Assembly: GCA_027035765.1 (NCBI GenBank) | Contig: JALVUD010000037.1 | Coordinates: 1-64,000, forward strand | Length of the DNA: 64,000 nucleotides | Direction: 5' to 3' | DNA from: Campylobacteraceae bacterium | Lineage (GTDB): Bacteria; Campylobacterota; Campylobacteria; Campylobacterales; Sulfurovaceae | In this document: in pieces, positions 1 to 64,000 of the stretch | Layout: every line of letters begins with the position of its first letter | How positions within the stretch are numbered: position 1 is the first letter of the stretch | Notes under the pieces: model-generated | What the model saw: the letters and a program-made list of their open reading frames with translations, nothing else | Told to the model about the DNA's origin: nothing | Databases searched by the model: none | Translations under genes and position numbers: made by a program

Positions 1-1
1 G

Positions 2-355
2 CCGGGAATGGCGGGGATCGTCCTGACGGTGGGGATGGCGGTGGACGCCAACGTCATCATCAACGAACGGATACGGGAGCTGCTGCGGGAAGGGGCCTCG
101 ATCCCCAAGGCGATCGAAGAGGGCTACGCCAACGCCTTCACCGCGATCTGGGACGCCAACGTCACGACCCTGATCTCGGCGGTGGTACTCTACGCCTACG
201 GAACCGGTCCCATCAAAGGTTTCGCCCTGACCATGAGCATCGGTATCCTGGCATCGATGCTGACGGCGATTCTCGGAACCCACGGCATCTATCAATCTCT
301 GCTGGGTAAAATCCGGCGGGAGAAGCTGAACTTCTGGTTCGGCATCAAGGCATAG
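2..355 (+). CDS. secD: SecD, protein translocase subunit (C-terminal part, cut by window start)
   Basis: The reading frame is open from base 2, so only the last ~117 codons are seen. SecD with SecF forms the inner-membrane accessory complex that uses proton motive force to help SecYEG export proteins. The visible part is the conserved C-terminal membrane region of the RND-like fold, including [16 protein letters not shown] near its start, which matches the SecD signature, then two hydrophobic helices and a short basic tail. secF starts 8 nt after the stop, the usual secDF operon order. The true start lies upstream of the window. Confidence 0.95.
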
Positions 356-363
356 GAGAGCAT

Positions 364-1335
364 ATGGAACTGTTCAGATACAACAAACCGATCAACTTTA
401 TGGGGGCGAGCCGGAAATTCGGTCTGCTCTCTCTGGTGCTGGTTCTGCTCTCCTGGGGGCTCATCTTTACCAAAGGGTTCAACTACGGGATCGACTTCGC
501 CGGAGGAACCCTGATCCAGCTCAAATACAAAGGGGAGGCCCCCCTGAAGAAGATCCGGGAGGATCTGGCCAGGCATAAAGCCTTCAAAGACGCCACCGTG
601 ACCTATTTCGGCAGCCAATCCGAGGTCGTTATCCGCACCAAGAGCAGCTCCAAATCCGTGGGCAAGGATGTGGGTGACGAGGTGCGGACCATGCTCAAGG
701 ATACCGGCAGCTTCGAAGTCCGCCGGGTCGATATGGTCGGCCCCAAGATCGGAAGCGAGCTCAAAGAGAAGGGGCTCATGGCCATGGTCCTGGCGATCCT
801 GGGCATCCTGATCTACGTCTCAGTTCGTTTCGAATGGCGTTTCGCCCTGGCGTCGGTTCTGGCCCTGGTGCACGACGTGAGCATTGCTATGGGGGCGATC
901 GTCCTTTTTGGGGTGGAGGTCAATCTGGACATCCTGGCGGCACTCCTGACCCTGCTGGGATACTCCCTCAACGACACCATCATCGTCTTTGACCGGATCC
1001 GGGAGGGGCTGCAGAAGATCAAAGACCCCGACCTGGCCGGCATCATCAACGAATCGATCACCCGAACCCTCTCCCGGACGGTGCTGACGTCGCTGACCAC
1101 CTTCTTCGTGGTCCTTTCGCTCTTCCTTTTCGGGGGCGAGATCATTTATGGGTTCAGCTTCACCATGCTGGTGGGGATCATCGTGGGAACCTACTCCTCC
1201 ATCTTCATCGCCTCGCCGCTGCTGATGTGGCTGGGCTTCGATGTGAAGGCTTTCCGGGCCAAAGAGGCGGAGAAGCGCAAGCGGGAGAAGGAGAAAGAGA
1301 AGATGCGGGCCATGTACGAGCAGGGAACGATCTAG
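364..1335 (+). CDS. secF: SecF, protein translocase subunit
   Basis: A 323-residue partner of SecD in Sec-dependent export. It has an N-terminal membrane helix (about residues 15-35), the GIDFAGG motif typical of SecF at about residue 42, a periplasmic domain, then the five-helix block with LGYSLNDTIIVFDRIRE, the SecF signature. The C-terminus is a strongly charged Lys/Glu/Arg tail, as usual on the cytoplasmic side. Length is normal. The ATG follows a GGAGAG motif and is 8 nt behind secD. The stop is followed after 4 nt by a TGAGGAG tandem array. Confidence 0.96.
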   Translation: MELFRYNKPINFMGASRKFGLLSLVLVLLSWGLIFTKGFNYGIDFAGGTLIQLKYKGEAPLKKIREDLARHKAFKDATVTYFGSQSEVVIRTKSSSKSVGKDVGDEVRTMLKDTGSFEVRRVDMVGPKIGSELKEKGLMAMVLAILGILIYVSVRFEWRFALASVLALVHDVSIAMGAIVLFGVEVNLDILAALLTLLGYSLNDTIIVFDRIREGLQKIKDPDLAGIINESITRTLSRTVLTSLTTFFVVLSLFLFGGEIIYGFSFTMLVGIIVGTYSSIFIASPLLMWLGFDVKAFRAKEAEKRKREKEKEKMRAMYEQGTI

Positions 1336-1339
1336 TGAG

Positions 1340-1367
1340 TGAGGAGTGAGGAGTGAGGAGTGAGGAG
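1340..1367 (+). repeat. Heptamer array, 4 x TGAGGAG
   Basis: Four perfect tandem TGAGGAG units fill the gap between secF and the PatB-like gene. Read on the plus strand the array carries TGA in all three frames, plus GGAG motifs 6 nt before GTG triplets. The GTG at 1353, inside the array, is the only in-frame start seen for the next gene. Confidence 0.9.
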
Positions 1368-2534
1368 CGGGATGATGCGCCCTGTTATATCGATCGCCGC
1401 GGGAGTGGGTCGAGCAAGTGGGATGCTCTCGAGGAGCGCTTCGGGCGTTCGGACCTGATCCCGCTCTGGGTGGCGGACGGCGATTTCTGCGCTCCCCGCA
1501 CCGTTCGGGAGGCGATAGCAAAACGTGCCGAGCATCCCGTGTATGGATATACGGAATACGGCGAAGGATTTTTCGACGCCATAATCCACTGGTATCGCCG
1601 CCGCTTCGGCTGGGAAATCCGCCGTGAGTGGATCGTCCCCGAGCATGGGGTGGTCATCTCTCTCAATCTGGCCATCGAAGCCTACACTGAGTCCGGAGAC
1701 GGGGTGATCGTTCAGCCCCCTATCTATCCTCCTTTCCTCAAAGCGGTTCGCCATCACAAGCGTCGCCTTCTTGAAAATCGGTTGATTGTCGGAGAAGAAG
1801 GTTGCCGGATCGATTTCGAAGATCTGGAGGCCAAAGCGGCCGAGGCGAAGCTCCTGCTGCTCTGCTCCCCTCACAACCCAGCCACCCGGGCCTGGAGTGA
1901 AGAGGAGTTGCACCAGATCGCCCGGATCGCAGAGATGCACGATCTGATCGTGGTCTCCGACGAGATCCATAGCGACATCGTCTACGATCGGCCCCACCGC
2001 CCTTTTGCCACCCTTCCGGGGATGGCGGAGCGGAGCCTGGTGCTTCACGCCCCCTCCAAGACCTTCCATATCGCCGGCCTCAATACCTCCTATGCCGTTA
2101 TCCCGAACGCTTCGCTGCGACGGCGTTATCTGGCGGCCCACGACCGGGCGGGACTGGACAATGGCAACTGCTTCGGGATCGTCGCGCTGGAAGCGGCCTA
2201 TCGGGGCGGCGAAGCCTGGCTGGAGGCGATGCTGAAGATCTACCGGGAGAATATCGACTATGTCCGCGGTTTTCTGCAGGAACATACGCCGAAGATCCGC
2301 CCGCTTCCTGTGGAGGCGACCTATCTGATCTGGCTGGACTGCCGGGAACTGGGACTGGACGATGAGGCGCTGCAGCGTTTCTTTGTCGACAGGGCACGTC
2401 TGGCCCTCAATCCGGGGATCGGCTTCGGCGAAGCGGGCAGCGGCTTCATGCGGCTCAATGTCGCCACCTCCCGGGCCAATCTCGACGAGGTGATGCGGCG
2501 ACTCGGCGCAGCCTACCGGGAGTTGGAGGGATGA
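1353..2534 (+). CDS. patB: PatB/MalY-type PLP-dependent C-S lyase (cystathionine beta-lyase family)
   Basis: A fold-type I PLP enzyme of 393 residues. Members cleave C-S bonds of cystathionine or cysteine conjugates, giving pyruvate, ammonia and a thiol. Visible motifs are the family N-terminus IDRRGSGSSKWD at about residue 13, PLWVADGDF, CSPHNPATR at about residue 171, SDEIHSD, and the PLP lysine in SKTFHIAGLN. The only in-frame start is the GTG at 1353, inside the TGAGGAG array; the array also supplies GGAG at 1343-1346. Residues 1-8 are therefore repeat-encoded, and family similarity begins just after them. The two nearby ATGs (1372, 1375) are out of frame. The substrate cannot be read from sequence. 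Confidence 0.85.
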   Translation: MRSEERDDAPCYIDRRGSGSSKWDALEERFGRSDLIPLWVADGDFCAPRTVREAIAKRAEHPVYGYTEYGEGFFDAIIHWYRRRFGWEIRREWIVPEHGVVISLNLAIEAYTESGDGVIVQPPIYPPFLKAVRHHKRRLLENRLIVGEEGCRIDFEDLEAKAAEAKLLLLCSPHNPATRAWSEEELHQIARIAEMHDLIVVSDEIHSDIVYDRPHRPFATLPGMAERSLVLHAPSKTFHIAGLNTSYAVIPNASLRRRYLAAHDRAGLDNGNCFGIVALEAAYRGGEAWLEAMLKIYRENIDYVRGFLQEHTPKIRPLPVEATYLIWLDCRELGLDDEALQRFFVDRARLALNPGIGFGEAGSGFMRLNVATSRANLDEVMRRLGAAYRELEG

Positions 2535-3931
2535 TTCGAACCCTGGCGCTGCTCTGCCTCCTCCTGTCCGGGATCTTCAGCCCCCTCGCGGCGACCCTTC
2601 CGGCGGCGATCTCCCAACTGCTGATCAAAGACCGTATCGATCCTTCCCGGGTGAGCATCTACATCACGCCGACCAAAAGTTCGAGTATCCTGGTGGCGCA
2701 CCGGATCGATGCGCAGCGCAAACCCGCTTCGGTCATCAAACTGGCCACCACCTACTCGGCACTGCTGGAGTTCGGTCCCGGATGGCGCTGGCCGACCCGG
2801 TTTTTCTACACCGGAACGTTCCGGGACGGTACGATCACCGGGGATCTGGTGGTCAAGGCCTACGGTGACCCCACCCTTTCGTGCAAAGACCTGCCCAAAA
2901 TCGTAGAGCGCCTGCGACGGATCGGCGTACGGAAGATCGAGGGTGACCTCATTATCGATCGGAGTTTTTTCGCCGTGGATGACCGGATCAGTTCCGGTTT
3001 CGATAACCACCCCTACAGCGAATACAACGCCATGCCCGAGGCGTTGATGTTTGACGATCATCTCTGTCGGATTATCGTCGATCCCACTCATGGCACGGTG
3101 GAAAAGAAGATTCCCGATCCCGGGTTTCAGGTGATCGATCGTCTGCAATACAACGACAAAGCGTGCAGGGGACGCTACAGCTGGCCGAGAGTCCATATCA
3201 GCCGGGAGGGAGAACTCAGCACCGTGACGCTGGAAGGAACACTTTCGCGTCGCTGCAGACCGCGAACCGTCAAGGCAGTGCTCAGCCATCCCTATCAGAG
3301 TTTCACCGCAGCTTTTCTGCAGGAGCTGAAGGCAGGGGGGATTACTCTGGAGGGACGAATGCGCCTGGCGAAGCTCCCTGCCGGGGCCCGGGAGCTGATG
3401 ACCCACTATGCCGCCCCTCTGCAGAAGATCCTGGCCAAGACCAACAAACACTCCAACAATCTCTACGCCCGGCATATTTTTCTGCTGCTGGGGGCCAAGC
3501 GTCTCGGTGCTCCGGCAACGGTGGCCAAAGGACGCAAGGCGGTCCGGGAGATTCTGGGAGCCCGGGGAATTCTGGGTGAAGAGACGATTCTGGACAACGG
3601 CTGCGGCCTCAGCCGCCGTACCCGGACCACGGCGAGGGCGCTGCATCGTCTCCTGGAGGATGCCTACCGCCGTTATGCCTGGACCTGGATGGGTACCCTG
3701 GCGATCGCCGGGATGGACGGGACGGTCAAACGGCGCTTTCGAAACTCTCCCGTCCGTCGCCGCGCCTGGGTCAAGACCGGGACTCTCAAAGACGCCAAAA
3801 ATATCGCCGGCTACGTCAAAGGACGCTCCGGTAAACTTTACACCGTCGTGATCCTCTACAACGGTCCCGAGCGCTGGAAAGGCGCCCTGTTGGAAAATCA
3901 GATCCTGGAGTGGATCGTTAAAAACAAATGA
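2531..3931 (+). CDS. dacB: D-alanyl-D-alanine carboxypeptidase/endopeptidase, PBP4 type (peptidase S13)
   Basis: A periplasmic penicillin-binding enzyme of 466 residues that trims peptidoglycan stem peptides or cleaves cross-links. A hydrophobic signal peptide covers residues 1-20. The three serine-transferase motifs are present: S67-V-I-K70, the SNN motif in KHSNNLYARH (about residue 312) and KTG near residue 419 in VKTGTLKDAKNIAGYV. The spacing with a large insert between the first two motifs is characteristic of the S13 family. Its ATG overlaps the stop of the preceding gene by 4 nt (ATGA), so the two are probably co-translated although functionally unrelated. Confidence 0.92.
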   Translation: MIRTLALLCLLLSGIFSPLAATLPAAISQLLIKDRIDPSRVSIYITPTKSSSILVAHRIDAQRKPASVIKLATTYSALLEFGPGWRWPTRFFYTGTFRDGTITGDLVVKAYGDPTLSCKDLPKIVERLRRIGVRKIEGDLIIDRSFFAVDDRISSGFDNHPYSEYNAMPEALMFDDHLCRIIVDPTHGTVEKKIPDPGFQVIDRLQYNDKACRGRYSWPRVHISREGELSTVTLEGTLSRRCRPRTVKAVLSHPYQSFTAAFLQELKAGGITLEGRMRLAKLPAGARELMTHYAAPLQKILAKTNKHSNNLYARHIFLLLGAKRLGAPATVAKGRKAVREILGARGILGEETILDNGCGLSRRTRTTARALHRLLEDAYRRYAWTWMGTLAIAGMDGTVKRRFRNSPVRRRAWVKTGTLKDAKNIAGYVKGRSGKLYTVVILYNGPERWKGALLENQILEWIVKNK

Positions 3932-3940
3932 GAAGGCGGA

Positions 3941-4010
3941 AATTAGGAATTAGGAATTAGGAATTGATAAAGGAGTCAATTTCTAGTTACTGGTTACTAG
4001 TTACTAGTTG
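3941..4010 (+). repeat. Paired heptamer arrays (AATTAGG and CTAGTTA)
   Basis: Three AATTAGG units plus a degenerate fourth (3941-3968) and four CTAGTTA-type units (3983-4010) are separated by 14 nt. Both contain stop codons in several frames. They occupy most of the 103-nt gap between dacB and the aminotransferase; no convincing promoter is visible. Confidence 0.85.
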
Positions 4011-4034
4011 CTCCTCTTCTCCTGAAAGAGAAAG

Positions 4035-5213
4035 ATGAATTTTGAAACCTACCCGTTCGAAAAACTGACTCAGCTACTGGCAGATGTGACGCCCAACAGC
4101 GACTATTCGCCTATGAGCCTCACCATCGGGGAGCCCCAGTTCGAGACGCCGGAATTTATCCGGCGGGAGCTCTGCGACGCGGCGGCGCTGCTCAACAAAT
4201 ACCCCAAAACAGCCGGAGAGACCTATCTCAAAGAGGCGATGCTGAGCTATCTGCGGCAGCGTTTCGGGCTGGAGCTGGCAATGGATCAGCTGATCCCCAG
4301 CTTTGGGACCCGGGAGCTCCTCTTCAACTTTCCCCAGTTCTATCTGCACGACAAAGCCGATCCGATGATGGCTTTCCCCAATCCCTTCTACCAGATCTAC
4401 GAAGGGGCGGCGATTGCCAGCCGGGCCAAAATTGTTCATCTGGATCTGACCCCGGAGAACGGCTTCCAGCCTCCGATTGACGAATCGCTCCTCTCCCGCT
4501 GTGACCTGGTGATCCTCAATACCCCCAACAACCCCACCGCTTCGGTGATGCCCTTTGAACAGATGCAAGCCTGGGTGCAATTGGCACAAAAGCACGATTT
4601 CCTGCTGCTCAACGACGAGTGCTACATCGATCTCTGGCTCGAGCGTCCTCTCCCCTCTCTGCTGGAGGCGAGCATTGCCGCAGGCAACCCGGAGTTTCAT
4701 AACGTCCTGGTGATCAACTCCGTCTCCAAACGCTCCAGTGCTCCGGGCCTGCGCAGCGGATTCATCGCCGGGGACCGTAAGGTGCTCGAAGCGTATCTGC
4801 GCTACCGCACCTACGTGGGCTGCGCCTCCCCGCTGCCCCTGCAGCGGGCGGCTGCCAGAGCCTGGGAGGATCAGGAGCATGTGGAGGGTTTCCGCCGCAA
4901 GTACCGTCGCAACTTTGAACTGGCAGGGGAGATCCTGGGGGTAGAGGCTCCCGAGGCGACTTTCTATATCTGGATGGAGGTCGGGGATGAGCTGGCCTTT
5001 ACCCGGGAGCTCTATCGACGCTATAATCTGAAAGTCCTGCCCGGCTCTTTCCTGGGGCGCGACGGCGTCGGCAAGGGTTACGTCCGTCTGGCCCTGGTCT
5101 ACGAAGAGACGCCGATGCGGGAGGCGCTGGAGAGGATTGCCGCCTTTCGGCGGGAATGGGATAAGATGGAAGATGGAAGATTGAGGATGGAAGATGAGAA
5201 GGTTGAAAATTGA
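4035..5213 (+). CDS. PLP-dependent aminotransferase, DapC-like (probable succinyldiaminopimelate transaminase)
   Basis: A 392-residue class I/II aminotransferase. The gene order (this gene, a small conserved protein, murC, mutS2) resembles the Helicobacter arrangement, where the equivalent is annotated as an aminotransferase of the diaminopimelate/lysine branch, so a DapC role is inferred. Motifs: SLTIGEPQFETP at the N-terminus, NTPNNPTAS at residues 162-170, the PLP lysine K232 in SVSKRSSAPGLRSGF, and the C-terminal RLAL motif. The last ~16 residues (MEDGRLRMEDEKVEN) are encoded by an ATGGAAG array and look like a repeat-derived tail, not family sequence. Confidence 0.8.
   Translation: MNFETYPFEKLTQLLADVTPNSDYSPMSLTIGEPQFETPEFIRRELCDAAALLNKYPKTAGETYLKEAMLSYLRQRFGLELAMDQLIPSFGTRELLFNFPQFYLHDKADPMMAFPNPFYQIYEGAAIASRAKIVHLDLTPENGFQPPIDESLLSRCDLVILNTPNNPTASVMPFEQMQAWVQLAQKHDFLLLNDECYIDLWLERPLPSLLEASIAAGNPEFHNVLVINSVSKRSSAPGLRSGFIAGDRKVLEAYLRYRTYVGCASPLPLQRAAARAWEDQEHVEGFRRKYRRNFELAGEILGVEAPEATFYIWMEVGDELAFTRELYRRYNLKVLPGSFLGRDGVGKGYVRLALVYEETPMREALERIAAFRREWDKMEDGRLRMEDEKVEN
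5166..5193 (+). repeat. Heptamer array, 4 x ATGGAAG-type, inside the 3' end of the aminotransferase gene
   Basis: Units ATGGAAG, ATGGAAG, ATTGAGG, ATGGAAG (28 nt) followed by degenerate purine-rich sequence. It is translated as the C-terminal tail of the upstream protein; similar bases (GGATGGAATATG) lie at the start of the next gene. Confidence 0.8.
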
Positions 5214-5228
5214 AAATAAGGATGGAAT

Positions 5229-5852
5229 ATGAATCAACAGAATGATGAAGAAAGTATAGATCTGGAGGCGTTGAAAAAGGACCCCCAGTTTCAGGAGAAT
5301 CTGAAACTGCTGGAGAAGGAGATGCGGGCCCAACGCTCCATCGCCAAGGGATATCAGCTCCTGGATGCCAAACTGCTGATGGAGGCGGAGCAGGAGGAGA
5401 TCAATGATCTTTTCACCTTCATCGTCAACGAAGCCTTCGATCGGCTCTCCCAGACCCTGAGTGAAGGGGGTCGTTTCGATATGGCCGATCCCGAGCAGTG
5501 GGCGACGGCAAGGGCGGTCTACGAGCACGGGATCCAGCGCTACAGTGAAAACGATCAGAAAGGAGCCAGAGAGATCTTTCTGATCCTCTACTACCTCATC
5601 ACCGAAGAGGAGTTGCGCGACGCCATGATGATTCACGCCGCCGCCGTGGCGGCGGGGCACGATTTTGACAGCTTCATCGAGAATCTGGCGGATGTGAAAT
5701 CGATCGATCCCAATGATGCCAGCGCCTTTTTTATCACCAGCTTCGTCCAGCCCCAGGATATTCTGCTGCAGATGTTCGCCAAAGAGGTCGCCGAAGGGAA
5801 GGCGCTGCTGGCGAAGATGGAGGAGAACAGCAAAGCTTCGAATGAGGAATGA
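5229..5852 (+). CDS. Conserved hypothetical protein between dapC-like gene and murC
   Basis: A 207-residue, acidic, mainly alpha-helical protein with no signal peptide or membrane segment. I recognise no domain. A small gene of unknown function sits at the same place, next to murC and mutS2, in other Campylobacterota, which supports it being real. An N-terminal charged helical region (about residues 1-60) precedes helices resembling a TPR-like or all-alpha bundle. The start follows an AAGGATGG ribosome-binding site. The final residues NEE and the stop are provided by a TGAGGAA array, so the natural C-terminus may have been altered. Confidence 0.7.
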   Translation: MNQQNDEESIDLEALKKDPQFQENLKLLEKEMRAQRSIAKGYQLLDAKLLMEAEQEEINDLFTFIVNEAFDRLSQTLSEGGRFDMADPEQWATARAVYEHGIQRYSENDQKGAREIFLILYYLITEEELRDAMMIHAAAVAAGHDFDSFIENLADVKSIDPNDASAFFITSFVQPQDILLQMFAKEVAEGKALLAKMEENSKASNEE

Positions 5853-5929
5853 GGAATGAGGAATGAGGAATTTGGGCGTATCGAGATACGCCGCTTTGAT
5901 ACTATCGACTATCGACTAGCGACTAGCGA
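5843..5929 (+). repeat. Paired heptamer arrays (TGAGGAA and CTATCGA/CTAGCGA) around a hairpin
   Basis: Four perfect TGAGGAA units (5843-5870) overlap the end of the preceding gene and give its stop. Four CTATCGA/CTAGCGA units lie at 5902-5929. Between them is an 8-bp stem, GGCGTATC-GA-GATACGCC (5875-5892). Confidence 0.9.
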
Positions 5930-5932
5930 CTT

Positions 5933-5949
5933 TGCCGCCTTCGGCGGCA
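5933..5949 (+). repeat. Hairpin TGCCGCC-TTC-GGCGGCA just before the murC ribosome-binding site
   Basis: A perfect 7-bp stem with a TTC loop, ending 4 nt before the GGAGG of murC (5954-5958). It belongs to a set of GAA/TTC-loop hairpins with unrelated stems in this window. It could influence murC translation, but no regulator is evident. Confidence 0.75.
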
Positions 5950-5962
5950 CCCCGGAGGCGCT

Positions 5963-7285
5963 ATGAAAATCCACTTCATCGGCATCGGCGGGATCGGGCT
6001 TTCGGCGCTGGCCAAGTTCCTGGCGGGGCGGGGGCACCGCATCAGCGGTAGCGACATGCGCCAGAGCGAGATCACCGATGATCTGGCGCTCAACTACGGG
6101 GCCAAGATCACCATCCCCCACCACCCCGACGCGGTGGAGGGGGCGGACCGGGTGATCTACTCGGCGGCGGTACGCCCCAGCAATGTGGAGTATCAACGGG
6201 CCAAAGAGCTGGGGATCGAGCTGCTCAGCCGCAAGGAGGCGTTGAAGTTCATCCTGGAAGACAAAGAGGTCTACGCCGTCGGCGGGGCTCACGGCAAGAG
6301 CACCACTTCGGCCATGCTGGCGGCGCTTCTGCCCGAGACCAATGCCCTGATCGGCGCCATCAGCAAGCAGTTCGGCTCCAATGTCCGCAGCGCTCCCAAC
6401 GACCGGGTGGTCTTCGAAGCGGACGAGAGCGACGAGAGCTTCCTCAACTCCAACCCCCGTCTGGCTATCGTCACCAACGTCGAGCCGGAGCATATGGAGT
6501 ATTACCAGTACGACGAGACCCGCTTCTACAACGCCTACCGTAACTTCCTGGAACTGGCCGAGATCCGGGTCCTCAACGGGGAGGACCCTTTCCTGGCCTC
6601 CCTCCGGAAGACTCTTCCCTCGACCTATCTCTACCCCTCCGAGGATCTGGAGAATATCGAGTTCGTTCTGGTGGAGTGTGAACCCCACACCCGCTTTACT
6701 CTGCGGGGAGTCGGGTCTTTTGAAGTCTTCGGCTTCGGAGAGCATATCGCCCTGGATGCGGCCCTGGCGATCCGGGCGGCGATGGAGCTGGGGGAGGCGC
6801 CCGAGGCCCTGCGGGAACGTCTCCGGAACTACCGGGGGATCAAAAAGCGCTTCGACATCATCCAGAATGCCCCCGAGTCTGTCGTCATCGACGACTATGG
6901 CCATCACCCTACCGAGATCGCCGCGACGCTCAAAGCTCTGAAGACCTTTCAGAAAATGCGAAATCTCCCCCGCCTCAAGGTGATCTGGCAGCCCCACAAA
7001 TACACCCGGACCCTGGACAACCTCAAAGGCTTCGTCGAGTGTTTCGAAGGAGTGGACGAACTGGTGATCCTGCCGATCTGGTCCGCCGGCGAACTGGAGA
7101 TTCCTATCGACCTCAAAGGGGCCTTCAGCCGCTACGAGCCGATCATGGCCCACCGGGTCACCCGCGAAGACGGGATCGTCAAGATCCTGGACGAAAAGGG
7201 ACAGGTGATGCGGGAGTTCCGCGAGGGGCTCATCACCGCCTTCGGAGCGGGGGATATTACCTATCAGATACGAGGGATCAAGTGA
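5963..7285 (+). CDS. murC: UDP-N-acetylmuramate--L-alanine ligase MurC
   Basis: A 440-residue cytoplasmic Mur ligase adding L-Ala to UDP-MurNAc with ATP, the first step of the peptidoglycan stem peptide. It has the N-terminal Rossmann domain (FIGIGGIGLSALA, residues 5-17), the ATP-binding loop GGAHGKST (107-114), EADESDESFLN of the central domain, and DDYGHHPTEIAAT in the C-terminal half. Length is normal for MurC. The start has a good GGAGG site 4 nt upstream, directly behind a stable hairpin. mutS2 follows after a 262-nt repeat-filled gap. Confidence 0.95.
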   Translation: MKIHFIGIGGIGLSALAKFLAGRGHRISGSDMRQSEITDDLALNYGAKITIPHHPDAVEGADRVIYSAAVRPSNVEYQRAKELGIELLSRKEALKFILEDKEVYAVGGAHGKSTTSAMLAALLPETNALIGAISKQFGSNVRSAPNDRVVFEADESDESFLNSNPRLAIVTNVEPEHMEYYQYDETRFYNAYRNFLELAEIRVLNGEDPFLASLRKTLPSTYLYPSEDLENIEFVLVECEPHTRFTLRGVGSFEVFGFGEHIALDAALAIRAAMELGEAPEALRERLRNYRGIKKRFDIIQNAPESVVIDDYGHHPTEIAATLKALKTFQKMRNLPRLKVIWQPHKYTRTLDNLKGFVECFEGVDELVILPIWSAGELEIPIDLKGAFSRYEPIMAHRVTREDGIVKILDEKGQVMREFREGLITAFGAGDITYQIRGIK

Positions 7286-7326
7286 AGAGGGGGGTGAGAG
7301 TCAGCAGTCGTGGCGCCGTTGGCGCA

Positions 7327-7529
7327 GTCATTGGTCATTGGTCATTGGTCATTGGGGGCAGGGCTTCAGCCCTGCATGCGGGACTAAAGTCCCGCCTCCA
7401 AAAGAAAGCGTTGCGAAGCAACACCCCAAAACCATTCCTCATTAAAAAATTGTTATTAGTTGCTGGTTATTCATTACTAGTTTCCAATCTTCGGTTCCTC
7501 ATTCCTCATTCCTCATTCCTCACTCCTCA
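7327..7529 (+). repeat. Repeat-filled gap murC-mutS2: two heptamer arrays and several hairpins
   Basis: Four perfect GTCATTG units (7327-7354) and five TTCCTCA/CTCCTCA units (7495-7529) bracket three hairpins: GCAGGGCT-TC-AGCCCTGC (7358-7375), GCGGGACT-AA-AGTCCCGC (7378-7395) and GTTGC-GAA-GCAAC (7410-7422). The second array is preceded by TCGG, as at two other TTCCTCA arrays. No gene is supported here. Confidence 0.9.
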
Positions 7530-7530
7530 C

Positions 7531-7545
7531 TCGCACGGAGTGCGA
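7531..7545 (+). repeat. Hairpin TCGCAC-GGA-GTGCGA directly before the mutS2 start
   Basis: A perfect 6-bp stem with a GGA loop ends 2 nt before the mutS2 ATG. No ribosome-binding site is visible between it and the start, so the GGA of the loop may be the only weak Shine-Dalgarno-like element. Confidence 0.65.
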
Positions 7546-7547
7546 AT

Positions 7548-9755
7548 ATGAGCCGTTCTCTTCCCGAAAAACTCGATCTCGGAGACTATCTCCAATCCTT
7601 CAGCTCCTTTTTCGCCCGGCCCAAGCCGGTGGCGATGGAGGGGGATACGCATCTGCATCACCGCTTCATCATCGCCCTCTCCAAGGCGGAGATCCCCGAG
7701 CCTCCCCAGGTCCCGGAGCTGACGGATCGGCTGATGCGCCTGGAGAAGCAGGGTGTGTTGGGGCTGGAGGAGATCTTCGACTTCATCCGGATGATCCGTT
7801 ACTTCAACCGTCTGCGGGCACTGGGCCTGCCCGAGCCGGCGGGGAGCTGGATCGCCGAGATCGAGGTCCCCGACGAGGTGGCGCAGATCGGCAGCTTCTT
7901 TACCGACGAAGGGGAGCTCAATCCCGAAAAAGAGCCGGAGCTGGCCGACATCGCCGAAGCGCTGCGCCGGAACCGGGAGTCGATCCGGGAGACCCTCTAC
8001 GGGCTGACCCGCTCCGAGCGCCTGCGGGATTATCTGGTGGATCAGCAGCTCCATCTGCAGAACGGCGAAGAGGCTCTGCTGGTGCGGGGCGGCTTCTCTT
8101 CGGTGCTCAAAGCCACGGTGGTGGGGCGCAGCTCCGGAGGCTTTTTCTATGTGATTCCCGAAAAGGTCCGTTCCCTCAAGGAGCGGGAGTCGGAGCTGCT
8201 GAGCCGCCGGGAGGCGATCCACTGGCGCTATGCCCGGGAGTTTTCACAGGTTTTGCACCGCTGGGAGCGCTTTTTGCGCTATCTGGACCGACAGTTCGAC
8301 CGCTTCGACCACTATCAGGCGCGGGTGCGGTTCGCCCGGGCGAAGGATTATGAGTTTGTCCTGCCGGGGAAGGGGCGGGAGGTGATTCTGCGGGAGTTCG
8401 CCCATCCCGCCCTGGAGAATCTGGTGCCGGTGAGCATCGATATCCGCCGTCCCATCGTCCTGATTACCGGGGTCAACGCCGGGGGAAAGACCATGCTGCT
8501 CAAGTCGATCCTCTCGGCGGTCTGGATGAGCCGCTATCTGCTCCCCTTCCGCTGCAACGCCGCCGAAACCAAAATCGGCCACTACCGCAACATCGAGGCG
8601 ATCATCGACGATCCCCAGTCGGTCAAGAACGACATCTCCACCTTCGCCGGACGGATGCTGGAGTTCTCCCGCCTCTTCCGGGAACGGGAGGCGCTGGTGG
8701 GGGTGGACGAGATCGAGCTGGGAACCGATGCCGACGAGGCGGCGAGTCTTTTTCGGGTCCTGCTGGAGGAGCTCAAGGCGCGGGAGATGACCTTTATCGT
8801 GACGACCCACCACAAACGCCTGGCCTCTCTTCTGGCGGGGGAGGAGGATGTGGAGCTCATCGCGGCGCTTTATGACGAGGAGCGGCGCCGGCCCACCTTT
8901 ACCTACCTGGAGGGGACCATCGGCAAGAGCTACGCCTTTGAGACTGCCGAGCGCTACGGAATCCCCCGGTCCATTGTCGCCAGGGCGAGAGAGCTCTTCG
9001 GAGAGGACAAGGAGCGGCTCAACGAGCTGATCGAACACTCCACCCGTCTGGAGGCGCAGATGCGCTCCAGGATCGCCGAACTGGAGGAGAGCACAGAGGA
9101 GCTCCGTCGCAAAGAGGCGCGACTGCGGGAGCTGGAGGAGAAGATGCGCGAGGAGCAGCGCAAGGTGCTGGCAACCCTGGAGAACCGATACAACGCGGCG
9201 ACCAAACGGGCCCTGGCGGCGCTCAAAAAGGTGGAGAATGCCGAGGCCCGCCGCCTGCTCAACGAAGCCCACCGCCACAAGAACCGGGCGAAGCTCAAAG
9301 AGCCGGAGTCGGAGATCCCGACGCTGAAGCCGGGGGACCGGGTCCGTTACCGCTCCCACACAGCGGAGGTCCTCTCCCTCAAAGAGAAGGAGGCGATGAT
9401 CGCCGTAGACGGCATGAAGATGCGCGTCCCTCTCAAAGAGCTGCGCCCGGCTCCGGAAACCCCCAAACCCAAAGCGCCCCGTCCCAAAAAGAGCACCGAT
9501 ATCCGGGTGGAAAAGGGAGAACGGGCCGCTCTGCATATCAAGCTGCTGGGCATGCGGGCCGAGGAGGCCGAGGAGGCGCTGGACGCTTTCCTCTCCGATG
9601 CGCTGCTGCACGGGATCTCGGAGGTGGAGATCATCCACGGCACCGGCACCGGAGTCCTGGCCAAGGTGGTCAGTGAATACCTCAAACGCCACCCGAAGGT
9701 CAAACATTTCTACCGAATGCCCGGCAATATGGGGGCGACGATCGCGGAACTGTGA
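7548..9755 (+). CDS. mutS2: MutS2, endonuclease/ATPase of the MutS family
   Basis: A 735-residue MutS2 protein. The family has roles in suppressing homologous recombination and in ribosome rescue. It lacks the mismatch-recognition domain of MutS1. Visible parts are the coiled core, the Walker A motif GVNAGGKT (residues 308-315), the Walker B region VGVDEIELGTDADEA, a long charged coiled-coil (about 490-590), and a C-terminal Smr domain with HGTGTGVL near residue 700. Length is near the family norm. The gene sits behind murC as in other Campylobacterota. The start is the ATG right after a small hairpin; an internal start is not favoured because the N-terminal residues look family-like. Confidence 0.94.
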   Translation: MSRSLPEKLDLGDYLQSFSSFFARPKPVAMEGDTHLHHRFIIALSKAEIPEPPQVPELTDRLMRLEKQGVLGLEEIFDFIRMIRYFNRLRALGLPEPAGSWIAEIEVPDEVAQIGSFFTDEGELNPEKEPELADIAEALRRNRESIRETLYGLTRSERLRDYLVDQQLHLQNGEEALLVRGGFSSVLKATVVGRSSGGFFYVIPEKVRSLKERESELLSRREAIHWRYAREFSQVLHRWERFLRYLDRQFDRFDHYQARVRFARAKDYEFVLPGKGREVILREFAHPALENLVPVSIDIRRPIVLITGVNAGGKTMLLKSILSAVWMSRYLLPFRCNAAETKIGHYRNIEAIIDDPQSVKNDISTFAGRMLEFSRLFREREALVGVDEIELGTDADEAASLFRVLLEELKAREMTFIVTTHHKRLASLLAGEEDVELIAALYDEERRRPTFTYLEGTIGKSYAFETAERYGIPRSIVARARELFGEDKERLNELIEHSTRLEAQMRSRIAELEESTEELRRKEARLRELEEKMREEQRKVLATLENRYNAATKRALAALKKVENAEARRLLNEAHRHKNRAKLKEPESEIPTLKPGDRVRYRSHTAEVLSLKEKEAMIAVDGMKMRVPLKELRPAPETPKPKAPRPKKSTDIRVEKGERAALHIKLLGMRAEEAEEALDAFLSDALLHGISEVEIIHGTGTGVLAKVVSEYLKRHPKVKHFYRMPGNMGATIAEL

Positions 9756-9761
9756 ATAGAG

Positions 9762-9830
9762 TGAGGAATGAGGAATGAGGAATGAGAAACCGAATTTTTG
9801 GAACTAGTAACGAGTAACTAGGAACTAGTA
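9762..9830 (+). repeat. Paired heptamer arrays (TGAGGAA and ACTAGTA)
   Basis: Three TGAGGAA units plus TGAGAAA (9762-9789, 28 nt) and four ACTAGTA-type units (9803-9830, 28 nt), 13 nt apart. The sequence after the first array reads ATTCGGTTTCTCA on the minus strand, nearly identical to the lead-in of the array inside asnB. Confidence 0.9.
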
Positions 9831-9840
9831 ATTTTGGTAT

Positions 9841-9868
9841 GCGTTGCTTGACAACGCTCGTTTTTATT
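9841..9868 (+). terminator. Hairpin with T-run downstream of mutS2 (terminator-like)
   Basis: GCGTTG-CTTGA-CAACGC followed by TCGTTTTTATTT. The form fits a weak intrinsic terminator for mutS2, but similar hairpins with compensatory changes recur at other loci behind TTTTGGTA, so it may primarily be a repeat family. Confidence 0.45.
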
Positions 9869-9924
9869 TCAAGAGACAAAGAGGGGCGAAGCCCCGTTCA
9901 AACGACAAACGACGAAGAAACCTC

Positions 9925-9959
9925 CCAATGACTAATGACCAGTGACCAATGACTAATGT
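9925..9959 (+). repeat. Heptamer array, CCAATGA/CTAATGA
   Basis: Four full units alternating CCAATGA, CTAATGA, CCAGTGA, CCAATGA and a degenerate fifth. It is followed at 9962-9974 by a GCACC-GAA-GGTGC hairpin. Confidence 0.8.
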
Positions 9960-10052
9960 CCGCACCGAAGGTGCCTACAAAAAGCTCCCGAAAGTCGCAA
10001 TCCAGTATAATTGACCCTAAAGAAAGTAATTGAGTTCTCTGAGAAATTGCCG

Positions 10053-10167
10053 GTTTTACTCGATAGCTCTGGCAGTCGCGAACGCAAGCGCCCGTTTTAC
10101 GGGTTGAGCGCTCCTTTGTCGCCATCGAGTAAAACCTCTCTTGTCTGTTTTTCAGAGGGTTCAATTG
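10053..10167 (+). repeat. Structured two-copy element, copy 1
   Basis: Outer arms GTTTTACTCGAT (10053-10064) and ATCGAGTAAAAC (10124-10135) pair perfectly. Inside is CCCGT-TTT-ACGGG within an AGCGC/GCGCT stem, and downstream CCTCT pairs with AGAGG before GTTCAATTG. A second copy at 59668-59862 carries a compensatory change in the outer stem. It ends 33 nt before the next gene's start. Confidence 0.8.
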
Positions 10168-10200
10168 TTGTCAGCCAAAAAAACGGTCCAAGGAGCATTT

Positions 10201-10770
10201 GTGAGTCTGAAAGATGAAATCAACTATGTCAAAGAGGAACTGACCAGCGATGAGAAGCTTCTGGAGAGTGCTTTCCGTCTGGAACGCCTCTACAAAAAGC
10301 ACAAAGTGAAGATCTGGGCGGTCATCATCCTGCTGGTGGCAGGTTTTGGCGGAAACGCGCTCTACGGGGTCTATCAGGATCACCGTCTGGCCCAGGCCAA
10401 TCAGGCGCTGCTGACTCTGGAGAAGAACCCCGCCGATACGGCGGCGCTCAAGCAGCTCGAGAACAACAATCCCAAACTCTATGCCCTCTATCGCTACTCC
10501 ACCGCAGTGGATCAGGGCAAAGCGGAGGCTCTCAAGCCCCTGGAAAGCGCCGGTGATCCCCTGGGAGATCTGGCGCGTTACCACGAGGCGGTGCTCTCCA
10601 ACCGGCCCGGGGATTCGAAGTATTATCACGATCTGAGTCTGGTGGAAAAGGCCTATGAAGCCCTCAAAGCAGGCAAAAAAGAGGTCGCCCGTTCCCAGCT
10701 GGCCCTGGTGAGCGAGAACTCTCCCGTCGCCGGGATCGCTCGGCTGTTGCGCCACAGCACTCTCAAATAA
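10201..10770 (+). CDS. YfgM-like tetratricopeptide-type inner-membrane protein
   Basis: A 189-residue protein with one membrane helix at about residues 37-57 (WAVIILLVAGFGGNAL) after a charged cytoplasmic N-terminus, and a helical, TPR-like periplasmic domain. This matches the architecture of YfgM, an ancillary SecYEG/chaperone-linked protein. The next gene is BamB-like, the same order as yfgM-bamB in enterobacteria, which supports the call. I chose GTG 10201 because AAGGAG (10191-10196) precedes it; an upstream in-frame ATG at 10141 would start inside the structured repeat. Confidence 0.6.
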   Translation: MSLKDEINYVKEELTSDEKLLESAFRLERLYKKHKVKIWAVIILLVAGFGGNALYGVYQDHRLAQANQALLTLEKNPADTAALKQLENNNPKLYALYRYSTAVDQGKAEALKPLESAGDPLGDLARYHEAVLSNRPGDSKYYHDLSLVEKAYEALKAGKKEVARSQLALVSENSPVAGIARLLRHSTLK

Positions 10771-10782
10771 AGGAGGCATCCC

Positions 10783-11835
10783 ATGTTGACCACCCGCTCT
10801 CTCTTCCTCGCTCTTGGATTCTCCTCTCTGCTCCTGATGAGCGGATGCGGCATGAGCAAGATGAGCAGTCTGAACCCCTTCAACAGCCGCAAGAGCTTCG
10901 AACCGGAGAAGACTGCCAGCGCCTCCGCTGCCGTCACCCAGACCGGTAAAGAGGCGGTGAGTATTCTGCGGGACGGGGTCACCTACAGCGACGGGACCTT
11001 TCTGACCCGCAGCGGGATGAGCTCGATCCGTCTTCCTAAAGGTTTCCACTACGTCACTCAGTCCGGCAGCTACATCCTGGCGGCGGACGATACCGGAGCC
11101 TTCAAGATCCTGGATCGCAAAAGCGGCAAGGTGATCCACGAGGGGAAACTCGACTTCCCCCTCGTTTCGGCCGCCATCCGGGGGCGGAACATCTACTATG
11201 TCTCCCAGGACAACCGTTTCGGGGTCTACAGCCTTTCGGCCAAAAAGACCACCATCTCCGCCAAGGTGGGCCGGGCTTATGCCGTGGATACCCGGATCGC
11301 CAACCCCATCTCCTTCCGGGGAGCGCTGGTGGTGCCGACCCTGGACGGCAAACTGCTGATCATCAATCCCGCCAATCCGAGAGCGGCCCAGGGGCTGGCC
11401 ATCGGCGACTCCTACAACCTCAACAATGTAATCTTTCTGAAAAAGCTGGGAGGACGGATCATCGCCGCGACGCCGAAGAAGCTCATCAGTGCCGCGCCCG
11501 GAGCGATGCACAAATACGAAGCCCCGGTGGCGGATGTGGCGCTTGCCGGCCACACGATCTATCTGCTCACCGGCGACGGCCGGGTGGTCAAGCTCTCCCC
11601 TTCGTTGAAAGTTCTGGCCCAGCGGAAATTCCCCTATGCGCAGTTTGTGGCCCTTGCCGTAACAGGCGGGCGGGTCTATGCCCTGGATCGCAGCGGGGCG
11701 CTCGTTGTGATGGACAGCGCTTTGAAAAAGAGTCGGATCTACGATGTGGGCAGTGTGGATGACTATGCTTTCGTTGCAGGGAACAGGCTCTACAAAGACG
11801 ATGAGGTAATCGACCTGAGCAAACTGAGCCTCTGA
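10783..11835 (+). CDS. BamB-like beta-propeller lipoprotein
   Basis: A 350-residue lipoprotein. The signal peptide ends in the lipobox LMSGC, giving lipid-modified Cys22. The rest shows repeated beta-rich blocks such as YILAADDTGAFKILDRKSGKV and VVPTLDGKLLIINPANP, each about 40 residues, as in PQQ-type propellers. BamB belongs to this fold and helps insert outer-membrane proteins. Position after a YfgM-like gene agrees with that role. An AAAGGAGG site precedes the ATG. An unrelated propeller lipoprotein cannot be excluded from sequence alone. Confidence 0.65.
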   Translation: MLTTRSLFLALGFSSLLLMSGCGMSKMSSLNPFNSRKSFEPEKTASASAAVTQTGKEAVSILRDGVTYSDGTFLTRSGMSSIRLPKGFHYVTQSGSYILAADDTGAFKILDRKSGKVIHEGKLDFPLVSAAIRGRNIYYVSQDNRFGVYSLSAKKTTISAKVGRAYAVDTRIANPISFRGALVVPTLDGKLLIINPANPRAAQGLAIGDSYNLNNVIFLKKLGGRIIAATPKKLISAAPGAMHKYEAPVADVALAGHTIYLLTGDGRVVKLSPSLKVLAQRKFPYAQFVALAVTGGRVYALDRSGALVVMDSALKKSRIYDVGSVDDYAFVAGNRLYKDDEVIDLSKLSL

Positions 11836-11851
11836 GAGACGGCGGGTCCTG

Positions 11852-12679
11852 GTGAAGCCTGAAAGCGGGGAGATCCTCGAGGCGTTCGAGGAGTATCTGC
11901 GAATCGTCAAAGGGCTGGGAGAGAAGAGCGTCGCGGCCTATCTGGCGGATCTGCGGCAACTGCAGGAACAAACCGGAGATCTGCTGAGTCTGGAGACCGA
12001 GAAGATCCTGCACTACCTCTCCGGCTTCGACAACAAACGGACCCTCAATCGCAAACTCGCTTCCGTCAACGCTTTTGTCAACTTCTGCCACGCCCGCAGG
12101 CTGACGACCCGCAGTGTGCGCATTCCCATGGCACGGATTCCACGCGCACTTCCCAAATATCTGAGCTATGAAGAGATCGAGGCGGGGCTGGCACGGATCG
12201 ACCGCAGCACACCGGCGGGACGGCGGGACTATGCCTTGATCCTTTTCCTCTACGCCAGCGGCTGCCGGATCAGCGAAGCCCTGGCGGCCCGACGGGAGGA
12301 TCTGGTCGAGGGATGGCTGCGCATCCGCTATGCCAAAGGAGCCAAGGAACGGATGGTCCCCCTGGCGCCGGCGGCGCTGGAGGCACTGGAGGAGTACCTG
12401 GCACAGAGTGATATCGCTTCGTCCCATCTTTGGCTCAACTATCGGGGAGAGCCCTTAAGTCGGGTCAGTGCCTACAAGATCGTCCGGAAGTATCTGGGGG
12501 TCTCCCCTCACGTGCTGCGCCACTCCTTCGCTTCGGCGCTGATCCTGGGCGGCGCCGATCTGCGGGTAGTACAGGAGCTCCTGGGACACAGCTCCCTCAT
12601 CACCACCCAGATCTATACCCATATCGAGCGGAAGCATCTGAAAGAGACGGTGACACAGTATCATCCGTTGGGACAATAA
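11852..12679 (+). CDS. Tyrosine recombinase, Xer type
   Basis: A 275-residue tyrosine recombinase with an N-terminal SAM-like core-binding domain (residues 8-85) and the catalytic domain. The complete catalytic set is visible: R139 in SGCRISEAL, K162 in YAKGAKER, H220-x-x-R223 in HVLRHSF, H246 in LLGHSSL and nucleophile Y255. Campylobacterota usually encode a single XerH acting at difH to resolve chromosome dimers. This protein is shorter than typical XerH (about 350 residues), so it may be that enzyme in compact form or a second recombinase. It starts with GTG, 16 nt behind the lipoprotein gene. Confidence 0.8.
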   Translation: MKPESGEILEAFEEYLRIVKGLGEKSVAAYLADLRQLQEQTGDLLSLETEKILHYLSGFDNKRTLNRKLASVNAFVNFCHARRLTTRSVRIPMARIPRALPKYLSYEEIEAGLARIDRSTPAGRRDYALILFLYASGCRISEALAARREDLVEGWLRIRYAKGAKERMVPLAPAALEALEEYLAQSDIASSHLWLNYRGEPLSRVSAYKIVRKYLGVSPHVLRHSFASALILGGADLRVVQELLGHSSLITTQIYTHIERKHLKETVTQYHPLGQ

Positions 12680-12680
12680 T

Positions 12681-12811
12681 GAGTAACCGGAAACTAGAAA
12701 CTAGTAACTGAAGAGCTAAATTTTGGTAAATAGTTTCGGTTTACGTTGCTTGGCAACGTTTCTTTACAAACAACCAAACAACTAACGACTAGAGACTAGG
12801 GACTAGCGACA
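12681..12811 (+). repeat. Paired heptamer arrays around a TTTTGGTA hairpin
   Basis: A four-unit GAGTAAC/TAGTAAC array (12681-12708) and a four-unit AGRGACT array (12784-12811) bracket TTTTGGTA and the hairpin ACGTTGC-TTG-GCAACGT (12743-12759), which is followed by a T-rich stretch. This fills the gap before the next gene. Confidence 0.85.
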
Positions 12812-12823
12812 TAAGGAGCGAAG

Positions 12824-13156
12824 GTGAAAGAGATCGTGGAGTTTCTGGCCGGGGAGGGGATTCTCTGCCGCCGTTTCGAAGGGGTGGAGCCCAAAAAGCT
12901 GGGGAGCCGGAAACGGGTGGAGATCTATCGGGGGGTCGATACGGAGGGGTACTACTGTCTGGTAATCATTCTGAGGAAAAAGAGCCGGATACTGCGCAAA
13001 GAAGCAGAGGAGTTCGAGGAGCTCCACCGCCGGCTCGAAACGAAGATGGAGGCCAGGATCAAACGCTGTTTTCTCCTCTATGAAGCGCCGCTCTGTTCCA
13101 AAGCGGCAGCCTGGCTTCGGGAGAAGGGGTGGAGAATTTTCGCTTTGGGAGGCTGA
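12824..13156 (+). CDS. Hypothetical protein, 110 residues
   Basis: A small, basic, cytoplasmic protein with mixed helices and strands. It contains RKRVEIYRGVDTEGYYCLVIILRKKSRI, suggesting a small alpha/beta fold, then a charged helix rich in Glu, Arg and Lys (about residues 60-85). I recognise no family. The GTG start has AAGGAG 7 nt upstream, which supports expression. Its stop directly abuts that of the convergent DUF465 gene, leaving no space for a terminator. Confidence 0.6.
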   Translation: MKEIVEFLAGEGILCRRFEGVEPKKLGSRKRVEIYRGVDTEGYYCLVIILRKKSRILRKEAEEFEELHRRLETKMEARIKRCFLLYEAPLCSKAAAWLREKGWRIFALGG

Positions 13157-13384
13157 TCAGCCCTCCTGATCCTTTTTGTACTTGAGAATCATCATCAGGG
13201 CTTCATCTTTGAGAAGCAGTTTCTCTTTTTTGAGCTGTTCCAGTTCCGTATCGCTCAGGTGGAGGCGACCTTCGTCGGCATCTTTGGCTTTCTGATCCAG
13301 TTCATTGTGCCGTTCGAAGATCTTGGCAAAGTGGGCATTTTTCTGTTTCAGTTCACTGATCTCGTTGCGGTATTCGGAAAGCAT
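13157..13384 (-). CDS. YdcH/DUF465 family small coiled-coil protein
   Basis: A 75-residue protein, almost entirely charged alpha helix, with a C-terminal segment ending LKKEKLLLKDEALMMILKYKKDQ. This matches the DUF465/YdcH family of short proteins (about 70-80 residues) of unknown function, which typically show paired helices with K-K-E-K-L-x-L-K-D near the end. A GGAGC site precedes the start on the minus strand. It lies 45 nt downstream of corA on the same strand and may be co-transcribed with it. Confidence 0.75.
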   Translation of the reverse strand: MLSEYRNEISELKQKNAHFAKIFERHNELDQKAKDADEGRLHLSDTELEQLKKEKLLLKDEALMMILKYKKDQEG

Positions 13385-13429
13385 TGCAGCTCCTTTGTCT
13401 CTGTTTTCAATATTGTAACCTGAATGGTG

Positions 13430-14263
13430 TTAAACCCCGTTTTCCCGGGAACCGGGAGAGAGGTCTTTTCGACGAAAGCGCCGGATTTTCGGTCGGTTCA
13501 TCAGGAAAAATCCCACAAGGAAAAGGGCTTCGAGCAGCAGAGAGAGGAGAAGGACCTTGGTAGTGCCGGAGGGATCCTCTGTAAAGGGGAGCCCTCCGGT
13601 ATTCATCCCGAAAAAGCCGGTCAGCAGGGTCAGGGGCAGAAAGATCGCCGAGATGATCGTCAGCCAGTACATATTGCGGTTCATCCGTTCATCCACTTTG
13701 GCCCGGTAGAAGTCGTGGAGGTTGTCCAGTGTCTCCATGGCGCTTTTGCTCAGATCACGCACCCTGGCCATGTGCTCCAGAATATCGGCATAAGCCAGTT
13801 CGTCGAAGGCTTCGGAGCGTTTCCCGTAGTTGACGAAGAGTTCGAAGGAGAGGGTGGCATGGAACATGAGGCGGTGGATGAGGGAGACCTCTTTTTTGTA
13901 GGTGATCCACCGCTCCATGAAGTTGCGCGGGGGATGCTCGTCATAGAGGCTCTCCTCCAGACGGTCGATCTCCACATGGTACTGCCGGATATCCCGGATC
14001 AACCGGTCGGCCTTTTCATCCAGGACCCGATGGAGCGCTTCGAAGTCCCCCAGCAGGACGAAATCCTTTTTCTCCCGATCGTAGAGATAGCAGCTTCCCC
14101 GGCGGGAGAGGAAGGCGTAGGAGACTACCCGGACCTCTTGACGGTGCAGCTCCGGCAGCCGGAGAATCAGCACGGCAAAACCGTCCCCACTCTCGAAATC
14201 GGAAGGGTGCTCAGGATTTTCGATATCTTCCAGGATCAGTTCGTCTAGAAAATCGGTCTGCAT
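13430..14263 (-). CDS. corA: CorA-family magnesium/divalent cation transporter
   Basis: A 277-residue membrane protein. The N-terminal ~200 residues form the cytoplasmic alpha/beta and long-helix funnel domain. Two C-terminal membrane helices are separated by the signature GMN loop in LTGFFGMNTGGLPF, then a basic tail (RPKIRRFRRK). GMN is required for Mg2+ selectivity in the family. It is shorter than enterobacterial CorA (316) but within the range of the wider family, including ZntB-like members, so the transported ion is not certain. A TATAAT-like box on the minus strand (14283-14288) lies shortly upstream. Confidence 0.88.
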   Translation of the reverse strand: MQTDFLDELILEDIENPEHPSDFESGDGFAVLILRLPELHRQEVRVVSYAFLSRRGSCYLYDREKKDFVLLGDFEALHRVLDEKADRLIRDIRQYHVEIDRLEESLYDEHPPRNFMERWITYKKEVSLIHRLMFHATLSFELFVNYGKRSEAFDELAYADILEHMARVRDLSKSAMETLDNLHDFYRAKVDERMNRNMYWLTIISAIFLPLTLLTGFFGMNTGGLPFTEDPSGTTKVLLLSLLLEALFLVGFFLMNRPKIRRFRRKDLSPGSRENGV

Positions 14264-14371
14264 CGGGGCCTTTCAATTAGGGATTATAGATTTTGGATTT
14301 CGCCCAAAGTATAGCATTTCAGGGAAAGGGCCTGCAGAATGTGGGATAATCTCCATAAAAAAGGTGAGATG

Positions 14372-15799
14372 ATGAAAAAGAAGATTTTGGGAGTGTTGGC
14401 GGTTGGGGCGCTTCTCTTTCTGGGATGGCGAGCTCTGATCTCCTCACACGGCGCGGGGTATCTCCAGGAGGTGGTCGCCGCCTATAACAAGGGACAGCGG
14501 GGTGAGGCCGTCGCAGGAATTCGGCATTTTTCCAACGGTTTCTCTTCGGCGACAGCGGAGCTCAACGTCACTTTTCCGGGCGCTGCAGACCGAAAGAACT
14601 TCCCGCTGAAGGACCCTTTGAGTATCCCCATGACTCTGCACTACGGTCCGCTAATCGGCGGATGGACTCCCGGGCTGGTGGAGATTCGCATTGATGAAAC
14701 CCTCAATGAGATGCTCAAACCCGATGTACGCAAAAAGTTCGAGAGTCGGGTTGCCGAGAAGGTGAGGATCCGCTACCGCGGGATTCTCGACTGGTCGCAT
14801 GATATGCATGAAGAGGCACAGATCTCCCGAATCCTTGCCAAAGATCCCAAAGATGGCAGCACCCTGAAGATCGAGCCGATTCTGGTTCACAGTGATTACG
14901 CGCTCAAGAGCCTGGCGGGCCGGGCGGAACTCTCCAGCGCTTCGGTGGAGTTCAGTGACCGGAAACGGGGCGAGGAGCTGACAATCAGCCGTCCCCAGCT
15001 TTCCATGGAGATCCAGGAGTTCGAGGACAAGGGGCCGATCTTCGGCCGCTTCGTTCTGCAAAGCCCGGAGATCGCCGTCCGTTCACCCCGTGAAGGGCTG
15101 AAAGAGCCGCTGCATTTCGCAAGCCGCCTGGAGATGGCACTGCTGCATACCGGCAAAGAGCAGGTGGAGCTGGATCTGGGCTTCTCTCTCAAGGCCAGAG
15201 ATGAGGTGACCCGTCGGTACTGGAAGGGGGTCCGGAGTCAGGAGGGAACTGTCAAACTCCAATCCCTGGGCCTGCAGGGGATCCGGGACCTGGCGGCGAT
15301 GCAGGAGGAGCAGCTGCGGATCCAGAAAGAGCTGGCAAAAGCCACGGCAGCCGACGACGATATCGCCATGCAGAAAGCGATCCTGGCCCTGCAGGCGCTT
15401 AACGGCCGCTGGGTTCAGGTCTACAACGATCTGCTGATCCCCGGCAAGACCCGCCTGCTGGTGGATGAGACACTCGATGCAGCCAAAACGAGCCGCCTGA
15501 AACTCGATCTCACCTATACCGGCAAGCCGCTCCAGGGCAACGCTATGTCGGCGATGATCGAACTGATGGCCCATGCGGACCGTCTGGCGGAGGGGAGTTT
15601 CGAGCTCACTCTCGAGAAGGAGCTGGCTCGCAAACTCTACCCCAACGCCGTCTTCGTCCTCGATTCCATGGTCTCCAAAAATATGGCGACACTCAACGAG
15701 GGGCTTTACCGGCTCAAAGGGGAGATCAAAGAGGGCAGGATCATCATCAACGGGACCCGGTACGCTCCCCAGGAGCTGATCATGATGATCCTCATGTAG
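14372..15799 (+). CDS. DUF945 (YdgA-like) family periplasmic/envelope protein
   Basis: A 475-residue protein with one N-terminal membrane segment (KKILGVLAVGALLFLGWRAL) acting as uncleaved anchor or signal. The body has alternating beta strands, GPLIGGW near residue 90, and a C-terminal region with KLDLTYTGKPLQGN. This resembles the DUF945/YdgA family, whose function is poorly known and linked to the cell envelope. I chose the ATG at 14372, 7 nt after AGGTGAG; ATG 14369 is also in frame but too close. An upstream ATG (14339) lacks a ribosome-binding site. asnB starts 3 nt after the stop. Confidence 0.7.
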   Translation: MKKKILGVLAVGALLFLGWRALISSHGAGYLQEVVAAYNKGQRGEAVAGIRHFSNGFSSATAELNVTFPGAADRKNFPLKDPLSIPMTLHYGPLIGGWTPGLVEIRIDETLNEMLKPDVRKKFESRVAEKVRIRYRGILDWSHDMHEEAQISRILAKDPKDGSTLKIEPILVHSDYALKSLAGRAELSSASVEFSDRKRGEELTISRPQLSMEIQEFEDKGPIFGRFVLQSPEIAVRSPREGLKEPLHFASRLEMALLHTGKEQVELDLGFSLKARDEVTRRYWKGVRSQEGTVKLQSLGLQGIRDLAAMQEEQLRIQKELAKATAADDDIAMQKAILALQALNGRWVQVYNDLLIPGKTRLLVDETLDAAKTSRLKLDLTYTGKPLQGNAMSAMIELMAHADRLAEGSFELTLEKELARKLYPNAVFVLDSMVSKNMATLNEGLYRLKGEIKEGRIIINGTRYAPQELIMMILM

Positions 15800-15802
15800 C
15801 GA

Positions 15803-17686
15803 ATGTGCGCGATCTTCGGTATCCTGGGATCCTATGATCCCGAGAGAGCCCGGCAAGCCTTCGACCGGCTCAGTCACCGGGGACCGGATGACAGCCGCCT
15901 GCTGCTAAAAGATGCGGGAGCCTGGGGTGTTCACCGCCTGGCCATCGAATCGGCAGGTGAAGCGATGGCCCAGCCTCTGGAGGATTCGGGCGAAGTAATT
16001 CTCTTCAACGGGGAGATCTACAACTACCGTGAACTGGCGGCAGAGCTGGAGATCGATGCGGAGTCGGAGAGCCGGGTGCTGCTGGCGGCCTGGCAAAAAT
16101 GGGGAGCCGATTTTGTCCGGCGGCTTCGGGGGATGTATGCCGTCGCCGTGATCGTACCGGAAAGCGGCAGGGTGCATCTTTTCCGGGACCCGGCGGGCAA
16201 AAAGCCTCTTTTTTACCTGATTGGCAGAGACTTCATCGCCTTCGCCAGCGAAGCCAAAGCCCTCTACACCCTCAAACCCTTCTTCCTCGAACGCCGCCAT
16301 CTGGTCCAGTACCTGGGCTACCAATCGACTATCTCACCCTGTACCCTGGACCGAGAGGTTTGCAAGCTGGAACCGGGGGGGCGGATCGAGCTTTTGCTCG
16401 ATCCGGATGGAAGATGGAAGATGGAAGATGGAAAATGTCCCAAAAGCAATTCGGTTCCTCACTCCTCACTCCTCACTCCTCACTCGCCAGACGATCCCTG
16501 GCTCTCCACTCCGATTCGCTACCGGGACAAAGGGAGTGCCGCGGCGGCGGTGGAGGCGGCGCTGCGGGAAGCGGTGGCCCTTCGTATTCCCGGCAAGATT
16601 CCCTGGGGGATGCTGCTCAGCGGCGGGCTGGACTCTTCTCTGGTGGCGGCGATGGCGGCGGAGCGAAGCAGAGAGCCGATCCGGACCTTCAGCATCGGCT
16701 ACGAGGGGTACGCAAACTACGACGAGCGTCCCTGGGCGGAGCGGACCGCCCGGCATCTGGGGGCGGAGCACCGCGCCTATGCTTTCGGAAAGCGGGAGTT
16801 TTTCGAGACCCTGGAGGCGCTGCTGCCGCTGCTGGACGAGCCCCTGGGGGATCCGGCGATGATCCCGCTCTTTTTCCTGATGCGGCAGGCGGCGAAGGAG
16901 GGGATCCGGGTGCTGCTGGGGGGCGAGGGGAGCGACGAGCTCTTTCTGGGCTATCGCACTTACCGGGAGTACTACGCGGTGGAGAAGGCGCGGGAGCTCC
17001 CCTACCGCCACTGGCTGCGAAACTATTTCCACAAACACTACTCCGAAAACCGGGAGTGGGAGTGGTACAAACGGGCCTGGGAGGATCAGCCGATCTTCCG
17101 CTCCACGGCGGAGCTCTATACCGATCTGCAGCTCAACCGGCTCCTGAAACAGAATGTCAGAGACGGTCAGAACCTGGAGGTGATCCGCCCCTGGCTGGAG
17201 CGTTTCGAAGCCTCGGAGCGCTCCCATCCTGCCGACTGGTACAGTTATCTCGATCTGAAGGTGATGCTGGGGGAGGTCTATCTGGTCAAGCAGGACCGGG
17301 TCAGTATGGCTGCCGGGATCGAAGCCCGTTCCCCTTTTCTGGACCGCCGGGTGATCGAAACCGCTTTCGCCGTCGATCCGCAGCTGCGTCTCGAGACCGC
17401 CCCCAAGGGGATCCTCAAAAAGGTGGCCGAGCCCTACCTGCCCTCGGAGATCGTCCACCGCAAAAAAAAGGGACTCAACTATCCCTTCATCGAATGGATC
17501 CTCGAAGAGGGCGGCGTCGAAACTCTCCGGAGGGTCCAGCGAAAGACGGGACTTTTCCGGGAAGAGCAGCTGAAGTTCCTGATGTCGCGTGCCGACCGGG
17601 GCAAATTCCGCCAGCACCTCTTCCCCCTTTATCTGCTGGCGAGGTGGATGGAACTCAAGTTAGGAATGAGGAATGAGGAATTTTGA
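15803..17686 (+). CDS. asnB: Asparagine synthetase (glutamine-hydrolysing), with in-frame heptamer arrays
   Basis: A 627-residue AsnB. Cys2 of MCAIFGILG is the glutaminase nucleophile; FNGEIYNYREL and the C-terminal ATP-pyrophosphatase loop LLSGGLDSSLVAAM follow. It transfers amide nitrogen from glutamine to aspartate. Between the two domains (residues about 202-227) lie two four-unit heptamer arrays, ATGGAAG and CTCCTCA, translated as repeat-like peptide (SSLLTPHS). The reading frame is kept. The C-terminus (GMRNEEF) is encoded by a TGAGGAA array. Because it lies next to housekeeping genes, true asparagine synthesis is more likely than the sugar amidation proposed for its paralogues. Confidence 0.88.
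   Translation: MCAIFGILGSYDPERARQAFDRLSHRGPDDSRLLLKDAGAWGVHRLAIESAGEAMAQPLEDSGEVILFNGEIYNYRELAAELEIDAESESRVLLAAWQKWGADFVRRLRGMYAVAVIVPESGRVHLFRDPAGKKPLFYLIGRDFIAFASEAKALYTLKPFFLERRHLVQYLGYQSTISPCTLDREVCKLEPGGRIELLLDPDGRWKMEDGKCPKSNSVPHSSLLTPHSPDDPWLSTPIRYRDKGSAAAAVEAALREAVALRIPGKIPWGMLLSGGLDSSLVAAMAAERSREPIRTFSIGYEGYANYDERPWAERTARHLGAEHRAYAFGKREFFETLEALLPLLDEPLGDPAMIPLFFLMRQAAKEGIRVLLGGEGSDELFLGYRTYREYYAVEKARELPYRHWLRNYFHKHYSENREWEWYKRAWEDQPIFRSTAELYTDLQLNRLLKQNVRDGQNLEVIRPWLERFEASERSHPADWYSYLDLKVMLGEVYLVKQDRVSMAAGIEARSPFLDRRVIETAFAVDPQLRLETAPKGILKKVAEPYLPSEIVHRKKKGLNYPFIEWILEEGGVETLRRVQRKTGLFREEQLKFLMSRADRGKFRQHLFPLYLLARWMELKLGMRNEEF
16407..16482 (+). repeat. Two heptamer arrays inside asnB (4 x ATGGAAG, 4 x CTCCTCA)
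   Basis: 16407-16434 holds ATGGAAG three times then ATGGAAA; 16455-16482 holds TTCCTCA then three CTCCTCA. They are 20 nt apart and both lack stop codons in every frame in this orientation. They map to the linker between the glutaminase and synthase domains. Confidence 0.93.
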
Positions 17687-17712
17687 GAAACTAGTAACAA
17701 GTAACTAGTAAC
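17661..17712 (+). repeat. Paired heptamer arrays (TGAGGAA and AACTAGT) after asnB
   Basis: TGAGGAA-type units (17661-17680) provide the last residues of asnB. AACTAGT, AACAAGT, AACTAGT and a partial unit follow at 17689-17712, then CTTTGGTGTA, a degenerate form of the TTTTGGTA lead seen elsewhere. Confidence 0.85.
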
Positions 17713-17767
17713 TTTGGTGTATGTCACCGCCAACACTATGTTTACGGAGGCGGGAATCCATTCTGCC

Positions 17768-18334
17768 CTATCCCTTTTTCAAAATCCGGGGTAAGGTGAT
17801 CCCCGTCTGCTGCTGGTATTTCCCCCGCCGGTCGGCATAGGTGGTTTCACAGGGTTCATCTCCCTGGAGGAAAAGGACCTGGGCGATCCCTTCGTTGGCG
17901 TAGATCTTGGCGGGCAGCGGGGTGGTGTTGGAGATCTCGATGGTGATGTGCCCTTCGAAGCCGGGTTCGAAGGGGGTGACGTTGACGATGATGCCGCAGC
18001 GGGCGTAGGTGCTTTTGCCCAGGCAGATCGCCAGCACGTCGGGGGGCATACGGAAATACTCCACGGTGCGGGCCAGAGCGAAGGAGTTGGGGGGAACGAT
18101 GCAGATGTCTCCTTTGAAATCGACGACGTTGTTTTCGCTGAAATCCTTGGGATCCACCACCTCGGCGTTGATGTTGGTGAAGATCTTGAACTCGTCACTG
18201 ACTCGAATATCGTAGCCGTAGCTGCTGAGCCCGTAGCTGACGACCCCTTCGCCGACCAGCCCTTCACAGAAGGGGGTGATCATCTCATGTTCCAGAGACA
18301 TCTTTCGGATCCAGGAGTCTGATTTGAGGCCCAT
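17768..18334 (-). CDS. dcd: dCTP deaminase
   Basis: A 188-residue enzyme that deaminates dCTP to dUTP, feeding dTMP synthesis. The typical start [12 protein letters not shown] is present, then [14 protein letters not shown], the region [32 protein letters not shown] with the catalytic glutamate, and a C-terminal [12 protein letters not shown] closing motif. The ORF extends 14 codons further upstream, but the start at 18334 has AAGGA 6 nt before it and matches family length. It is divergent from accB, and a short promoter-bearing gap separates them. Confidence 0.95.
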
Positions 18335-18421
18335 TTTCATTCCTTTTGGGGTAATTTTCGGCCGAAAAAGCCGCATTTCGGGGGAATTCGGTGCAAAAAC
18401 GCTTTGTTATGCAAGTATGGA

Positions 18422-18427
18422 TATAAT
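18422..18427 (+). promoter_or_regulatory. TATAAT -10 box upstream of accB
   Basis: A perfect TATAAT lies 58 nt before the accB start in the gap between the divergent genes dcd and accB. No good -35 hexamer is seen at standard spacing, common in Campylobacterota promoters. Confidence 0.45.
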
Positions 18428-18485
18428 ATTGCCATTATATCTCAAGGGCGCTCCAAAGCCCTTGAAACCAGAGGAGAAACGAAGA

Positions 18486-18956
18486 ATGAAACTTGATGAG
18501 ATCAAAGAGCTGATGCGTCTTTTCGGCAAGAGCAAACTGAACCGGATCCAGATCAAACAGAAGGATTTCGAGATCGAGATGGAGAAGGGAGGGACCGTCG
18601 TCGTGGAGACGGCTCCCGCCGCCAAAGCCGCTCCGGCCGTTTCGACCGCGGCGCCCGCAGCCGTGCCCGCTTCGGCCCCTACAGCCGAAGAGAAGCAGAG
18701 TGAACCTGTCGCCAAGGGTGAGCTGATCACCTCCCCCATGGTGGGCACCTTCTATGCGGCTCCCTCCCCCGATTCTCCTCCCTTTGTCAAGGTCGGCGAT
18801 ATCGTCCGCAAAGGCCAGACTCTCTGTATCCTGGAGGCGATGAAGATCATGAACGAGCTGGAGGCCGAATACGACTGCAAGATCCTGGAGATCCTGGTCG
18901 AAGACGGCGAGCCGGTGGAGTACGACAAACCCCTCTTCCGGGTGGAGAAGCTCTGA
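18486..18956 (+). CDS. accB: Acetyl-CoA carboxylase biotin carboxyl carrier protein
   Basis: A 156-residue BCCP. The N-terminal helical part (residues 1-35) is followed by a flexible Ala/Pro-rich linker (about 40-75) and the biotinyl domain, where K120 in EAMKIMNE is the biotinylation site. It carries the carboxyl group from AccC to the carboxyltransferase in fatty-acid synthesis. Length and linker are normal. The ATG at 18486 fits family N-termini; the frame is open further upstream without a suitable start. accC begins 1 nt after the stop. Confidence 0.95.
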
Positions 18957-18957
18957 G

Positions 18958-20298
18958 ATGGCCGAGATCAAGCGGATCCTCATCGCCAACCGGGGAGAGA
19001 TCGCCCTGCGGGCGATCCGGACCATCAGGGAGATGGGCAAAGAGGCGGTCGCAGTCTACTCCACCGCCGACAAAGATGCCCACTATCTGAAGCTGGCCGA
19101 CGCCGCGATCTGCATCGGCGGCCCCAAGGCCCACGAGAGCTATCTCAACATCCCCGCCATCATCTCCGCGGCGGAGCTGGCGGAGTGTGACGCGGTCTTC
19201 CCCGGCTACGGCTTTTTGAGCGAGAACCAGAACTTCGTGGAGATCTGCGGCCACCACGGCCTCAAATTCATCGGCCCCGGGGTGGAGGTCATGCAGATGA
19301 TGGCCGACAAATCCAAGGCCAAGCAGGTGATGGCCGAAGCGGGGGTGCCGACGATCCCCGGCAGCGACGGGGCCGTCCCCGACGCCGAGACCGCCAAGAA
19401 ACTGGCCAAGGAGATCGGCTATCCCGTCATCCTCAAAGCCGCTGCCGGCGGTGGAGGCCGGGGGATGCGGGTCGTGGAGGACGAGAGCTACATCGAAAAC
19501 GCCTTCCTGGCCTGTGAAGCCGAAGCGGTCAATGCCTTCGCCGACGGGACCCTCTATATGGAGAAGTTCATCGAAGCTCCCCGCCATGTGGAGGTGCAGG
19601 TGATGGGGGACAGCCACGGCAACGCCATCCACATCGGTGAGCGGGACTGCTCCATGCAGCGGCGCCACCAGAAGCTCATCGAGGAGTCCCCCGCCCTGGT
19701 CCTGGACGAGGCGAGACGGCAGGAGCTTCTCGAGGCGGCGGTGCGGGCGACGAAGCATATCGGCTACGAGGGGGCGGGGACCTTCGAATTCCTCGTGGAC
19801 AAGCACAAAAACTTCTACTTCATGGAGATGAATACCCGTCTGCAGGTGGAGCACTGCGTCAGCGAGATGGTCAGCGGCATCGACATTATCGAGTGGATGA
19901 TTCGGGTCGCCGAAGGGGAGGCTCTCCCCTCCCAGGAAGAGATCACCCTCAAAGGTCACGCCATCGAGTGCCGGATCACCGCCGAGGATCCCGTCAGCTT
20001 CCTTCCCAGCCCCGGCAAGATCCAGAAGTGGATCGCCCCCGGGGGCAAGGATGTCCGCATCGACACCCACGCCTACTGCAACTACATCATCCCCACCCAC
20101 TACGACTCCATGATCGGCAAACTGATCGTCTGGGGCGAGAACCGCGACCGGGCCATCGCCAAGATGCGCCGGGCGCTGGACGAGTTCGAGGTCGGCGGCG
20201 TGCGCACCGTCATCGAGTTCCACCGCAAAATGATGCGCAACGAAGATTTCATCTCCAACAACTTCGACACCAAATACCTCGAAAACTACAAAGGTTAG
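18958..20298 (+). CDS. accC: Acetyl-CoA carboxylase, biotin carboxylase subunit
   Basis: A 446-residue ATP-grasp enzyme that carboxylates biotin on AccB with bicarbonate and ATP. It shows the N-terminal KRILIANRGEIALRAIR, the glycine-rich ATP loop AAAGGGGRGMRVV, EKFIEAPRHVEVQVMGD, and the catalytic EMNTRLQVEH motif. Length is standard for AccC. It is tightly coupled to accB. The sugar epimerase begins 6 nt after its stop, so the glycan locus may be partly transcribed from the acc promoter. Confidence 0.97.
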   Translation: MAEIKRILIANRGEIALRAIRTIREMGKEAVAVYSTADKDAHYLKLADAAICIGGPKAHESYLNIPAIISAAELAECDAVFPGYGFLSENQNFVEICGHHGLKFIGPGVEVMQMMADKSKAKQVMAEAGVPTIPGSDGAVPDAETAKKLAKEIGYPVILKAAAGGGGRGMRVVEDESYIENAFLACEAEAVNAFADGTLYMEKFIEAPRHVEVQVMGDSHGNAIHIGERDCSMQRRHQKLIEESPALVLDEARRQELLEAAVRATKHIGYEGAGTFEFLVDKHKNFYFMEMNTRLQVEHCVSEMVSGIDIIEWMIRVAEGEALPSQEEITLKGHAIECRITAEDPVSFLPSPGKIQKWIAPGGKDVRIDTHAYCNYIIPTHYDSMIGKLIVWGENRDRAIAKMRRALDEFEVGGVRTVIEFHRKMMRNEDFISNNFDTKYLENYKG

Positions 20299-20304
20299 AT
20301 CTCC

Positions 20305-21360
20305 ATGAAAATTCTCGTCACCGGCACCGCCGGCTTCATCGGCTTTCATCTGGCCAAACGTCTGCTGGAACGGGGCGACGAGGTGGTCGGTCTCGACAAC
20401 ATCAACGACTACTACGACGTGCGGGTCAAATACGGCCGACTGCGGGAAACGGGGATCGTTGGGGACGAAGCGATCGAGTACGCCAGGCCCGTTCAGAGTG
20501 ACAAATACGGGAACTATCGTTTCGTCAAGCTCAATCTGGAAGACCGCGCCGCCATCGACGAGCTTTTCGAGCGGGAAAAGTTCGACGCCGTCTGCAACCT
20601 GGCCGCCCAGGCGGGGGTGCGCTACAGCCTGGTCAACCCCCACGCCTACGTCGACAGCAACATCGTCGGCTTCGTCAATATCCTGGAGGCCTGCCGCCAT
20701 TACAGTGTGGGGCACCTGGCCTATGCCAGCAGCTCCAGCGTCTACGGTCTCAACGAGACGATGCCCTTCAGCACCCACGACAACGTCGACCACCCCATCA
20801 GCCTCTACGCCGCCAGCAAAAAGTCCAACGAACTGATGGCGCACACCTACAGCCACCTCTACGGCCTGCCGACGACGGGGCTGCGTTTCTTCACCGTCTA
20901 CGGCCCCTGGGGACGGCCCGATATGGCCCTTTTCCTCTTCACCAAAGCGATCCTGGAGGATCGCCCCATCGATATCTACAACTACGGAGATATGCGTCGG
21001 GACTTCACCTATGTGGACGATATCGTCGAGGGACTGGTGCGCGTCATCGACCATCCCCCCAGGGGCAACCCCGAGTGGAGCGGCAAGCATCCCGACCCCG
21101 GCAGCTCCAGAGCCCCCTACAAGATCTACAACATCGGCAACAACAATCCCGTCAAACTGATGGATTTCATCACCGCCATCGAAAAGGCGATCGGCAAAGA
21201 GGCCAAGAAGAACCTCCTGCCGATCCAGCCCGGGGATGTCCCGGAGACCTACGCCGATGTCAGTGACCTCATCGAAGATCTGGGCTACCGGCCCGCGACG
21301 TCCATCCAGGAAGGGATCGATAGATTCGTCGAATGGTATCGCCGTTTTTACGGCGTCTAA
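20305..21360 (+). CDS. UDP-glucuronate 4-epimerase-like NAD-dependent epimerase
   Basis: A 351-residue extended SDR enzyme. The cofactor motif is [11 protein letters not shown] (residues 7-17), the catalytic pair is in ASSSSVYG and YAASK, and [13 protein letters not shown] is typical of sugar epimerases. The N-terminal region [17 protein letters not shown] is characteristic of the UDP-GlcA 4-epimerase group (CapI/WbpP-like), which makes UDP-GalA or related uronic acids. It is the first gene of the glycan locus, immediately behind accC. The exact sugar nucleotide cannot be fixed from sequence. Confidence 0.82.
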
Positions 21361-21490
21361 AGTCATTGTCCATATCACGAAGTATGAGGCAGGGCTGAAG
21401 CCTCCGACTCCATTGTTTCGGAATCGACAGCTTCAGCGTCGTTCTATTCTTCCAATAACATTAACTATTACCGGATAGATTTGGGAGAAC

Positions 21491-21519
21491 TTGACAGTAT
21501 ATCCAATCAGATATATAAT
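21491..21519 (+). promoter_or_regulatory. Consensus sigma-70 promoter of the toxin-antitoxin operon
   Basis: TTGACA (21491-21496) and TATAAT (21514-21519) are separated by exactly 17 nt, a perfect consensus. The next start is 24 nt downstream with an AAGGAGG site (21530-21536). Confidence 0.85.
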
Positions 21520-21529
21520 TATATACTGT
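21494..21529. promoter_or_regulatory. Palindromic operator overlapping the toxin-antitoxin promoter
   Basis: ACAGTATAT (21494-21502) and ATATACTGT (21521-21529) are perfect 9-nt inverted arms that cover the -35 edge and the region after the -10. This is the arrangement expected for autorepression by an antitoxin or the antitoxin-toxin complex. Confidence 0.75.
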
Positions 21530-21543
21530 AAGGAGGTATATCT

Positions 21544-21777
21544 ATGGCAACTGTCAAAAAACTGTTCTCGCTGGACGAGCGCCTGGCGAAGGAGCTCGAA
21601 CTGGTGGCCAAGGCACTGCACAAGCCGCAAAAAGAGATTGTGGAGAGTGCACTGGATTTCTATTTTGATTATACCGACGGCATCGTGGCGGACAAGATCA
21701 CAAGAGAGGTCCATGAAGGGAAAATGAAGGTCTACGACAGCCGGGATGTCTACGAGGAGCTCGGTATCGAACTATGA
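21544..21777 (+). CDS. Antitoxin, ribbon-helix-helix type
   Basis: A 77-residue protein. The N-terminal KKLFSLDERLAKELELVAKALHKP fits a ribbon-helix-helix DNA-binding fold (beta strand, two helices), and the acidic C-terminus (YDSRDVYEELGIEL) is the likely toxin-binding tail. It overlaps the toxin gene by 4 nt and sits behind a consensus promoter with a palindromic operator, supporting autorepression. It probably neutralises the RelE/ParE-like product. The start is the ATG 7 nt after AAGGAGG. Confidence 0.82.
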   Translation: MATVKKLFSLDERLAKELELVAKALHKPQKEIVESALDFYFDYTDGIVADKITREVHEGKMKVYDSRDVYEELGIEL

Positions 21778-22049
21778 CGATCCAATACACCGAAAGAGCG
21801 CTAAAGGACCTGAAATCCTTTTCACCGCCGGAGCGAACGTTGATTGCCAAAAAGATCGAATATCTGGCAGAAAACTTCGAAATGTTGAAGATGACGAAAA
21901 AGGTGACGGAGCTCAAAGGGTGTGAATTTGAGAACCAGTACCGGTTTGTCGTCGCCAGAAAGATCCGGGTTTTGTTCCGTATCGAAGAGGAGCGGATTAT
22001 CCTGCTCGTTTTACGTGTGGGGTACAGAAAAGATATCTACAGCAGGTAA
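21774..22049 (+). CDS. RelE/ParE-family toxin
   Basis: A 91-residue basic protein with the RelE/ParE pattern: MTIQYTERALKDLKSF (strand-helix), a second helix, then YRFVVARKIRVLFRIEEERIILLVLRVGYRKDIY forming the beta sheet and C-terminal basic residues. RelE members cleave mRNA on ribosomes, whereas ParE members inhibit gyrase; sequence does not clearly separate these here. The RK-DIY end resembles RelE-type toxins. Its ATGA overlap with the antitoxin is standard for such modules. The pair lies inside the glycan locus and may stabilise it. Confidence 0.8.
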   Translation: MTIQYTERALKDLKSFSPPERTLIAKKIEYLAENFEMLKMTKKVTELKGCEFENQYRFVVARKIRVLFRIEEERIILLVLRVGYRKDIYSR

Positions 22050-22113
22050 TTTGTGCTCTTTGACGATTTCCGCTATGATTCAAAAAGTGAATTCAACAAT
22101 TGAATGGAGTGGT

Positions 22114-22425
22114 ATGAACCTTTCCCGGGAAACTGAACTGCATGTTCTGCGAAAGATCGAAGCGGTCCAGGATCAGAAAACCCTGGCCCAGGAGCTTGGC
22201 TTCAGTGTGGGGAAAGCCAACTATATCCTCAAAGCGCTGATGGACAAAGGTTATGTCAAAGCCGAGCGTTTCATCAAAAGTGACAACAAAAGGGGATACC
22301 GCTATCTTCTAACACGCGAGGGGATTGTCGAAAAGATCCGCTTGACGAAGCTTTTTGTCGAGATCAAACGAAGGGAGTACGAAATGTTGCAAAGAGAGTT
22401 GGAGAAAGCAAATGAACAATTATAG
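22114..22425 (+). CDS. MarR-family EPS-associated transcriptional regulator
   Basis: A 103-residue winged-helix protein. The helix-turn-helix lies at about residues 20-45 (KTLAQELGFSVGKANYILKAL), the wing has KSDNKRGYRYLLTREG, and a C-terminal helix carries KRREYEMLQRELEKANEQL. This matches the small MarR-like regulators found next to polysaccharide loci. It probably controls transcription of the cluster. I chose the ATG at 22114 because GGAG lies 5 nt upstream; an in-frame ATG at 22075 is possible. Its end overlaps wbpA by 14 nt. Confidence 0.8.
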   Translation: MNLSRETELHVLRKIEAVQDQKTLAQELGFSVGKANYILKALMDKGYVKAERFIKSDNKRGYRYLLTREGIVEKIRLTKLFVEIKRREYEMLQRELEKANEQL

Positions 22426-23740
22426 GATCGCTGTGATCGGCCTCGGCTACGTCGGCCTGCCTCTGGCCCATGCCTTCAGTGCCAGGTACCCCGTTGTGGG
22501 GTTCGATATCGCCCAGTGGCGCATCGACGAACTGCGACAAGGACACGACCGGACCCTGGAGCTCAGTGACGAGCAGGTCAAGGAGGCGATCGACAACGGC
22601 ATGGTTTTCACCAACCGGCTGGATGATCTCGCAGACTGCAATGTCTACATCGTCACTGTTCCCACCCCCATCGACGAGCACAAAACCCCTGATCTGACCC
22701 CGCTCAAAAAGGCCAGCGAATCCATCGGCAAGGTCCTCAAAGCCGGTGATATCGTCATCTACGAATCCACCGTCTACCCCGGAGCCACCGAAGAGGTCTG
22801 CGTCCCCATCCTGGAAAAGGTCTCCGGCCTCAAATATATCTCATCCGACAATAGCTCCTCACTCCTCACTCCTCACTCCTCACTCACAGAAGAAAGCGAT
22901 GGTTTCTTTTGTGGTTATTCCCCCGAACGCATCAACCCCGGCGACAAGGAGCACACTGTCACCAGGATCCTCAAAGTCACCTCCGGTTCCACGCCCGAGA
23001 TCGCCAAAGAGATCGATGCACTCTACGCCAGTGTCATCACCGCCGGCACCCATCTGGCCCCCAGCATCCGGGTGGCCGAAGCGGCCAAGGTGATCGAAAA
23101 CGCCCAGCGCGATATCAACATCGCCTTTGTCAACGAACTGGCCCTGATCTTCGACAAGCTGGGCATCGATACCCACGACGTCCTAGCCGCCGCGGGGACC
23201 AAATGGAACTTCCTGCCCTTCAAACCGGGGCTGGTGGGCGGCCACTGCATCGGGGTCGATCCCTACTACCTGACCTACAAGGCCAAGGAGGTGGGCTACC
23301 ACCCCGAGGTGATCCTCTCCGGGCGCCGGATCAACGACAACATGGGGATCCATGTCGCCAACAAAGTGGTCAAACTGATGATCCACAAAGGCCACCGGGT
23401 CAAAGATGCCCGCGTCCTCGTCCTGGGCATCACCTTCAAGGAGAACTGCCCCGACATCCGCAACAGCCGCGTCATCGACGTTATCCGTGAACTGCAGGAT
23501 TTCGGCTGCCGGGTCGACGTCTACGATCCCTGGGCCGATCCCGAAGAGGTGAAACATGAATACGGGATCGATCTCACCGAAATCCAGAATCCAGAATCCA
23601 GAATCCATAATTACGATTCAGTCGTATTAGCTGTCGCCCATGACGAGTTCAAGACACTGAACCTTGGACACGACGAATCGACCGTGCTCTTCGATATCAA
23701 AGGGATCGTCGACAAAGAGAAAACCGACGGGAGACTGTAG
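22412..23740 (+). CDS. wbpA: UDP-N-acetyl-D-hexosamine 6-dehydrogenase (WbpA/WbpO/TviB type), with in-frame arrays
   Basis: A 442-residue NAD-dependent dehydrogenase oxidising UDP-GlcNAc (or UDP-GalNAc) to the uronic acid. Motifs: VIGLGYVGLPLAHAF at the N-terminus, GYSPERINPGDK, the catalytic cysteine in KPGLVGGHCIGVDPYY, and the C-terminal ITFKENCPDIRNSRV. Two four-unit heptamer arrays are translated in frame: CTCCTCA at residues about 148-157 (SSLLTPHS), just before GFFCGYSPER, and AATCCAG at about 390-399 (IQNPESRI), before SVVLAVAHDEF. Both fall in likely surface loops. With wbpB, wbpE and wbpD it forms a UDP-GlcNAc(3NAc)A pathway. Confidence 0.9.
   Translation: MNNYRIAVIGLGYVGLPLAHAFSARYPVVGFDIAQWRIDELRQGHDRTLELSDEQVKEAIDNGMVFTNRLDDLADCNVYIVTVPTPIDEHKTPDLTPLKKASESIGKVLKAGDIVIYESTVYPGATEEVCVPILEKVSGLKYISSDNSSSLLTPHSSLTEESDGFFCGYSPERINPGDKEHTVTRILKVTSGSTPEIAKEIDALYASVITAGTHLAPSIRVAEAAKVIENAQRDINIAFVNELALIFDKLGIDTHDVLAAAGTKWNFLPFKPGLVGGHCIGVDPYYLTYKAKEVGYHPEVILSGRRINDNMGIHVANKVVKLMIHKGHRVKDARVLVLGITFKENCPDIRNSRVIDVIRELQDFGCRVDVYDPWADPEEVKHEYGIDLTEIQNPESRIHNYDSVVLAVAHDEFKTLNLGHDESTVLFDIKGIVDKEKTDGRL
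22855..22882 (+). repeat. Heptamer array inside wbpA, 4 x CTCCTCA
   Basis: Four perfect CTCCTCA units, identical to the second array inside asnB. The strand read has no stop in any frame. It adds roughly a dozen residues relative to what family motifs lead me to expect at this loop. Confidence 0.92.
23581..23608 (+). repeat. Heptamer array inside wbpA, 4 x AATCCAG
   Basis: AATCCAG three times then AATCCAT, 28 nt, translated in frame as part of wbpA near its C-terminal domain. Confidence 0.9.
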
Positions 23741-23743
23741 CGA

Positions 23744-25432
23744 TTGTTCAAGAAACTCAATGCGCTGCTCTCACGGGATGACAAGCGATTTCTGACAGGT
23801 CTATTGATCCTTTCCCTGGTCGTTTCTCTTGTCGAGACGGCCGGGGTTTCAGTCATCATGCCGTTCATTGCCGTGGCGGGCAATTTTCACCTGATCCAGA
23901 GCAACGTTTACTACCACAGGGTCTATGAAGCTTTAGGCTTTACACAGGAGTCCCATTTCGTCATCGCCTTTGGTATCGCATTGATCCTCTTCTACCTTTT
24001 TCGTTCGGCTTTCAACCTTTTCTATTTCTATATGCTGGCCCGTTTTTCCCAGGGTCGGTATCACCTGATCGCCTACCGTCTGTTCGAGAACTATGTGGGG
24101 ATGCCCTACCGCCACTTCATCGAGCGCAACAGCTCCGAGCTGACCAAAGCGATCGTCAATGAGGCGCAGAACCTGACGACACTTATCTCCTCGATGCTTT
24201 TCATGGTGAGCGAGATCTTCATCGTGATCCTGATCTACAGCATGTTCCTCTATGTCAACTGGAAGATCACACTGGTTCTGACACTGGTTCTGCTCCTGAA
24301 CGGTCTGTTGATGACCCAGACGGTTTCACGTCTCATCAAACGGCAGGGGATAAGCCGGGAGGCATTTCAGCGAAAGTTCTACAACATCATCAACCGCGTA
24401 TTGGGCAACTTCAAGATGATCAAACTTCGAGGGAATGAACAGAAGATCCTCGAAGAGTTCGCCAGGGCGAGTTACGGGTTTACCCGGGCCAACATCATCA
24501 ACGCCACCCTCACACATTTCCCGAGACTCTTTCTCGAAGCGATCGGGTTCTCTCTCGTTGCGTCGATTGTCATCTATCTGATCTTCAAATACCAGACCGA
24601 TATTTCCAGCGCCTTCGGGCTGCTGTCGATGTTCGTCCTTGGACTCTATCGTCTGATGCCCTCGGTCAACCGCATTCTCAGCAGTTACAATCAGATCCTT
24701 TTCTACAGCAGATCACTGGATATCGTACACAACGATCTCTTCTATGAAGTGGAACAGCTGGGAGAGGAACCGATAGAGTTTGAAAAGAGCATCAGACTGG
24801 AGCATCTCTCTTTCGCCTATGCGGAAGGCAAGCCGGTCCTCGAGGATGTCAATCTTCTCATCCGCAAAAGGGAGAAGGTGGCTTTCACCGGGGAGAGCGG
24901 CAGCGGCAAGAGTACGCTGGTCGATCTGATCATCGGGCTCTACCGCCCCCAGAAAGGGGCGATCTATATCGATGAAGCCGAACTCTCGGAGCGCAATGTC
25001 AAAAGCTGGCGGCGGAAGGTCGGCTACATTCCCCAGGCGATCTATCTCTTCGACGGTACGGTGGCGGAGAATGTCGCCATGAACGAACCGATCGACGAAG
25101 CAAGGATCATCGAGGTTCTGAAGCAGGCCGATATCTGGGATTTTCTGGCGAAGCATCATCAGGGGCTGAACACTCATGTGGGAGAGGGAGGAGTCAAACT
25201 CAGCGGCGGCCAGAAGCAGCGTATTGCCATCGCCCGGGCCCTCTATACCGATCCGGAAGTGTTGGTGCTCGACGAAGCCACCTCGGCCCTGGACAACGAA
25301 ACCGAGGCTCGAATCATGGAAGAGATCTACCGGATCAGCCGGGACAAAACCCTGATCATCGTGGCGCACCGTCTGAGTACCCTGGAGGGGTGTGATAAAA
25401 TCTACAAACTTGAAAAGGGAAGGATCCTATGA
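23744..25432 (+). CDS. pglK: PglK-type ABC flippase for lipid-linked oligosaccharide
   Basis: A 562-residue half transporter: six membrane helices in the first ~330 residues, then a nucleotide-binding domain with Walker A GESGSGKST (about residue 381), signature LSGGQKQR and Walker B VLVLDEATSALD. Length and start (FKKLNALLSRDDKRFL) match Campylobacter PglK (about 564 residues), which flips undecaprenyl-linked glycan across the inner membrane for N-glycosylation. Presence of pglB in the same locus supports this over a generic MsbA-like exporter. It starts with TTG, 3 nt after wbpA, and overlaps wbpB by 4 nt. Confidence 0.85.
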   Translation: MFKKLNALLSRDDKRFLTGLLILSLVVSLVETAGVSVIMPFIAVAGNFHLIQSNVYYHRVYEALGFTQESHFVIAFGIALILFYLFRSAFNLFYFYMLARFSQGRYHLIAYRLFENYVGMPYRHFIERNSSELTKAIVNEAQNLTTLISSMLFMVSEIFIVILIYSMFLYVNWKITLVLTLVLLLNGLLMTQTVSRLIKRQGISREAFQRKFYNIINRVLGNFKMIKLRGNEQKILEEFARASYGFTRANIINATLTHFPRLFLEAIGFSLVASIVIYLIFKYQTDISSAFGLLSMFVLGLYRLMPSVNRILSSYNQILFYSRSLDIVHNDLFYEVEQLGEEPIEFEKSIRLEHLSFAYAEGKPVLEDVNLLIRKREKVAFTGESGSGKSTLVDLIIGLYRPQKGAIYIDEAELSERNVKSWRRKVGYIPQAIYLFDGTVAENVAMNEPIDEARIIEVLKQADIWDFLAKHHQGLNTHVGEGGVKLSGGQKQRIAIARALYTDPEVLVLDEATSALDNETEARIMEEIYRISRDKTLIIVAHRLSTLEGCDKIYKLEKGRIL

Positions 25433-26388
25433 AGAAATTTGCACTGATCGGAGCGGCAGGCTATATCGCTCCCCGGCATATGAAGGCGATCCGGGAGACC
25501 GGCAACGACCTGGTGGCGGCGATGGACCGTTGTGACAGTGTCGGGGTCATCGACAGCTTTTTTCCCGAAGCCAGCTTCTTTACCGAATTCGAGCGCTTCG
25601 ATCGTCATGTGGACAAACTGCGGCTGAAAGAGGAAACCAAAATAGATTTTGTCTCCATCACCAGTCCCAACTACCTCCACGATGCCCACATCCGCTGGGC
25701 GCTTCGCAGCGGTGCCGATGCCATCTGTGAAAAGCCGCTGGTCCTCAACCCCTGGAACATCGACGCCCTCGAAGAGGTGGAGCGGCGCAATGGCGGGCGG
25801 GTCTACAATATCCTCCAGCTCCGTCTGCACCCCTCCATCGTGGCTCTGAAGGAGAAGGTGAGCTGCGAACTGGCGGAGAATCCCGACAGGGTCTACGACA
25901 TCGATCTGACCTATCTCACCAGCCGGGGCAAGTGGTATTTCATCAGCTGGAAAGGGGACGAGGCCAAAAGCGGGGGTATCGCCAGCAATATCGGGGTCCA
26001 TTTCTACGATATGCTCAGCTGGATCTTCGGAGAGGTGGAGGAGAACATCGTCCACCTCAAGACCCCCTACGCCAATGCAGGCTACCTCAAGCTCAGACAT
26101 GCCAATGTCCGGTGGTTCCTCTCCGTCGTCTACGACTATATTCCCGACGAGATCAAAGCCCAGGGACAGCGAACCTACCGCTCCATCACCGTCGACGGTG
26201 AGGAGATCGAATTCAGCGGCGGCTTCACGGACCTGCATACCCGCAGCTACGAGGAGATCCTCAAAGGCAACGGCTTCGGCCTCCAGGAGGCCCGTCCCTC
26301 CATCGAGATCGTCTCCACCATCCGCCACCTCGAACCCGTCGGCCTGAAGGGGGAGTATCATCCGTTTTGTAGGAAGGTAGAAGGGTGA
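25429..26388 (+). CDS. wbpB: UDP-GlcNAcA 3-dehydrogenase, WbpB/WlbA type (Gfo/Idh/MocA family)
   Basis: A 319-residue oxidoreductase. It begins KKFALIGAAGYIAPRHMKAI, nearly the WbpB N-terminus, with SPNYLHDAHIRWAL, ICEKPLV, LTYLTSRGKWYF.SWKGDE and SNIGVHFYDML following. It oxidises C3 of UDP-GlcNAcA for the WbpE aminotransferase. The last residues (RKVEG) and the stop lie in the left array of the inserted four-helix-bundle element, so the natural C-terminus was probably replaced by a few residues. It overlaps pglK by ATGA and the next gene by GTGA. Confidence 0.9.
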   Translation: MKKFALIGAAGYIAPRHMKAIRETGNDLVAAMDRCDSVGVIDSFFPEASFFTEFERFDRHVDKLRLKEETKIDFVSITSPNYLHDAHIRWALRSGADAICEKPLVLNPWNIDALEEVERRNGGRVYNILQLRLHPSIVALKEKVSCELAENPDRVYDIDLTYLTSRGKWYFISWKGDEAKSGGIASNIGVHFYDMLSWIFGEVEENIVHLKTPYANAGYLKLRHANVRWFLSVVYDYIPDEIKAQGQRTYRSITVDGEEIEFSGGFTDLHTRSYEEILKGNGFGLQEARPSIEIVSTIRHLEPVGLKGEYHPFCRKVEG

Positions 26389-26804
26389 AGGTAGAAGGGA
26401 GAAGGAATAGTTATCGGGATCTGCTTGTGTGGCAGAAATCGATGATACTTGCCAAAGAAGTCTATCTCCTGAGCGGGAACTTTCCAAAGGAAGAGATGTA
26501 TGGTCTCACTTCCCAGATCAGAAGGTCTGCGATTTCCGTACCCAGCAATATCGCCGAAGGTCGTGGCAGAGGCGGAGACAGGGAATTTGTGAGATTTTTG
26601 CAAATAGCCCTGGGATCATTATACGAACTGCAGACACAAATGGAATTGGCACAGCAATTGGGATTGACGGAAAATATTGAGAGTGTTATCGGTCTATCGT
26701 ATGAATTGGAAAAAATGATCAATAGCTTAATTACCTCCAAAGGAGGCCGAAATGGATAAAGTCGGAGATTCCACCCCTTCTCCCTTCTACCTTCACCCTT
26801 CTTC
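26377..26804 (+). mobile_element. Candidate mobile element: four-helix-bundle gene between inverted heptamer arrays
   Basis: Left array 26377-26404 (GTAGAAG, GGTGAAG, GTAGAAG, GGAGAAG) and right array 26777-26804 are inverted copies; 26379-26405 and 26776-26802 are perfect 27-bp inverted repeats. Between them is one gene of the S23/IVS four-helix-bundle family. The element sits inside the wbpB-wbpD junction. The left array gives wbpB its stop and the inner gene its GTG; the sequence inside the right end gives wbpD its ribosome-binding site and ATG. The family is known from intervening sequences in 23S rRNA genes, which also end in inverted repeats. Mobility is inferred. Confidence 0.65.
26385..26759 (+). 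CDS. Four-helix-bundle protein, S23/23S rRNA intervening-sequence protein family
   Basis: A 124-residue helical protein with the family hallmarks: [47 protein letters not shown] and [13 protein letters not shown]. Structures of relatives form four-helix bundles that assemble as pentamers; they are encoded within 23S rRNA intervening sequences and are related to Avd of diversity-generating retroelements. No function is proven for stand-alone copies. The first residues (KVEGRRN) come from the left array; AGGAAGG lies 7 nt before the GTG. No reverse transcriptase or variable repeat is nearby, so this is not a retroelement. It breaks an otherwise pathway-specific gene order. Confidence 0.88.
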
Positions 26805-27387
26805 CTATAAAGATGACAACGTCACCATCGGTGCCGGGACGAAGATCTGGCACTTCTGCCATATCCTGCCCGAGACCGTCATCGGAGAGAACTGCTCCTT
26901 CGGCCAGAACTGTGTCGTCGGGCCGAGGGTGAAGGTGGGCAGTGGGGTCAAGGTGCAGAACAATGTATCGATCTACGAAGGGGTGGAGGTGGAGGATGAT
27001 GTCTTTCTGGGGCCTTCGATGGTCTTTACCAACGTCATCAACCCGAGAGCTTTCATTCAACGCAAAGAGGAGTTCAGAAAAACTCTGTTGAAGAAGGGTT
27101 GCTCCGTGGGCGCCAACGCCACCATCGTCTGCGGGGTCACCATCGGCGAGTATGCGCTGATCGGTAGCGGAGCGGTGGTGACGAAGGATGTTCCTCCCTA
27201 TGCATTGATGGTGGGCGTCCCGGCCCGCCGGATCGGCTGGGTGGGGATCTCCGGTGAGACACTGGTTTTCAATGAACAGGGCATAGCCGTCGATAGATAC
27301 GACGGAAGGAGATACAGATTGAAAGGTGATAGAATTACATTGATTCAGGAGAGATCCGACGGAGACTTTCTTGACAAGATGAAATAG
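26752..27387 (+). CDS. wbpD: UDP-GlcNAc(3N)A N-acetyltransferase, WbpD/WlbB type
   Basis: A 211-residue left-handed beta-helix acyltransferase with hexapeptide repeats (about residues 25-150), [15 protein letters not shown], and [34 protein letters not shown], all typical of WbpD. It acetylates the 3-amino group made by WbpE. The ATG and its AAAGGAGG site lie within the inserted element; residues about 8-18 ([11 protein letters not shown]) are encoded by the right array. Family similarity resumes at YLHPSS, so array and native sequence coincide there. A second, shorter homologue lies at 28494. Confidence 0.88.
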
Positions 27388-27415
27388 ATGAAGAGACAGA
27401 GAGGAATGATAAGGT

Positions 27416-28504
27416 ATGAAAATAAATTTTATTGATTTGCAGGCGCAATATAAAAAATACAAAGACGAAATCGATTCGGATCTTGAATCCGTTCTGAATA
27501 GTTCAACATATATTATGGGACCCCAGGTGCGTGAACTGGAAAACGAGCTCGCGGATTTTGCAGGTGTTGAACATGCCATAGGATGCAGTAGTGGAACAGA
27601 TGCACTGCTGCTGGCCATGATGGCTCTGGAGATCGGGCCGGGTGATGAGGTCATTACCACGCCGTTCACATTTATTGCGACCGCAGAGGCGATAGCTTTT
27701 CTTGGGGCCAAGCCGGTGTTTGTGGATATAGATGAACGAACATACAATATTGATGTTTCGAAAATCGAAGATGTTATTACAGATAAAACCAAAGCGATCG
27801 TGCCTGTTTCATTGTTTGGACAGATGTCGGATATGGATGCGATTGACAGCCTTGCGAAAAAACATAACCTTTATGTTATAGAGGATGCAGCACAGAGTTT
27901 CGGAGCAGAGTACAAGGGAAAAAAGTCATGCAGTGTTTCAGATATAGGATGTACCTCATTTTTCCCCGCTAAACCTTTGGGGTGCTATGGAGACGGCGGG
28001 GCAGTTTTCACAAACAATACAGAACTTGCCGAGAAAATACGGATACTTCTGAATCATGGACAAACGGATAGGTATGTTCATGAATATATCGGAATGAACG
28101 GAAGGCTTGATTCTATTCAGGCGGCTGTTCTCCGAGTCAAGCTAAAACATTACAGTCATGAAATCGAGGAGAGAAATTCCATAGCAAGTAAGTATAGTGA
28201 AAATCTTAAAAATGTCGTCACTCCTCATGTCGATGAACAAAATATGTCGGTATGGGCTCAATATTGTATCAGAGCGAAAGAGAGGGAAAAAGTGATCCAA
28301 AGATGTACACAGGCCGGTATCCCGACCGCAATTTACTATCCTATTCCTCTTCACCTGCAGAAGGTGTTTTCAAACCTTGGATACAAAGAAGGGGATTTCC
28401 CGATAGCGGAAGCGGTTTCACGAGATATCATGGCTTTGCCAATGTCCGCTTTTTTGGCTGAGGAGCAGCAGGACTATATTATAGGAGTGCTCAATGGAGA
28501 ATGA
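27416..28504 (+). CDS. wbpE: DegT/DnrJ/EryC1 aminotransferase, WbpE type
   Basis: A 362-residue PLP sugar aminotransferase. Motifs: FIDLQAQYKKYKDEID, CSSGTDALLLAM, TTPFTFIATAEAI, EDAAQSFGAEYKGK and the PLP lysine K186 in FFPAKPLGCYGDGGA. These agree with WbpE/WlbC enzymes that aminate C3 of the 3-keto sugar made by WbpB. Base composition is more A+T-rich than wbpB upstream, hinting at a different origin. Its 3' end overlaps the next acetyltransferase gene by 11 nt. Confidence 0.88.
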   Translation: MKINFIDLQAQYKKYKDEIDSDLESVLNSSTYIMGPQVRELENELADFAGVEHAIGCSSGTDALLLAMMALEIGPGDEVITTPFTFIATAEAIAFLGAKPVFVDIDERTYNIDVSKIEDVITDKTKAIVPVSLFGQMSDMDAIDSLAKKHNLYVIEDAAQSFGAEYKGKKSCSVSDIGCTSFFPAKPLGCYGDGGAVFTNNTELAEKIRILLNHGQTDRYVHEYIGMNGRLDSIQAAVLRVKLKHYSHEIEERNSIASKYSENLKNVVTPHVDEQNMSVWAQYCIRAKEREKVIQRCTQAGIPTAIYYPIPLHLQKVFSNLGYKEGDFPIAEAVSRDIMALPMSAFLAEEQQDYIIGVLNGE

Positions 28505-29003
28505 TGTCTATATCCATCCTTCCGCTCATGTTTCTCCTGAGGCTATGATTGGGAGAGGGAGCAAGATATGGATCAACTCCCAGATCCGGGAAGGCGCTGA
28601 GATCGGGGAAAACTGTATCGTCTCAAAAGACACCTATATCGATGCCGGAGTGAAGATAGGGAAGAACTGCAAAATCCAGAACGGTGTCTCGATCTATAAG
28701 GGTGTAGAGATCAAAGACGATGTTTTCGTGGGTCCCAATGCCTGTTTCACAAACGATAAAGTACCTAGAGCTTTCAACGCGGAGTGGAAGATTACACCGA
28801 CAACGATAGAAAAAGGGGCCAGTATAGGGGCGAATGCCACAATCGTATGTGGAATCACGATCGGTGAATATGCTATGGTGGGGGCGGGGAGTGTCGTCAC
28901 AAAGGATGTCGAGCCCTATAGTCTGGTGATGGGAAATCCGGCCAAACATGTGAGCTACATTGATCAATTCGGTAACAAAGTTGAAAGAAAGCAAAAACAA
29001 TGA
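28494..29003 (+). CDS. Second WbpD-like hexapeptide-repeat N-acetyltransferase
   Basis: A 169-residue left-handed beta-helix protein beginning YIHPSAHVSPEAMIGRGSKIW, with KIQNGVSIYKGVEIKDDVF and [31 protein letters not shown]. It is a paralogue of the wbpD product and close in length to the compact WlbB-type acetyltransferases. Together with the next gene (a second Gfo/Idh dehydrogenase) it suggests either a second 3-acetamido-uronic acid branch or redundancy. It may be the original wbpD of this gene group, since it directly overlaps wbpE. Confidence 0.82.
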   Translation: MENDVYIHPSAHVSPEAMIGRGSKIWINSQIREGAEIGENCIVSKDTYIDAGVKIGKNCKIQNGVSIYKGVEIKDDVFVGPNACFTNDKVPRAFNAEWKITPTTIEKGASIGANATIVCGITIGEYAMVGAGSVVTKDVEPYSLVMGNPAKHVSYIDQFGNKVERKQKQ

Positions 29004-29956
29004 ATAGACCGCCTGTGAATATCGCCCTGTTGGGTGTAGGAAATATGGGGAGGAACCACCTGAGAAATCTCGATATGCTCAAAAGGGTGAATCTGAGTTT
29101 CGTCTACGACATCAACCGATCTTTTTGCGAAGAAGTGGCTGCTCTCTATGACCTGAAGTGCTCCGACGATCTCGAACGCGACCTACAGGGCATTGACGGA
29201 GTGATCATCGCCACCCCCACATCGACACACTATGACTATATTGAACGTGTGGCGCCATACGTCAAAAATATATTTGTCGAAAAACCGTTGACGGAAGATG
29301 TTGAAAGTGCCAGAAAAATCTGCAAATTGGCCAAAGAAAAAGAGCTGAATATACAAGTGGGGTTTATAGAGCGCTACAACCCTGCGGTAGAGGCTCTCAA
29401 GAAAGTCATTCAGAATACGGACCATGTAGTAAACATCGATTTCACCAGAACCAATAAAGTCAGCAGCAGGATCACGGATGTCGACGTTGTCATCGATCTC
29501 ATGATCCACGATATCGATCTGGCCATGAATATCAACGGCAATGTCGAAGAGATAAGTGCCCATGGATATATAAAAAACGGAATGATCGAGTACGCCCGTG
29601 CGATTATTACGCATGAAAATGGAAGTTTTTCGAATATTGTAGCGAGCCGTATCACCGAAAAAAGAATGAGACATATCAGCGCCACTTGTGAGGATATGTA
29701 TATAGACTGTAACTTACTGAGCAAAGAAGTGATCGTGAACCGACAAACGCTGGAACAGTATCTGGATGATGTCTCGATCTCTTCCCGGGAAGAGACGATC
29801 ACCGTGGGGTTACAGGAGGCACTCCTGTCGGAATTGATGGATTTTCAGAAACTCTGCTGGGGAGATCCTGTCGATGTGGCGAATGAAATCGATGGAACGG
29901 TGGCGCTGGAAGTGGCCGGCCGTATTCAAAAGATCATCATGGAACAGAACAGATGA
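29000..29956 (+). CDS. Gfo/Idh/MocA-family sugar dehydrogenase
   Basis: A 318-residue NAD-dependent oxidoreductase with the Rossmann motif LLGVGNMGRNHLRNLDML, the family EKPLTEDVESA sequence (Lys-Pro of the active site), and a C-terminal alpha/beta domain containing DLMIHDIDLAMN with catalytic His. It is not close to WbpB in sequence. It probably oxidises a sugar nucleotide, perhaps before amination by a neighbour. Start and stop both overlap adjacent genes by 4 nt (ATGA), indicating a coupled operon. Confidence 0.8.
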   Translation: MNRPPVNIALLGVGNMGRNHLRNLDMLKRVNLSFVYDINRSFCEEVAALYDLKCSDDLERDLQGIDGVIIATPTSTHYDYIERVAPYVKNIFVEKPLTEDVESARKICKLAKEKELNIQVGFIERYNPAVEALKKVIQNTDHVVNIDFTRTNKVSSRITDVDVVIDLMIHDIDLAMNINGNVEEISAHGYIKNGMIEYARAIITHENGSFSNIVASRITEKRMRHISATCEDMYIDCNLLSKEVIVNRQTLEQYLDDVSISSREETITVGLQEALLSELMDFQKLCWGDPVDVANEIDGTVALEVAGRIQKIIMEQNR

Positions 29957-30912
29957 GAGCGCCCATTTCCGGAAGTGGTATCCTGGTAACCGGGGGAGCC
30001 GGTTTTATCGGGAGCCATCTTGTGGATCGTCTTCTTGCAGAAGGAGCGAGAGAGGTTGTCGTCGTCGACAATATGTTTCTCGGAAGAGAAGAGAACCTGG
30101 AGGAAGCCCTGGCGAAAGGAGCGATATTATACAAAGACGATATCGAAATTTCATCCTCTCTTGACTACATTTTTGAAAAGCATGATATCGATATCGTATT
30201 CAATTGTGCGACAAAAGCATTGAATTACTCTTTTGTCAACCCCTCTAACGCTTTCGATACGAATGTCAAAGGGATATTGAATATTCTGGAGCACCAAAGA
30301 AGAGGCAGTTTCGGGACACTGGTGCACTTTTCTACATCCGAAGTGTACGGCAGTGCGGTCTATGAACCGATGGACGAACAGCATCCCATCAATCCCACGA
30401 CGACCTATGCGGCCGGGAAAGCAGCAGCAGATCTCGCTTTGAAAAGCTGGGTCAACATGTTTGATCTCGATGCCTTTATCGTTCGTCCTTTCAACAATTA
30501 TGGACCCAGACAGAACTACAGAGGATATCTTGCCGGTATTATTCCCATCACAATTTGGAGGATTCTCAACGGGATTCCGCCGGAGATACACGGCACCGGA
30601 CTCCAAAGCAGGGACTTTATCTATGTTTATGATACCGTGGATGCCATTATTAGACTGTTTCCGCTTATGGAGAAAGGGGACAGCGTCAATATCTCCACCG
30701 ACAGCCAACTCTCAATGAAGGAAGTTGTCGAGAGGATCGCCTCTGAAATGAATTATAGAGATGAGATAGTACAAAAGCCGGCACGAAAAGCTGATGTGGA
30801 ATGTCACTGTGCCAGCAACGAGAAAATAAAATCGATGATCGATTACCGACTGACCCCTTTTGACAAAGGATTAGAAGAGACGGTCCGATGGTACAAGGAA
30901 AACCTGCGATGA
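29953..30912 (+). CDS. NAD-dependent epimerase/dehydratase (extended SDR)
   Basis: A 319-residue sugar-nucleotide SDR. It has ILVTGGAGFIGSHLVDRLL, catalytic residues in HFSTSEVYG and YAAGKAAADLA, and RPFNNYGPRQNYRGY, common in UDP- or NDP-sugar 4,6-dehydratases and epimerases. The following genes encode a PerA-like aminotransferase and a formyltransferase, which suggests a 4-keto-6-deoxy sugar that is then aminated and N-formylated. The substrate is inferred from context only. Confidence 0.78.
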   Translation: MRAPISGSGILVTGGAGFIGSHLVDRLLAEGAREVVVVDNMFLGREENLEEALAKGAILYKDDIEISSSLDYIFEKHDIDIVFNCATKALNYSFVNPSNAFDTNVKGILNILEHQRRGSFGTLVHFSTSEVYGSAVYEPMDEQHPINPTTTYAAGKAAADLALKSWVNMFDLDAFIVRPFNNYGPRQNYRGYLAGIIPITIWRILNGIPPEIHGTGLQSRDFIYVYDTVDAIIRLFPLMEKGDSVNISTDSQLSMKEVVERIASEMNYRDEIVQKPARKADVECHCASNEKIKSMIDYRLTPFDKGLEETVRWYKENLR

Positions 30913-31988
30913 TCAGACTCATCAAGCCCTATATCAGTTTCGAGGATGTAGAGAAGGAATACAGAGAGATTTTTGAAAGCGGATGGTTTACAAAGGGAAA
31001 ATATGTGGAGGAGTTCCGACGCGTTATCAGGGAGTATACCGGGGCTAACTATGCTCATCTGACCACCTCCGCAACCACCGCTCTGATGATGGCATTGAGA
31101 GCTTTGGAGATCAAACCCGGAGACGAGGTGATAGTTTCCGACTTTTCATTTCCCGCGACAGCTAACGTAGTTGAGGAACTTGGAGCGATCCCGATCTTTG
31201 CCGATGTGAGTTTGGAGACGTTCAATATGCTTCCCGAGGAGCTGGAATCCAAAATCACGGAAAAGACCAAAGCGGTTATCTTCGTGGATGCTTTGGGGAA
31301 CCCAAGCGGAATTCATCAAATAAAGGAGATCTGCAGCAGGTATGATCTGCCGCTCATCGAAGACGCTGCCTGTGCGATTGGAAGCAGTGAATTTGGAGAA
31401 AAGTGCGGAAATATCGCAGACATCACCTGCTTCAGCTTCCATCCGAGGAAGCTTTTGACTACGGGTGAAGGAGGAGCTATTACCTGCAACGATGAAACGC
31501 TTCACCGTTTTTTTGAAATAAAGCTGAACCACGGTGCGGTATCAGAAAACGGGAAAATCGAGTTTGTGGACTTTGGATATAATTATAGACTTACAGAGCT
31601 TCAGGCGGTGATGGGGATCAAACAGATTGAAAAGCTGGATGAGATCGTCCGATCACGCAACCTGATCAGGGATAGCTATATCGAAGCACTTGAGCCGTTG
31701 GGGTTTGAAGTGCAGAAAGTATCAGAAGGTGTCAGGCATAATGTCCAATCGATGGTGTTCAAAGTGCCTAAAGAAATTAATAGAGACGAGTTGTCAAAAT
31801 ACCTAAAAAATGAGAACATAGAAACTACCATTGGAACATATTCACTTAGTGGAACAACTTACTTTAAGGATAAGTATGCAAATGTTCAATATAATTCAAG
31901 TTCTTTGGAATACAGTACAATAACCCTCCCTTGTTATAATGGTGTTGATAATAAATTAATTATAGAAAGAATCAGGGGGTTTTTGTGA
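30909..31988 (+). CDS. DegT/DnrJ/EryC1 aminotransferase, perosamine-synthase-like
   Basis: A 359-residue PLP sugar aminotransferase. KPYISFEDVEKEYREIFESGWFTKG, the EDAACAIGS motif, and SFHPRKLLTTGEGGAI with the PLP lysine are typical of 4-aminotransferases such as perosamine synthase. The start at 30909 overlaps the previous stop (ATGA). From about 31740 onward codon usage turns sharply A+T-rich, and the A+T-rich character continues into the next two genes. The gene is therefore possibly chimeric, with its last ~80 codons belonging to the imported block. Confidence 0.83.
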   Translation: MIRLIKPYISFEDVEKEYREIFESGWFTKGKYVEEFRRVIREYTGANYAHLTTSATTALMMALRALEIKPGDEVIVSDFSFPATANVVEELGAIPIFADVSLETFNMLPEELESKITEKTKAVIFVDALGNPSGIHQIKEICSRYDLPLIEDAACAIGSSEFGEKCGNIADITCFSFHPRKLLTTGEGGAITCNDETLHRFFEIKLNHGAVSENGKIEFVDFGYNYRLTELQAVMGIKQIEKLDEIVRSRNLIRDSYIEALEPLGFEVQKVSEGVRHNVQSMVFKVPKEINRDELSKYLKNENIETTIGTYSLSGTTYFKDKYANVQYNSSSLEYSTITLPCYNGVDNKLIIERIRGFL

Positions 31989-32755
31989 AAATAGTTTTTT
32001 TTGGATGTACCAAATTTAGTGAAGAACTTTTAAATGCATTAATAGATGGTGGTTTTGATATCTCTGCAATCTTTACTATCCCAAAAGAATTTTCAATTAA
32101 ACATAATGAAAAAATAACAAATACAAATTTTGCCGATTTGAAATATATAGCAGATAAAGAAGAAATACCTTTATATTATGTAAATGGGAACAAAGATTTA
32201 GATACATATGAAAACATAATTAGAGAAATAAATCCAGATATAATTTTAGTACTGGGTTGGTACTATATTGTTCCGAAAAAAATTAGAAATCTAGCAAAAT
32301 ATGGTGCTTGTGGCATACACGCTTCTCTATTGCCTAGATATGCCGGATGGGCTCCGCTTGTCTGGGCAATGATTAATGGAGAAAAAGAAACAGGGGTTAC
32401 ATTTTTTAAACTTGATGATAGCATAGATGGCGGGGATATTATAGCTCAAGAAAAGTTTACTATAGATTATGAAGACACAATAAAAGAAGTATATGATAAG
32501 GCAACCAAAAAATCTGTAGATATTTTACTATATTCCTTAAACAATATCAAAAACATAAAGTTCATAAAACAAGATAAAACAAAGATTGAAATTTATGAAA
32601 AAAGAAGCCCAGAAGATGGTGAGATTGATTTATCAATGCCTTCAGAAGATTTATATAATTTTATAAGGGCACAGTCGTATCCATATCCAGGTGCATTTAT
32701 TAGAACTGTGGATGGCAAGAAGCTAGTGATTGAAAGAGCAAGGATAGAAGATTGA
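31985..32755 (+). CDS. Formyltransferase-family protein (probable sugar N-formyltransferase)
   Basis: A 256-residue member of the formyl-transferase fold: KIVFFGCTKFSEELLNAL, then GIHASLLPRYAGWAPLVWAMINGE and DDSIDGGDII with the conserved Asp. The catalytic Asn-x-His of classical enzymes reads Gly-Ile-His here, so either the subgroup uses Gly or catalysis differs. The context of a sugar dehydratase and aminotransferase favours transfer of a formyl group from N10-formyltetrahydrofolate to an amino sugar. The DNA is strongly A+T-rich relative to flanking loci. It starts with GTG and overlaps neighbours at both ends. Confidence 0.72.
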   Translation: MKIVFFGCTKFSEELLNALIDGGFDISAIFTIPKEFSIKHNEKITNTNFADLKYIADKEEIPLYYVNGNKDLDTYENIIREINPDIILVLGWYYIVPKKIRNLAKYGACGIHASLLPRYAGWAPLVWAMINGEKETGVTFFKLDDSIDGGDIIAQEKFTIDYEDTIKEVYDKATKKSVDILLYSLNNIKNIKFIKQDKTKIEIYEKRSPEDGEIDLSMPSEDLYNFIRAQSYPYPGAFIRTVDGKKLVIERARIED

Positions 32756-33906
32756 TTACCGAATTAAGGGTATGCTCTAAGTGCATATATGATGAAAGAG
32801 TACCATACATTAGTTTTGACGAGAACGGTATTTGTAACTACTGCCATCAATTGGAAAAACTAAAAGAAGAATATGGCACAGGCTCAGAAAAAGGTGAAGA
32901 AGCAATTGAAAAAATAATAGAAGAGATCAAAGAGGATGGTAAAGGAAAAAAATATGATTGTATTGTGGGGGTAAGTGGTGGAACAGATTCATCATATATG
33001 CTTTATCTGGCTAAAAAATGGGGACTTAGGCCATTAGCTGTTCATTACGACAATACTTGGAATAGTGCAATTGCCACAGAAAATATACGAAAAGTTTTGT
33101 CAGCTTTAGATGTAGACCTTTACACATACGTTATTGATAACAAAGAATCAGATGATATTTTTAGATCGTTCTTTTTAGCAGATGTAGCTGAAATAGAAGC
33201 TTCGACAGATTTGGCATTAGCTGAAGTGATGTACAGGGCTGCATGGAAATACAAAGTAAGGTATGTTTTGGAGGGTCATTCCTTTATTACAGAGGGTATT
33301 ACACCTGTAGGAAGAAACTACTTTGATGGAAAATATATTCAGTCTATTCACAAACAATATGGGAGGCTTCCAATGAGAACCTACCCTTTGATGACATTTA
33401 ATAGATTTTTATTTTGGAGTATGTTTGCTCGAATAAGAAAAGTAAGGCCTTTTTGGTATATCAATTATAACAAAGAGGAGGCTAGAGAGTTTTTAGAAAA
33501 AGAGTATGGCTGGAAATACTACGGTGGGCATCATTTGGAAAATAGAATGACAGCCTTTCTCCATAGTGTTTATTTGCCTAATAAATTTAATACTGATATG
33601 AGAAATAATACTTTGTCCGCATTGGTTAGAAATGGAAAGATGAGTAGACATGAGGCACTCAAAGAGTACTCAAAACCACCTCACGTTGAAAAAGATCTAG
33701 TAGAATATTTTAAAAAAAGACTTGAATTTACAGATAAAGAATACGATGAGGTCATGTCGAGAAAGCCAAAATCATGGTATGAGTATCCGACATATAAAAA
33801 GAGGTTTGAGCTACTTAGGCCACTATTTAAGATTTTGGCTGAAACCAATTTGGTACCTATGAGTTTCTATCTTAAATACTGCTTTCCTATGAAAAAGGGA
33901 AAATAA
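32752..33906 (+). CDS. wbpG: N-acetyl sugar amidotransferase, WbpG/PseA type
   Basis: A 384-residue PP-loop ATP pyrophosphatase with the loop VSGGTDSSYM (about residue 75) and an N-terminal cysteine set (CSKCIYDERVP, CNYC) seen in this family. With a HisH-like glutaminase and HisF-like partner, encoded next, it converts an acetamido group to acetamidino, as in Pseudomonas O5 ManNAc3NAmA and in acetamidino pseudaminic acid. TTG start overlapping the previous stop (TTGA). Strong A+T bias marks it as part of the imported block. Confidence 0.86.
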   Translation: MITELRVCSKCIYDERVPYISFDENGICNYCHQLEKLKEEYGTGSEKGEEAIEKIIEEIKEDGKGKKYDCIVGVSGGTDSSYMLYLAKKWGLRPLAVHYDNTWNSAIATENIRKVLSALDVDLYTYVIDNKESDDIFRSFFLADVAEIEASTDLALAEVMYRAAWKYKVRYVLEGHSFITEGITPVGRNYFDGKYIQSIHKQYGRLPMRTYPLMTFNRFLFWSMFARIRKVRPFWYINYNKEEAREFLEKEYGWKYYGGHHLENRMTAFLHSVYLPNKFNTDMRNNTLSALVRNGKMSRHEALKEYSKPPHVEKDLVEYFKKRLEFTDKEYDEVMSRKPKSWYEYPTYKKRFELLRPLFKILAETNLVPMSFYLKYCFPMKKGK

Positions 33907-33907
33907 T

Positions 33908-34525
33908 ATGATTACAATTGTCGATTACGGGATGGGAAACCTAGGTTCCATAAAAAATATGTTCAAATATATAGGAATAGAGGCGGAAGTCGAAAAGGAT
34001 CCCGACAAAATAAAAAATGCATCCAAGATCCTCTTGCCAGGTGTCGGATCGTTTGATACAGCGATGAAAAAGCTGGAAAACTCCGAGTTGAGAGAGGTTC
34101 TTGATGAAAAGGCCTTAAAGGAGCGAGTACCGATCCTTGGTATATGCCTCGGTATGCAGTTGCTGACAGAAAAGAGCGAAGAGGGGTCGCTTCGCGGACT
34201 GGCGTGGATCCCTGCAGAGACACTCGCCTTCAAGGGGAGGGTAGATGCTTCCGTGAAAGTACCTCACATGGGATGGAATATCGTTGAACAGACAAACAAA
34301 AGCCAACTCCTGAACGGCTTCGACATATTCGATGAACCCAGATTCTATTTTGTCCACTCCTATTTTGTAAAAGCCCGGTCACCTGAGAATGTGATACTCC
34401 AAACCCATTACGGAATCACCTTCCATAGTGCTATTCAGCATGAAAACATCTTCGGGGCTCAGTTTCATCCGGAAAAGAGCCATAAATTCGGTATGAAGCT
34501 CTTTGAGAACTTTGCGAGGATATGA
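33908..34525 (+). CDS. HisH-like glutamine amidotransferase subunit of the glycan pathway
   Basis: A 205-residue class I glutaminase. The nucleophile Cys80 lies in GICLGMQLL, and the His-Glu of the triad in QFHPEKS near the C-terminus. It is homologous to HisH of histidine synthesis, but its location between wbpG-like and hisF-like genes in a sugar locus points to supplying ammonia for acetamidino formation. It is somewhat less A+T-rich than its left neighbour. The gap to wbpG is 1 nt, and the next start lies 1 nt after its stop. Confidence 0.87.
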   Translation: MITIVDYGMGNLGSIKNMFKYIGIEAEVEKDPDKIKNASKILLPGVGSFDTAMKKLENSELREVLDEKALKERVPILGICLGMQLLTEKSEEGSLRGLAWIPAETLAFKGRVDASVKVPHMGWNIVEQTNKSQLLNGFDIFDEPRFYFVHSYFVKARSPENVILQTHYGITFHSAIQHENIFGAQFHPEKSHKFGMKLFENFARI

Positions 34526-34526
34526 T

Positions 34527-35288
34527 ATGCTGAGGACCCGCATAATTCCATGCCTGCTTCTAAAGAATGAAAGCCTGGTCAAAACGGTCAAGTTCAAAAA
34601 ATACAACTATATCGGGGATCCAGTAAATACTGTTAGGATATTCAACGAACTGGAAGTAGATGAATTGATGTTTCTTGACATTACCGCGTCACTCGAAAAC
34701 AGGAGCATCAACTTCTCTGTATTGCATGACATCGCCGACGAATGCTTCATGCCCCTTTCGTATGGAGGGAATATCAAAACTCTTGACGATGCAAAAAGGG
34801 TATTTGAAATCGGGTTCGAGAAGGTTGTGATCAACTCCAATGCTTTTGGGGATCTGCGTCTGATCGAAGAGATCTCCGATTATTTTGGGGCGCAGAGTGT
34901 CGTAGGTTCCATCGATGTGAAAAAAAACCTGTTCGGCAAGGAAACGGTAGTCTCCCATCACGGGAGGAAAAAGCAGCATGCTGATCCGGTTGGATGGGCC
35001 AAAAAACTGGAAAAGGCGGGTGTGGGTGAGTTGTTAGTCACCTCGATAGACCGGGAGGGTACATGGTCGGGGTATGACATCGAACTGTTGAAAAAGGTGA
35101 CCGACAGCGTCAATGTCCCTGTGATTGCCAATGGTGGAGCCGGAAGTGTCACTGACCTTTCCGATGTTGTCAAAAGAGCAAACGTATCAGCTTGTGCAGT
35201 CGGAAGCATGGTGGTTTATCAAAAAAAGGATATGGGAGTTTTAGTGAATTTTCCTGATAAGAAAGAGTTGAACAGAGTTTTGAAATGA
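34527..35288 (+). CDS. HisF-like cyclase subunit of the glycan pathway
   Basis: A 253-residue (beta/alpha)8 barrel like HisF: RTRIIPCLLLKNESLVKTVKF, MFLDITASLENR, LSYGGNIKTLDDAK, EKVVINSNAF, TSIDREGTWSGYDIE and ANGGAGSVTDL. In wbp-type loci HisF-like proteins pair with HisH to pass ammonia to WbpG. True HisF normally begins with MLAKRIIPCLDV; the variation here fits the sugar-pathway subgroup. I chose the ATG at 34527 with GAGGA upstream. It overlaps the next gene by 4 nt. Confidence 0.86.
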   Translation: MLRTRIIPCLLLKNESLVKTVKFKKYNYIGDPVNTVRIFNELEVDELMFLDITASLENRSINFSVLHDIADECFMPLSYGGNIKTLDDAKRVFEIGFEKVVINSNAFGDLRLIEEISDYFGAQSVVGSIDVKKNLFGKETVVSHHGRKKQHADPVGWAKKLEKAGVGELLVTSIDREGTWSGYDIELLKKVTDSVNVPVIANGGAGSVTDLSDVVKRANVSACAVGSMVVYQKKDMGVLVNFPDKKELNRVLK

Positions 35289-36556
35289 TATTGAACAAAA
35301 GGATATTTTTAGGCTTTAGTGAAGTTGCCAATGTATATACTAATCTTGTTAAAGGATTTGAAAAACTAGAAATTGATCATTTGTTTATTACATACGGTGA
35401 AAATATCAGGGGATATAATTATAAAGACAAACCAACTGTTTATCAATTATTATTCAATGGATTATCCTATAGGATTCTACATTCCAAAGGCCCTATTCAT
35501 CGTTTTTACCAGAACTTACACGTCTTGGTTCGTCTTCCTCTTTTTATCAAGGCTATTATTAAATATGATGTATTTATTTTTAACTATAACTCCTCATTTT
35601 TTGGATTATATGATTTGCCCATATTGAAACTTTTCAATAAAAAAATCATATATTGCTATTTTGGTAGTGATGGGAGAGCCCCTTATTTGAATGGGAACTA
35701 TATTCTTGAAGACTATACCTTGGAACAAGTTTATGAAATCAGTAAAAAATTGTCAAAAAAAAACAAAAAAATAGAAAAATATGCAGATTATATAATAAGT
35801 GATCCAAACTACTCGCAATTCTTTTCATCAAAATTAATAGATTTTCTTTATATTGGAATTCCTATGGATTTAAGCCACATAAAAGATCGAAATTCTAGCA
35901 ACACTATGCGAAGCAATCAAGTTAGAATAGTGCATGCACCATCTACGAAAAAACAAAAAGGAAGCGAGTATTTTTCTGAGATCATTGATGAGATTAAAGT
36001 TGAAGGCTATGATATAGATTATATAGAACTCAACAACGTTCCAAATAAGGTGGTTTTGGAAAAATTGCTTCAATGTGATTTTGTATTGGATGAGTTGTAT
36101 TCAGATTCTCCAATGGCTGGATTGGCTACAGAAGCCGCCTATTTTGGCAAGCCGGCAATTGTGGGAGGGTATGCAGATTTCAATAAAAGGACTGATGAAA
36201 TACCACCAAGTATGTATGTCGACCCCACTGAAATAAAAAATGCGATCATAAAATTAATTGAAGATGAAAAATTTAGAGTGGAACTTGGAAAAAAAGCTAA
36301 AGAATATGTTTCCAATTATAGAACACCGGAGATGGTTGCATCTAGATTTATAAAAATCATCAATGGTGACATACCTGATGAATGGTTTTTTGACGCCTCA
36401 AGTTCTGACTATATATACGGCTGGGGTGTTTCAAAAGAGGACCTTAGGGACTTTTTGAGAAGGTATCTTGACAAATACGGCAGAGAGGGCCTTTTCCTGG
36501 AGCACAACCCGAAACTGGCCGATCGTATCGAGGCTTTTGCGGAGGGGAGAGTCTAG
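35285..36556 (+). CDS. Glycosyltransferase-like protein (GT-B fold), mosaic composition
   Basis: A 423-residue protein. The C-terminal half has a GT-B pattern: IVHAPSTKKQKGSEYFSEIIDE, CDFVLDELYSDSPMAGLATEAAYFGKPAIVGG and a typical helical end EKFRVELGKKAKEYVSNY. I infer a cytoplasmic glycosyltransferase acting on the lipid-linked glycan; the sugar is unknown. The gene is strongly A+T-rich up to about 36420, then the last ~45 codons (from WGVSKEDLRDFL) switch to the G+C-rich style of the next gene, marking a recombination junction inside the coding sequence. Confidence 0.65.
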   Translation: MILNKRIFLGFSEVANVYTNLVKGFEKLEIDHLFITYGENIRGYNYKDKPTVYQLLFNGLSYRILHSKGPIHRFYQNLHVLVRLPLFIKAIIKYDVFIFNYNSSFFGLYDLPILKLFNKKIIYCYFGSDGRAPYLNGNYILEDYTLEQVYEISKKLSKKNKKIEKYADYIISDPNYSQFFSSKLIDFLYIGIPMDLSHIKDRNSSNTMRSNQVRIVHAPSTKKQKGSEYFSEIIDEIKVEGYDIDYIELNNVPNKVVLEKLLQCDFVLDELYSDSPMAGLATEAAYFGKPAIVGGYADFNKRTDEIPPSMYVDPTEIKNAIIKLIEDEKFRVELGKKAKEYVSNYRTPEMVASRFIKIINGDIPDEWFFDASSSDYIYGWGVSKEDLRDFLRRYLDKYGREGLFLEHNPKLADRIEAFAEGRV

Positions 36557-37756
36557 ATGGATCTGTTGATCATAGCTCCCAACGATTATGACTCACTGGT
36601 CAGGAAGGGCGTGCTCTACCAGTACGAGAACTATCGCGAGGGGGGCTACTTTCGGAGAGTGATCTCTCTTTTCCCCTTTACCCGGGAGACGATGACCAAA
36701 GAGGAGGATGAGAACAAGATCTTCTTCCAGTACGGATGGAAGAGTGGTTTGGCGAAGCTCGACCGCTTCAAGGTAATGAAACTGTTCGGCTCCCTAGGCA
36801 TCCTCTTCAGGCTCGCCTTCGTATTCCCGTTCGTCCTGAGAAAATACGATATTCGGGTTATCCGGGCTTCGGATCCGTACCTCTCCGGGCTGGCGGGATG
36901 GTACTATTCCCGACTGCTGCGTATTCCGCTGGTGATATCTGTACACTCGGACTATGATCTCGGAGATGAATCAGGAGGGTTCACTTTCAAAATATTCGGA
37001 TCAAGAAAGCTGGCAAAGAAAATAGAACATTTTGTTTACAGGAAGAGTCAGGCGATTTGGCCGATAAGTGAATATCTCATCGAAAGGATCCGAACTTCGT
37101 ATGATGACCTTGCGGCCGAAAAGTTTTCGACGTTTCCCCATGGCATCGATGTCTCCTTTTTTGACGATATCGAAGAGGTGGATATCCGCCAGGAGTTCGG
37201 CATCTCTCCGGACCATTCGCTGATCTCTTATGTCGCCAGGCTCTCAAAAGAGAAAAACTGTCTGGACCTTCCGTTGATCGCACGGGAACTGAGGAAATTC
37301 ACGGAGGATTTTACGATCCTGGTGATCGGCAGCGGCAAGGAGTTTGAAACAATCCGGGAGATGTCACGACGTTACGGACTCGAAAGGCATATAGTCATGG
37401 CAGGACATCAGGGCAGGGAGATCGTCTTTTCGGCCCGGAAAAGCGCCGATGTCAATCTGTGCCTCCTTGACGGGTTCAGCCTGATAGAAGCCGGTCTCGG
37501 AGGCAGGCCTCTTGTGGCGTACGATACGGAATGGCACAGCGAACTGGTCCGTGACGGAGAAACCGGACTTCTCGTTCCGGTCAATGATTATCGAAAGGCG
37601 GCAGAGGCTATCATGAGATTTCTGGAAGACCCGGAATTGGCAGAATCGTGCGGGAAAAAACTCCGCGAGTTGACCATCGAAAAACATGAGATCTCCAATA
37701 CACAGAAGAAAAAGAGAGCGCTCTATACCAAAGTGATTGAGGAATCCGAAAGATGA
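36557..37756 (+). CDS. Glycosyltransferase family 4 (GT-B)
   Basis: A 399-residue glycosyltransferase. The C-terminal domain shows SYVARLSKEKNCLDLPLIARELR, a nucleotide-sugar-binding region, and GFSLIEAGLGGRPLVAYDTEWHSELVRDG, the family E-x7-E pattern. The N-terminal domain has VIRASDPYLSGLAGWYYSR and YDLGDESGG. It starts directly after the preceding stop and overlaps the 2-epimerase gene by 4 nt. Base composition is back to the genome-like G+C-rich type. Confidence 0.82.
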   Translation: MDLLIIAPNDYDSLVRKGVLYQYENYREGGYFRRVISLFPFTRETMTKEEDENKIFFQYGWKSGLAKLDRFKVMKLFGSLGILFRLAFVFPFVLRKYDIRVIRASDPYLSGLAGWYYSRLLRIPLVISVHSDYDLGDESGGFTFKIFGSRKLAKKIEHFVYRKSQAIWPISEYLIERIRTSYDDLAAEKFSTFPHGIDVSFFDDIEEVDIRQEFGISPDHSLISYVARLSKEKNCLDLPLIARELRKFTEDFTILVIGSGKEFETIREMSRRYGLERHIVMAGHQGREIVFSARKSADVNLCLLDGFSLIEAGLGGRPLVAYDTEWHSELVRDGETGLLVPVNDYRKAAEAIMRFLEDPELAESCGKKLRELTIEKHEISNTQKKKRALYTKVIEESER

Positions 37757-38850
37757 GGATCGTGACTATCGTCGGGGCCCGCCCCCAGTTTATCAAAGCC
37801 GCTGCCGTCAGCAGGGAGATAGAGCGGCGCGACGGGGTCGAAGAGATCATCGTCCATACCGGTCAGCATTACGATCAGAATATGTCCGATATCTTTTTCC
37901 GGGAGATGGAGATTCCCCTGCCCGCGTACAACCTCTCCATCAATGGACTTTCGCAAGGAGCCATGACCGGTCAGATGCTGGAGAAGATCGAACCGATCCT
38001 GAATGAGACGGCACCGGACATCGTCCTGGTTTACGGAGACACCAACTCCACCCTTGCCGGGGCGCTGTGTGCCAGAAAAATGAATATTCCGATCGCCCAT
38101 GTCGAAGGAGGACTGCGGAACTTCGATCTGAGTATCCCCGAAGATGTCAACAGGATCCTGACGGATCGCATCAGTGATCTCATCTTCTATTCGACCGAAT
38201 CCGCTCTGCGGAACCTTCAGAAGGAGGGATACGACTCTTTTCCCGTCGAACTGGTACGCACCAGTGATCTGATGGCGGACACGGTGAAATACTATGCCGG
38301 AAGATCCCGCACCCACTCGTCGATCTGCCGGGATATGGGGCTGGAAGAGCAACGCTATATGCTGGTGACTGTTCACAGAAAAAGCAATCTCTCGGTGGAA
38401 AATATGCGGGAGATCATCTCCGCACTCAACGACATTGCTGTGAAACATTCCCTGGTGTTCCCGATCCACCCCAACACCAAAAAGTTTATAGAATCCAACG
38501 GGATCGAAGTCTCCAAGAACATTCAAATCATAGATCCGGTAGGATACTTCGATATGCTGCAGCTGCTGGAGCGGTGTTCCTTTGTGATCACCGACAGCGG
38601 CGGGCTGCAGCGGGAGGCCTATCTGATGGGGAAAAAATCCCTGCTGCTGATGGAGTACACTCCCTGGGAAGAGTTGGTGAGCTTCGGTTTTTCCGGCACG
38701 ACCCCGATCGAGAGAACGGCCATTCTGGAAAACTTCGATCGGATGATCGACGCGGAGCCCGATTTCAGTCGGGATCTCTACGGTGACGGTACTGCCGCCC
38801 GTACCATCGTCGATCATATTGTAAAATTCATAGAAAGCAGAAAGAGATGA
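37753..38850 (+). CDS. wbpI: UDP-N-acetylglucosamine 2-epimerase family, WbpI-like
   Basis: A 365-residue non-hydrolysing 2-epimerase: MRIVTIVGARPQFIKAAAVS, HTGQHYDQNMSDIFF, VYGDTNSTLAGAL, HVEGGLRNFD, HPNTKKF and ITDSGGLQREAYLMGKKSLL. The family includes WecB and WbpI. Because the locus makes UDP-GlcNAc(3NAc)A via WbpA/B/E/D, a WbpI role giving UDP-ManNAc(3NAc)A is inferred; conversion of UDP-GlcNAc to UDP-ManNAc is the alternative. Classical enzymes have AGLRSG where this one has GGLRNFD, a difference also expected in WbpI-type enzymes. Confidence 0.82.
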   Translation: MRIVTIVGARPQFIKAAAVSREIERRDGVEEIIVHTGQHYDQNMSDIFFREMEIPLPAYNLSINGLSQGAMTGQMLEKIEPILNETAPDIVLVYGDTNSTLAGALCARKMNIPIAHVEGGLRNFDLSIPEDVNRILTDRISDLIFYSTESALRNLQKEGYDSFPVELVRTSDLMADTVKYYAGRSRTHSSICRDMGLEEQRYMLVTVHRKSNLSVENMREIISALNDIAVKHSLVFPIHPNTKKFIESNGIEVSKNIQIIDPVGYFDMLQLLERCSFVITDSGGLQREAYLMGKKSLLLMEYTPWEELVSFGFSGTTPIERTAILENFDRMIDAEPDFSRDLYGDGTAARTIVDHIVKFIESRKR

Positions 38851-39485
38851 TCCGTAACTTCAGAAACGTACTCGTCCTTGCCCCCCATACCGATGACGGT
38901 GAGCTGGGGGCAGGAGGAACCATCGCCAAACTGATCGAGCAGGGCGTTACGGTCCACTATGCGGCGTTTTCCACCGCCGAGGCTTCGGTACCGGAAGGAT
39001 TCGCAAAAGACATTCTCAAGACCGAGGTGCGTCAGGCCACCAGGAAACTGGGGATCAAAGAGGAGAACCTCCTGGTCTTCAACTACGAGGTCCGGAAACT
39101 GAGCTATGTCCGGCAGGAGATCCTGGAAGAGCTGATCAGAATACGGAACCGTCTGGCGATCGATCTGGTCCTGATGCCCTCTCTGAACGATATCCATCAG
39201 GACCATGTGACGGTGGCTCAGGAGGGGCTGCGGGCATTCAAAACGACTACGGTCCTGGGCTATGAACTGATCTGGAACAACCTCTCTTTCAACACCACGT
39301 CCTTTGTGACACTCGAAAAACGTCACGTACTGCTGAAGGCGGAGGCGCTGAAAGAGTACAGATCCCAGGCGGGAAGAGACTATATGTCCGAAGAGTTCAT
39401 CGTTTCGCTTGCCAGAGCGCGGGGTGTACAGATCGGAGCGGAATATGCGGAAAGTTTCGAGGTGATACGATGGGTCTTGAGATAA
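38847..39485 (+). CDS. PIG-L (LmbE) family deacetylase
   Basis: A 212-residue zinc hydrolase. The N-terminal motif is VLVLAPHTDDGELGAGGTIAKL, a variant of the PHPDDE zinc-binding motif, and the second metal ligand region is NDIHQDHVTVAQEGLRAFK. Members remove N-acetyl groups from GlcNAc-containing lipids or sugar nucleotides. Here it could create a free amine on a glycan sugar, later acylated or formylated by neighbours. It overlaps its neighbours by 4 and 16 nt. Confidence 0.82.
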   Translation: MIRNFRNVLVLAPHTDDGELGAGGTIAKLIEQGVTVHYAAFSTAEASVPEGFAKDILKTEVRQATRKLGIKEENLLVFNYEVRKLSYVRQEILEELIRIRNRLAIDLVLMPSLNDIHQDHVTVAQEGLRAFKTTTVLGYELIWNNLSFNTTSFVTLEKRHVLLKAEALKEYRSQAGRDYMSEEFIVSLARARGVQIGAEYAESFEVIRWVLR

Positions 39486-40627
39486 AAAATGCCGAGGCCT
39501 ACGGGCTGGAAAAGCTCGTCTGTCCGATAAGCGGCACGCCATTGAGTGTCGGGATGATCGAAGAACATCACTCCGACAACGGGAAAAGCTACCTGAAAAC
39601 GGGGTGTCTCTTTTCGGAAGAATCCGGTTTCATCTATCCTGTCATCAATGGCGTTCCGGTCATGTTGACCTTCGAGACTCCGTTGAGCCGGGATTTTTGG
39701 GGAAAATACAAAGCGATGATCGAAACGCTGCCGGTGGAGGTCCGGCTTCCCGATCTGGACCCGATGCCCGGGGAACGGAGCATTCAGGAGACATTTACCG
39801 AAGAGTGGGGCGGTCTGGGAGATGACGATGTCGTCTTCGCCTATGACGAAGAGGAAGGGTACCTGCTGCACAAAGAGGTCTGGCTGCAGATGACACCCGA
39901 AGAGACGGATGCTGTTGAGACCGTACTGGATGTCGGGTGCGGATTCGGCAAGGAGGCCAGATATCTGTCAAGGATCTTTGGAAACGCTTCCGTCTATGCC
40001 ATCGATCTGAATCTGGCGGTGATCGCCGCCGGGATCTCGCTGCTCGAAACCGGGAAGATCACCCCTGTGGTAGCCTCTCTGTACAGAATGCCTTTTCAGG
40101 ACGGCAGTTTCGACCATGTGCATTGCCAGGGAGTCATTCACCATACTTTTTCGACGAAAAAGGGGTTTGAGGCACTCGATCGAAAAGTGAAAGAGGGGGG
40201 AACCCTTTTCGTTTGGGTCTATGCCTGGGAAGACTCTTTCGGGGTACCGGGGTTCAGAGGTTTCCTGGTGCATACATATTATTTTGTTTCCCACAGGATT
40301 TTCAGGCCGATACTGAGCCGGGCCCCCGCATTTGTCAGAAATCCCGTCGTCCATCTGATCACCGTGATGTATCATCCACTGGTCAAGAACCGGGGACGGA
40401 ACAAAGGACGCTGGAAATACGAGAATACGCTGCATGCGGTCAGGGATATGTTTACCCCCATGTATGCTCATCGGCATCGGTTCAATGAGGTGTACCTCTG
40501 GTTTCAGGAGAAGGGGTACGAAAAGTTGAAATTTCAGTCGGCTTTGAAGTATCAGCAGTTGTTCGGGACAAGGATCATCGGAATAGGTTTCAGAGGAAGA
40601 AAAGAGCATGGCCCGCACAACGCATGA
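39470..40627 (+). CDS. SAM-dependent methyltransferase with Trm112-like N-terminal domain
   Basis: A 385-residue protein. The first ~65 residues (KLVCPISGTPLS, GFIYPVINGVPVML) look like a Trm112-type module. The class I methyltransferase domain starts at VLDVGCGFGKEARYLSR (about residue 151), with VHCQGVIHHTFSTKKGFEALDRKVKEGG, the post-motif region. The C-terminal ~130 residues are additional. It probably methylates a glycan sugar or modifies the lipid-linked intermediate. It overlaps the previous gene by 16 nt and the next by 20 nt. Confidence 0.78.
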   Translation: MGLEIKNAEAYGLEKLVCPISGTPLSVGMIEEHHSDNGKSYLKTGCLFSEESGFIYPVINGVPVMLTFETPLSRDFWGKYKAMIETLPVEVRLPDLDPMPGERSIQETFTEEWGGLGDDDVVFAYDEEEGYLLHKEVWLQMTPEETDAVETVLDVGCGFGKEARYLSRIFGNASVYAIDLNLAVIAAGISLLETGKITPVVASLYRMPFQDGSFDHVHCQGVIHHTFSTKKGFEALDRKVKEGGTLFVWVYAWEDSFGVPGFRGFLVHTYYFVSHRIFRPILSRAPAFVRNPVVHLITVMYHPLVKNRGRNKGRWKYENTLHAVRDMFTPMYAHRHRFNEVYLWFQEKGYEKLKFQSALKYQQLFGTRIIGIGFRGRKEHGPHNA

Positions 40628-41531
40628 AGCTGTCACCGCCCGGGAGATCGCCCGGTTTCTGAACAGTGAGCTGATCGGAGAGGACATGGTCATCTCTTCG
40701 CCTGCTGCCCTGGACAGGGTTCGACCCGGCACCGTCACGTTCATCAAAAATAAAAACGTAAGCGGGGAAAGGGATATTCCCTGTTTGTTCATCGTTCCCG
40801 AGAAGAGCGAGATCAGAGAGGGTGAGAGTGCTGCCTATATCAAAGTGAAAAATCCGAGATTGGCCTTTGCCAAAACCGTTGCCAAATTTTTCGTCGAAAA
40901 ACCTTCGCGGGGGATCTCCGACAAGGCCTCGATCGATCCGGGGGCACAGCTGGCGCCGGGGGTTTCGGTAGGAGACTACTGTGTCATCGAAGAGAACGTG
41001 AAGATCGGACCGGGGACCTCTCTCGACCATCATGTCGTCATCCGGGCGGGTACCGTGATCGGAAAGAACTGCCGGATCGGATCGGGAACGGCGATCGGCC
41101 ATGAAGGGTTCGGGTTCGATTTCGAAGAGGATGGGACGCCGGTACGTCTTCCGCATATCGGGGGAGTGGTCATTGGGGATGAGGTGGAGATCGGTGCCGG
41201 ATGTACGATCGCGAGAGGGACGCTGAGTGATACGGTCATCGGGAACAGGGTCAAGATAGACGATCAGGTCCATATCGCCCACAACTGCGAGATCGGTGAG
41301 AAAAGCGTCATCACCGCCTGTGCGGAGCTGAGTGGCAGCGTCAAAGTCGGGGAGCGTTGCTGGATAGGCCCCAATGCATCGATCATCCAGAAGATTTCGA
41401 TCGGAGAGCGGGCGCTGATCGGGCTGGGAGCGGTGGTGACGAAAGACGTGGAAGCCGGCAGAAAAGTGATGGGACTCGCGGCCATGGAACTACGTGATCT
41501 GATCAAGATCAAAAAAATGACAGGGCGCTGA
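40608..41531 (+). CDS. LpxD-like N-acyltransferase
   Basis: A 307-residue protein with LpxD architecture: an N-terminal uridine-binding-type domain (TAREIARFLNSELIGEDMVI, GTVTFIKNKN), then a left-handed beta-helix (about residues 100-260) with IGHEGFGFDFEEDG, RGTLSDTVIGNRVKIDDQVHIAHNCEIG and a C-terminal helix. LpxD acylates UDP-3-O-acylglucosamine in lipid A synthesis. Its position deep in a glycan operon suggests a paralogue that acylates an amino sugar of the glycan; the housekeeping lpxD would be elsewhere. It overlaps the methyltransferase gene by 20 nt. Confidence 0.75.
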   Translation: MARTTHEAVTAREIARFLNSELIGEDMVISSPAALDRVRPGTVTFIKNKNVSGERDIPCLFIVPEKSEIREGESAAYIKVKNPRLAFAKTVAKFFVEKPSRGISDKASIDPGAQLAPGVSVGDYCVIEENVKIGPGTSLDHHVVIRAGTVIGKNCRIGSGTAIGHEGFGFDFEEDGTPVRLPHIGGVVIGDEVEIGAGCTIARGTLSDTVIGNRVKIDDQVHIAHNCEIGEKSVITACAELSGSVKVGERCWIGPNASIIQKISIGERALIGLGAVVTKDVEAGRKVMGLAAMELRDLIKIKKMTGR

Positions 41532-41537
41532 GAACGG

Positions 41538-43373
41538 ATGTGCGGTATCGTAGGCGTGATTGGGGCATTCGAGGGTGCGTCGGTCCGAAAAGCGCTGCAG
41601 ACCATCGAACATCGGGGGCCTGACGCGGAGGGTCTCTGGCTCTGTGACCTGGCAAAGGAGAGCGTTTCTGCGGATCTCACCGAAGGAGTGTATCGGGATC
41701 ATCTCCTCTTCGGCCACAGGCGTCTGAGGATCATCGACCTGTCGGACGAGGCGAACCAGCCCATGGAATATGGGGACCTGGTCCTGATCTTCAACGGAGA
41801 GATCTATAACTATATCGAACTCCGGGAAGAGCTGGAGGGGCTGGGGTACCGATTCGGAACGGAGAGTGACAGCGAAGTGCTGCTGAAAGCGTATGCCGAA
41901 TGGGGTGAGGATTGTGTCCACCGTTTCAATGGAATGTGGGCCTTCGCCATCTTTGACAGAAGACGCAGGCGCTGTTTCCTGTCCAGGGACCGTCTGGGGG
42001 TGAAGCCCCTTTACTACTGGCAGGAGGGCGGCTCCTTCTATTTCGCTTCGGAGATCAAAGCACTGCTGGCATTGGGGGTGGCTCCGGTAGCGAATCGGGA
42101 AGAGATCCTGCGGTATCTTGTATACGGGGTTCAGGAGTCTGCCAAAGAGACGATGTTCCGGAATGTTTTCAGGTTGCCTCCGGGATATAATGCGGTCTAC
42201 GATATCACGTCAAGAGGCTTTTCGAAAAAGAAATATTTTGACCTCCGTGAGGTGACAGGAGACCACCATTCCGGTAAGGAAAAGGAAGAGGGGTACATTT
42301 CGAGGATCCGGGAAAATGTCGAGCGAAGCGTCAGGTTCAGACTGAGAAGTGATGTGCCGATCGGCATGGCTCTGAGCGGCGGGGTCGATTCCAATATCGT
42401 TGTCTATTCCGCACATCGGCACAACCGGCGAATGCATACCTTCTCCTCCGTCTATACTGAGGATGAATCGATCAACGAGACAGCCAATATCCGGACCACG
42501 CTCGATCGGCTTGAACTGCAGGGACATTTCGTGACCGTCACCAAAGCGGATATCTTCCGCTCCATCGAATCGATCGTCTGGCACATGGATGAGCCCTTCG
42601 ATACCCTGGGGATCCTGGCCCAGAATCGTGTGTATGCCCTGATGAGGCAGGAGGGGGTGAAGGTCTCGCTGGACGGGCAGGGCGCGGATGAGACTTTCGG
42701 GGGGTATCCCACCTATATCCCGGTCTATATGCGTGAGAAACTGACCGATCCGAGGGAACTCGGGAGTCTTTTCAGATGCGGTTATCTGACCCCCTCCAAT
42801 CTGAAGATGGTCGCGATGTCGCTCTCACCGAAGTTGGCGGAAAAACTCTATTTTTTCAAAAGAGCGAAAAAGATCTTTCGCCAGGCTCCCTCCTTCTTGC
42901 CCGGCAGAAGAGAGGGAATGTTCGAACTCGCGGATCTGAATCGGAAACTGGTCTATGACACCATGGAGTATCTGCCGGTGCTTCTGCGGTATGTCGATCG
43001 CAATTCGATGCAGTTCTCCATCGAGTCGCGGGGGATATTCCTGGATTATCGTCTGGTCATCGATGCCCTGCGGATCCCGTCAACCGACAAAATAAAACAC
43101 TGCTTCACCAAATATATTCTGAGGAAATCATTTGAAGATGTCGTCCCCCCATCGATCATCTGGGACAGGAGAAAACTCGGTTTTCCTGTTCCCCAGAAAG
43201 AGTGGATGGCCGATGCGGAGGTCGGTGCGTTTTTCGACGCGTACCTCCGGGAATCCCGGATACTTGAGGAGATGGGAGTGGAACTCAGGCAGGAGAGGAC
43301 AAGCGATATCTATTGGCGACTCGTGAATGTGGCAATCTGGGAAAAGGTCTTTGAGGTGGGTATGGACCAATGA
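41538..43373 (+). CDS. AsnB-like glutamine amidotransferase of the glycan locus (1)
   Basis: A 611-residue asparagine-synthetase-family protein. Cys2 (MCGIVGVIG), LIFNGEIYNYIELREEL and DRLGVKPLYYW mark the glutaminase domain; ALSGGVDSNIVVYSA is the ATP loop and LDGQGADETFGGY follows. In O-antigen loci such enzymes are linked to amidating hexuronic acids (for example GalNAcA to its amide). With uronic-acid genes in the same operon this role is more likely than asparagine synthesis. The C-terminal part is poorly conserved relative to the housekeeping AsnB at 15803. Confidence 0.85.
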   Translation: MCGIVGVIGAFEGASVRKALQTIEHRGPDAEGLWLCDLAKESVSADLTEGVYRDHLLFGHRRLRIIDLSDEANQPMEYGDLVLIFNGEIYNYIELREELEGLGYRFGTESDSEVLLKAYAEWGEDCVHRFNGMWAFAIFDRRRRRCFLSRDRLGVKPLYYWQEGGSFYFASEIKALLALGVAPVANREEILRYLVYGVQESAKETMFRNVFRLPPGYNAVYDITSRGFSKKKYFDLREVTGDHHSGKEKEEGYISRIRENVERSVRFRLRSDVPIGMALSGGVDSNIVVYSAHRHNRRMHTFSSVYTEDESINETANIRTTLDRLELQGHFVTVTKADIFRSIESIVWHMDEPFDTLGILAQNRVYALMRQEGVKVSLDGQGADETFGGYPTYIPVYMREKLTDPRELGSLFRCGYLTPSNLKMVAMSLSPKLAEKLYFFKRAKKIFRQAPSFLPGRREGMFELADLNRKLVYDTMEYLPVLLRYVDRNSMQFSIESRGIFLDYRLVIDALRIPSTDKIKHCFTKYILRKSFEDVVPPSIIWDRRKLGFPVPQKEWMADAEVGAFFDAYLRESRILEEMGVELRQERTSDIYWRLVNVAIWEKVFEVGMDQ

Positions 43374-44557
43374 AAAAGAGAATCCTGATCATCAGTTACT
43401 ATTTTGAGCCGTGTCAGGCTATCGGGGCCAGACGGTGGAGTGAATTTTTCCAACTGATGCAGAAAGATGAAGAGTATGATGTTACGGTGTTGACCGCCGA
43501 CTGGACAGGGCGGAAGCCCCGAAGCGATCGGATCGTCTGTCTGGGAGGAGAACATCTGTTCCGTCCGTTCCCTTCGATCAACAGAGAATGGAGTTTTTGG
43601 GATTATGTCAAACACCCCAGTGTTTTTTTCCGTTCTTTGGAACGAGGCATGCTGACTGACCCCTGGTACAAGGAGACGAAACACTGGATCAGGGAACATC
43701 GGCATGAGTCCTATGACATGGTGATCGCCTCCTACACGCCCCTCAACTCGATCCGTCTGGGGCGGTATGCCAAAAAGATCCTGGGGGCGAAGCTGGTGGT
43801 CGATATGCGGGATATGATGTCGCTGCAGGGGCAGAAGATCCGCTTACCGATCATCGACGGGATCGACCGGGCTCTGGACCGTTTCTGGCTGGATAAATCG
43901 GATGTGATCCTCTCTGTCGGTCCCACCATCTGCCGAAAAGCATCGGAGTTCTACGGCAAAAAGGTTCACCTGATCTACAACGCGTTTCTGGCCAAAGCGC
44001 TTCCGTCTGCCACATCATCCCTGCAGGGATGCAAAGAGATCACGATGTCCTATCTCGGGACCATGGGGCACAGACGAAACCCCAGAGGGCTGATCGACAT
44101 TGTCTCCAGATTCCGTCAACGCCATCCGGATATTGCAATCAAAATGGTCTTTGCGAGTCAGGATGATCCCCATGAATTCATTGATGAGAGCCTGTCCAAA
44201 GCGGTTGAGATCGACTGGTTGGGATATATCGGCAGGGAAGAGGTGGAGCGTCTGAAAGAGCAGACCGATCTTTTTATCCTTTTGGAAGATACGGACGAGA
44301 AGGGAAAGGAGAATGTAACGGGTAAACTTTTCGAATACATGTTGGCACAGAAGCCGATCGTGGCCTATTGCCACCCCCGTTCGGATATCAGTGCGATTCT
44401 CGAGGATACGGGGAGTGGAAGGGTCGTGACGAATGTCGATGAATTCGAGAGTTTTTTGCTTCCATTGCTTGAAAACGGCTTTGAAGCGGACCGGGAGAGG
44501 ATCCTGCGTTACTCCAGAGAGAAACAGTACGAACGACTGAAGGAGGTCCTGTCCTGA
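43370..44557 (+). CDS. Glycosyltransferase (GT4-like)
   Basis: A 395-residue GT-B protein starting KKRILIISYYFEPCQAIGARRW, typical of family 4 enzymes whose acceptor domain carries a G-A-R-R type motif. The C-terminal domain has GYIGREEVERLKEQTDLFILLEDTDEKGKENVTGKLFEYMLAQKPIVAY, with the conserved glutamate region. It is expected to act at the cytoplasmic membrane face. Start overlaps the preceding stop by 4 nt; its stop shares one base with the next ATG (TGATG). Confidence 0.8.
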   Translation: MKKRILIISYYFEPCQAIGARRWSEFFQLMQKDEEYDVTVLTADWTGRKPRSDRIVCLGGEHLFRPFPSINREWSFWDYVKHPSVFFRSLERGMLTDPWYKETKHWIREHRHESYDMVIASYTPLNSIRLGRYAKKILGAKLVVDMRDMMSLQGQKIRLPIIDGIDRALDRFWLDKSDVILSVGPTICRKASEFYGKKVHLIYNAFLAKALPSATSSLQGCKEITMSYLGTMGHRRNPRGLIDIVSRFRQRHPDIAIKMVFASQDDPHEFIDESLSKAVEIDWLGYIGREEVERLKEQTDLFILLEDTDEKGKENVTGKLFEYMLAQKPIVAYCHPRSDISAILEDTGSGRVVTNVDEFESFLLPLLENGFEADRERILRYSREKQYERLKEVLS

Positions 44558-45300
44558 TGGAAAAACCGCTGCGTATCGCGATCGTGGGAGATTCCACTGT
44601 AGAGTGGATGCGCCCCTATCGGAATCACAAGGATCAGCTGACCTATGGGGAACGGCTGATGCGAAAAGAAGGGTATGACGTGGATTTCTATATCCGTCCC
44701 GGTATGACGAGCCACGATGCCCTGGTCATGACATGGCAGGAGTTGATGGGAAAGTTCTATGATGTCTATATCTTCAGTGTGGGGATCAACGACTGTGTAC
44801 CCCGTTCCTATCCGAAGGCAATGGCGGATACCTTCAACAGGACATTGATCCCCAACACGCTCTCCCAGAAAATCTTTTTTCTCTTCTACCGTTTGCTGAC
44901 TGCGACGAAGATCCAGAAAGCGTTGTCGAGATTCCGGCTTTCGCGCCCCTGGGCATCCCCGGAGATCTTCTCGAAAAACCTGAAGAGAATCTGCGAGATA
45001 CTGTTGAAAGAGACGGATGGGCAAGTGATCTTCGTCGCCCCGCCTCCGGTGAGCGAAAGAGTGGAGAATATCCTGCATGGGGTCAATGCCCAACTTCCGA
45101 AGTATCTCTCTGTAATACGGAAGCTCAAGAGCGAGAGGGTAGATGTCCTGGATCTTGGGGAACTTTTTGCAGGGGGATATGATAAGTGGGTACCCGAGGG
45201 GATCCACTATTCGGCCAAGGGACACCGAAAAGTCTTTGAGGAAATGGTCGGCAAAATCGAGTCGTTCGGACGTGAAGGTGCATATTCGTGTGCGGAATAG
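44557..45300 (+). CDS. SGNH/GDSL-family hydrolase or sugar O-acyl esterase/transferase
   Basis: A 247-residue protein with the SGNH blocks: IAIVGDSTVEW (block I with nucleophile Ser), GINDCVPRSYPK (block III, Asn) and PEGIHYSAKGHRKV (block V, Asp/Glu-x-x-His). No signal peptide or membrane segment is present, so it is probably cytoplasmic. In glycan loci such proteins remove or move O-acyl groups. The acyl group and substrate are unknown. It is coupled on both sides: 1-nt overlap upstream, 13-nt overlap downstream. Confidence 0.78.
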   Translation: MEKPLRIAIVGDSTVEWMRPYRNHKDQLTYGERLMRKEGYDVDFYIRPGMTSHDALVMTWQELMGKFYDVYIFSVGINDCVPRSYPKAMADTFNRTLIPNTLSQKIFFLFYRLLTATKIQKALSRFRLSRPWASPEIFSKNLKRICEILLKETDGQVIFVAPPPVSERVENILHGVNAQLPKYLSVIRKLKSERVDVLDLGELFAGGYDKWVPEGIHYSAKGHRKVFEEMVGKIESFGREGAYSCAE

Positions 45301-47138
45301 TCGGTATCCCGGGAGCAAAGGAGAGATCGGTCGGGGCCATGCTGGAAAGTCTCCGGCACCGAGGTCCTGACGACAGCGGAATCTACACGGACGGGAAGTT
45401 CACTCTCGGCCATGTCCGCCTTTCGGTCCTGGATCTCAGTGAGGCCGGTCACCAGCCGATGTGCCATGAGGGGCTGGTGCTGGTGTTCAACGGAGAGATC
45501 TACAACTATCGGGAGATCCGTCAGGAGCTGGAGGCGGAGTATTCGTTCGATTCCGATACGGACAGCGAGGTGGTCCTCAAGGCGTTTCACAAGTGGGGCT
45601 CGGCGGCGGTGGACCGTTTCGTCGGGATGTTCGCTTTCGCGATCTACGATACCGAACAGTCGGTCGTGTGGCTGTTCCGGGACCGTGTGGGGGTCAAACC
45701 GCTCTATTACTATTTTGACGGGGAAGAGTTCGGCTTCGCCAGTGAGACGCGGGCACTGAAGGTCTGGAAAAAGGATTTGAAGGTCGACGAAGAGGCACTT
45801 TGTGGGTTTTTTCGATACGGCTATATCTCCTCGGGTCGTTCGATCTACGGACAGATCCGAAAAGTCCCGCCGGGCCACGGGCTGCGATTCGATCTGAAGA
45901 GCAGAGAGTTGACGGAATGGGAATACTGGTCCATCGTCTCCTTTTTCCGGAAGCCGAAGTTCCAAAAGAGCGAGGAGGAGCTCGTCGACGAGCTTGAAGC
46001 GTTGCTGATCGATAGCTTCCGGTATCGGATGGTTTCGGATGTTCCTGTAGGAGTCTTCCTGAGCGGGGGGATCGACAGTTCCGTTGTCACGGCGATCCTG
46101 CAGCGGCACTACGGAACGATCCATACCTTTACCATCGGATTCTCGGAAGCCCGGTACAACGAGGCCGAGTGGGCGAGAAAGGTGGCGGAGCACCTCGGGA
46201 CCCGACACACGGAGCGCTATCTGACGAGTGCGGATGCCGGCGAGATCCTGAAGCATTTCGTCGACATCTACGACGAGCCCTTCGGCGACAGCAGCGGGAT
46301 TCCCACCTCCCTGGTGAGCAGGGTGGCGAAAGAGGCGGGGGTCAAGGTCGTCCTTTCGGCTGACGGGGGGGACGAGATCTTCTGTGGCTATGACCGGTAC
46401 TGGGTGGCGTATGGAGTAGGGAAAAAAGTGCTGGCGCTTCCCCGTTTTTTGAGACTCTCCCTGGCCAAAGTGATGCAGGGGGTCGGGGTCGACCGGGTTT
46501 CGAGACTCTTCAGGGTCCGAAACCTCGCCCACAAATACACCCAGTTCGGCGAGATACTGTGTGAGGATGACTGGCGGCATCTCTACGAGGATCTGGTGCA
46601 GAGTGACAGTCGTGATCATCTCTGGCGGCTGGCGGGATGCGACAAACGGGAAGATGACGGGTTTTTTGAAATCGGGGCCGTCGACCATCCGATGCAGGGG
46701 ATGATGCTCTGGGACTATCATCGCTATCTCCCCGACGATATCCTGGTCAAGGTTGATCGGGCGACGATGTACCACTCCATCGAAGGGCGAGAGCCCCTGC
46801 TGGATCATCGGATCGCCGAATTCATGGCGCAGGTGCCCTTCGAGTACAAATACCGTGACGGTACGGGGAAATATCTGCTTCGGAAAGTTCTCGAAAGATA
46901 TCTGCCCGAAGCGTTGATCGATCGGCCCAAGATGGGGTTCGGGATCCCCATGTTCGAATGGTTCGGCGGAGAGTTGAAAACGCTTTTTCACCGCTATTTC
47001 CGGGGAGAGGATCCCCTCGTCGATATGGAATATGTCCGTGAAGAGCTGGCACGGTTTGAACGGGGGGCTGCGGTCAATGTCAATCTGCTCTGGTTCGTAC
47101 TGGTCTACCGAATGTGGAGGGAGCGATACCTCGGATGA
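45288..47138 (+). CDS. AsnB-like glutamine amidotransferase of the glycan locus (2)
   Basis: A 616-residue AsnB-family enzyme with GTG start and nucleophile Cys2 (MCGIVGIPG). FNGEIYNYREIRQEL and DRVGVKPLYYYF follow in the glutaminase domain; the ATP loop is FLSGGIDSSVVTAI, then LSADGGDEIFCGYDRYW. This form, closer to the WbpS/WbtH type used in O-antigen synthesis, probably amidates a uronic acid. The start codon choice is firm because Cys2 must be the second residue. It overlaps both neighbours. Confidence 0.86.
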   Translation: MCGIVGIPGAKERSVGAMLESLRHRGPDDSGIYTDGKFTLGHVRLSVLDLSEAGHQPMCHEGLVLVFNGEIYNYREIRQELEAEYSFDSDTDSEVVLKAFHKWGSAAVDRFVGMFAFAIYDTEQSVVWLFRDRVGVKPLYYYFDGEEFGFASETRALKVWKKDLKVDEEALCGFFRYGYISSGRSIYGQIRKVPPGHGLRFDLKSRELTEWEYWSIVSFFRKPKFQKSEEELVDELEALLIDSFRYRMVSDVPVGVFLSGGIDSSVVTAILQRHYGTIHTFTIGFSEARYNEAEWARKVAEHLGTRHTERYLTSADAGEILKHFVDIYDEPFGDSSGIPTSLVSRVAKEAGVKVVLSADGGDEIFCGYDRYWVAYGVGKKVLALPRFLRLSLAKVMQGVGVDRVSRLFRVRNLAHKYTQFGEILCEDDWRHLYEDLVQSDSRDHLWRLAGCDKREDDGFFEIGAVDHPMQGMMLWDYHRYLPDDILVKVDRATMYHSIEGREPLLDHRIAEFMAQVPFEYKYRDGTGKYLLRKVLERYLPEALIDRPKMGFGIPMFEWFGGELKTLFHRYFRGEDPLVDMEYVREELARFERGAAVNVNLLWFVLVYRMWRERYLG

Positions 47139-48307
47139 AAAAGCGGCTGGCGATCCTCATCTACTCCCTGGCGCCCGGCGGAGCGGAGCGGGTGGTCTCC
47201 GTACTGCTGCCGGAACTGGTACGGGACTACCGGGTGACGCTGGTGCTGATGAACGAGACGCGCTTCTATCCGGTGCCCGAGGAGGTGGAGATTCATTGGC
47301 TGGAACACTCCGATCCGGCGGAGGTGGGGTGGAAAAAGTTTCTCAAGCTTCCGCTGCTGGCCTGGCGATACCGGAACTTCTGCCGCCAAAACGGGATCGG
47401 GCTCTCCCTGAGTTTCATGACCCGTCCCAACTACATCAATGTACTGGCAAAAAGTATGGGAAGCGGTGCCAAAACCCTCATCAGCGAACGGGCAATGCCC
47501 TCCCTCCAGTACGGCTACCCCGGGATCGCCTCCCGGCTCAACCGGTGGCTGATCCGCCGGCTCTATCCCCGGGCGGACTGCCTGCTGCCCAACTCCTTTG
47601 GGAATCGGGAGGATCTGATCCGTAATTTCGGGATCCCCGCCGACAAATGCCGGGTGCTCTACAACCCTTTCGATCTGGAAAAGATCCGCCAAAAGGCGGA
47701 AAAGCCGCCGAAGGGCTGGAAAGAGGGGGGATTTGTCTTTTTGACGGTGGGACGGCTGGACCGGGGCAAGAACCAAAAGCTGCTTATCGAAGCACTGGCC
47801 GGGATGGGACATGGCGGAGCCCGGCTGGTCATCATCGGTGAGGGGCCGCTGGAGGGGGAGCTGCGGCGGAGGGCCCGGGAGCTCGGTGTGGAGGAACGGG
47901 TTGAGCTGGTGGGCCGGCAGAGCAACCCCTTTGCCTGGATGCGCCGGGCCGATTGTTTCGTCTTCGCCTCCAATCATGAAGGATTTCCCAATGTGCTGGT
48001 GGAGGCCCTGGCCTGCGGAACTCCCGTGATCTCCACCGACTGCCTCAGCGGCCCGCGGGAGATCCTGGAGGGGCGCACCTCCTACACGGATCGTGCGGAG
48101 GGAATCCGGATCACAGAATGCGGTCTCCTGGTTCCGGTGGGAGCGGTCGAAGCGATGAGCCGTGCCATGGAAAAAGTGTATAATGATGCCGATTTATGCC
48201 GGGAGCTTGCCGGGAAAAGCCTGCGATGCGTGGAACGGTTTGAGAAAAGAGGGATTGTCCGGGAGCTGACCGGGATCCTGGAAAAATGTCAGGACACAAA
48301 CGTATGA
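47135..48307 (+). CDS. Glycosyltransferase family 4
   Basis: A 390-residue GT-B enzyme. N-terminal KKRLAILIYSLAPGGAERVVS is the classic GT4 start with the glycine-rich loop; VGRLDRGKNQKLLIEALA begins the donor domain, and FVFASNHEGFPNVLVEALACGTPVISTDCLSGPREIL contains the E-x7-E motif. This resembles PglH/PglJ-type N-acetylgalactosaminyl transferases of Campylobacter N-glycan loci, but the donor cannot be assigned. I chose the ATG at 47135, which overlaps the previous stop by 4 nt. Confidence 0.85.
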   Translation: MKKRLAILIYSLAPGGAERVVSVLLPELVRDYRVTLVLMNETRFYPVPEEVEIHWLEHSDPAEVGWKKFLKLPLLAWRYRNFCRQNGIGLSLSFMTRPNYINVLAKSMGSGAKTLISERAMPSLQYGYPGIASRLNRWLIRRLYPRADCLLPNSFGNREDLIRNFGIPADKCRVLYNPFDLEKIRQKAEKPPKGWKEGGFVFLTVGRLDRGKNQKLLIEALAGMGHGGARLVIIGEGPLEGELRRRARELGVEERVELVGRQSNPFAWMRRADCFVFASNHEGFPNVLVEALACGTPVISTDCLSGPREILEGRTSYTDRAEGIRITECGLLVPVGAVEAMSRAMEKVYNDADLCRELAGKSLRCVERFEKRGIVRELTGILEKCQDTNV

Positions 48308-50466
48308 AAAAGTTCGAATCGGAATTTCTGAGTGTTGAAGAGGAGCGTTTCTCCACCGGGACCTTTCTGTTGCTGTTGCTGATCGCCTACGGCTTCGCAC
48401 TGGGGATCCGCTATCTCTGGATCCAGTGGGCGGGGAGCCATCCGGAGTTTTTCTGGAACGGTCAGGTGATGATCAACACCAACGACGGCTACTACTGGGC
48501 CGAGGGGGCCCGGGATATCCTGGCGGGGCATCATCAGCCCCACGATCTCTCGCCCGTAGGAGCGCCGATCGCTATGCTGACCGCCTGGCTGGCCCGGGTA
48601 CTCCCTTTCTCATTCGAGACGATCATTCTCTGGATGCCGGCGGTGTTCGGTTCGCTGCTGGTGGTGCCGGTGATGCTCATCGGGAGAGCCCTGCGGCTGG
48701 ACGGGGTCGGTTTCGTGGCGGCGATGCTGGCGGGGATCGCCTGGAGCTACTACAACCGGACGATGGCCGGGTACTACGACACCGATATGCTGACGATCGT
48801 CCTGCCGACCTTCGTCCTCTATGGAACGGTCAAGGCGGTCGTCACCCAGCGGAACCGCTACATGCTGCTGACGGCCCTGCTGATGATCCTCTATCATTGG
48901 TGGTATGGTGCTGCACAGCCGCTCAATACCGCCTTTGCCGCTGTGGTCCTGATCTATACTCTGGTCTTTGACCGGAAGAACAGCTATCTCTACAAACTCC
49001 TTCTCTTCATGCTGGCGGCGCTGCTCCCTCTGGGGTGGATGATCGATACGGCTTTGGTAGTGGCGCTCTACCTCCTCTTTCACTTCGGCAGAACAAAAAC
49101 CGATGTGCTGATCCTCCCGCTGCTTCTCATTGCCGCTGCGGCCTTTGTCCTGATGGGAGGGATCGATCCGATCTGGTATCAGCTCAAAGGGTATCTGTTC
49201 CGGGAGTCTCTGGCGAGTACCGGCGGCGGGGCGGCCGATCTGCACTTCTACGCCGTCAACAAAACGGTCCGGGAAGCGGGGAAGATCCCTTTTGAGCTCT
49301 TTGCCGACCGGATCAGCGGGGATCCGGTGATCTTCGTCCTCTCCCTGATCGGCTACCTTCTCTTCGCCCTGCGCTATCCGGTCATGTGGCTGGCGCTGCC
49401 GATGATAGGGCTGGGCTTTCTCGCCATGAAAGGGGGGCTGCGGTTTACGGTCTATGCGGTGCCTCCCATGGCGCTGGGGATGGGATATCTGACGGTCTGG
49501 TTCTCCCAGCGTCTGGCCGGGGTACTGGCGGGAGAGCGCGGCCGGGGGCGTCGGATAGCCTGGCTGCTTTCGCTCCTGGTGCTGGCCGCGATACTCTATC
49601 CGAATGTCCGGCATGTGCTGGTCTACAAAGTCCCTACTGTCTTCACCAAACCGGAAGTGGAGGTCCTGGACCGTCTGAAAAAGATCGCAGGGCGGGAGGA
49701 TTATGTCCTGGCCTGGTGGGACTACGGCTATCCGATCCGCTACTACAGTGATGTCAAAACCCTCATCGACGGCGGGAAACATACCGGGGATGTCAATTTC
49801 CCCGTCAGTTTCGCTCTGACCCGACCCCAGCTGGCCAGCGCCCGCATGGCACGTCTCGATACGGAGTACACCGAGCGGGCCTTCGCCACAGGAGCCTCCG
49901 GGACCTATCTGTCGATGATGATGAAGGATTACAATCTCTCCGACCCGGAGGAGTTCCTCGTCTCCCTGGAACAACCCGGATTGAAGCTGCCTCCCAAAAG
50001 CCGGGAGGTCTATTATTATCTGCCGTTCCGGATGATGGGGATCTACCCCACGGTGGAGCTCTTCAGTACCATCGATCTCAGGACCGGAAACCCCTCGAAG
50101 CGGTCGACCTTTTACCAGATCAGCCGTTTCGCCCGCAAAGGGAATCTGATCATTTTGGGACAGGATGCCTATATCGATCTCTCTACCGGGGTTGTGACAG
50201 TCGGGAAGGATCAAAAGCGCCTCAAACGTTTGATCGTTACCCGGTATGACGCCAAGGGTAGATTGCAGAAGAGCGCCAGGAGCTATGAGGGCGACGGCAC
50301 GCTCTACCTGGTTGATATGCAGAGCTACCATCGGATCCTGCTCCTGGATGAGCGTGCCTACCGTTCGACCTATGTGCAGCTCTTTGTCCTGGAGAATAAC
50401 GATCCCGACCTCTTTGAACCGGTCATCCTCACCCCGATGGCCAAAGTCTATCGACTGAAAAAGTGA
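48304..50466 (+). CDS. pglB: PglB, N-linked glycan oligosaccharyltransferase (STT3 family)
   Basis: A 720-residue membrane protein, close to Campylobacter PglB (about 713). It transfers lipid-linked glycan to asparagine in the periplasm. Landmarks: NTNDGYYWAEG in the first external loop, the metal-binding DxD in GYYDTDMLTIVLP, ELFADRISGDP (external loop 5; the Arg fits the bacterial need for an acidic residue at -2 of the sequon), and WWDYGYPIRYYSDVKT near residue 471 in the C-terminal soluble domain, followed by DGGKHTGD. About 13 hydrophobic segments precede that domain. Start overlaps the previous stop by 4 nt. Confidence 0.93.
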   Translation: MKKFESEFLSVEEERFSTGTFLLLLLIAYGFALGIRYLWIQWAGSHPEFFWNGQVMINTNDGYYWAEGARDILAGHHQPHDLSPVGAPIAMLTAWLARVLPFSFETIILWMPAVFGSLLVVPVMLIGRALRLDGVGFVAAMLAGIAWSYYNRTMAGYYDTDMLTIVLPTFVLYGTVKAVVTQRNRYMLLTALLMILYHWWYGAAQPLNTAFAAVVLIYTLVFDRKNSYLYKLLLFMLAALLPLGWMIDTALVVALYLLFHFGRTKTDVLILPLLLIAAAAFVLMGGIDPIWYQLKGYLFRESLASTGGGAADLHFYAVNKTVREAGKIPFELFADRISGDPVIFVLSLIGYLLFALRYPVMWLALPMIGLGFLAMKGGLRFTVYAVPPMALGMGYLTVWFSQRLAGVLAGERGRGRRIAWLLSLLVLAAILYPNVRHVLVYKVPTVFTKPEVEVLDRLKKIAGREDYVLAWWDYGYPIRYYSDVKTLIDGGKHTGDVNFPVSFALTRPQLASARMARLDTEYTERAFATGASGTYLSMMMKDYNLSDPEEFLVSLEQPGLKLPPKSREVYYYLPFRMMGIYPTVELFSTIDLRTGNPSKRSTFYQISRFARKGNLIILGQDAYIDLSTGVVTVGKDQKRLKRLIVTRYDAKGRLQKSARSYEGDGTLYLVDMQSYHRILLLDERAYRSTYVQLFVLENNDPDLFEPVILTPMAKVYRLKK

Positions 50467-50469
50467 GCC

Positions 50470-52272
50470 ATGTGCGGGATAGCCGGAGGCATCAATGTTG
50501 CCGTTGCCGCCGAAACGGTCCTGGAGGGCCTCTCCCATCGGGGACCTGATGCTTCGGGGCATCTGCATTTCGGGAATGCGGAGCTTTTTCATACCCGTCT
50601 GGCGGTGCAGGATATCGCCGGCGGGGATCAGCCGATGGAGGCGGAGGAGTATGCGATCGTCTTCAACGGGGAGATCTACAATCATCTCGAGTTGAGGGAG
50701 CAGCTGCTTTCCGGGACGATCTTTCATACCCGAAGCGACACCGAAACCCTCTTGCAGCTCTATCGACACTACGGGAGCGGGATGTTCCGTCATCTGGACG
50801 GGATGTTCGCCCTGGCGATCCTGGACCGGAAGAAAAAGGAGCTCTTCCTGGCGGTGGATCGAGCCGGGAAGAAGCCGCTGTTCCTCTACCGGGAGGGAGA
50901 GCGGCTCTTTTTCGCCAGTGAGCTGAACGTTCTGGACCGGGTGATGCGCCCCGCCATCGACGAGGAGGCGATCGCCGCCTATCTGCGCTGCGGCTTTTTC
51001 CCGGGAGAGCTCACCCCCTACCGCGGGGTGGAGCGGGTACGCAACGGGACCTGGCGACGGATCGCACTGGCGACACTGGAAGAGGAGACAGGGAGCTATT
51101 TCTCGATCCGGGATCTCTACCGGGCGGCCCCCTTCCGGGGGGATGAAGTTGAGGCGGAAGAGGAGGTGGAACGTCGGCTCCGGGAGAGTGTCCGGCGGCG
51201 GATGCTCAGCTCCGACCTGGAGGTGGGGGCCTTCCTGAGCGGGGGGATCGACAGCTCGCTCATCGTTGCATTGGCTTCGGAGAGTACCGATCGCCTCAAG
51301 ACCTTTACCGTCTCTTTTGAGGGGAGCTACGACGAGGCACCGTTGGCGGAGCTCACGGCCCGACGCTACGGAACGGAGCACTATACCCTGCCCATCTCCC
51401 TGGACCTGGAGCAGGATGTGGAGCGGATCCTGGGGGCCTACGGGATGCCCTTCGCCGACTCGTCGGCGATCCCCAGCTGGTATGTCAGCCGAGCGGCCAA
51501 AGAGCATGTCACCGTCGTGCTCAACGGGGACGGAGCCGATGAACTTTTCGGCGGATATCGCCGCTATGTCCCTTTTGCCAACGGCGCTCTCTTCGGGCTC
51601 GCCTCGCTGCTTTCACCCCTGGGAAAGATCCTGCCGCCGCCCGATGAGAAGCGTTCCTATTACAACTACTTTTTCCGGCTCCTGCAGCTTGCCGGGAAGT
51701 CGGGCCTCGATCGCTACCTGGCCGCGACCACCGATCTCTTCGAAGGGGTGCACGATTTCGGTCCGAACCGCTATCTCGAGCGCCTGGACCGTCAGATCCG
51801 CTCCTGCGATCTGGAGGGGCTGTCGAAGATACTCTGTCTCGATTTCGAGCTGCTGCTCTTCGGGGATCTGCTGGTCAAGATGGATATCGCCACCATGGCC
51901 CACTCGCTGGAGGCCCGAAGCCCCTTCCTGGGGAGCGGGATCCTGGAGCTGGCCCCCCGTCTGCCGGACCGCTGCAAGGTCTCAGGTACCACGACAAAAA
52001 AAGTGCTGCGGGATCTGGCGAAACGCTATCTTCCCCCGGAACTTCCCGATCAGCCCAAGCGGGGCTTCGAAGTGCCGCTGCGTCAGTGGGTCGAGGGGGT
52101 TCTGGAGAAGAAGATCCGGGAGGCACTGGCCCCCGGAGCCTACAGTGAACAGTTTCTGGAGCGCTCCTGGATCGACCGGCTGCTGGAGGGGCGGTTGAGG
52201 ATCTCGCCGGAGAAGCGGGCCAAGATGCTCTGGACGATGTACGCTCTGGAAGTCTGGAAGGAGAGGCGGTGA
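50470..52272 (+). CDS. AsnB-like glutamine amidotransferase of the glycan locus (3)
   Basis: A 600-residue AsnB-family enzyme, Cys2 in MCGIAGGIN, FNGEIYNHLELREQL, and the ATP loop FLSGGIDSSLIVAL with LNGDGADELFGGYRRY. It lacks any insert between domains. This is the third such gene in the glycan locus, all intact in catalytic motifs, which argues for distinct acceptor sugars. It starts 3 nt after pglB and overlaps the PglA-like gene by 4 nt. Confidence 0.86.
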   Translation: MCGIAGGINVAVAAETVLEGLSHRGPDASGHLHFGNAELFHTRLAVQDIAGGDQPMEAEEYAIVFNGEIYNHLELREQLLSGTIFHTRSDTETLLQLYRHYGSGMFRHLDGMFALAILDRKKKELFLAVDRAGKKPLFLYREGERLFFASELNVLDRVMRPAIDEEAIAAYLRCGFFPGELTPYRGVERVRNGTWRRIALATLEEETGSYFSIRDLYRAAPFRGDEVEAEEEVERRLRESVRRRMLSSDLEVGAFLSGGIDSSLIVALASESTDRLKTFTVSFEGSYDEAPLAELTARRYGTEHYTLPISLDLEQDVERILGAYGMPFADSSAIPSWYVSRAAKEHVTVVLNGDGADELFGGYRRYVPFANGALFGLASLLSPLGKILPPPDEKRSYYNYFFRLLQLAGKSGLDRYLAATTDLFEGVHDFGPNRYLERLDRQIRSCDLEGLSKILCLDFELLLFGDLLVKMDIATMAHSLEARSPFLGSGILELAPRLPDRCKVSGTTTKKVLRDLAKRYLPPELPDQPKRGFEVPLRQWVEGVLEKKIREALAPGAYSEQFLERSWIDRLLEGRLRISPEKRAKMLWTMYALEVWKERR

Positions 52273-53390
52273 AAAAGATCGTCATCCATTCCAACATTGT
52301 CTGGACCATCTCAAATTTTCGCCGGGATCTGATCCGTGATCTGAAGGACCGGGGATTCGACGTGCTCTGCGTCGCTGCCCGGGATCGTTTTTCGGATGCA
52401 TCCGAAACGGTTCTGGCGGAGCTGGGGGCCCGCTTCATTCCGGTGGAAATGGACCGCAAAGGGGTCAATCCTCTCAGGGATCTTCTCTATATGATGCGGC
52501 TCTATCGGATCTATCGCCGTGAGGCTCCCGACCTGGCGCTGCACTTTACCGTCAAGCCCAATATCTTCGGAACATTGACGGCGAAGATTCTGGGGATTCC
52601 CGTGATCAATACCGTCAACGGACTCGGATCGGGAATGATCGGGGGCGGTATGCTGGCCCGGCTGCTGGAGCGGCTCTATCGCTTCTCGTTCCGCTTTTCC
52701 GATCGGGTTCTGTTTCAGAATCGGGAGGACCTGACCTTTTTCCGGGAGAGGGGACTGCTGGGCAACACACCTTGCGGTTATGTCCCCGGTTCCGGGATCG
52801 ATACGGCATGTTTCGACGGATGCGAGCGAAAGAGAGAGAAGGGAGAGATCCTCTTTTTGATGGTCGCCCGACTGCTGAAGGACAAAGGGGTCTACGAGTA
52901 TATCGAGGCGTGCCGGAGCCTGCGTCGTCAATATCCTGCGGTACGCTGTCTCCTCGGCGGGGTTCTGGACCCGGGGAATCCGAGTGCCGTCCGGGAGGAA
53001 GAGCTTGCCGACTGGATCAGGGAAGGCATTGTGGAGTATCTGGGACAGACGGACGAGATCCGGGAATTTTTCTCCCAGACAGATGTGGTCGTATTGCCCA
53101 GTTACCGTGAAGGGCTTTCCAGGGTCCTGCTCGAAGCGGCGAGCTGCCGGAAGCCGATCGTGACGACCGACGTCCCGGGGTGTCGGGATGTGGTGATAGA
53201 GGGGGAGAGCGGTTATCTCTGTGCTCCCCAAAGTGCTGAAAGCCTGGCGGAGGCTCTGGCAAAGATGGCAGCGTCTCTCTCTGAATTTCCAAAGATGGGT
53301 GAACGGGGACGGCGGCATGTGGAAGAGCACTTTTCCGCCGCGATGGTGAACCGTATCTATTTCGAAGCGATGGAAGAGGTGATGCGATGA
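52269..53390 (+). CDS. PglA-like glycosyltransferase family 4
   Basis: A 373-residue GT-B enzyme. The N-terminal pattern (SNIVWTISNFRRDLIRDLKDRGFDVLCVA, FTVKPNIFGTLTAKILGIPVINTVNGLGS) is that of the PglA/WbpH-type transferases which add the second sugar to an undecaprenyl-diphosphate-linked QuiNAc or diNAcBac. The donor domain has MVARLLKDKGVYEYIEACRSL and VLPSYREGLSRVLLEAASCRKPIVTTDVPGC. A role as second-step enzyme is inferred from homology and its place beside the initiating transferase. GTG start overlapping the previous stop. Confidence 0.83.
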   Translation: MKKIVIHSNIVWTISNFRRDLIRDLKDRGFDVLCVAARDRFSDASETVLAELGARFIPVEMDRKGVNPLRDLLYMMRLYRIYRREAPDLALHFTVKPNIFGTLTAKILGIPVINTVNGLGSGMIGGGMLARLLERLYRFSFRFSDRVLFQNREDLTFFRERGLLGNTPCGYVPGSGIDTACFDGCERKREKGEILFLMVARLLKDKGVYEYIEACRSLRRQYPAVRCLLGGVLDPGNPSAVREEELADWIREGIVEYLGQTDEIREFFSQTDVVVLPSYREGLSRVLLEAASCRKPIVTTDVPGCRDVVIEGESGYLCAPQSAESLAEALAKMAASLSEFPKMGERGRRHVEEHFSAAMVNRIYFEAMEEVMR

Positions 53391-54253
53391 AGCTTTTGGT
53401 GACAGGGAGCAGCGGATTTGTCGGAACGGCCTTTCTGGCCCGGTATGCCGCGACCCATGAGATCGTTCCTTTTTCTCTGCAAAGGCAGGGGTGGGAGGGG
53501 CTGCCCGATCTGCGGGGCGTGGATGCCGTCGTGCATCTGGCGGCCCTGGTCCATCAGATGCAGGGCGCACCCGTTGAAGCCTATCGTCAGGCCAACGTGG
53601 AGTACCCCCTGGAACTGGCGGGCAGGGCCCGCGAAGCGGGAGTGCGTCACTTTCTTTTTCTGAGTACGGTGAAGGTCTACGGCGAAGTGAGTCGGAACCC
53701 CTTCACCGAAGACTCCCCCTGTGCTCCAGAGGATGACTACGGGCGCAGCAAACTCGAAGCGGAGCAGAGACTTTCCCAACTTGCGGGAAGCGAATTTACG
53801 GTCTCCCTGCTCCGCACACCGTTGATCTACGGGGAGGGGGTCAAGGGGAATATCCTGACACTGATGCGGTGGATCGAACGGAGTCCGCTGCTTCCGCTCG
53901 GATGTATCAGAAATCGGCGCAGCATGGTCTATGTGGGCAATCTTGCCGCTTTGATGGAGAAAATACTTCGGCAGGGGAAAGGAGGGGTCTATCTCGCCTC
54001 CGATCCCCGACCCGTCTCGACCACGGAGCTGGTGGAGCGGATCAGCGGGGCCTTCGGAAAAAAAGGGTCGCCTCTCTGCATCCCGGGCATGGGGATGGTG
54101 CTGAGACACTGGAAACCCTCGCTCCATGATCGGCTTTACGCCGATCTGGAGGTGGATCCGAGCCGGACGGTCAGGGAGCTTGGTTTCGAAGCTCCGTTTA
54201 CCTTTGCCGAAGGGGTCGAAAAGATGGTGGGATGGTACCGGAACCGTGCTTGA
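53387..54253 (+). CDS. wbpV: NAD-dependent sugar epimerase/reductase, WbpV-like
   Basis: A 288-residue SDR with LLVTGSSGFVGTAFLARY, VVHLAALVHQM, FLSTVKVYG and YGRSKLEAE, then RSMVYVGNLAALM. The HLAALVHQM segment is typical of WbpV/WbpK-like reductases that act after WbpM to give UDP-QuiNAc or UDP-FucNAc. Its neighbours, a WbpL-like transferase and a WbpM-like dehydratase, form the same trio as in Pseudomonas O-antigen loci. Which C4 epimer is made cannot be told from sequence. Confidence 0.78.
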   Translation: MKLLVTGSSGFVGTAFLARYAATHEIVPFSLQRQGWEGLPDLRGVDAVVHLAALVHQMQGAPVEAYRQANVEYPLELAGRAREAGVRHFLFLSTVKVYGEVSRNPFTEDSPCAPEDDYGRSKLEAEQRLSQLAGSEFTVSLLRTPLIYGEGVKGNILTLMRWIERSPLLPLGCIRNRRSMVYVGNLAALMEKILRQGKGGVYLASDPRPVSTTELVERISGAFGKKGSPLCIPGMGMVLRHWKPSLHDRLYADLEVDPSRTVRELGFEAPFTFAEGVEKMVGWYRNRA

Positions 54254-55211
54254 GTCTGTTGTCTTTCTCCTCGCGCTCTCACTGACCTGGTGGATTCGCC
54301 GGTTCGCACTGGCCGGGAAACTGCTCGATATTCCCAACGAACGGAGTCTGCACACTCTTCCGACACCTCGGGGAGGCGGTTTGGCCATCGTGGTCGCTTT
54401 CTACAGCGGCGCATTGTGGCTCTACTTCAGAGGAGAGCTCGATCCGGTGTTGCTGTGGGGGTTGCTGTGTGCCCTTCCGGTGGCGGTGGTGAGCATGGTC
54501 GACGATGCTGTCTCCCTCTCCCCGAAAATCCGTCTGGCGGTTCAGGGACTCTCGGCGGTCGCGGCACTCTGGGTACTGCGGGAACATCTGGCCCTGGATC
54601 TCTACTGGTTCCGGCTGGAGGGGGTATGGACCGCTCCGATTTTTTTCCTGGCGATCCTCTGGCTGACCAACCTCTACAACTTCCTTGACGGGATCGACGG
54701 CTATGCCGCATCGGAAGCGATTTTCGTCTCCTGGGGGGCCTATCTCTTTTTTCATTCGGAGGTTCTGCTTCTGCTGGGATTTGCCGCTCTGGGATTTCTC
54801 TGCTTCAACCGGCCGAAAGCCTCGATCTTCATGGGGGATGTCGGCAGTGCCTTTCTGGGATTTGTCTTTGCGGTCTTTGCCATCTACTTCTCGGATCGAC
54901 CCGGGGCCCTCTGGATCTGGCTCGTTCTGCTCGGGCTTTTCTGGTTCGATGCGACCTTGACGCTGTGGCGCCGCTATCGCAACGGAGAAAGACTCTCCCA
55001 GGCCCACAGAAAGCATGCCTATCAACGGATCGTTCAGGCGGGATGGACGCATCGAAAGACACTTTTGGCAGGGATGGCCTTGAACCTATTGGGGCTGGCC
55101 CTCCTCTATCCGGCGGCAGATTCCCCCTGGATCGTCCCGGTGGCGATGGTCTGGATGGTTGTACTTTATCGGATCGTTCGCTATATTGACAGTCGAAAAG
55201 CCTTCAGCTAG
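54246..55211 (+). CDS. wbpL: WbpL-like undecaprenyl-phosphate glycosyl-1-phosphate transferase
   Basis: A 321-residue polytopic membrane enzyme of the MraY/WecA/WbpL family. It starts glycan assembly by moving HexNAc-1-phosphate to undecaprenyl phosphate. Motifs: MVDDAVSLSPKIRL (Asp-Asp), NLYNFLDGIDGYA, FMGDVGSAFLGF and the cytoplasmic loop AHRKHAYQR near the C-terminus; about ten hydrophobic segments are visible. Campylobacter N-glycan loci use the unrelated PglC instead. I chose the GTG at 54246, where family similarity begins; the frame is open for 40 further codons upstream inside wbpV. Confidence 0.85.
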   Translation: MLESVVFLLALSLTWWIRRFALAGKLLDIPNERSLHTLPTPRGGGLAIVVAFYSGALWLYFRGELDPVLLWGLLCALPVAVVSMVDDAVSLSPKIRLAVQGLSAVAALWVLREHLALDLYWFRLEGVWTAPIFFLAILWLTNLYNFLDGIDGYAASEAIFVSWGAYLFFHSEVLLLLGFAALGFLCFNRPKASIFMGDVGSAFLGFVFAVFAIYFSDRPGALWIWLVLLGLFWFDATLTLWRRYRNGERLSQAHRKHAYQRIVQAGWTHRKTLLAGMALNLLGLALLYPAADSPWIVPVAMVWMVVLYRIVRYIDSRKAFS

Positions 55212-55220
55212 GATTACGAA

Positions 55221-57005
55221 ATGTTCGAGAAACTGCTTCATCCGACCGCGGCAAAGCGCTTCGCTTTTTTCATCGTGATGGATATCCTTCTCTCTCTGGT
55301 GACGCTCTATACCGCTTATCTGCTTCGCTTCAATTTCCACATCCCGCCCAAATACCTGGAGCATTTCTGGCTTACCTACGGGGTCCTGACGGCGCTGAAA
55401 GTGGCGGCGATGGCCTGGCGGGGACAGTACCGGATCGTCTGGCGCTTCTTCGGACTGGGAGATGTGCGCCGGGTGCTGGAGGCCCATCTGGCCGCCTACG
55501 GCCTCTTCGTGCTGGTGCTCTACCTCTTTCGCACCGATTTCATGCCTTTTGCCCGGAGCATCTTCATCATCGATTTCTTTCTCTCTTTCCTCCTGCTCAG
55601 CGGGCTGAGGATGGCCAAACGGCTGCTGACGGAGTCCAGCCTTCCCGAGGGGCTCAAACCGACCCTGATCGTCGGGGTGGGAAAAGGCTCGGCCTTGATC
55701 CGGGCGGTGACGATGGCGGAGCCCTCCTACAAACCCGAGGCGATCATCGCCTGGCGGGAGCGGGGACTGGCGGGAAGCAAGATCGAGAATCTGAAAGTCT
55801 ACGCTCCGGAGAGACTGGAGGAGCTGATCGAACGATACCGGATCCATACGGTGATCGTGGCAGAGGAGCTGGAACCCCGGGAGCTCAACAGCCTCATCGA
55901 CCGGCTGGAGGATCTGGGGGTCCGGGAGATCAAACGGATCCGGCTGTTGGGCGAGGGGAGGGAGCGCCTGGAGGAGATCCCCATCGAGGAGCTTCTGGCC
56001 AGAGAGCCCAAGGACCTGGATCGGGAGACGATCGCCGGATTCCTTCGGGGAAAGAGCATCCTCGTCACCGGGGCGGGGGGAAGCATCGGCAGCGAGATCT
56101 GCCGTCAGTGCCTCGCCTTCGGGGCCCGGCGTCTGATCCTGGTGGAGAACTCGGAGTACAACCTCTACCGCATCCTGGACCAGCTCGGGCCGGAACAGGC
56201 CGTCCCCCGGCTGGTTTCGGTACTGGACCGGGAGCGGCTGGAGCGGGTCTTCGAGGCGGAGCGGCCCCAGATCGTCATCCACGCCGCTGCCTTCAAACAT
56301 GTGCCCCTCTGCGAAGCCAACCCCGATACGGCGGTGGAGAACAACATCCTTGGAGCGATGAACGTCATCGATTTGGGGATCCGCTACGGAGCGGAGAAAG
56401 TGGTCAATATCTCCAGCGACAAGGCGGTCCGCCCTACCAACGTCATGGGAGCCACCAAGCGGGTGACGGAGCTTTACGCCCAGAACGTCCCCTCCGGCGA
56501 AACCGAGATCGTCTCGGTACGCTTCGGGAATGTCCTGGGGTCCAGCGGAAGCGTGGTCCCCAAGTTTCGGGAGCAGATCGAGGCAGGAGGGCCGGTGACC
56601 GTGACCCACCCCGAGATCACCCGCTACTTTATGCTGATCCCCGAAGCGTGCCAACTGGTGCTCCAGGCGGCGGCGATGGCCGAAGGCGGAGAGCTCTTCA
56701 TTCTCGATATGGGAGAACCGGTAAAGATCGTGGATCTGGCCAAAAAGATGATCCGCCTCTACGGAAAAGAGGGGGAGGTGGAGATCGTCTATACCGGCCT
56801 GCGCCCGGGAGAGAAGCTTTACGAAGAGCTCCTGCTCGATGATGCCGAGTGTAAAACCCGGTATGAATCGATCTATGTCGCCGGTTCCACCGACTATCCC
56901 ATTGAAAAACTCCGGGCGGATATCGAGGCGCTGATGGCAGCCGGGGATCTGCGGGAGACACTTCGCCGGATCGTTCCGGAATACCGCCCGGCCGATTCCG
57001 ACTGA
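55221..57005 (+). CDS. wbpM: UDP-N-acetylglucosamine 4,6-dehydratase, WbpM/PglF type
   Basis: A 594-residue membrane-anchored dehydratase. Four N-terminal hydrophobic segments (within residues 12-130) and a Rossmann-like domain precede the catalytic SDR domain, which begins ILVTGAGGSIGSEICRQ (about residue 282). NISSDKAVRPTNVMGATKRV shows the Met in place of the usual catalytic Tyr, characteristic of WbpM/PglF. RFGNVLGSSGSVVPKFREQI follows. It makes the UDP-4-keto-6-deoxy sugar for the WbpV-like reductase. It is the last gene of the glycan locus; gltX starts 56 nt downstream. Confidence 0.92.
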   Translation: MFEKLLHPTAAKRFAFFIVMDILLSLVTLYTAYLLRFNFHIPPKYLEHFWLTYGVLTALKVAAMAWRGQYRIVWRFFGLGDVRRVLEAHLAAYGLFVLVLYLFRTDFMPFARSIFIIDFFLSFLLLSGLRMAKRLLTESSLPEGLKPTLIVGVGKGSALIRAVTMAEPSYKPEAIIAWRERGLAGSKIENLKVYAPERLEELIERYRIHTVIVAEELEPRELNSLIDRLEDLGVREIKRIRLLGEGRERLEEIPIEELLAREPKDLDRETIAGFLRGKSILVTGAGGSIGSEICRQCLAFGARRLILVENSEYNLYRILDQLGPEQAVPRLVSVLDRERLERVFEAERPQIVIHAAAFKHVPLCEANPDTAVENNILGAMNVIDLGIRYGAEKVVNISSDKAVRPTNVMGATKRVTELYAQNVPSGETEIVSVRFGNVLGSSGSVVPKFREQIEAGGPVTVTHPEITRYFMLIPEACQLVLQAAAMAEGGELFILDMGEPVKIVDLAKKMIRLYGKEGEVEIVYTGLRPGEKLYEELLLDDAECKTRYESIYVAGSTDYPIEKLRADIEALMAAGDLRETLRRIVPEYRPADSD

Positions 57006-57061
57006 GCCGGGCCAAAGCCCCCTTGGGGTAAAATCTCTCAGAAATCTTTTGAAGGATCAGT

Positions 57062-58459
57062 ATGGTTGTCACACGTTTCGCCCCCTCGCCCACGGGGTAT
57101 CTCCATATCGGTGGACTGCGTACCGCCCTGTTCAGCTGGCTCTGGGCCCGCAAAAACGGCGGCCGGTTTCTCCTGCGGATCGAAGATACCGATCTGAGCC
57201 GCAACAGCGACGAAGCCCTGGCGGCGATCCTGGAGGCCTTCGACTGGGTGGGGCTCGATTATGACGGGGATGTGGTCTATCAGTCCCAGCGTTTCGATCT
57301 CTACAAACAGTATATCGACCGGCTCCTGGAAGAAGGCAAAGCCTACAAATGCTACATGAGCAAAGAGGAACTGGACGCCCTGCGGGCTGAGCAGATGGCC
57401 CGGGGGGAACGCCCCCGCTACGACGGGCGCTATCGGGACTTCACCGGTACCCCGCCGGAGGGGGTGGCTCCGGTGATCCGCATCAAGGCCCCCCGGGAGG
57501 GAGAGATCGTCTTCGAAGACGGGGTCAAAGGGGAGATCCGCATCGCCGCCAGCGAAGTGGACGACTTTATCATCGCCCGCAGCGACGGGACCCCCACCTA
57601 CAATTTCGTCGTCGCCGTCGATGACGCCCTGATGGGGCTGACCGATGTGATCCGGGGGGACGACCACCTCTACAACACCCCCAAGCAGCTGGTGGTCTAC
57701 GAGGCCCTGGGCTTCACCCCGCCCCGCTTCTACCACGTTCCCATGATCCACAACGAGCAGGGGCGCAAGCTCTCCAAACGCGACGGAGCGATGGATGTGA
57801 TGGAGTACAAGCGCCAGGGCTTCCTCCCCGAAGCGCTGCTCAACTTCCTGGTGCGCCTGGGCTGGAGCCACGGGGATCAGGAGATTTTCAGTCGGGAGGA
57901 GATGCTGGAGTGGTTCGACCCTCATGATATCAACAAGTCCGCTTCCAGCTACAACCTGGACAAACTGCTGTGGCTCAACGCCCACTACATCAAAAATACC
58001 CCCAACGAAAAGCTGGCAAAGCTCCTCGAAGAGTTCGGCGTCCATATCGCGGACCACGACCGGATGGAGTTTCTGCTCGATGCCACCAAGGAACGGAGCA
58101 AGACCCTGGTGGAGCTGGCGGATCATATCCGGATGATCCTGGAGCGGCCGGCCGAATACGATCCCAAGGCGGCCAAAAAGGCTTTCAAAGGGGAGGCCCT
58201 TTCGATTCTGCGGGCTTTTGCCGAAAAACTGGAGTCAAGCGAGGGGCTGCATCTGCCCAGTGACTACCACAAAGTGATGGAGACCTTCGTCACCGAACAG
58301 GAGATCGGGTTTGGCAAGCTCGGCCAGCCCCTGCGGGTGGCGCTGCTGGGGAAAATGACCGGCCCGGGAATGGATGAGGTGATGGCGATCCTGGGCGTCG
58401 AGGAGACCGTCGCCCGGATCGGAGAGGCCATCGAAAGGATCGGTGCCGAGCAGAGTTGA
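57062..58459 (+). CDS. gltX: Glutamyl-tRNA synthetase
   Basis: A 465-residue class I synthetase charging tRNA-Glu (and, in many Campylobacterota with two GltX forms, tRNA-Gln). HIGH-type motif in FAPSPTGYLHIGGLRTALF at the N-terminus and KLSKR near residue 237 (KMSKS-type) are intact; length is normal. Campylobacterota often carry two paralogues with split specificity, so which one this is cannot be said. AAGGA (57052-57056) precedes the ATG and a TAAAAT box lies about 30 nt further up. The stop is 11 nt from that of the convergent mqnA. Confidence 0.94.
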   Translation: MVVTRFAPSPTGYLHIGGLRTALFSWLWARKNGGRFLLRIEDTDLSRNSDEALAAILEAFDWVGLDYDGDVVYQSQRFDLYKQYIDRLLEEGKAYKCYMSKEELDALRAEQMARGERPRYDGRYRDFTGTPPEGVAPVIRIKAPREGEIVFEDGVKGEIRIAASEVDDFIIARSDGTPTYNFVVAVDDALMGLTDVIRGDDHLYNTPKQLVVYEALGFTPPRFYHVPMIHNEQGRKLSKRDGAMDVMEYKRQGFLPEALLNFLVRLGWSHGDQEIFSREEMLEWFDPHDINKSASSYNLDKLLWLNAHYIKNTPNEKLAKLLEEFGVHIADHDRMEFLLDATKERSKTLVELADHIRMILERPAEYDPKAAKKAFKGEALSILRAFAEKLESSEGLHLPSDYHKVMETFVTEQEIGFGKLGQPLRVALLGKMTGPGMDEVMAILGVEETVARIGEAIERIGAEQS

Positions 58460-58470
58460 GTGATGAGAGT

Positions 58471-59121
58471 TTAGGTGACTTTTTCCGCTTTTTTGAGAAA
58501 GAGTTTCAGCCCTTTTTTTTCTCTCCAGCCGATACGGTAGTCGATATGGCTGAGGTACCAGCGCAGCTGGGCCGGGGTGATTCCCCGTTTTTTCGCTTCT
58601 CTCTCCAGAATGTATCGGGGGATTTTCCACTCTTTTGATCCGAAATCTTTCGCCAGTTTTCTGATCCGTTTTCCCTGGCGGTTGTAGCAGAGTCGGGCAA
58701 AGACAAAAGGCAATCCGGTGTGTTCTTTCCAGGCCTGGGCCAGGTCGATCCCCTCTCCGCCGCTCAACCGGTGTTTCAATGCGGCATCTCCGATGATAAC
58801 TTGTCCCTGAAGGCCCAGAACTTCCGCCAATGCGTTGGAGCTGGCGGAGGCGGGATCGGTTGCATTCTTTCCGGGAAGAACGAAGACACTGTGGACCGCT
58901 CCGTCGGCCACGATCCCCAGACCGGTACAGCGGCACCGGCGGCTTTCGATGCTGGAGATAAAAGCGGCATGGACGCGCCCCTGACGGAACCGGCGGTTGA
59001 TGACACTGGGAACCGCCCGGCGCCACCGGAGCATCTGGGCAAACTGGGTCGAAGGGGAGCGGCGCTTCATATAGACCTGAAAGGGGAGCAGGTTGAGGTA
59101 GGAGATGGAACCGAATATCAC
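58471..59121 (-). CDS. mqnA: MqnA-like chorismate dehydratase (futalosine menaquinone pathway)
   Basis: A 216-residue periplasmic-binding-protein-like enzyme of the MqnA family, which dehydrates chorismate at the first step of futalosine-dependent menaquinone synthesis. The N-terminus VIFGSISYLNLLPFQVYMKR matches the family start (G-S-x-x-Y-L-N). I chose GTG 59121, with an AAAGGGG site 6 nt upstream; the frame is open for 23 more codons into a TAGTGAA array. The start and ribosome-binding site lie in a 10-bp stem-loop (59119-59147). Confidence 0.78.
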   Translation of the reverse strand: MIFGSISYLNLLPFQVYMKRRSPSTQFAQMLRWRRAVPSVINRRFRQGRVHAAFISSIESRRCRCTGLGIVADGAVHSVFVLPGKNATDPASASSNALAEVLGLQGQVIIGDAALKHRLSGGEGIDLAQAWKEHTGLPFVFARLCYNRQGKRIRKLAKDFGSKEWKIPRYILEREAKKRGITPAQLRWYLSHIDYRIGWREKKGLKLFLKKAEKVT

Positions 59122-59147
59122 AAAGATCCCCTTTGGCGATCTTTGTG
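59119..59147 (-). promoter_or_regulatory. Stem-loop covering the mqnA start codon
   Basis: CACAAAGATC (59119-59128) and GATCTTTGTG (59138-59147) are a perfect 10-bp stem with a 9-nt loop. In the mqnA transcript the loop and stem edge hold AAAGGGG and the 3' arm ends in the GTG start, so folding would hide initiation signals. Confidence 0.6.
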
Positions 59148-59313
59148 AGTGAATAGTGAATAGTGAATAGTGAATAGTTTTGGTAGGCATTGCCTTGCAA
59201 TGCTTTTATTCAAACGACAAACGACAAACGACAAACGACGAAAAGTATTCCCAATGACCAGTGAAGGTATCAAAGGAGCTATCGGTTCCTCATTCCTCAT
59301 TCCTCATTCCTCA
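59147..59313 (+). repeat. Repeat-filled gap mqnA-moaD: three heptamer arrays and one hairpin
   Basis: Four to five TAGTGAA-type units (59147-59181), TTTTGGTA plus hairpin GCATTGC-CTT-GCAATGC (59187-59203) with TTTTATT after it, an AACGACA array (59211-59240, about four units), and four TTCCTCA units (59286-59313) preceded by TCGG. The pattern parallels the gaps before mutS2 and after it. Confidence 0.9.
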
Positions 59314-59358
59314 TTTGAAATTGTCGTATTATATCCAAGGTCGTCCCGGCTCTTTTGG

Positions 59359-59364
59359 TATAAT
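59359..59364 (+). promoter_or_regulatory. TATAAT -10 box upstream of moaD
   Basis: TATAAT follows TTTTGG, 29 nt before the moaD start; the same TTTTGGTA string leads the hairpin family elsewhere. No strong -35 is visible. AGGAGG lies at 59381-59386. Confidence 0.45.
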
Positions 59365-59393
59365 CATTCCGATTTTGAGCAGGAGGGATCGTC

Positions 59394-59615
59394 ATGGTGA
59401 AAGTGGAGTTTCTGGGGCCGATCGCCAGGGAGCCGATGGAACTGGAGGTCGCTTCCCTGGCGGAGCTCTCCAAGGTTCTCTTCGAAGAGGAGTCGATCCG
59501 TCCCTGGCTGGAGAAGTGTGCCGTGGCGGTCAACGATGTGATGGTCAAAGATCCCAACCACCCTCTCAAAGAGGGAGACCGGGTAAGTATTCTGCCGCCG
59601 GTCTGCGGGGGATAG
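59394..59615 (+). CDS. moaD: MoaD-like molybdopterin synthase small subunit
   Basis: A 73-residue ubiquitin-like sulfur carrier. It has the beta-grasp pattern VKVEFLGPIAREPMELEV, a helix with ELSKVLFEE, and ends in PPVCGG; the terminal Gly-Gly is thiocarboxylated and delivers sulfur to MoaE during molybdopterin formation. ThiS is the main alternative for a small GG-ended protein, but moaE and moeA downstream favour MoaD. A strong AGGAGG site is 7 nt before the ATG. Confidence 0.88.
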   Translation: MVKVEFLGPIAREPMELEVASLAELSKVLFEEESIRPWLEKCAVAVNDVMVKDPNHPLKEGDRVSILPPVCGG

Positions 59616-59921
59616 AGGGGCGCTTCGCTTGAGTGAAGAGTGAGGATGAGTCCTCTTGAAAAAAACGGTTTCACTCGATAGCTCTGGCAGTCGCGAACAT
59701 GAGAAGCGATAGCGAAGGACAACTGCTTGTCCTTCGCCGCTTCGGAACCGTAGCGGTCGGAGTGAAGCAAAGCCGCGGAGGAGCGCCCGTTTCACGGGTT
59801 GAGCGCTCCTTTGTCGCCATCGAGTGAAACCTCTCTTTCCCATTTTGCAGAGGGTTCAATTGGAAATGAGAAATTTGAAAAGATGTAGCGTGGGATTGCT
59901 ATCCCACGTAAAGGAGCGTAG
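59616..59921 (+). other. 306-nt gap between moaD and moaE without a gene
   Basis: Most of it is copy 2 of the structured element (59668-59862). A further hairpin, CGTGGGAT-TGCT-ATCCCACG (59888-59907), and GTAAAGGAG at 59908-59916 precede moaE. An open frame on the minus strand crosses the element but is not supported as a gene. Confidence 0.8.
59668..59862 (+). repeat. Structured two-copy element, copy 2
   Basis: Outer arms GTTTCACTCGAT (59668-59679) and ATCGAGTGAAAC (59819-59830) pair; relative to copy 1 both arms changed together. The 3' part (CCTCT, AGAGG, GTTCAATTG) is also shared. This copy carries about 80 nt more inside, including an 11-bp hairpin from GCGAAGGACAA to TTGTCCTTCGC (59712-59737). 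Confidence 0.85.
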
Positions 59922-60386
59922 ATGGAGCTGTATGAAGGTCCTCTGAATGTCAAAGAGATCTTCGGGCGCTGGTTGGATGAGGAGGCGGAATCCAATTACG
60001 GTGCCTATATCCCTTTTGTCGGGACGATCCGGGCGGAGGATGGAATCGAGGCGCTCAGTTTCGATATCTACGAGCCGGTGCTTCGCAACTGGTTCGATGC
60101 CTGGCAGGCCAAAGCGGCGGAGCGGGGCGCCAGGGTCAAAATGGCCCACTCTATCGGCAACGTGCCGGTGCACACCTCCTCCTATGTCGCCGCGGTCTTC
60201 TCCCCCCGCCGACGGGTGGCCCTGGAACTGATCGAGGAGTTTGTCGAGGATTTCAAAGCCAACGCTCCTATCTGGAAATACGATGTGGTCGAAGGCCGGA
60301 GGATCTATGCCGAAGATCGCAGTACGCCTATGGAGGGAGCGGGGGTTTTGGCTGACGCCAAATTGGGAATGAGGAATGAGGAATGA
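59922..60386 (+). CDS. moaE: MoaE, molybdopterin synthase catalytic subunit
   Basis: A 154-residue MoaE. It contains GAYIPFVGTIRAEDG near residue 30, the MAHSIGNVPVHTSSYVAAVFSPRR segment with conserved His, and the lysine-containing APIWKYDVVEG, where the family binds precursor Z. It inserts sulfur from MoaD-thiocarboxylate. The last residues (LGMRNEE) and the stop are encoded by a TGAGGAA array. An AAAGGAG site (59910-59916) precedes the ATG. Confidence 0.9.
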   Translation: MELYEGPLNVKEIFGRWLDEEAESNYGAYIPFVGTIRAEDGIEALSFDIYEPVLRNWFDAWQAKAAERGARVKMAHSIGNVPVHTSSYVAAVFSPRRRVALELIEEFVEDFKANAPIWKYDVVEGRRIYAEDRSTPMEGAGVLADAKLGMRNEE

Positions 60387-60514
60387 GGAATTTTGGTATG
60401 CGTTGCTTTGCAACGCCATTTTGTGTATGTTTTGGGGATTGAATACAGACACATCGCAACGTAAGTATAAGAGTAATCGACAATTACTAATTTCTAACTC
60501 CTAATTCCTAATTT
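60370..60514 (+). repeat. Paired heptamer arrays around a TTTTGGTA hairpin before moeA
   Basis: Three TGAGGAA units (60370-60390) with a degenerate first unit before them end moaE. TTTTGGTA and hairpin GCGTTGC-TTT-GCAACGC (60400-60416) follow, then four CTAATTT/CTAATTC units (60487-60514) just before the moeA ribosome-binding site. Confidence 0.9.
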
Positions 60515-60531
60515 GAAAAAGGATTTTTCAC

Positions 60532-61740
60532 ATGGCTTTTATCCATTTTGACGAATCGATGAAGATTCTCGATGAACAGAAGATAGAGCATTACAAAACC
60601 CGGCGGATGCCCCTGCTCGATGCCCGCGGTTTCGTGCTGGCGGAGGATATCGTTGCCGATCATGACTCTCCCGAGGCACCGACCTCCGGGATGGACGGAT
60701 ATGCGATCCGTCACGAGGATCAGCGACTGAAGCGGCTGCGAATCGCCGGGATCAATCCGGCGGGCAATGCGCAGCTCGAATCTCTGAAACCCGGGGAGGC
60801 CATCAAGACCTTTACCGGATCGCTGATGCCACCGGGGAGCGATACGCTGATTCCCATCGAGAACGTCCGTGTCGAGGGGGAGGAGATCGTGATTGAAGAG
60901 CCGGTTCCTCAGGGCTTTTCGGTGCGGCCGGTGGGAGAGAACTATGCCAAAGGGGAACGGCTGATCCCGGCAGGAACGCCGCTGGAGTATCCCCAGATCG
61001 GGGTCCTGGCAGGCCTCAACCGCTCCCAGATCACGGTCTACTCCCGACCCCGCGTAGCGATCCTGGCGACGGGATCGGAGCTCCTGGAGCTGGGAGAGCC
61101 CCAGATCCATGCCGGGCAGATTCGCAGCTCCAACAACTACACCATCGGCGCCATTGTGGAGCGCTACGGCGCCGAGGCGATCCAGATGGGCTGTGTGGGA
61201 GACGATCGCCAAAACATCGCGGCGGCGGTGGAGAATGCCCTGTGGCAGGCCGATATCGTCGTGAGCACCGGAGGCGTAAGCGTCGGGGACTTCGATTTCG
61301 TCAAGGATGTGGTGGGGGCCCTGGAGGGGGCGGAGCTACTCTTCAAAGGGGTCCGGATCAAACCGGGGCAACATCTCATGGTGGCCAGACGGGGGGATCA
61401 GTTTATTGTGGCACTGCCCGGGTTCGCCTACTCCTCCACGGTGACAACCCTGCTCTATGTCGTGCCGCTGATCGCCAAACTGCAGAACCGTTCCCTGCCC
61501 ATCGAGAAGGTCAGGGCGGTGCTGGACGAACCCTTCGTCAAACGGGCGAAAAAAGCGGAGTTCACTGCCTGCAACCTTCGTCTGGTCGATGGGCTCTATC
61601 GGGTCGATTTCCAGGGAAAAAAGGTCGGTACCAGTGCGATCCTGACCAATATGCTGGGACCTGTCGGACTGCTCTACACCTCCGAAGAGGAGGGGAGTAA
61701 AGATGCCGGCGAAGAGGTGGAGGTACTTAAAATACTGTAA
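60532..61740 (+). CDS. moeA: MoeA, molybdopterin molybdenumtransferase
   Basis: A 402-residue MoeA, which inserts molybdate into adenylylated molybdopterin. MPLLDARGFVLAEDIVADHDSP and TSGMDGYAIR are in the N-terminal domain, ILATGSELLELG and VSTGGVSVGDFDFVKDVV in the MPT-binding domain, and GFAYSSTVTTLLYVVPLI near residue 300 with the C-terminal barrel-like domain. Length is normal. AAGGA (60519-60523) lies 8 nt before the ATG. With moaD and moaE it forms a cofactor gene group, indicating molybdoenzymes such as nitrate reductase or formate dehydrogenase elsewhere. Confidence 0.93.
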   Translation: MAFIHFDESMKILDEQKIEHYKTRRMPLLDARGFVLAEDIVADHDSPEAPTSGMDGYAIRHEDQRLKRLRIAGINPAGNAQLESLKPGEAIKTFTGSLMPPGSDTLIPIENVRVEGEEIVIEEPVPQGFSVRPVGENYAKGERLIPAGTPLEYPQIGVLAGLNRSQITVYSRPRVAILATGSELLELGEPQIHAGQIRSSNNYTIGAIVERYGAEAIQMGCVGDDRQNIAAAVENALWQADIVVSTGGVSVGDFDFVKDVVGALEGAELLFKGVRIKPGQHLMVARRGDQFIVALPGFAYSSTVTTLLYVVPLIAKLQNRSLPIEKVRAVLDEPFVKRAKKAEFTACNLRLVDGLYRVDFQGKKVGTSAILTNMLGPVGLLYTSEEEGSKDAGEEVEVLKIL

Positions 61741-61822
61741 AACCTCCTGAGATCTCCTCACGGCAGGAACGTTCATCTCTTTCGTTCCACCTCAGCTTCA
61801 ACACTTTTTCTCCTTTTTTCGA

Positions 61823-61828
61823 TATAAT
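61823..61828 (+). promoter_or_regulatory. TATAAT -10 box upstream of gyrB
   Basis: TATAAT lies 40 nt before the gyrB start, after a T-rich tract; no clear -35 element. GGAGAG (61858-61863) is 5 nt from the ATG. Confidence 0.5.
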
Positions 61829-61868
61829 CTAAGGAATTTATAAACAATGTAAAAAACGGAGAGTGCAT

Positions 61869-64000
61869 ATGGCAGATTACGGCGCCGGAAATATCAAAGT
61901 CCTCAAAGGACTCGAAGCGGTCCGCAAACGTCCAGGGATGTATATCGGAGATACCTCGGTCAAAGGATTGCATCATCTGATCTACGAGGTGGTGGACAAC
62001 TCCATCGACGAAGCGATGGCCGGCTATTGTGACAGGATCAAAGTGACGCTGACCGGCGACGGTTCGGCGATTATCGAGGACAACGGCCGGGGAATTCCCG
62101 TCGCGGAGCACCCGACCGAGAAGATTCCTGCCGCGACAGTGGTGCTGACGGTTCTGCATGCCGGAGGAAAGTTCGACAAAGACACCTACAAGGTCTCCGG
62201 AGGACTGCACGGAGTCGGTGTCTCCGTCGTCAACGCCCTCTCGGAGAAGCTGCACATGACCATCTACCGGGATGGGCAGATTCATGAACAGTGGTTCGAA
62301 AAAGGGATCCCTGTCACGCCGCTGGAGATCACCGGCAAGACCCGCAAGACCGGGACCAAAATCGAATTCTGGCCCGACGCCTCCATCTTCACCGAAACCG
62401 TGGAATTCAAAGATGAGATCCTCACCCGCCGTTTCAAAGAGCTGGCCTATCTCAACCCCCGGATCACCATCGATTTTCGGGATGAGCGCAGCGGCCTCAA
62501 GGAGAGTTACCATTTCGAAGGGGGGATCCGGCAGTTCGTGGAGGATATGCACTCCAAAGAGCCGCTCTCCAGCCCCCAGCTCTTCGAGGGCAAAGCCGAC
62601 GATATCGAGATGGATATCTCCTTCATGTACCAAAATGCCGACAGCGACAAGGTGATCAGCTTCGTCAACAACATCAAGACCGCTGACGGCGGTACCCACG
62701 AAGCGGGTTTCCGGGCCGGATTGACCCGGGCGATCTCCAACTACATCTCCAAAAACGCCAACGCCAAAGAGCGCAACACCAAGATCAGCGGTGACGATAC
62801 CAAAGAGGGCCTGGTGGCGGTCGTCTCGGTCCGGGTGCCCGAGCCCCAGTTCGAAGGTCAGACCAAAGGAAAACTCGGCAGCAGTTACGTCCGGCCGCTG
62901 GTACAGAAGTTCACCTACGAACGGATCAACAAGTATCTGGAAGAGAACCCCATCGAGGCCAAGGCGATCATGAACCATGTGCTCCTGGCCGCCAAAGGGC
63001 GGGAAGCCGCCAAACGGGCCAAAGATCTGGTCAAACGCAAGGACTCCATGAGCGTCGGCACCCTGCCGGGAAAACTGGCCGACTGCCAGAGCAAGGACCC
63101 TGGAATCAGCGAACTCTACCTGGTGGAGGGCGATTCGGCGGGCGGTTCCGCCAAGCAGGGGCGTGACCGGGTCTTCCAGGCGATCCTCCCCCTCAAAGGG
63201 AAGATCCTCAATGTGGAGAAGGCGCGCCTGGAGAAGATCCTCAAATCTGACGAGATCAAAAACATGATCACGGCACTGGGCTGCGGAATCGGCGAGGAGT
63301 TCGACGAAGAGAAGCTCCGCTACCACAAAATCATCATCATGACCGATGCCGACGTGGACGGCAGTCATATTCAGACGCTGTTGATGACCTTCTTCTTCCG
63401 TTTCCTGCGTCCGGTGATTGAAAACGGCTACCTCTACCTGGCGCAGCCGCCTCTTTATCGGTATAAAAAAGGGAAGAACGAGACCTATCTCAAAGACGAC
63501 AAGGCCCTCAACGATTTCCTGATCGAAAACGGGATCGACTCTATCGAAGCCCACTCTATGGGTAAGCAGGATCTGGTGGAGCTCTTCAAGCTGGTGGCCT
63601 ACTATCAGATGACCCTCAAAGAGCTGGACAAGCGCTTTTCGCTGGCGGAGGTGCTGCGCTACATGATCGAGCATCCCGATATCGTCGGGCAGAGCAACGA
63701 AGATCTGGCCAAAGCCCTGGAAGAGTATATCGGCACCCTGGGCTACAATATCCTCAACCGCGCCGTCAGTGATGAGCGGATCCACTACTATGTCCAGACC
63801 AACGAGGGGCTCGAAGAGCTGATCATCGACGACAACCTCTTCACCAACCCCCACTACAATGAAGCCCTCTACATCGCCGGCAAGATCCAGGAGCGTCTGA
63901 CCGACGAGTTCCGGGATCAGGATCTCCTGGAACTGCTGGACCGGATTCTGGCGGCGGCCCGCAAAGGGGCCTACATCCAGCGCTACAAGGGTCTCGGAGA
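61869..64000 (+). CDS. gyrB: DNA gyrase subunit B (3' end beyond the window)
   Basis: The frame opens at ATG 61869 and runs to the window end, about 710 codons of an expected ~770. The N-terminal GHKL ATPase part has LEAVRKRPGMYIGDT, VVDNSIDEAMAGYCD, EDNGRGIPV and KVSGGLHGVGVSVVNALS; the transducer domain follows. The TOPRIM signature EGDSAGGSAKQGRDR is at about residue 420 and DADVDGSHI at about 495. QRYKGLGE at the very end is the conserved C-terminal motif. GyrB with GyrA introduces negative supercoils. No dnaA or dnaN is upstream, so this is not a typical origin-linked arrangement. Confidence 0.97.
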   Translation, partial: MADYGAGNIKVLKGLEAVRKRPGMYIGDTSVKGLHHLIYEVVDNSIDEAMAGYCDRIKVTLTGDGSAIIEDNGRGIPVAEHPTEKIPAATVVLTVLHAGGKFDKDTYKVSGGLHGVGVSVVNALSEKLHMTIYRDGQIHEQWFEKGIPVTPLEITGKTRKTGTKIEFWPDASIFTETVEFKDEILTRRFKELAYLNPRITIDFRDERSGLKESYHFEGGIRQFVEDMHSKEPLSSPQLFEGKADDIEMDISFMYQNADSDKVISFVNNIKTADGGTHEAGFRAGLTRAISNYISKNANAKERNTKISGDDTKEGLVAVVSVRVPEPQFEGQTKGKLGSSYVRPLVQKFTYERINKYLEENPIEAKAIMNHVLLAAKGREAAKRAKDLVKRKDSMSVGTLPGKLADCQSKDPGISELYLVEGDSAGGSAKQGRDRVFQAILPLKGKILNVEKARLEKILKSDEIKNMITALGCGIGEEFDEEKLRYHKIIIMTDADVDGSHIQTLLMTFFFRFLRPVIENGYLYLAQPPLYRYKKGKNETYLKDDKALNDFLIENGIDSIEAHSMGKQDLVELFKLVAYYQMTLKELDKRFSLAEVLRYMIEHPDIVGQSNEDLAKALEEYIGTLGYNILNRAVSDERIHYYVQTNEGLEELIIDDNLFTNPHYNEALYIAGKIQERLTDEFRDQDLLELLDRILAAARKGAYIQRYKGLG

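Follow-up and report, generated by a model that had tools for sequence, protein, structure and literature searches.

A heptamer repeat array as the probable translation start region of patB in a Nitratifractor-like genus

Tandem repeats at the 5′ end of a gene are familiar from phase-variable simple-sequence-repeat loci, for example in Haemophilus, and the patB gene considered here carries a repeat in that position. The closest described case that we found is the heptamer TAACTGA, which forms intergenic direct repeats in marine Beggiatoaceae, Cyanobacteria and Bacteroidetes; according to the parts of the report consulted, these repeats lie mostly just upstream of start codons, and a translational role has been proposed for them (MacGregor 2015, PMC4679880). 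Within the partial coverage of our literature search, no report was found of heptamer arrays that themselves form the Shine-Dalgarno (SD) site, the start codon and the first codons of a gene, nor anything relevant on Nitratifractor tandem repeats or on four-helix-bundle elements with repeats.

The array analyzed here lies between secF and patB in a deep-sea sulphur bacterium (genome G000) of a Nitratifractor-like genus, within a window that comprises the whole stretch of 64,000 nucleotides under study. Positions 1333–1380 read TAG TGAG TGAGGAG TGAGGAG TGAGGAG TGAGGAG CGGGATGATGCGC, and the secF-patB interval can be written as TAG TGAG (TGAGGAG)x4 CGGGATGATGCGCCC. Tandem Repeats Finder places the array at 1337–1367 with a period of 7, 4.4 copies and a 100% match, exact over 31 nt, and the pattern TGAGGAGTGAGGAG, searched with at most one mismatch, has 10 matches in the window against 0.04 expected. 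The features of the junction are the following:

364–1335, + strand: secF, protein translocase subunit, with its stop codon TAG at 1333–1335 (TIGR00966, 324.9 bits, cut-off 160)
1336–1367, + strand: heptamer array directly after secF, a partial unit TGAG and four exact TGAGGAG units
1336–1339, + strand: the partial unit TGAG, followed by the full units at 1340–1346, 1347–1353, 1354–1360 and 1361–1367
1341–1346, + strand: proposed SD site GAGGAG of unit 1, 6 nt before GTG
1347–1349, + strand: in-frame TGA, the upstream bound of the patB frame, kept in 6/6 array-type orthologues
1353–1355, + strand: patB start codon GTG, across the boundary of units 2 and 3, NTG in 6/6 array-type orthologues
1353–1367, + strand: array-coded patB N-terminus, GTG AGG AGT GAG GAG (M/V-R-S-E-E)
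1353–2534, + strand: patB, PLP-dependent C-S lyase of the PatB/MalY type, 393 aa (TIGR04350, PF00155)
2531–3931, + strand: Peptidase_S13 gene (PF02113, E = 2.4e-85), overlapping the end of patB by 4 nt (ATGA)

The encoded protein belongs to the PatB family, matching TIGR04350 with 476.6 bits (cut-off 340) over residues 13–387. GTG 1353 is the first start in the patB frame past the TGA at 1347, and no other NTG in that frame stands ahead of the TIGR04350-matched part; the next one comes some 40 residues into the protein, at the WVADGDF core, which is conserved. The signals at this GTG are those of an SD-led start, with GAGGAG at a spacing of 6 nt, inside the 4–9 nt expected between an SD core and NTG, and complementary to the CCTCC end of 16S rRNA. 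The 16S rRNA of G000 itself was not found in the draft assembly, and the tail was therefore taken from the relative G001, where it ends in TGGATCACCTCC; the pattern matched at both 16S 3′ ends of that genome closes with CCTCC. Upstream of called genes, no site is more frequent than GGAG at 5–7 nt, whether in the window or in the sample of G001. These features support the view that the array supplies the ribosome-binding site, the start codon and the first five codons of patB.

We sought patB-like genes in 13 genomes of the genus, and a close orthologue next to secF was readable in nine (G000, G003, G008, G011, G010, G002, G001, G007 and G006). G005, G009 and G012 yielded distant aminotransferases alone, and G004 a 54% relative adjoining secF. 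Six of the nine readable junctions contain a four-unit array in the same phase, with units 1–4 as follows:

G000 and G003: TGAGGAG x4
G011: TGAGGAG TGAGGAG TGAGGAG TGCGGAG
G010: CGAGGAG TGAGCAA TGAGCAG TGAGGAG
G002: CGAGGAG TGAGCAG TGAGCAG TGAGGCG
G007: TGAGGAG TGAGAAG TGAGAAG TGAGGAG

All six have NTG at the same codon (GTG in five, ATG in G010), GAGGAG upstream of it and TGA 6 nt upstream, in proteins whose identity goes down to 68%; the other three junctions have different leaders. The GAGGAG of unit 1 is identical throughout, while units 2–3 have lost this motif in three genomes. From the start codon to a conserved Pro codon no indel occurs in the six, the array-coded N-termini of the relatives read VRSEE, VRSAE, MSSEE, VSSEA and VRSEE, and the gap between secF and patB is always 17–18 nt. 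Across pairs of array types, the arrays are identical at 23–28 of 28 positions compared with 48–80% at fourfold-degenerate sites (P <= 0.0026 in 14 of 15 pairs, 0.06 for G010–G002), which is weaker evidence than it appears because tandem repeats homogenise, and is no proof of selection alone. Five genus members, including Nitratifractor sp. S013_45, match public assemblies, and four of these carry the array; therefore, it does not stem from one bad assembly.

A preliminary description of this DNA, made from the sequence alone, had proposed that a TGAGGAG array appears to provide the start signals of patB, with GTG 1353 as the only usable start and GGAG 6 nt upstream. The proposal is well supported by the conserved arrangement in the relatives, and both the uniqueness of the start and the spacing proved correct. 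The same description drew the array from 1340 to 1376; it runs from 1336, with the partial unit, to 1367, so 1368–1376 fall outside. It had also held that a conserved native start overlapping the site would speak against the idea. This holds only by half: a start is conserved there, but what is conserved is the array itself.

Other leaders occur within the genus. In G008, G001 and G006, secF is followed by a heptamer array of another kind, by TTTTGG and, after a GC-rich hairpin in G008, by a separate leader. The leaders of G008 and G001 are homologous, agreeing at 28/40 positions and at 20 of the first 23. In G000, 13 of the 15 nt that follow the array are identical to G008; if the direction of change is read correctly, the array seems to have replaced the native leader at that point in G000. 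The more distant G004 has an ordinary start, a short N-terminus and no array, with the secF stop, 17 nt containing AAAGG, and ATG. Similarly, the three Sulfurovaceae outgroups (L066, L067 and L068) all have short N-termini and no array; secF lies about 400 nt upstream in L068, and no secF match was present in the stretches examined of L066 and L067. Because the outgroups lack the array and have short N-termini, the array form is derived relative to them, together with an N-terminal tail of about 8–9 residues, five of them array-coded. The array thus appears to have taken the place of an ordinary start and brought this tail with it. The patB tree does not group the array carriers, requiring at least two changes (144/500 shuffles were as low), and it places the arrayless G008 with the array-bearing G000 and G003 (99/98 support), so gain, loss or recombination took place more than once. 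Candidate histories are recombination, gain on several occasions, and one gain that was later lost in G008 and G001. The array is also dispensable, since a close relative, G008, uses another leader without an array start.

Taken together, we consider it probable that a repeat array was co-opted as the start region of patB, with a fixed frame, a minimum of four units and expression from the secF transcript. An interspersed heptamer repeat, of a family that fills intergenic gaps of the genus, would have been taken over for this function. The 16S rRNA tail would pair with the GAGGAG of unit 1, the GTG at the junction of units 2 and 3 would be the start codon, and units 3–4 would encode the first residues of the N-terminal tail that the arrayless outgroups lack. 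The anatomy, the conservation and the fixed frame of this start can be read directly from the genomes compared. When arrays of 1–8 units were simulated, the start lay 15 nt before the array end for 2–8 units, and GAGGAG required at least four units. Because a TGA stands 6 nt upstream of every in-frame GTG, the distance of the start from the array end is constant, and unit gain moves neither start nor frame. Since GAGGAG is lost with three or fewer units, four is the smallest working number. Four units would also leave the shortest gap to secF (17 nt), and the four-unit minimum for a full site may be the reason why four is kept. We infer that ribosomes use GTG 1353 and that secF and patB are co-transcribed; translation of patB would probably begin directly at this strong site on the secF transcript, and ribosomes ending secF may give some help through coupling.

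The preliminary description had suggested that the array could act as a stop-and-restart module. Applied to patB, this would give those ribosomes a larger role: on ending secF they would reinitiate at GTG 1353, with the TGAs of the array as stops in other frames. Each unit indeed holds a TGA, a GGAG and, across the unit boundary, a GTG, and only 0.64% of all heptamers give a stop, an SD site and a start when placed in tandem. The gap of 17–18 nt is common to the six array types and recurs, at 17 nt, in the arrayless G004. However, secF ends at its own conserved stop (TAG, TAA or TGA after EQGT[I/L]), outside the array, in 9/9 genus junctions, so that the stop half of the idea fails at patB and the array TGAs are unneeded for ending secF. 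The SD site would also be strong enough for independent initiation. The restart half is doubtful: according to the parts of a study of coupling that were consulted, a distance of about 20 nt nearly abolishes coupling and +14 nt costs 40–80% of it, while distances of +11 to +20 nt, the range into which the patB gap falls, are gene-dependent and were left out of that study's comparison, coupling varying strongly between genes (PMC10666635). For patB, reinitiation by secF ribosomes is accordingly a possible but doubtful explanation.

The same notion fares better elsewhere in the window, at an element located between two sugar-pathway genes:

26373–26806, + strand: four-helix-bundle element with inverted arrays
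26373–26405: its left, purine-rich heptamer array, with a GTGA stop/start overlap at 26385–26388
26385–26759: four-helix-bundle ORF, 124 aa (PF05635, E = 1.1e-36)
26775–26806: inverted array, translated as the N-terminal part of the downstream gene, which encodes a hexapeptide transferase (start ATG 26752)

Here, the TGA at 26386–26388 in the left array ends the upstream oxidoreductase and the overlapping GTG 26385 starts the PF05635 protein. The GTGA overlap that had been noted for this element is therefore real, and an array-borne overlap of this kind is a point in favor of stop-and-restart; the module applies literally at 26385, where it fits better than at patB. By eye, from the translation, the same oxidoreductase gene in G008 (locus L317) precedes another array and, after it, another four-helix-like ORF, as if the insertion site had been reused between G000 and G008.

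Seven-base periodicity pervades the window. Counting exact tandem runs with 14 or more matched positions gave 14 at lag 7 and 10 at its multiple, lag 14, with none at lags 3–6, 8–13 or 15, and 20/20 first-order Markov simulations contained no such run. Genome-wide, G000 has 19 places with (TGAGGAG)3, grouped by eye from 36 overlapping matches: one starts a gene, four end one, four lie inside genes and 10 are intergenic. Similarly, 400 kb spread over G001 hold 30 arrays, with 22 intergenic, four at stops, three inside genes and one at a start, in another orientation. Arrays that touch genes more often end them than start them, and the suggestion of a general start module was rejected as a genome-wide rule, as most arrays in the genus are not at starts. 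Among 232 arrays from loci chosen largely because they contain arrays, a called start lies in 10, nine of them in sense orientation, with three patB orthologues and two lpxH genes among these nine; this set is biased by the choice of array-bearing loci, no rate is derivable from it, and the gene calls come from a codon-usage script with approximate starts. (TGAGGAG)3 is found in 36/175 genomes of the family. Reversed TGAGGAG is a rotation of TGAGGAG, and a search with the reversed pattern is no control for array counts.

Read in sense orientation, arrays of TGAGGAG or TGAGGAA have a stop in each of the three frames; read the other way, they have none. Because the inverse orientation is stop-free, arrays lie open inside asnB (16406–16485, between the amidotransferase and synthase domains) and inside the UDP-sugar dehydrogenase gene (22855–22885 and 23581–23607), in frame in each case. 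These two units account for 22/44 arrays in the two unbiased samples (7/14 in the window, 15/30 in G001), which suggests that they are common here as members of the small set of heptamers offering stop, SD site and start; purine richness alone might explain part of the excess.

The region holds other repeats as well. Orthologous gaps, for instance 5840–5962 between the genes at 5229 and 5963, have arrays in the same place that often consist of other seven-base units from species to species, and this comparison of gaps suggests rapid array replacement. The C-terminus of the aminotransferase gene at 4035–5213 is coded by an AAGATGG array (5163–5206), and its orthologues end with other arrays or hairpins. 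Composite intergenic elements of fixed polarity occur at 7310–7530 and 9756–9967, with many partial copies genus-wide; their order is a TGAGGAR array, an AACTAGT array, TTTTGG, a GC hairpin and, last, arrays of CAAACGA or CAATGAC. At 10027–10166 lies a palindrome-like element of some 140 bp that is not made of heptamers; it has dozens of copies, mostly 82–95% identical, in at least six genus genomes and looks like a small non-coding mobile element.

Such abundance raises the question of whether the patB array is a neutral passenger, that is, a selfish or slippage-born array that chanced on an in-frame GTG and has been conserved by descent and slow change, without selection. Many-unit arrays fill, and turn over in, other gaps of the same syntenic block, a sense array would give GTG with GGAG automatically in two of three exit frames, judging from the unit itself, and G008, G001 and G006 manage without an array start. 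Nevertheless, GTG remains the only patB start, and the array therefore supplies the start regardless. The SD unit is retained while units 2–3 decay, and in other gaps the arrays of orthologous sites usually have another unit or another copy number. We regard chance descent as an unlikely account of the locus.

Switching of patB by slippage gain or loss of units is very improbable. Heptamer tandem repeats are thought to be slippage-prone (a proposal cited in PMC4679880, in the parts consulted), but the array has four units in all six species that carry it, a between-species count that may mean just slow change, as one other array pair (g5963–g7548 gap, G000 and G011) is also nearly unchanged. 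Moreover, unit gain would leave frame and start as they are, and only loss below four units would weaken the SD site. Finally, although arrayless relatives begin near that residue (MLEFLDRRG in G004), a true start at a downstream non-NTG codon such as ATC 1389, with the array untranslated, is scarcely credible, since NTG recurs in 6/6 only at position 1353, the frame is kept to the Pro codon in 6/6, and ATC start codons are very rare.

A co-opted array start at patB has a parallel at a second junction, between argC (PF01118/PF22698) and a phosphoesterase gene assigned to lpxH by weak LpxH and metallophosphoesterase matches. This junction was matched in 11/13 genus genomes; the G000 copy is cut by the contig end, and the matches in G010, G002 and G012 are flagged with one stop inside the aligned stretch. 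In G011, G007 and G001, the lpxH start is a GTG within a TGAGGAG/A array (VRSEE.., VRSEE.. and VRNEE.., respectively). By eye, the lpxH start of G010, G002, G003 and G008 falls within arrays built of other units or at their margin (GGATGTT, GAGAATG and GGAAGAT types), and an inverted array follows the start and is translated into the N-terminus. No clear array was seen at this junction in G006, and none in G009 or G012. The lpxH-like gene of G011 (L240, G011:C43) has TGAGGAG arrays at both ends, one holding its start and a second its C-terminus (..REVRSEE), so that repeat sequence codes for both termini. Further candidates for array starts are rsmG in G007 (L260), moaE in G001 (L250) and ppx/gppA in G001 (L244).

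A tentative reading joins these loci, in which the polar arrays would be translation adaptors built into a family of mobile elements, PF05635 genes among them, with patB and lpxH as domesticated cases. The purine-rich left array would carry a stop, a ribosome site and a start in every frame, and the pyrimidine-rich inverted right array, stop-free in all frames, would be translated into the next gene, so that elements could enter operons without silencing downstream genes. On this view, patB and lpxH would have kept the left adaptor as a permanent start, with or without the right one. If true, this idea would explain the low-cost spread of small elements with seven-base arrays through operons.

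Compared with known systems, the patB array shares several features with canonical SD-led initiation at operon junctions, namely GAGGAG, a 6-nt spacing, GTG and a short gap after the upstream gene. In contrast to such junctions, however, its signals are all made from a tandem repeat that recurs across the genome. With termination-reinitiation coupling, as described in the parts of PMC10666635 consulted, it has in common co-directed neighbours and a short gap, but the gap of +17/18 nt involves no overlap, and coupling is a candidate reading. Unlike phase-variable loci, patB has a frame insensitive to unit gain and a constant copy number. The nearest likeness is to the TAACTGA repeats, which are also seven-base direct repeats in few copies, mostly intergenic, with some at starts or overlapping upstream stops; as far as the portion consulted goes, that system has one dominant unit, rare related heptamers, little SD character and a repeat upstream of the start (PMC4679880). 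In this genus, by contrast, arrays of many different units are found side by side, the unit is rich in SD sequence, and start codon and first codons themselves consist of repeat DNA, while most arrays are not at starts (1/19 in G000; 1/30 in the 400-kb sample of G001, in another orientation). With TGAGGAG as its unit and no majority of arrays before starts in one orientation, the patB array does not belong to the TAACTGA type proper, and we regard it as a variant of the known intergenic heptamer repeats (PMC4679880, in part). It is a clear case, in relatives down to 68% protein identity, of a tandem repeat supplying the start signals of a metabolic enzyme gene. These findings indicate that repeat DNA can be taken over as a translation start signal, and comparing array starts is relevant to genes whose starts may be set wrongly by annotation pipelines.

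What the first reader, a model, noticed from the sequence alone, without database searches (positions are those of the whole stretch)
10053..10167. Two-copy structured element with a compensatory change (copy 1; copy 2 at 59668-59862)
Both copies have 12-bp outer arms, an inner CCCGT/ACGGG hairpin and a 3' CCTCT/AGAGG stem ending GTTCAATTG. Copy 1 arms are GTTTTACTCGAT/ATCGAGTAAAAC; copy 2 arms are GTTTCACTCGAT/ATCGAGTGAAAC. The same T-to-C change also appears in the inner loop (CCCGTTTTACGGG versus CCCGTTTCACGGG). Concerted change at three places indicates that pairing matters. Copies lie shortly before unrelated genes (YfgM-like gene, moaE).
Basis: seen in the sequence. Interest (0 to 1): 0.65.

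Follow-up and report, generated by a model that had tools for sequence, protein, structure and literature searches.

The report
Mobile intergenic repeat with folded core
The two copies belong to a large family of tiny transposon-like repeats, restricted as far as searched to sulfur-oxidising Sulfurovaceae bacteria, whose centre keeps the same folded single-strand shape even when almost every base pair of its stem has changed; this makes it a candidate new structured RNA or DNA element of unknown function.

Summary
The two copies belong to a family with 27 copies in this 2.03 Mb genome and over 100 in Nitratifractor, Sulfurovum and neighbouring MAGs. A model search of 397 Campylobacterota genomes found it only in that family. 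Each complete copy is a ~131 bp MITE (long form ~210 bp): terminal inverted repeats GAG..CTCTGAAAAA and a 4-bp target duplication (20 of 62 perfect, control 3 of 186; empty site AATT).

Inside lies a module that folds as one strand: a 16-bp stem of almost free sequence, a conserved internal loop, a short helix and an apical three-way junction. On 82 copies 97.6% of cells pair and 17 of 19 pairs show two-sided compensatory change. At loci where the terminal repeats have decayed, the module persists with compensatory changes.

Rfam and the held literature have nothing like it. Best reading: a non-autonomous MITE carrying a structured RNA (or ssDNA) under selection. The transposase was not found. 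"Three concerted changes" is two: the loop change is unlinked.

The parts
10028..10031 (.). Copy 1: left 4-bp target-site duplication AATT
   Evidence: Sequence; duplicated at 10163-10166; an empty site of the same kind is seen at L302/L305
10032..10051 (+). Copy 1: left terminal inverted repeat (GAGTTCTCTGAGAAATTGCC)
10052..10136 (-). Copy 1: folded module (P1 16 bp, internal loop, P2, apical hairpins), short form; folded strand is minus
   Evidence: Model R1 match at G000:C37:10052-10136:-, 108 bits
10052..10067 (-). Copy 1: P1 3' strand (on the minus-strand molecule)
10121..10136 (-). Copy 1: P1 5' strand (on the minus-strand molecule)
10148..10162 (-). Copy 1: right terminal inverted repeat (GAACCCTCTGAAAAA on the minus strand)
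10163..10166 (.). Copy 1: right 4-bp target-site duplication AATT
   Evidence: Sequence
59648..59666 (+). Copy 2: left terminal inverted repeat, slightly decayed (GAGTCCTCTTGAAAAAAAC); no matching 4-bp duplication kept
   Evidence: Sequence
59667..59831 (-). Copy 2: folded module, long form
59699..59786 (-). Copy 2: long-form apical extension (~80 nt, self-complementary, e.g. GCGAAGGACAA/TTGTCCTTCGC), approximate limits
   Evidence: 8 of 27 copies in the genome carry it
59843..59857 (-). Copy 2: right terminal inverted repeat (GAACCCTCTGCAAAA on the minus strand)

Best explanation
A non-autonomous transposable element (MITE) of Sulfurovaceae. It is moved in trans by a transposase that recognises the terminal repeats and duplicates 4 bp of AT-rich target. 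Its interior specifies a single-stranded fold read from the minus strand: a long P1 helix with little sequence constraint, a 5x6 internal loop (GASAA / GCMRGA), a P2 helix (with tandem G.A mismatches in the main class, Watson-Crick in a sister class), and an apical three-way junction whose second hairpin can be replaced by an ~80-nt domain. Shown: dispersal, terminal repeats, target duplications, empty sites, the fold by covariation, the folded strand by wobble asymmetry, and persistence of the module after the terminal repeats are lost. Inferred: that the folded molecule is a transcribed RNA that binds a partner (rather than extruded ssDNA), that it is selected for this at least at some fixed loci, and that a transposase in trans moves the element. 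Separate estimates: MITE 0.9; minus strand folded and selected 0.8; molecule is RNA rather than ssDNA 0.6.
For: 27 copies in the own genome; copies in 16 of 60 relatives, all of the same family; >=109 contigs, every listed one Campylobacterota. Target duplications 20/62 perfect against 3/186 control; clean empty site L302/L305 (AATT), further empty sites L096/L237 and L026/L295, and empty WD40-gene loci lacking the arms. Fold: MI-APC top pairs nearly all Watson-Crick; A2 counts 97.6% paired, 17/19 pairs with changes on both sides, 0/500 shuffles reach it, slid controls 31-43% paired. Strand: plus strand pairs only 90.3%; 123 A.C against 15 G.T cells in P1, 29 against 9 on unique arm pairs, p=0.0017. 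Minus-strand RNA MFE gives P1 independently, z -4.5 to -5.8. Sister class in G016 and G093 keeps the architecture with a fully paired P2. L224/L258: core 96% identical, arms compensated, flanks 74-84%, sequence just outside P1 40-43%. L227/L304: three two-sided P1 changes plus compensated P2 and apical hairpin.
Against: No transposase with matching ends was found: PF01609 absent from most of the genus including the own genome, PF07592 absent from relevant genomes, and the only Y1 transposase of the genome is flanked by unrelated repeats. No transcription data. No significant orientation bias to neighbouring genes (45 against 31 co-directional), which a cis-acting mRNA element might be expected to show. 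At single loci the apical part is swapped between copies (L292/L011, L152/L136, L160/L233), so gene conversion could contribute to core conservation. Related copies inflate the shuffle statistics.
Confidence: 0.7

Rival explanations
1. The compensatory changes arise without selection: the two arms are kept identical by template switching or gene conversion inside the palindrome, and the core is homogenised by recombination among copies. The element is then plain selfish DNA.
For: Apical domains differ between copies at the same locus while P1 and flanks stay (L292/L011, L152/L136, L160/L233), which looks like conversion between copies or independent insertion. At one locus the core is inverted between species (L224/L258), so arm-arm recombination may occur.
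Against: Arm conversion should leave A.C and G.T intermediates equally often; instead 29 against 9. Pairs 15-76 and 16-75 (A1 columns) are A.C on the plus strand in 84 cells and never G.T, i.e. G.U on the minus strand. P2 and the apical hairpin also covary, and P2 tandem G.A changes to Watson-Crick in the sister class. Unique arms limit conversion from other copies.
Confidence: 0.2
2. The functional fold is single-stranded DNA, not RNA: the minus strand extrudes as a hairpin (during replication or transposition) and is recognised by a protein such as a recombinase, as with attC sites, REPs or IS200/IS605 ends.
For: Apical loops on the minus strand are mostly GNA triplets (GAA, GCA, GTA, GGA), a motif known to stabilise DNA mini-hairpins (own knowledge). 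G.T wobble would give the same asymmetry in ssDNA. DNA folding also shows P1 (z -3.7 to -4.8). Core inversion at one locus.
Against: The predicted RNA folds are deeper and show the full architecture, whereas DNA folds are diffuse inside P1. The modules sit inside an element with its own terminal repeats and target duplications, so no ssDNA step is needed for movement. No recombinase was found linked to it.
Confidence: 0.25
3. Ordinary MITE: the interior is ballast, and the fold only reflects a long palindrome.
For: The same terminal repeats carry unrelated interiors: CGTC-REP dimers in this genome, a 266-bp interior and a 37-bp terminal-repeat-only palindrome with TTAT duplications.
Against: The interior has invariant unpaired positions, covarying pairs and persists where the terminal repeats have decayed.
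Confidence: 0.1

Closest known systems
Bacterial MITEs (RUP, NEMIS/Correia, ERIC, Nezha)
   Same: 70-300 bp, terminal inverted repeats, target duplication, intergenic, no coding capacity, folds into secondary structure (most of these features as listed in PMC3733652)
   Different: Interior is a conserved, covarying single-strand fold with invariant loop nucleotides and a stem of nearly free sequence; it persists after the terminal repeats are lost; no known terminal-repeat match or transposase identified
CGTC-tagged REPs (dRS3, RPE-4/6; Di Nocera 2013, PMC3733652)
   Same: Dispersed palindromic modules; dimers inside longer palindromes have been described (H. neapolitanus); in this genome CGTC-REP dimers sit in the very same terminal repeats
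   Different: No CGTC tag, no head-to-head dimer of 8-9 bp stems with 4-5 nt loops; one long stem with internal loop and apical junction instead
Rickettsia palindromic elements (RPE)
   Same: Palindromic mobile repeats; one copy here lies in frame inside a cbiD gene (L227)
   Different: Only 2 of 116 copies are inside genes; no sequence relation tested or seen
HEARO/omega RNA, bridge RNA and other transposon-encoded structured RNAs
   Same: Structured RNA inside a mobile element
   Different: No Rfam match at gathering or relaxed thresholds; no recombinase or nuclease gene in the element

Membership tests
MITE (non-autonomous IS derivative) | Terminal inverted repeats, short length, no coding capacity | tested here: met
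   117-132 bp short form, ~202 bp long form
MITE (non-autonomous IS derivative) | Target-site duplication of fixed length and empty sites | tested here: met
   4 bp, 20/62 perfect against 3/186 control; empty site L302/L305
MITE (non-autonomous IS derivative) | A related autonomous IS with the same ends | tested here: inconclusive
   None among fetched loci; PF01609 and PF07592 not present in relevant genomes; many genomes are fragmented MAGs and only some transposase families were tried
CGTC/GTAG REP or REPIN | GTAG or CGTC tag at the foot of a short stem-loop, usually as inverted dimer | tested here: not met
   Sequence of the module; CGTC REPs occur as a separate interior of the same terminal repeats
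REPIN / RAYT-mobilised | Y1 transposase gene flanked by the repeat | tested here: not met
   The only Y1 gene of the genome is flanked by AGGGGTCAGGTGATGCTAATG repeats
Known Rfam RNA family | Score above the family threshold | tested here: not met
Structured RNA (new class) | Covariation above shuffled and slid controls | tested here: met
Structured RNA (new class) | Transcription of the folded strand | not testable with these tools
   No expression data available

The most novel reading that the evidence does not exclude
A new class of structured RNA (minus strand, three-way junction, conserved GASAA/GCMRGA internal loop) spread through Sulfurovaceae genomes by a MITE and then kept at fixed loci for a function of its own, for example binding a cellular protein or acting on the surrounding transcript.
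Probability: 0.35. Interest if true: 0.75.

Novelty: new variant of a known kind. Interest (0 to 1): 0.55.

Why it matters
Most bacterial MITEs are treated as inert palindromes. Here single-strand folding is documented by dozens of compensatory changes, the folded strand can be named, and the fold outlives the mobile ends. This gives a naturally replicated data set (dozens of copies per genome) for asking whether small transposons distribute functional RNAs, and a structured-RNA candidate absent from Rfam in an environmentally important group.

Tried and rejected
Insertion of the core into pre-existing palindromes, or an inverted target duplication: empty WD40-gene loci hold no arm sequence. 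Mobilisation by the genome's RAYT-like gene: its flanking repeats are different. DDE transposases PF01609 and PF07592 as partner: not in relevant genomes. An orientation bias of terminal-repeat-less copies (11 against 0) from a crude ORF caller shrank to a non-significant one with a codon-based caller (15 against 7; overall 45 against 31). A protein-coding reading of the module: core lengths of 54-57 nt and frames do not agree between copies, apart from one in-frame copy. Rfam at relaxed thresholds gave only chance matches. Literature searches gave no description. Viral contigs: none.

Full report
What is there. The own genome (2.03 Mb, 47 contigs) holds 27 distinct copies: 19 short and 8 with an ~80-nt extra domain, like copy 2. 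Of 60 relatives searched, 16 carry the element, all in the same family and none in other families of the order. Viral contigs gave none. A covariance model searched against 397 genomes of the phylum matched 7, all in the same family. I take the family to be Sulfurovaceae and the genus Nitratifractor from the record titles and from the single-contig 2.10 Mb relative G011; this is inference.

The mobile unit. Flanks show that the element is larger than described. Terminal inverted repeats are GAG..CTCTGAAAAA in the genus, and GGGCACCTCTAAAAA or GGGCATCTCTGAAAA in sister genera. They are followed by 4-bp duplications (AATT for copy 1; elsewhere TTAT, ATCT, GTTT, TGAT and others). Perfect duplications occur in 20 of 62 paired elements against 3 of 186 offset controls. 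L302/L305 gives a clean filled/empty pair with one AATT at the empty site. So it is a MITE. The same terminal repeats also carry other interiors: CGTC-REP dimers in this genome, a 266-bp interior, and a terminal-repeat-only 37-bp palindrome flanked by TTAT in G036. CGTC REPs inside longer palindromes have been described in H. neapolitanus (PMC3733652).

The fold. A 54-58 nt core is nearly invariant at its two ends (CTCTGGCAGTCGC and CTCCTTTGTCGC) and is flanked by arms that differ almost freely in sequence but remain complementary: 44 distinct fully paired 12-bp arm pairs among 96 unique ones. Mutual information with APC ranks nearly only Watson-Crick pairs at the top. Read on the minus strand, 82 copies show 97.6% paired cells, 17 of 19 pairs with two-sided changes, and covariation 0.594 against 0.179 in shuffles and at most 0.105 for slid structures. 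On the plus strand 90.3% pair (a slightly larger set of 93). The difference is A.C mismatches on the plus strand, which are G.U on the minus strand: 123 against 15 G.T cells in P1, 84 of them at pairs 15-76 and 16-75; over 12 bp of unique arms 29 against 9, binomial p=0.0017. Since the elements lie in both orientations relative to genes, a replication or transcription strand bias of mutation is an unlikely cause. RNA folding of single minus-strand copies recovers the 16-bp P1, a short P2 and apical hairpins. A sister class in G016 and G093 has the same architecture, with P2 fully Watson-Crick where the main class has tandem G.A mismatches.

Selection or conversion. At diverged orthologous loci the module outlives its terminal repeats. 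L224/L258: flanks 74-84% identical, sequence just outside P1 40-43%, core 96%, one arm pair changed G-C to C-G, and the module inverted. L227/L304: just outside P1 53-59%, core 86%, three two-sided changes in P1, and further compensated changes in P2 and the apical hairpin. Related genomes without the element at the WD40-gene locus carry no arm sequence. Against pure selection: apical domains differ between copies at the same locus (L292/L011, L152/L136, L160/L233), so conversion between copies may help to homogenise cores. Pair maintenance by arm-arm conversion alone does not explain the wobble asymmetry.

Context. Of 116 loci only 2 lie inside genes; co-directional contexts are 45 plus against 31 minus, divergent 26, convergent 10. 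One copy is in frame in a cbiD gene, like a Rickettsia palindromic element (gene name from reading the translation).

Mechanism and limits. The most likely account is transposition in trans at the terminal repeats plus a folded minus-strand molecule that is selected, probably RNA. The autonomous partner was not found and transcription is untested. ssDNA remains possible, in part because the apical loops are mostly GNA triplets, which are known to stabilise DNA hairpins (own knowledge). Rfam has no match, and the held literature has no description.

Noticed in passing
L190:247-377 (G000:C36:38446-38576) and L192, L193, L197, L198, L201, L204, L205, L207: The same terminal repeats enclose CGTC-REP head-to-head dimers (GTCATTCCGG.../...CAGGATGACG) instead of the structured core, at nearly the same total length.
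   Followed up: partly
L393:381-417 and L396:443-708 (genome G036): A 37-bp palindrome made of the terminal repeats alone with TTAT duplications, and a 266-bp element with the same terminal repeats and an unrelated, highly self-complementary interior.
   Followed up: partly
L227:5226-5310 or L227:6860-6944 (the copy with arms GGGCGGACTCGAT; cbiD-like gene): A copy without recognisable terminal repeats sits in frame inside a cbiD-like gene (cobalamin synthesis), adding about 48 residues compared with the relative L304.
   Followed up: partly
G000:C20:28345-28674 (L328): The only Y1/RAYT-like transposase gene (256 aa) of the genome is flanked by inverted repeats AGGGGTCAGGTGATGCTAATG, a TIRtron as defined in PMC3733652; related ones lie in several genus members.
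   Followed up: partly
L224/L270 versus L258 (WD40 gene locus, Sulfurovum): The same locus carries the module in opposite orientation in different species.
   Followed up: partly
L292/L011, L152/L136, L160/L233: Same locus, same stem and ends, but the apical domain is a different variant (short against long or other sequence).
   Followed up: no
window 9800-9980: Degenerate short repeats of the type aactagtaac / tgaccaatgaccagtgaccaat next to copy 1; similar strings flank many other copies.
   Followed up: no
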